Of a stretch of DNA of 12,722 nt, positions 1-12,722 are shown piece by piece. Position numbers and translations under genes: made by a program. Positions within the stretch are counted from its first letter, which is position 1. Each line of letters starts with the position of its first letter. Below the pieces are notes generated by a model. The model saw only the letters and a list, made by a program, of their open reading frames with translations, searched no databases and was not told where the DNA came from. Source of the DNA: Candidatus Poribacteria bacterium (GTDB lineage: Bacteria > Poribacteria > DTPJ01 > WJIO01); contig WJIO01000069.1 in assembly GCA_014730235.1 (NCBI GenBank), positions 1-12,722 of the forward strand, read 5' to 3'.

Positions 1-855
1 ACCGAAGAGGGTTTTATCACTAATGCAGCTTCTACCATAACGGATAGGGGCGGAATTAACATTGATGATGATGTCTTACTGACGATAAAATTCAAAGCCA
101 AAGAGCTTGGTTCATCCATGATTACCCTTCAGGAAGTTAAGCTGTCAGACTCAAAAAGCAAATTCCTTACAACCGTTGTCAACAGTGCATTTATAAACAT
201 ATCGCCGCCCTGGGATGTGGTGCTGGACGCGGTTATTGACATTCGCGATATGGTAGCCGTAAGTCAAAACCTCAATAATAACCAAATTCTGGAACTTCTC
301 ACCGGTCCGGAAACTGAATTATCAGCAAATGACATTAATAATCCCGACGTAGACCGCAACGGGGCAATAAACCTGGAAGACCTGATGCTTGTCAGCGATC
401 ATCTTGGGGAAGCCTACTCAGATGTCATGCAGGAACAAAATTCCCTTATTCAACTTCGTATGGTTTATGATCGCCTCAACACCAAATTACACAATTCTTC
501 CGATATCCAGAGATTAAAGACGCACCTGCGCAAGCTTATGGGTATGAAAGTCAATCCATCAGCATATCGCCTGATGGCCAACTACCCCAATCCCTTTAAC
601 CCGGATACATGGATACCTTACCAGTTGGCCCAGGATACAGAGGTAATCATCAGCATCCACGACATATCAGGTCGTCTTGTAAGAAGGTTTGATATAGGAT
701 ATTCCTATGCGGGAGAATATATAACAAAGGAAAGGGCCTTATACTGGGACGGATGCAATCAAGCTGGCGAGGAAGTGTCCAGCGGTGTGTATTTTTATAC
801 CATCAAAACCAGCGACAAATATAAAGAAACCCAAAAAATGGTAATAACAAGGTAA
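1..855 (+). CDS. Secreted cohesin/dockerin-like protein with C-terminal FlgD/T9SS-like domain, 3' part
   Basis: The reading frame is open from base 1, so the start lies outside the window; 284 residues are visible. Residues ~1-65 resemble the end of a cohesin module: an LLTIKFKAK strand, then LxEVKLSDS and TVVNSAFINI. Residues ~70-137 look like a dockerin-type pair of EF-hand repeats. The first is degenerate (VVLDAVIDIRDMVAVSQNL) and the second has an intact calcium loop (DVDRNGAINLED). After a helical linker, residues ~187-284 form a C-terminal beta domain with the NYPNPFNPDTWIPYQL opening, SGRLVRRFD, YWDG and SSGVYFYTIK. Domains of this kind serve as sorting or attachment domains in several phyla and end many extracellular Poribacteria proteins. 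The protein is therefore probably exported and surface-bound. The enzymatic or binding part, if any, is upstream and unseen. Family assignment is by motif; the specific role is unknown. Confidence 0.8.
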   Translation, partial: TEEGFITNAASTITDRGGINIDDDVLLTIKFKAKELGSSMITLQEVKLSDSKSKFLTTVVNSAFINISPPWDVVLDAVIDIRDMVAVSQNLNNNQILELLTGPETELSANDINNPDVDRNGAINLEDLMLVSDHLGEAYSDVMQEQNSLIQLRMVYDRLNTKLHNSSDIQRLKTHLRKLMGMKVNPSAYRLMANYPNPFNPDTWIPYQLAQDTEVIISIHDISGRLVRRFDIGYSYAGEYITKERALYWDGCNQAGEEVSSGVYFYTIKTSDKYKETQKMVITR

Positions 856-872
856 AAAGTTGAAAATTCTTA

Positions 873-901
873 TTGACGTTGTATTTTTTGCTTGATAATA
901 T
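873..901 (+). promoter_or_regulatory. Candidate sigma-70 promoter for the LamG gene pair
   Basis: TTGACG (873-878) and TAATAT (896-901) are separated by 17 bases in AT-rich DNA, 18 bases after the upstream stop codon. The predicted transcript would start near 908 and give a leader of about 34 nt before the ATG at 942. The same -35/spacer/-10 pattern occurs upstream of the mannosidase gene. Confidence 0.4.
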
Positions 902-941
902 TATTTAAGTCAATATTATTAATGCGAACAGGAGGTTAAAC

Positions 942-1682
942 ATGAAAAGAATACGCAAAAATTACCTTTCGTGTATTTTGTCTCTTAGTCTGTATATTAT
1001 TATTTCCACAGGGGCTTTCAGCGACGTTACGTCAGATTTAGTAGCCCATTGGCCTATGGAAGGTGACGCAACAGATATTGTAGGCGGTTGGGATGGTGAA
1101 GTAGGCAGTGGAGGCCCTGAATGGGTAGAAGGACGGTTAGATCAAGGGGTTGCATTGGATGGCTCAAGTCATATAACTGTTCCGGGCTTTGAATTGACTA
1201 CTGATACTATAACTTTTGTAGCATGGATCAAAGGATGGAAAGCTGCTGATTGGGCGGGAATAGTCGGTTCTCGAACTCCCCTTGCTACCGAGATGATCTT
1301 TGGTGATAACGACACATTACACTACGTCTGGAACAATAACACCATGTGGGAGTGGGCTAATGGTCCGGTTATACCTCAGGATGAATGGGCTATGGCCGCC
1401 TTGACTATTGGCCCTGATGCAGGAACAGCCTATATATATACCGATGATGACGGTTTACAATCAGCAGCCCAGGAAGCTGAACATATCGAGCAAACCGTAG
1501 GTGAATTAAACATAGGATGGGTTGATTGCTGCGGTGGAACAAGATACTTTAATGGTATTATAGATGAAGTTATGATCTATAACCGGGAATTAACCGAGGA
1601 AGACATACTGCAACTAGCAACAAAAGGCCTATCTGTCGAACCTGCCGGCAAGTTGGCCATAACCTGGGGAGGATTGAAATAA
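942..1682 (+). CDS. Secreted LamG (concanavalin A-like) domain protein, copy 1
   Basis: A 246-residue protein preceded by GGAGG at 931-935. It has an N-terminal signal peptide (hydrophobic to about residue 27, ending ...STGAFS). One LamG/laminin-G-like jelly-roll domain fills the rest: it starts at DLVAHWPMEG, continues through the TITFVAWIKGW strand, and ends with FNGIIDEVMIYNRELTEEDI, the usual last strand and helix of this fold. Such domains bind carbohydrate or protein ligands; no catalytic module is attached. A conserved CCG (vicinal cysteines) follows the LNIGWV strand. The C-terminal tail EPAGKLAITWGGLK resembles a tail seen on many Poribacteria LamG proteins. The next gene is a close paralogue 67 bp downstream, probably on the same transcript. 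The ligand is not predictable from sequence. Confidence 0.85.
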   Translation: MKRIRKNYLSCILSLSLYIIISTGAFSDVTSDLVAHWPMEGDATDIVGGWDGEVGSGGPEWVEGRLDQGVALDGSSHITVPGFELTTDTITFVAWIKGWKAADWAGIVGSRTPLATEMIFGDNDTLHYVWNNNTMWEWANGPVIPQDEWAMAALTIGPDAGTAYIYTDDDGLQSAAQEAEHIEQTVGELNIGWVDCCGGTRYFNGIIDEVMIYNRELTEEDILQLATKGLSVEPAGKLAITWGGLK

Positions 1683-1749
1683 ATAGTTATCAATAAGTTT
1701 TCATCAATAAACTCAAAGAAATAAAAAACTACTTCAGGAGATAACATTA

Positions 1750-2484
1750 ATGAAAAAAATAATATTTTTTATTCCAGCAATCTGCTTATTTGTTTTTATT
1801 TCCAGCTTATACGCTGCAGATATTACCTCCGATTTGGTATCATATTGGGCGTTGGACGGTAATGCTACAGACAGCGTTGGAGCATATGACGGTGAACCAG
1901 TGGGAGATCCTGGCTGGCTAGCTGGTCGTATGGGACAGGCTGTTGAACTGGATGGCAGCAGTCAACATATACATATTCCCGGATTTGAGTTAGTTACTGA
2001 TACTATAACCTTTGCAGCCTGGATAAATGGTTGGAAAGCCGTTGATTGGGCAGGTATTGTAGGCTCACGAAATCCACTTGCTACCGAGATGATCTTTGGT
2101 GATAACGACACACTACACTATGTTTGGAATGATAATACCATGTGGGATTGGGCTACCGGACCTGTCATACCTCAAAACGAATGGGCAATGGTAGCTTTAA
2201 CAATCGGCCCCGATAAGGCAACCGGCTATGTCTACACCGACGCCGAAGGTTTGGTATCCAGCGCAAACGAAGTTCCACATATTGAGCAAACTGTCGGTGA
2301 ATTAAACATCGGTTGGGTTGCATGCTGCGGTGATACAAGATATTTTATGGGTGTCATAGACGAAGTTGCTATTTACAATCGAGAATTAACCGAAGATGAC
2401 ATACTCATGCTGGCCACAGGAGGATTAACCACTGCGGTTGAACCTGCTGACAAATTAGCCACAACCTGGGGATCCATCAAATAG
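1750..2484 (+). CDS. Secreted LamG domain protein, copy 2 (paralogue of copy 1)
   Basis: A 244-residue protein with a signal peptide of about 22 residues (ends SSLYA) and an upstream TCAGGAG at 1734-1740. It aligns almost without gaps to the preceding gene. Long blocks are identical or nearly so: FELVTDTITFAAWI, PLATEMIFGDNDTLHYVWN, HIEQTVGELNIGWV, and the CCG site. The ends differ most. It again finishes with a short linker and the tail EPADKLATTWGSIK. Its position directly downstream, with a strong terminator just after, suggests a two-gene transcript arising from tandem duplication. Expected to be exported and to bind a glycan or surface ligand through the LamG fold; the target is unknown. 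Confidence 0.85.
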   Translation: MKKIIFFIPAICLFVFISSLYAADITSDLVSYWALDGNATDSVGAYDGEPVGDPGWLAGRMGQAVELDGSSQHIHIPGFELVTDTITFAAWINGWKAVDWAGIVGSRNPLATEMIFGDNDTLHYVWNDNTMWDWATGPVIPQNEWAMVALTIGPDKATGYVYTDAEGLVSSANEVPHIEQTVGELNIGWVACCGDTRYFMGVIDEVAIYNRELTEDDILMLATGGLTTAVEPADKLATTWGSIK

Positions 2485-2503
2485 TAAAAGTCATATAAAA
2501 CTT

Positions 2504-2544
2504 CAAAAGCGAGAGGATGTATACATCCTCTCGCTTTTGTTTTT
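2504..2544 (+). terminator. Rho-independent terminator from a perfect 36-bp palindrome
   Basis: Bases 2504-2521 are exactly reverse-complementary to 2522-2539, with no unpaired central bases except those a hairpin turn must expose. A T-run (2540-2544) follows. This is a strong intrinsic terminator 20 bp after the stop of the second LamG gene, separating the LamG pair from the downstream lyase-like gene. The A-rich 5' arm makes it potentially active in both directions. Confidence 0.9.
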
Positions 2545-2570
2545 GGTAAAATCCGAATGGAGGAAAAGCT

Positions 2571-3677
2571 ATGGCCATCAAGCTCGGACAGCAGGAAACA
2601 GGTTCTATAACATATCAGGTAACGGAGGGTTCAGCGTCCAAATCCAACATATATTGCGAAGTGCCCTATGCTTCTTCTGATTCTCAATATTTCGTATTTT
2701 CCCGATCAAATCCCGATTATTCCCCCAACAGCACCGAATATGTGCGCTGTAAGATAGGAACATGGGAGATGGAAGTTGCAGGACGGGGCAGAGGTGGGGT
2801 TACTATGACCTACACCGGCTTGTTTTATTTCCTTCGACATACGGAAAGCGGCGGGGTAGAATTGGTGAAGGTTGATCTGGCTACCGGGCGTTCCAGCGTA
2901 ACCGGCAGTTTCAGCAAACCCCTGAAGGCCCGGAGTCTTGGCACTATATCTCCCGATGGTCGCTACTATGCCTATGGAGTTGTAACAGACGAAAAATACC
3001 GAGAATTTGGCATTGAATTGGTAGACCTGCACACCAACAAAAAGGAGATCATAGACCGGGATCCCTATATACTCAACCCCCATCCCCAGTTTGAGCCGTC
3101 GGAAGGTAAACAGCTTATGATCCAGCATAATCGCGGCGGCAAGATCGACGAAAACGGCAAGCTGATAAAGCTGGTAGGCGACGAAGGAGCAACGCTGTAC
3201 CTGCTGGATGTAGACAGCGGCAAGCGCACTGAGCTTCAGGTGGGTAAACCATACACAACACCGGCAACAGGTCACGAAGCCTGGATAGGCGATACAAAAA
3301 AGATGTTATTAACGGTGGCAGCATCCGGGGATTTTGCACCTGCAAAGGGGAATCTGCTGGGGGTTAAGGCCGGTTCACCAGCCCGGATCGTGTCTGGAGG
3401 GTACTGGTTTAACCATGTAGGAACTTCCGTATGCGGAAAATTTTTCGCATGTGACGATACAAGAACCGCAGACGTGGTTATTGGCTCTGTTAAAACCGGC
3501 AAAAACGCTCTGGTGTGCCATTCTGAGACGTCTTACGGACGTGCCCAAAATACCCATCCTCATCCATATCTTACACCTGATCTAAAGTGGGTTATATACA
3601 ATTCAGACAGAAGCGGAATCCCGCAGATACACGTCGCTACTGTGCCGGAAGATATGATAGGAAAATTAGTTCAGTAA
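2571..3677 (+). CDS. Oligogalacturonate lyase (PL22)-like beta-propeller protein
   Basis: A 368-residue protein with GGAGGA just upstream of the ATG and no signal peptide, so probably cytosolic. It has the blade pattern of a seven-bladed propeller, with repeats such as TISPDGRYYAYG, TLYLLDVDSGKRTEL, LTPDLKWVIYNSDRSG and IHVATVPED. In family PL22 the catalytic metal is held by one Gln and three His. A matching set is visible: H282 (NHVGTS), and Q326, H329 and H331 in QNTHPHP. H235 (TGHEAW) and R188 (HNRGG) sit where the family has further active-site residues. Known members cleave unsaturated digalacturonate in pectin breakdown. Length (about 370 versus about 390) fits. Poribacteria carry many divergent relatives, so the true substrate may be another uronate. 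The gene follows a terminator and appears to be a separate transcript, with no other pectin genes in view. Confidence 0.7.
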   Translation: MAIKLGQQETGSITYQVTEGSASKSNIYCEVPYASSDSQYFVFSRSNPDYSPNSTEYVRCKIGTWEMEVAGRGRGGVTMTYTGLFYFLRHTESGGVELVKVDLATGRSSVTGSFSKPLKARSLGTISPDGRYYAYGVVTDEKYREFGIELVDLHTNKKEIIDRDPYILNPHPQFEPSEGKQLMIQHNRGGKIDENGKLIKLVGDEGATLYLLDVDSGKRTELQVGKPYTTPATGHEAWIGDTKKMLLTVAASGDFAPAKGNLLGVKAGSPARIVSGGYWFNHVGTSVCGKFFACDDTRTADVVIGSVKTGKNALVCHSETSYGRAQNTHPHPYLTPDLKWVIYNSDRSGIPQIHVATVPEDMIGKLVQ

Positions 3678-3796
3678 CATAAGTCACAGTTTTCCCTTCA
3701 ATTAACCATTTTAAGCATATTAATGCCTGTAAATAAACCATTTGAGGGTTAAAGCCAGTAAATACAGCGGATTGGAATAAGTATTGCTAAGGCAAT

Positions 3797-3822
3797 AAAG
3801 GAGGGAAATGCTCGGTATATAG
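3797..3822 (+). promoter_or_regulatory. Leader with strong ribosome-binding site and 4-codon minicistron
   Basis: A near-perfect AAAGGAGGG (3797-3805) precedes an ATG at 3808 that opens only ATG CTC GGT ATA TAG. The true curlin start is 29 bp after this stop. It sits just after a small inverted repeat (ATTGC 3783-3787 / GCAAT 3792-3796). It may be a translational leader of the curlin gene or a chance site. Confidence 0.25.
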
Positions 3823-3850
3823 ATCCATTCTGCACGGAGGTAGTAAGCAA

Positions 3851-4321
3851 ATGAAACATTTGCTGATGGCAATGGTAGTATGTTTTGTTATAGCTCTAGC
3901 CGGAATTACCAGCGTAGAATCCCAGGAGTTCAATGTTGAACCAGTAATCATACAGGAGGGGATTGATAACCTGGTTCAGATCGAACAAATAGGCGCTGAT
4001 CTGGCCGAAACGGAAACCCAAAATTCAAACCAGATTGATATAAACCAGATAGGCAACGAAAATCAGATTTTTTTGACACAGCATTTTAACACTGATAGTA
4101 GTTTTCTGCTTAACCAGAACGGGAACAGCAACATGGCCGAGGTGTCTCAGGGAGAATTCACCAGCGAAGCATATATATTTCAGACCGGTGATGGCAATAT
4201 ACTCAACCTGAACCAAAATGGCAACAGCAATTTCGCCCTTATCAACCAGATGGGTAACGGTCATCACCTTTCGGTTACTCAGATAGGTTTTAATAATCTG
4301 GCAGCTATAGTTCAGCAATAA
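3851..4321 (+). CDS. Curlin-repeat amyloid subunit, CsgA/CsgB-sized
   Basis: A 156-residue protein with GGAGG at 3836-3840. The signal peptide is about residues 1-24 (ends TSVES). About six curlin-type repeats follow from residue 40 to the end, built on the pattern Q-x-G-x-x-N-x-A/I-x-x-x-Q: VQIEQIG, IDINQIGNENQI, LLNQNGNSNMAEVSQ, IFQTGDGNILNLNQNG, NSNFALINQMGNG and SVTQIGFNNLAAIVQQ. The last repeat closely resembles the final repeat of enterobacterial CsgA (recalled VTQVGFGN pattern). Size also matches CsgA and CsgB (about 150 aa). Such proteins are secreted unfolded through CsgG and polymerise as beta-solenoid fibres on the cell surface. It is convergent to the csg operon and must have its own promoter. 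Whether it is the major subunit or the nucleator cannot be decided from sequence. Confidence 0.88.
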   Translation: MKHLLMAMVVCFVIALAGITSVESQEFNVEPVIIQEGIDNLVQIEQIGADLAETETQNSNQIDINQIGNENQIFLTQHFNTDSSFLLNQNGNSNMAEVSQGEFTSEAYIFQTGDGNILNLNQNGNSNFALINQMGNGHHLSVTQIGFNNLAAIVQQ

Positions 4322-4326
4322 GGATT

Positions 4327-4414
4327 TTGAAAATTTTCTAGACATGTCATTCCTGCTTTCGCAGGAATGACAGCATGTAGAATTTTTATTTTTACCACAC
4401 TAAATTCGGAAGAA
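4327..4414. repeat. 5'-truncated copy of the 120-bp palindromic element
   Basis: Matches 10397-10486 with few substitutions and a 2-nt length difference: identical 28-bp core, then a diverged spacer and TTTACCACACTAAAxxCGGAAGAA. The left terminal repeat found in the other copy is missing here; the homology begins 5 bp after the curlin stop codon. It lies between two convergent genes. Confidence 0.75.
4345..4372. terminator. Hairpin between convergent curlin genes
   Basis: A 12-bp perfect stem (4345-4356 with 4361-4372) with a TTTC loop, the core of the repeat element. On the + strand a T-rich tract follows from 4382, so it can end the + strand curlin transcript. The stem is symmetric and could also act on the opposing csg operon transcript, though without a good U-tract on that side. 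Confidence 0.5.
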
Positions 4415-4459
4415 ACGTTTAATTACAGTAGAAAAATCTGCTAATTCCTGAAAAAAACT

Positions 4460-5170
4460 CTATGGGCTGACATAATATACTTCGTTGTTGCCCACGAAGG
4501 TTTCCTGGTATATCATCGCGCCTCTATCGCCATCATTCTGGTCAACGAAGATGTTATTGTATCCGCTGCCGTTGTTGATCTGGCATACAGCGCTCTGGTT
4601 GTCGTCGCCGGTTTGGTGGAATTCAGCGGTGTTGTAGTTGTTGCTGTATTGATACAGGCCTATGCTGTTGTCATCACCATTTTGCTCAACGGTCAATTCG
4701 TTATAACCGTTATCATACACAGTCGAAATTATTTGGGTAGCTGAAGAGCTTTCATCAATAACAGCCCTGTATGGATATTCCGGATCCTGTTTAGCCCCTA
4801 CCAGTATATTGCCATTTCCATCCTGATCAATGTAGGCGTCGTTATAAAAGTATGCCCATTGATTAAGGGTTATTGTATTGGAATATCCGGTCTGAACGGC
4901 CACAAAATCATTTAAAGCACCGCTGCCGCCCTGGTACGCAGGCATAAGAATACCCACACGTGCAATTGAGCTTCCAGAAACAGATGTATAAGCCCCACCA
5001 GAGCCGTTAATAAGGTTATCATCACCTATCTGTATGATCTGACAGCCTATATTTGTATTATGCGGTTCGCCAATCTGCTGAACATAGGCCATGTTATCGG
5101 CAGAAATCGAAGTAGAAAGGCAAATAAGCAAAGGGATCAGAATAGCAAAAAGTCTTTTATAATAAGTCAT
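4460..5170 (-). CDS. Curlin-repeat protein with two cysteines, last gene of csg operon
   Basis: A 236-residue protein with a signal peptide of 24 residues (ends TSISA). Imperfect curlin repeats follow: AYVQQIG, IIQIGDDNLI, VAVQTGYSNTITLNQ, AYIDQDGNGNILVG, LTVEQNGDDNSIGLYQY, AEFHQTGDDNQSAV and IFVDQND. It is a paralogue of the 253-aa curlin protein at 7549-8310: same repeat order, same interruption after DQDGNGN, same GLYQYSxNxNTAxFxQ block. It differs in having C43 and C196 where the paralogue has Ala and Tyr, and a non-repeat C-terminus ending NNEVYYVSP. The ATG at 5170 overlaps the TGA of the OmpA-like gene (ATGA), so translation is probably coupled to it. Likely a minor subunit, nucleator or cap; export by CsgG is inferred from family knowledge. 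Confidence 0.85.
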   Translation of the reverse strand: MTYYKRLFAILIPLLICLSTSISADNMAYVQQIGEPHNTNIGCQIIQIGDDNLINGSGGAYTSVSGSSIARVGILMPAYQGGSGALNDFVAVQTGYSNTITLNQWAYFYNDAYIDQDGNGNILVGAKQDPEYPYRAVIDESSSATQIISTVYDNGYNELTVEQNGDDNSIGLYQYSNNYNTAEFHQTGDDNQSAVCQINNGSGYNNIFVDQNDGDRGAMIYQETFVGNNEVYYVSP

Positions 5171-6378
5171 TTTTGTGCAGCCTGAAAATCATTGACAGCA
5201 ACGGGCACATTTTCGTCGGATTTATCCTCCAGCATTTCTTCATCGGACAAGGATATGTATACCTCTATGCGTCGGTTAATAGATCTGGCTTCCGGGGTTA
5301 TATTATCTACAAGGGGTTCGTAAAAGGACGCGCCAGTCACTGAAAGATACCGGGATTCGATACCTGTTCTGTATTGCAAAATCCTCAAAGCTGAGGCGGC
5401 GCGAGCCAGGGAAAGCTCCCAGTTGCTGGGGAATACATATTTATATTCCTCGGCGATCTGGTCCGAGTCGGCATGGCCTTTAATAGTGATTTTCATACCC
5501 GGTAGTATATTGCGTTTTAAAACACGACCAAGTTTCTCCAGTACTACAGAGCCCTGAGTCTTGGGATACATTTTACCGGATTCAAAAAGGATTCTTCCGT
5601 TTACTGTAAAATTAATCCTTTCATCATCCCAGTTTAACCAGATTTCGTTTCCCTCTATCTCGCTGGCAAAATTCTCTATCAAAGATGTATATATAGGTTT
5701 AAGACGTTTTACTTTTTCCCTGTTCAGGGTATCAATAGATTTATTTTCAAGGACTGAGACCTGCTTTTCAAGCTTTTTGGAATGTTCCATTAAAGATGCT
5801 ATCCGGGCGGATTTTTCCTTATCAGATTTGTTTAATTCCGCTATCTGTGCTTCCATATCCTTATTGAGCTTATTTAGCTGGTCTAAGTTTTCCTTTAACT
5901 TGCCGATCTCCTGATCTTTCTTGTCCACATCATTTTTCAGCTTTTCAATTATGACATTCCTCTGGTCAAAGGCCGGGGGTTTGTTGGGGTCTCGAACCTT
6001 CACAGGCAGGAAAGTCTGTAAATCCCTCTCCCAGTCTTTGAAGAATATATAACCCTCTCTTTCCACATCCTCACCTTTGGGTATAAAAAACACCACCAGG
6101 ACAGCGACAGCTTCACCCTCAGTTAGCTGGAAATTCACCGGTGAAATATGCATCCATGGGTCAAACTCGCAGTGAATTGAGTATTCTTCTTTGGTGGTGT
6201 TTACCACGACAATCTCTTTTGAAACTATTTTACCCGGTGACATATCCAGGGATAAGGATGTCAGTTTATCGGAAGTCTTTGGATCCATTACCTTCAATTC
6301 GCCGCTTGCGCTGGCAATTGAGGTTAAAATACATAACGCTAAAATCGTAATACCGAAAGTTTTTAGTATTTTTGACAT
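5167..6378 (-). CDS. OmpA-family peptidoglycan-binding protein with Ig-like domain and coiled coil, in csg operon
   Basis: The ATG at 6378 is chosen over a GTG 18 bases upstream (6396) because GAGGG lies about 7 nt before it and it opens directly on a signal peptide (residues 1-24, ends SIASA). The product is 403 aa. Residues ~28-130 are all-beta and Ig-like (SPGKIVSKEIVVVNTT, then FDPWMHISPVNFQLTEGE), like MSP/hydin or bacterial chaperone-type domains. Residues ~140-225 are a Lys/Glu/Leu-rich coiled coil. Residues ~250-376 are an OmpA/MotB C-terminal domain: GHADSD (D304), NWELSLARA (R326) and a final NRRIEVYIS; D and R are the diaminopimelate-binding pair in this family. An acidic tail ends the protein. 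It should lie in the periplasm, bound to peptidoglycan. It sits 19 bp after one curlin gene and overlaps the next by 4 bp. The predicted job, anchoring or chaperoning curli secretion, is inference. Confidence 0.87.
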   Translation of the reverse strand: MSKILKTFGITILALCILTSIASASGELKVMDPKTSDKLTSLSLDMSPGKIVSKEIVVVNTTKEEYSIHCEFDPWMHISPVNFQLTEGEAVAVLVVFFIPKGEDVEREGYIFFKDWERDLQTFLPVKVRDPNKPPAFDQRNVIIEKLKNDVDKKDQEIGKLKENLDQLNKLNKDMEAQIAELNKSDKEKSARIASLMEHSKKLEKQVSVLENKSIDTLNREKVKRLKPIYTSLIENFASEIEGNEIWLNWDDERINFTVNGRILFESGKMYPKTQGSVVLEKLGRVLKRNILPGMKITIKGHADSDQIAEEYKYVFPSNWELSLARAASALRILQYRTGIESRYLSVTGASFYEPLVDNITPEARSINRRIEVYISLSDEEMLEDKSDENVPVAVNDFQAAQK

Positions 6379-6397
6379 TTCAGCACCCTCTTTCACT

Positions 6398-7291
6398 TTA
6401 CCGCTGAGTAACCTTCACCGTCAGACTGTCGCCATTTATCCTGATAACAGGCTCAAGACTACCATCCTGAGCAGGGGTAATAAGGTTATCGCCCTTTTGA
6501 TGGTGAAGTATCAAATTATCGTTGCCGTTTATCTCAACCATAGATTGATTGAAATTACCTATCTGAATCTGTCTTATAACATTGGAATTCCCCCATACAT
6601 CAACACTGGCTTCGTTTCCATTCCCCTCCTGCCATTGTTGAACCACGTTGCCCTGTCCTGAACTTAAAATATCATTTTGTAATTTTATGAAAGCTTTGTT
6701 ATACTCGCCGTTTTGCCATTGGGAGATCATATTGTCGCTGCCGTCTATGAATATAAGCGCCTCGTTATAACTACCATACAGGTATTGAGTCCAACCCAGA
6801 TTATCAAAACTTTCCTGCATCCCGTCTGAATTTAAATTAAAAGATGTACCAACGCCGTTTCCATCGCCGGACATATAATTCTGTGCTTTGTTGTTGGAAC
6901 CTTCCTGGTATTGTGAAACATAACCCATGCTGCCTGTATATTCAGAAACTGCTTCGTTGTATACGCCAGATTGCTGGATATGGGCTTCGTTTCCCTGGCC
7001 TATCTGCCTTAAGGTAATCTGGTTTTCATCTCCCAACTGCTCAACATATATGTAGTTTTCAATTTCCGCATAACTGTTTGATTCAGTTCCCATCTGTTCT
7101 ATTTCAATGCTGTTATAAGTTCCGCTCTGGAGAATATAAGCGGCGTTAAGCAGACCTTGCTGATCAATATCCAGTTGGTTTTCTTCACCCACCTTGTATA
7201 TGTTGGCAGTGTTACCGGCAAGGCCTGCACTACATAAGCTTATGGTAAGAAACAGTACTATTATTATTTCTTTTTTTATTCTGGAATACAT
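6398..7291 (-). CDS. Long curlin-repeat protein (297 aa), aromatic-rich
   Basis: The ATG at 7291 is preferred over a GTG at 7303: it has GGTGG 8 nt upstream and begins directly on the signal peptide (MYSRIKKEIII..., ends about SAGLA). Curlin-type repeats run from residue ~27 to ~270: IYKVGEENQLDIDQQG, YILQSGTYNSIEIEQMG, VEQLGDENQITLRQIG, HIQQSGVYNEA, QWQNGEYNKAF, QQWQEGNGNEA and IRQIQIGNFNQSMVEI. The middle section is irregular and rich in Tyr and Trp (SQYQEGSNNKAQNY, WTQYLYGSYNEA). The C-terminus leaves the repeat pattern and is basic (RINGDSLTVKVTQR). It is about twice the length of E. coli CsgA. Predicted to be a CsgG substrate in the fibre, perhaps a scaffold, linker or nucleating subunit. 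It shares a transcript with the OmpA-like gene. Confidence 0.83.
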   Translation of the reverse strand: MYSRIKKEIIIVLFLTISLCSAGLAGNTANIYKVGEENQLDIDQQGLLNAAYILQSGTYNSIEIEQMGTESNSYAEIENYIYVEQLGDENQITLRQIGQGNEAHIQQSGVYNEAVSEYTGSMGYVSQYQEGSNNKAQNYMSGDGNGVGTSFNLNSDGMQESFDNLGWTQYLYGSYNEALIFIDGSDNMISQWQNGEYNKAFIKLQNDILSSGQGNVVQQWQEGNGNEASVDVWGNSNVIRQIQIGNFNQSMVEINGNDNLILHHQKGDNLITPAQDGSLEPVIRINGDSLTVKVTQR

Positions 7292-7354
7292 AGCGGATTC
7301 CACCCTCAGTTGAAAAGATTCTTAAGTTTTCAAACGTGCTAAAAACCCCCTGAT

Positions 7355-7423
7355 CCCCTTATTAAGGGGTAATAATGGGCTTCTCCCATTAAATGAGATT
7401 CTTCGCTCCGCTCAGAATGACAG
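7355..7423. repeat. Cluster of small palindromes and a REP-like repeat between curlin genes
   Basis: Three short inverted repeats lie in a row in the 257-bp gap between curlin genes: CCCCTT-att-AAGGGG (7355-7369), AATGGG-cttct-CCCATT (7374-7390), and a REP-like unit at 7395-7423 containing ATTCT...AGAAT and ending GAATGACAG. The last type is a dispersed intergenic repeat in many bacterial genomes (recalled, not searched). On the - strand the first palindrome is followed by GGGGGTTTTT (7350-7341), so it could partially terminate or stabilise the operon transcript. Confidence 0.55.
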
Positions 7424-7548
7424 TAGCATAACTTTCATTTTCTTAACCAGTGCATTTTAACAAGATGAAAATAAGGGGACGCCGCCTTTACAACCCTCAA
7501 AAATCCCCTGTTTTCCAGTTTATATATTCAATCGAAGAGACAGGATCT

Positions 7549-8310
7549 CTATAGCCCTGAGGAATCCTGGTCTATTCCAAGAATATTGTCGTTTCCAACA
7601 TCGTTAAGCTGGTATACCTGGAGATTATGGGAACCGCCAATACCGTTCTGATAGACACTGGTCAGGTTATTTCCGCCATCCTGGTATACTATAGCGTTAT
7701 TGTCGTCATCAATCTGTTCAAAGACCGCCGTATTATCATTTGTGCTGTATTGATAAAGACCAACGTTGTTGAAGCTACCATTCTGGTCTACACCAAAGAT
7801 ATTGGTGCCTACAGCGCCGTAGCTATACTGTGTAGCCGGTCGGTCCTCGGGATCGCCAGCAGTTTTGAGTGTTGCAAAAGTATGAATGCCAGCATGGGAG
7901 GGGCCGTCTGCGCCGGGATTTGCACCGACTACCACGTTACCGTTACCATCCTGGTCAACAAATGCATCACTAAAACTACCGGAACCGGTCTGGGTCAAAG
8001 ACAGGGTATTGGAATCACCTGTCTGAATAGCGATAAGATCGTTCTGGATATTTTCCTGATACAGGGCTTCTGCATATCCATAACCGATGATCTCGCCGCT
8101 GGGACCCACCACAGGTTGAGTTGTTATTCCAGGGCCTGTAATAAGGTTGCCATCGCCAATCTGAATTACCTGAGCGCCCACAGTTATTGTGTAGGGATAA
8201 CCTACCTGCTGGACGTAGGCTTCGTTTGACGATAAAGCATTACCACTTAAGCCCAGGATCAAGGCTAAAATAAATGTAAATGCTGAGATTCGAGCAGAAA
8301 TCTTCAACAT
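7549..8310 (-). CDS. Curlin-repeat protein (253 aa)
   Basis: The ATG at 8310 is chosen over a GTG at 8316, since AAAGGAG (8325-8319) is 8 nt before the ATG but only 2 nt before the GTG. The signal peptide covers about residues 1-27. Curlin-like units follow: AYVQQVG, VIQIGDGNLITG, IAIQTGDSNTLSLTQTG, DAFVDQDGNGNVVVG, FGVDQNGSFNNVGLYQYS, AVFEQIDDDNNAIVYQDGG, LTSVYQNG, LQVYQLN and ILGIDQ. Two stretches break the repeats (residues ~60-88 and ~130-168, rich in Gly, Pro and Thr). It aligns along its length with the 236-aa paralogue at 4460-5170 but has no cysteine and a longer repeat-bearing end. First subunit gene after csgG, separated by a 229-bp gap with its own promoter candidate and a hairpin. 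Predicted to be secreted by CsgG and to form or nucleate amyloid. Confidence 0.87.
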   Translation of the reverse strand: MLKISARISAFTFILALILGLSGNALSSNEAYVQQVGYPYTITVGAQVIQIGDGNLITGPGITTQPVVGPSGEIIGYGYAEALYQENIQNDLIAIQTGDSNTLSLTQTGSGSFSDAFVDQDGNGNVVVGANPGADGPSHAGIHTFATLKTAGDPEDRPATQYSYGAVGTNIFGVDQNGSFNNVGLYQYSTNDNTAVFEQIDDDNNAIVYQDGGNNLTSVYQNGIGGSHNLQVYQLNDVGNDNILGIDQDSSGL

Positions 8311-8400
8311 ATTCACTACTCCTTTCCTTTTCCCTTCCTAGCAATAAAATTAAAAGAAGGAAATAAGATTAAATGGATAAGTATATCCGAAACCATCCCC

Positions 8401-8450
8401 TTTTCTGAATAAAAAGGGGGTTTATTATTAAACTGCACACCTCCTTTCAA
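8401..8450 (-). promoter_or_regulatory. Candidate internal promoter and 5' stem-loop ahead of curlin genes
   Basis: On the - strand TTGAAA (8450-8445) and TAATAA (8427-8422) are 17 bases apart, in the gap between csgG and the first curlin gene. Directly downstream is a stem of CCCCC/TTTTT pairing with AAAAGGGG (about 8420-8397) that would lie at the very 5' end of the transcript. No T-run follows on this strand, so it is not a typical terminator; it could stabilise a subunit mRNA made in excess over csgF-csgG. Confidence 0.35.
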
Positions 8451-8539
8451 CGATTTGATAATCATCAACTCCTGTTATTTATCAGCGTTTCCTCAGCGCT
8501 GCGAGATCTGGATTTAATGATATTTGCATCCGGTGTATT

Positions 8540-9532
8540 TTATTCCTCTTTTTCCAGCCATCCCAGGATGCGTGCGCCGTTTTCACCGCGTTCTTCTAGG
8601 TATCTCATAATTACAGGAGATTTGATGTCTTCGGAATTTTTCAAAGTCCAGTAACCGTCAAGTATACCCTCGATTACAATGGCGATTACCGCTTTGTCTA
8701 TTGCCTCCATAACGCACATCTGCAACGGTTCATTCGTTGAATAACCGGCTTCAACTTCCATAAGCCGTTTTACGTTTATAAACCGATAAAGTCCTACATC
8801 AACCTCTCTGGAAAGAACGGTTTTTGTAGCGTATACAGATTTTAGTATGGAACCTGTTTTAACAGCTATGGCCCTAAGGCAAACGGTAACCTGGTCTTTA
8901 CGGAACTGGGCAGAACCACCCAGGCCGAAATATCTTTCACCAACGCCGCCGGTTACTATGTTGGTGTCATAGGCCACAATTCCACCTTCCAGAATTATCC
9001 CGGCATACAAAAGGGGAGGTAAGGCTGGAAGACCAGTATTTTTGCCGTTATTGCCTGATTGATTATTTTTTTGTTTGTCTGAATTTTCTTTTTTGACTTC
9101 CTCTACGCTATTTTTAACCATAGAGTTAATTGCCTGATACTGCATCCTTGTGGAGCGAATTAGTTCTCTTTCCTGAAGCAGGTTATTTACACCTTCCCGC
9201 TCTACAAGAGTAAACCATCCGCAGTCCTCCAGGGCTTTTATGAGCATAGAAGCTGCTCCCTGAGTTACAGCTCTGGAATATGTTATACCTTGGGTATCAG
9301 TTTTATATTGACCGGTTTGGTCCTGGAACCTGTATACCGCAGCCACGAGTTTTTCCTCGGGAGGCGGTAAAAGAGTAAGATCGCTATAGGTAGGCGTTAC
9401 CTTCCGTCCCAGATTCGCCCTTTCTTTCATAGGGGCTTTTATGGGAGCAAGAAGGCATCCGCAGCCACTGATAAAAAAAGCAACCGCTATTACCAGGGCT
9501 GCCAGTACCGCCGTATTCCGCTTATTTATCAC
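8540..9532 (-). CDS. csgG: CsgG, curli outer-membrane secretion channel
   Basis: A GTG at 9532 is preferred: AAGGAGG lies 8 nt upstream, and it opens on a lipoprotein signal ending in the lipobox ISGC (Cys24). A GTG at 9556 would add 8 residues. The 330-aa protein follows CsgG closely: YSDLTLLPPPEEKLVAAVY, QDQTGQYK, the ALEDCGWFTLVEREGVNNLL helix, ILEGGIVAYDTN, GGVGERYFGLGG, VKTGSILKSVYATKTVLS and GYSTNEP. CsgG forms a nonameric lipoprotein pore exporting curlin subunits. Differences from E. coli (recalled sequence, about 277 aa): a ~28-residue Lys/Asn/Gln-rich insertion around 132-172, and a constriction loop (YKTDTQGITYSRAV) that keeps only an aromatic at the Phe56 position. csgF lies 73 bp upstream in the same direction. 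Confidence 0.96.
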   Translation of the reverse strand: MINKRNTAVLAALVIAVAFFISGCGCLLAPIKAPMKERANLGRKVTPTYSDLTLLPPPEEKLVAAVYRFQDQTGQYKTDTQGITYSRAVTQGAASMLIKALEDCGWFTLVEREGVNNLLQERELIRSTRMQYQAINSMVKNSVEEVKKENSDKQKNNQSGNNGKNTGLPALPPLLYAGIILEGGIVAYDTNIVTGGVGERYFGLGGSAQFRKDQVTVCLRAIAVKTGSILKSVYATKTVLSREVDVGLYRFINVKRLMEVEAGYSTNEPLQMCVMEAIDKAVIAIVIEGILDGYWTLKNSEDIKSPVIMRYLEERGENGARILGWLEKEE

Positions 9533-9561
9533 AAGCACACCCTCCTTGAAAACCACCGTGA

Positions 9562-9590
9562 CCAGGTATGAAAATTAAAATCCTACCTGG
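9562..9590. other. Stem-loop in the csgF-csgG gap
   Basis: CCAGGTA (9562-9568) pairs with TACCTGG (9584-9590) around a 15-nt AT-rich loop, just before the csgG ribosome-binding site. It could be a processing or attenuation hairpin setting csgF to csgG ratio. The stem is short and no T-run follows. Confidence 0.3.
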
Positions 9591-9605
9591 CCTGCTTCTA
9601 CTGAT

Positions 9606-10031
9606 TTAATAGTATGGCACCTCCACATCTACAGTGTCACCAGTTGTAGAATCCGCAATAGATACGGAAACACCATTTAAACCAGTATTAATGTCTATAA
9701 TATAATTTCCGACTTCATAATGACCTGCTTCTAAAGCTTCTTCGCCAAAAGCTCCATCCAGCACCTTTTGAGACAGCCTGTTGAGAACCTGCCGATTCAG
9801 GTTATATTCAAAATCCTCCAGGGGATCCCTGGTTTCTCTGAGATAATCAATAGGCTCTCTGAGCTTATTTTGCAATTGGGCTGAATTCAGAAGCCATGTA
9901 CCGTTATAAGGTGATCCGCCAAAAGATGGATTTACGGGAGTCCAGACCAACTGCGTGGCTTCGGCAGCAGTTCCTACAAAAGCGAGAATAGTAATAGACA
10001 TGAGTAAATACAGACACGTCTTTTTCACCAT
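9606..10031 (-). CDS. csgF: CsgF, curli assembly factor
   Basis: The ATG at 10031 is preferred, with AAGGAGG at 10042-10036; a TTG at 10061 would prepend 10 residues spanning the ribosome-binding site. The 141-aa protein has a signal peptide ending GTAAEA, giving a mature start TQLVWTPVNPSFGG. This and PYNGTWLLNSAQLQN match the N-terminus of CsgF, the part known to insert into the CsgG channel. A helical middle (EDFEYNLNRQVLNRLSQKV) and a beta C-terminal part (YEVGNYIIDINT, VSVSIADSTTGDTVDVEV) complete the family pattern; E. coli CsgF is about 138 aa with the same layout. CsgF works outside the outer membrane, linking the pore to fibre nucleation. It is the first gene of the - strand operon, and csgE, which often precedes it, is absent. 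Confidence 0.96.
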   Translation of the reverse strand: MVKKTCLYLLMSITILAFVGTAAEATQLVWTPVNPSFGGSPYNGTWLLNSAQLQNKLREPIDYLRETRDPLEDFEYNLNRQVLNRLSQKVLDGAFGEEALEAGHYEVGNYIIDINTGLNGVSVSIADSTTGDTVDVEVPYY

Positions 10032-10123
10032 TAGACCTCCTTCCTTCGTTAATTTACACAATACAGCCGTTGCGACATATTTTGTCTGGCTAAAGTGTTA
10101 GTCGTTCTAAAATGGATCAATAG

Positions 10124-10171
10124 GTCGCATAATACGACATTATTTTATTTTTTAAGGTAAAAATGTGACAA
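10124..10171 (-). promoter_or_regulatory. Candidate csgF-csgG operon promoter with operator-like inverted repeat
   Basis: On the - strand TTGTCA (10171-10166) and TAAAAT (10147-10142) are 18 bases apart. The inverted repeat GTCG-7 nt-CGAC (10124-10138) covers the predicted start point near 10135. Two further half-sites occur downstream (GTCGTT at 10101-10106, GCGACA at 10072-10077). This arrangement suggests a repressor or response-regulator site controlling curli; no regulator gene is in the window. Confidence 0.35.
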
Positions 10172-10368
10172 TGAAATGATAATTGTTTAAATTATGGTAT
10201 GAAAAAGGGCGAGAGGAACGGACAAAAGCTAAATGTCGTTATTACGTGCCGCAATTTCTAGGATAATTCTGTCTCGAAGATTAAGCAGTTTATCCTTCAC
10301 AGATCTATATCTTCCTGTTCAGCAGAATTCCATATATCAGACCGACATAAATCTTTATCAATCAATAT

Positions 10369-10488
10369 GGTTCTTCCGGGTTTACTGTGGTTATAATTGA
10401 AAATTCTCTCAGCTTGTCATTCCTGCTTTCGCAGGAATGACAGCATAAGAAAGTTCCTTATATTTACCACACTAAACCCGGAAGAACC
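10369..10488. mobile_element. 120-bp MITE-like palindromic element with 8-bp target duplication
   Basis: The whole element folds on itself. Its ends are GGTTCTTCCGGGTTTA on the left and the exact reverse complement on the right, followed inward by TGTGGT on both sides. The centre is a 28-bp palindrome with a TTTC loop (10415-10442). The 8-bp repeat ATCAATAT flanks it exactly (10361-10368 and 10489-10496), as expected of a target-site duplication. It has no coding capacity, so a transposase would be needed in trans. A truncated relative lies at 4327-4414. Confidence 0.8.
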
Positions 10489-10502
10489 ATCAATATGAAC
10501 TC

Positions 10503-10627
10503 ACAGGTGGTCATAATTCATCCTTACTAGACCACAATGGCAGTTGTGATCTATCTCTGGCATTGGGAAAGTGTTATTTCAGAAGGATAGGATGGACTGG
10601 TTCCAAAATGGAACTATGACCACCTGT
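10503..10627. mobile_element. 125-bp element with 17-bp terminal inverted repeats
   Basis: The left end ACAGGTGGTCATAATTC (10503-10519) and right end GAACTATGACCACCTGT (10611-10627) are inverted repeats matching at 16 of 17 positions. ATCAATATGAA occurs just outside both ends (10489-10499 and 10630-10640), with 3 and 2 extra bases between repeat and element. The interior has no gene. It is a second non-autonomous element or a deletion relic of an insertion sequence. Confidence 0.6.
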
Positions 10628-10720
10628 CAATCAATATGAAATTTTACATCCGCTATTCTACAATTGTTTTTAATTATTGTCCAGAGGAAAATTTAGCAGA
10701 AGATAAAATTTTTTACTAAC

Positions 10721-10749
10721 TTGACTCGTTTTAGTATCTGAGTTAATAT
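10721..10749 (+). promoter_or_regulatory. Candidate promoter for the alpha-mannosidase gene
   Basis: TTGACT (10721-10726) and TAATAT (10744-10749) are 17 bases apart in AT-rich DNA, the same pattern as the LamG promoter candidate. The leader to the GTG at 10877 would be about 120 nt. Confidence 0.45.
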
Positions 10750-10876
10750 AGTTCTGGTATTGTAGACGAATATAGGGTGCTAAAAGTTCTATGTAACATG
10801 AAATTATATCAGCTTAAAGTTAAACAGTGATAAAGATAGAATAGATTTTGAATTAATTTCTGAAAAGGAGAGCAAA

Positions 10877-12722
10877 GTGATTAAAGTCCATCTTGTCGGT
10901 AATGCGCATCTTGACCCGGTATGGCTCTGGCGTTGGCCTGCTGGTGTTGGTGAAGCTATAGCCACATGCCGATCTGCTGTGGAATGTCTTGATGAATACC
11001 CGGAGTTTGTGTTTACCCGCAGCGATATGTGGCTGCATGAGCAAATTGAAAAGCTCGATCCCGATCTATTTGAACGTATACATGAGTATGTAAAAACCGG
11101 GCGGTGGCAGATTGTAGGGGGATGGTATATCCAGCCGGACTGCAACCTTCCAACAGCCGAATCCTTCCGAAAGCATATGTCCATCAGCAAGCCGTATTTC
11201 AAGGAGAAGTTCGGTGTTGATGTTACTGTGGGTTACAACGTGGACAGCTTCGGTCATAATGCCATGATCCCCAGCTTTCTCAGGGATGAAGGCTACGACA
11301 GCTATGTCATGATGCGTCCTATGGCTCATGAAAAAGAACTGCCTGCATCTCTGTTCCGATGGCGCTCCCCTGACGGCGCGGAGGTTATAGTGTGGCGTAT
11401 ACCCAGGGCTTATACAGCATGGCAGGAAGACCTGACGGATCATATCCGTGCATCTTTGGATGTGGCCGATCCGGATATCGGTCATGTTATGTGCTTCTAC
11501 GGCGTAGGAGATCACGGCGGAGGGCCCACGAAAAAGCAGATCAAATGGCTTATGGATCACAAGAATTCATTTTCCGGTGCAGAACTGGTTTTCTCTCACC
11601 CGCGAGCTTTCTTTGATGCTGTAAAACCCAAATATGAACAACTGCCGATAGTGGACGAAGAACTACAGTTTCATGCCATAGGGTGCTATACGGTGGTACA
11701 TGAGCTTAAAAACAACATGCGCAAGGCTGAACATGGGCTTATATCGGCAGAAAAAGCCCTGAAATCCTATCCTGAAGAAGCTCCTAAAGATACAGACGTT
11801 AAAATTACCGAAGCATGGAAAAAGACGCTTTTTAATCAGTTCCATGACATATACGCTGGCACAAGCCTGGCCTCGGCTTACGACGACTCCAGGGATCAAC
11901 TTGGGTCAGCCAGGGATAATGCTGACGAGATCGTCAATCACGTTCTGTTCCGCTGCATGAGACATCTTTCAGAGGATAAATATCAGCGCATTGTGGCTTT
12001 TAACATGTCCGATCATCATTTCAAAGGCTATCTGAAACATGAACCCTGGTTTATGAAGCGTTCATTTGACGGCTGGATGGCCGACGAAGAGGGAAATCCT
12101 GTTCCTTTTCAGCGCATACAGCAGGAAAAGGTATCCGACACTAAATCCCTGATGCTCTGGCCAGGGAATATTAAACCCGGTGGACAAAGGGTGTTCCAGT
12201 TGAGGACAGATGAAGCCCCGGAAATGCCGGAAAGCGATCTTGAAACAAGCGAAAATGGTATTTCTAATCAATTATGGAAAATAGAAGCCAGCCAGGGCAA
12301 CAGCCTTTTAAAGATAATCAGAAATGATGGAACAGAATTATTCGATGAAAAAGGTTTAAGAATCCTGGTTCAGCAGGATAACAGCGATACATGGTCTCAT
12401 GGAATTGACAGATTCAGGGAACCTGTGGTAGGGGAATTTAATTTGAAAAGCGTATACGTGGAAGAATCAGGTCCTGTGAGAGCCTCCCTGCGTATAGAAG
12501 CTGAAATGGATGAAAGTCATTTAAGTCTATGGGCCCGTTTGTATAACGCTTCACCACATATAGAGCTTTATATATACATGGACTGGCGGCAGAAATTGCA
12601 GATCGGCAAGCTTGTATTGCCTTTAAATGGAAAAATTGATAATCGCCTGGATGGAATTTCCGGTGGTTATGTTCCCCGTCCACAAAACGGCCAGGAATTT
12701 CCTCTAATGGACTGGACATCAG
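10877..12722 (+). CDS. GH38 alpha-mannosidase, 5' part
   Basis: Translation starts at a GTG, six bases after AAGGAG (10865-10870). The frame stays open to the window end, giving 615 residues of a family usually about 800-1000 aa long. There is no signal peptide, so it is cytosolic. Catalytic features of glycoside hydrolase family 38 are all present: HLDPVW (zinc ligands H11 and D13), YNVDSFGHN with the nucleophile and ligand D123, GVGDHGGGP (D212-H213), and NQFHDIYAGTS with zinc ligand H323. The N-terminal alpha/beta domain and three-helix region are complete; the C-terminal beta-sandwich region begins about residue 370 and is cut off. The enzyme removes alpha-linked mannose (or related 6-deoxy sugar) with retention, using a zinc ion. 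It likely degrades imported oligosaccharides. It is transcribed away from the csg operon. Confidence 0.95.
   Translation, partial: MIKVHLVGNAHLDPVWLWRWPAGVGEAIATCRSAVECLDEYPEFVFTRSDMWLHEQIEKLDPDLFERIHEYVKTGRWQIVGGWYIQPDCNLPTAESFRKHMSISKPYFKEKFGVDVTVGYNVDSFGHNAMIPSFLRDEGYDSYVMMRPMAHEKELPASLFRWRSPDGAEVIVWRIPRAYTAWQEDLTDHIRASLDVADPDIGHVMCFYGVGDHGGGPTKKQIKWLMDHKNSFSGAELVFSHPRAFFDAVKPKYEQLPIVDEELQFHAIGCYTVVHELKNNMRKAEHGLISAEKALKSYPEEAPKDTDVKITEAWKKTLFNQFHDIYAGTSLASAYDDSRDQLGSARDNADEIVNHVLFRCMRHLSEDKYQRIVAFNMSDHHFKGYLKHEPWFMKRSFDGWMADEEGNPVPFQRIQQEKVSDTKSLMLWPGNIKPGGQRVFQLRTDEAPEMPESDLETSENGISNQLWKIEASQGNSLLKIIRNDGTELFDEKGLRILVQQDNSDTWSHGIDRFREPVVGEFNLKSVYVEESGPVRASLRIEAEMDESHLSLWARLYNASPHIELYIYMDWRQKLQIGKLVLPLNGKIDNRLDGISGGYVPRPQNGQEFPLMDWTS

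Follow-up and report, generated by a model that had tools for sequence, protein, structure and literature searches.

A curli gene cluster in a member of the Poribacteria

The window, the whole 12,722-nt stretch of DNA analyzed here, is an entire contig (G000:C434; GenBank WJIO01000069.1) from a Candidatus Poribacteria bacterium. The parent bin comprises 5.5 Mb in 451 contigs and is 91.6% complete. On its minus strand, the window carries csgF, csgG, two curlin genes, a gene for a protein built of three parts (the three-part protein), and a further curlin gene, in that order. A fourth curlin gene on the plus strand is convergent with these.

9606..10061, minus strand: CsgF (profile match)
8540..9556, minus strand: CsgG secretion channel lipoprotein (profile match, alignment)
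9047..9139, minus strand: extra stretch in CsgG, about residues 140-170, at the loop to which the N-terminus of curlin binds in E. coli (alignment)
7549..8316, minus strand: curlin (profile match)
6398..7303, minus strand: curlin, stop codon TAA at 6398, 19 nt before the three-part gene (ORF and profile match)
5167..6378, minus strand: three-part protein, 403 aa, with signal peptide, beta-rich domain, coiled coil, and OmpA domain (ORF, profile, periodicity, AlphaFold2 model)
6307..6378, minus strand: signal peptide, residues 1-24, likely cut between ASA and SG, no lipobox (sequence inspection only)
5989..6306, minus strand: N-terminal domain, residues 25-130, about eight predicted beta-strands, no detected homolog (model and searches)
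5746..5964, minus strand: predicted coiled-coil helix, residues 139-211 (periodicity and predicted helices)
5272..5562, minus strand: OmpA peptidoglycan-binding domain, residues 273-369 (PF00691), with the D304 codon at 5467-5469 and the R326 codon at 5401-5403
4460..5170, minus strand: curlin, its start at 5170 overlapping the stop of the three-part gene in ATGA (PF07012)
3851..4321, plus strand: fourth curlin, convergent with the cluster (profile match)

CsgG, CsgF, and curlin-repeat proteins occur together here, which identifies a curli (type VIII) system, and the genes surrounding the three-part gene (csgF, csgG, and four curlin genes) form a real curli cluster. The first-pass annotation had placed the three-part gene 19 bp after one curlin gene, with its stop codon overlapping the start of the next. 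We confirmed both the 19-nt gap and the ATGA overlap. The gap contains AGAGGG, a ribosome-binding-like motif, ahead of the ATG from which the 403 aa were counted; an alternative upstream GTG at 6396 is possible. Against PF07012, the upstream curlin neighbor scored 70.7 bits and the downstream one 20.7 bits, exactly at the cut-off.

A GH38 alpha-mannosidase ORF (10802-12721, plus strand) is divergent from csgF and open-ended at the contig edge. Because this divergent gene lies upstream, the contig edge does not truncate the csg cluster on the csgF side, and therefore no csgE is hidden beside csgF. At the other end, two tandem LamG-domain secreted proteins that are 70% identical to each other are encoded at 942-2484 (plus strand). 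A search of 84 phylum genomes detected CsgF in a single one. However, the LamG family has relatives in all 84 (up to 63% identity), and the tetranucleotide composition of the contig agrees with that of the bin (r 0.94). We thus ruled out bin contamination; curli probably represents a trait that a genuine phylum member acquired or that is rare in the phylum. Elsewhere in the same genome (G000:C101:4000-14000, L122), inspection revealed flagellar genes, including motA-, motB-, flgD-, and flgE-like ORFs.

Architecture of the three-part protein

The C-terminal domain matched PF00691 at residues 273-369 with 43.7 bits (cut-off 27.2; E 3.5e-11). Asp304 and Arg326, which had been named beforehand, are at those positions and are invariant across six aligned OmpA proteins. 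In the OmpA family, this Asp and Arg bind the peptide stem of peptidoglycan. Peptidoglycan binding by the three-part protein is thus predicted from family membership. Ahead of this domain, residues 136-222 show a hydrophobic periodicity of 3.5 residues, with none of 5000 shuffled sequences equally strong, which bears out the earlier call of a coiled coil of about 85 residues. The predicted helices span residues 139-211 and 215-240.

The N-terminal domain had been described as Ig-like. An AlphaFold2 model made from the single sequence, with no alignment, is all-beta with eight strands (pLDDT 61.5; mean for the full-length model, also weak, 58.5). At this low model confidence, the Ig-like label is plausible but not proven. 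In structure comparisons of this weak model (Foldseek/VIA-align), the best matches were Hsp70 substrate domains, CARM1, and epsilon toxin, all with Z of 8.0 or less. We set these aside as unrelated beta-proteins, uninformative given the model.

Relatives of the protein and its genomic setting

The N-terminal domain matched nothing in Pfam up to E 10, and we found no homologs among plasmids, PDB sequences, or viral contigs, nor a relative among 5,328 ORFs of the first 118 records. The sole match in 83 other genomes of the phylum (E 0.055) reads through stop codons. Likewise, no ortholog of the three-part protein was detected in these 83 relatives or in the curli loci examined, and no full-length homolog was found.

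The C-terminal half resembles coiled-coil/OmpA proteins that are common in the phylum, and those relatives that we inspected are sited away from csg genes. Its best solved relatives are MotS (9ljk, 3e-11) and MotB (6ysl). Like PF00691 proteins of the MotB/PomB/MotS/TssL type, it places an OmpA fold, complete with the Asp and Arg ligand residues, behind a coiled coil. Unlike them, the three-part protein has a signal peptide and a beta-rich domain and no membrane helix, and its gene lies among curlin genes with no adjacent motA. It scored far under the curated MotD, MotB, and TssL cut-offs. We rejected a flagellar MotB stator, given the signal peptide (by inspection) in place of an N-terminal membrane helix and the lack of motA in the window; the motA/motB pair of this genome is on contig C101.

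The closest paralog in the same genome (on contig C124, beside a type III pantothenate kinase gene, with a counterpart in genome G057) is 32% identical over the coiled coil and OmpA domain. It differs in having an N-terminal membrane helix and no beta domain, and in lying away from csg genes.

Another 137 curli loci served for comparison with the window: 80 were identified through CsgF on genome contigs, six came from plasmids, and the rest from three sets of genomes, each centered on one member of the Myxococcota, Nitrospirota, or Pseudomonadota. An OmpA ORF was present anywhere in the examined stretch in only seven (L052, L072, L213, L221, L222, L223, and L225). These are mostly on the opposite strand, and the same-strand pair (L213 and L223) have unrelated genes in between. 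None of the 137 has an OmpA ORF tightly linked to csg genes, the nearest being about 1.6 kb from a csg gene. The arrangement in the window is thus singular on present data: the other loci lack such tight linkage, and searches elsewhere did not recover the N-terminal domain.

These comparisons bear on the reading that a general envelope OmpA protein of this lineage was acquired by, or assembled in, the curli operon and is co-expressed there with no curli-specific role, for example in general wall tethering. The identity to the paralog, the occurrence of OmpA-type matches in 58/58 phylum genomes searched, and the confinement of the arrangement to one genome all favor it. However, an unrelated gene would be unlikely to land between two curlin genes with a stop/start overlap, and the closest paralog is different at its N-terminus, where a membrane helix takes the place of the beta domain. 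We consider this reading rather unlikely, but a serious rival.

Absence of CsgE and an enlarged CsgG loop

CsgE is absent from the window and from the whole genome, in a bin that is approximately 92% complete. It is present in 127/138 curli loci and missing in ten others besides the window. CsgE is not strictly required for curli, because some Alphaproteobacteria also lack it (PMC3521004). CsgC and CsgH were likewise not found in the genome, in agreement with the first-pass annotation; the best CsgH match had E 0.86 and 12 bits. Like the E. coli-type type VIII system, the window has CsgG, CsgF, and curlins. It differs in lacking CsgE, in that no CsgC or CsgH was found, in its longer CsgG recognition loop, and in the extra, predicted peptidoglycan-binding protein.

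The CsgG of the window carries approximately 27 extra residues. Its loop segment comprises 71 residues compared with 33-49 in other complete genes, making it the longest curlin-recognition loop among complete CsgG genes in the 137-locus survey; a longer value from L198, on a 3.3-kb contig, is probably an ORF artefact. The extra stretch aligns to about residues 103-110 of mature E. coli CsgG (assuming a 15-residue signal peptide). In E. coli, this loop stays flexible as long as no curlin N-terminus is bound, and its deletion reduces Congo red binding (PMC6957492). Because the insertion sits where the E. coli loop orders around the curlin N-terminus, it suggests that this system handles its substrate or subunits differently, an indication that does not depend on the three-part gene. 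The insertion was not seen in four checked loci without CsgE. A smaller CsgG tree gave no supported sister for the window CsgG; the main tree omits it, as its match was split.

The N-terminal domain could stand in for CsgE, capping or gating the periplasmic mouth of CsgG and delivering curlins. The lack of CsgE, which 127/138 loci possess, and the enlarged recognition loop are consistent with such a substitution. However, the domain has no similarity to CsgE, the other loci without CsgE have no such gene, and a tethered cap would be sterically odd. We regard this as very unlikely.

Comparison of the N-terminal domain with CsgC and CsgH

The first-pass annotation had related the N-terminal domain to the chaperones CsgC and CsgH. 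CsgH/CsgC profile matches occur in 84/138 curli loci. We built a profile from 84 loci and ran hhalign with left-out true members and shuffled queries as controls. The N-terminal domain reached a probability of 1.7% compared with 92-97% for left-out CsgC/CsgH members; its score was 14.6, with shuffled versions reaching up to 13.5 and left-out members 36-53. CsgC and CsgH work electrostatically, and their pI exceeds that of curlin by more than 2 units (PMC4838910), whereas the pI of the N-terminal domain is 4.78 (net charge -7) and that of the neighboring curlins is 4.05. The mature three-part protein has one cysteine rather than the cysteine pair of CsgC/CsgH. Structure searches with the weak N-terminal model gave no confident match; CsgC/CsgH were not among the matches listed, which is no evidence either way. 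What the domain shares with these chaperones (2N59; NF041112) is being a small, beta-rich, predicted periplasmic domain in a curli cluster, with a similar proposed niche; sequence, charge, and cysteine pair all differ. Kinship with CsgC/CsgH is thus not supported by these sequence comparisons.

A fusion of a wall anchor with a CsgC/CsgH-type anti-aggregation factor is accordingly highly improbable, although the N-terminal domain is beta-rich and roughly the size of an Ig domain, CsgC/CsgH were not found in the genome, and CsgH fused to another Csg protein does occur elsewhere. The profile probability, the single cysteine, and the acidic charge stand against it. The structure searches also list neither chaperone, but with so weak a model this carries little weight.

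A candidate wall-tethered accessory of curli secretion

We propose that the three-part protein, so far seen in one genome, is a periplasmic accessory, tethered to peptidoglycan, of a curli (type VIII) secretion system that is divergent and lacks CsgE. We put this reading at about 50%. The 19-nt gap and ATGA overlap, the OmpA domain with D304 and R326, the coiled coil, and the csgF/csgG/curlin context support it, together with the absence of CsgE, the failure to find CsgC/CsgH, the long CsgG loop, and the lack of a like arrangement in any of 137 other loci. Against it, the gene is known from a single genome, so conservation of its linkage is not seen in the 83 relatives or the loci examined. 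Seven other loci that lack both CsgE and CsgH have no protein of the three-part type, four CsgE-less loci have no CsgG insertion, and the full-length model is weak. Of the original suggestion of a new curli component, we retain a predicted peptidoglycan-binding coiled-coil protein in a tight curlin cluster and discard the CsgC/CsgH kinship.

In the mechanism that we envisage, the three-part protein would be exported by Sec to the periplasm, where its coiled coil would pair it with itself and its OmpA domain would grip peptidoglycan. The N-terminal domain would then be held some 11 nm or more from the wall, by the CsgG vestibule or the curlin-recognition sites. The protein could thereby keep CsgG near the wall, hold arriving curlins, or both, and might partly compensate for the missing CsgE and CsgC/CsgH. 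We infer contact with CsgG or curlins and a role in anchoring or chaperoning from this arrangement. Anchoring is better supported than subunit handling, since the OmpA domain is the one part to which an activity can be assigned. A fully wall-anchored form of curli secretion, in which a tethered new beta domain and an enlarged-loop CsgG replace CsgE and CsgC/CsgH, seems unlikely.

Accounts of curli export describe a channel in the outer membrane served by soluble helper proteins in the periplasm; the papers we found discuss neither the existence nor the manner of its attachment to the cell wall. A protein that binds peptidoglycan and is produced along with curlins would offer a direct handle on this question. 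The missing CsgE and the longer CsgG loop point to different subunit handling, and the three-part gene may represent a component of the fiber-export machinery that is specific to this lineage.

Other gene arrangements in the surveyed curli loci

CsgH is known in Bacteroidetes (PMC4838910). We detected CsgH/CsgC-type chaperones in Nitrospirota, Myxococcota, and other groups (L038:13952-14320, L042:11573-11917, and L197:10495-10881). In 43 ORFs, mostly from Bacteroidota, a CsgH-type domain is fused ahead of CsgE in one protein (for example, L060:7269-8000 and L053:3280-4062), an arrangement for which we found no published description. The L060 fusion scored 41.0 bits against NF041112 (cut-off 35), with CsgE at residues 145-234. 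In another locus (L194:8946-9635), a 230-aa protein with short repeats (DIDPKEKDLG) is encoded tightly between csg genes.
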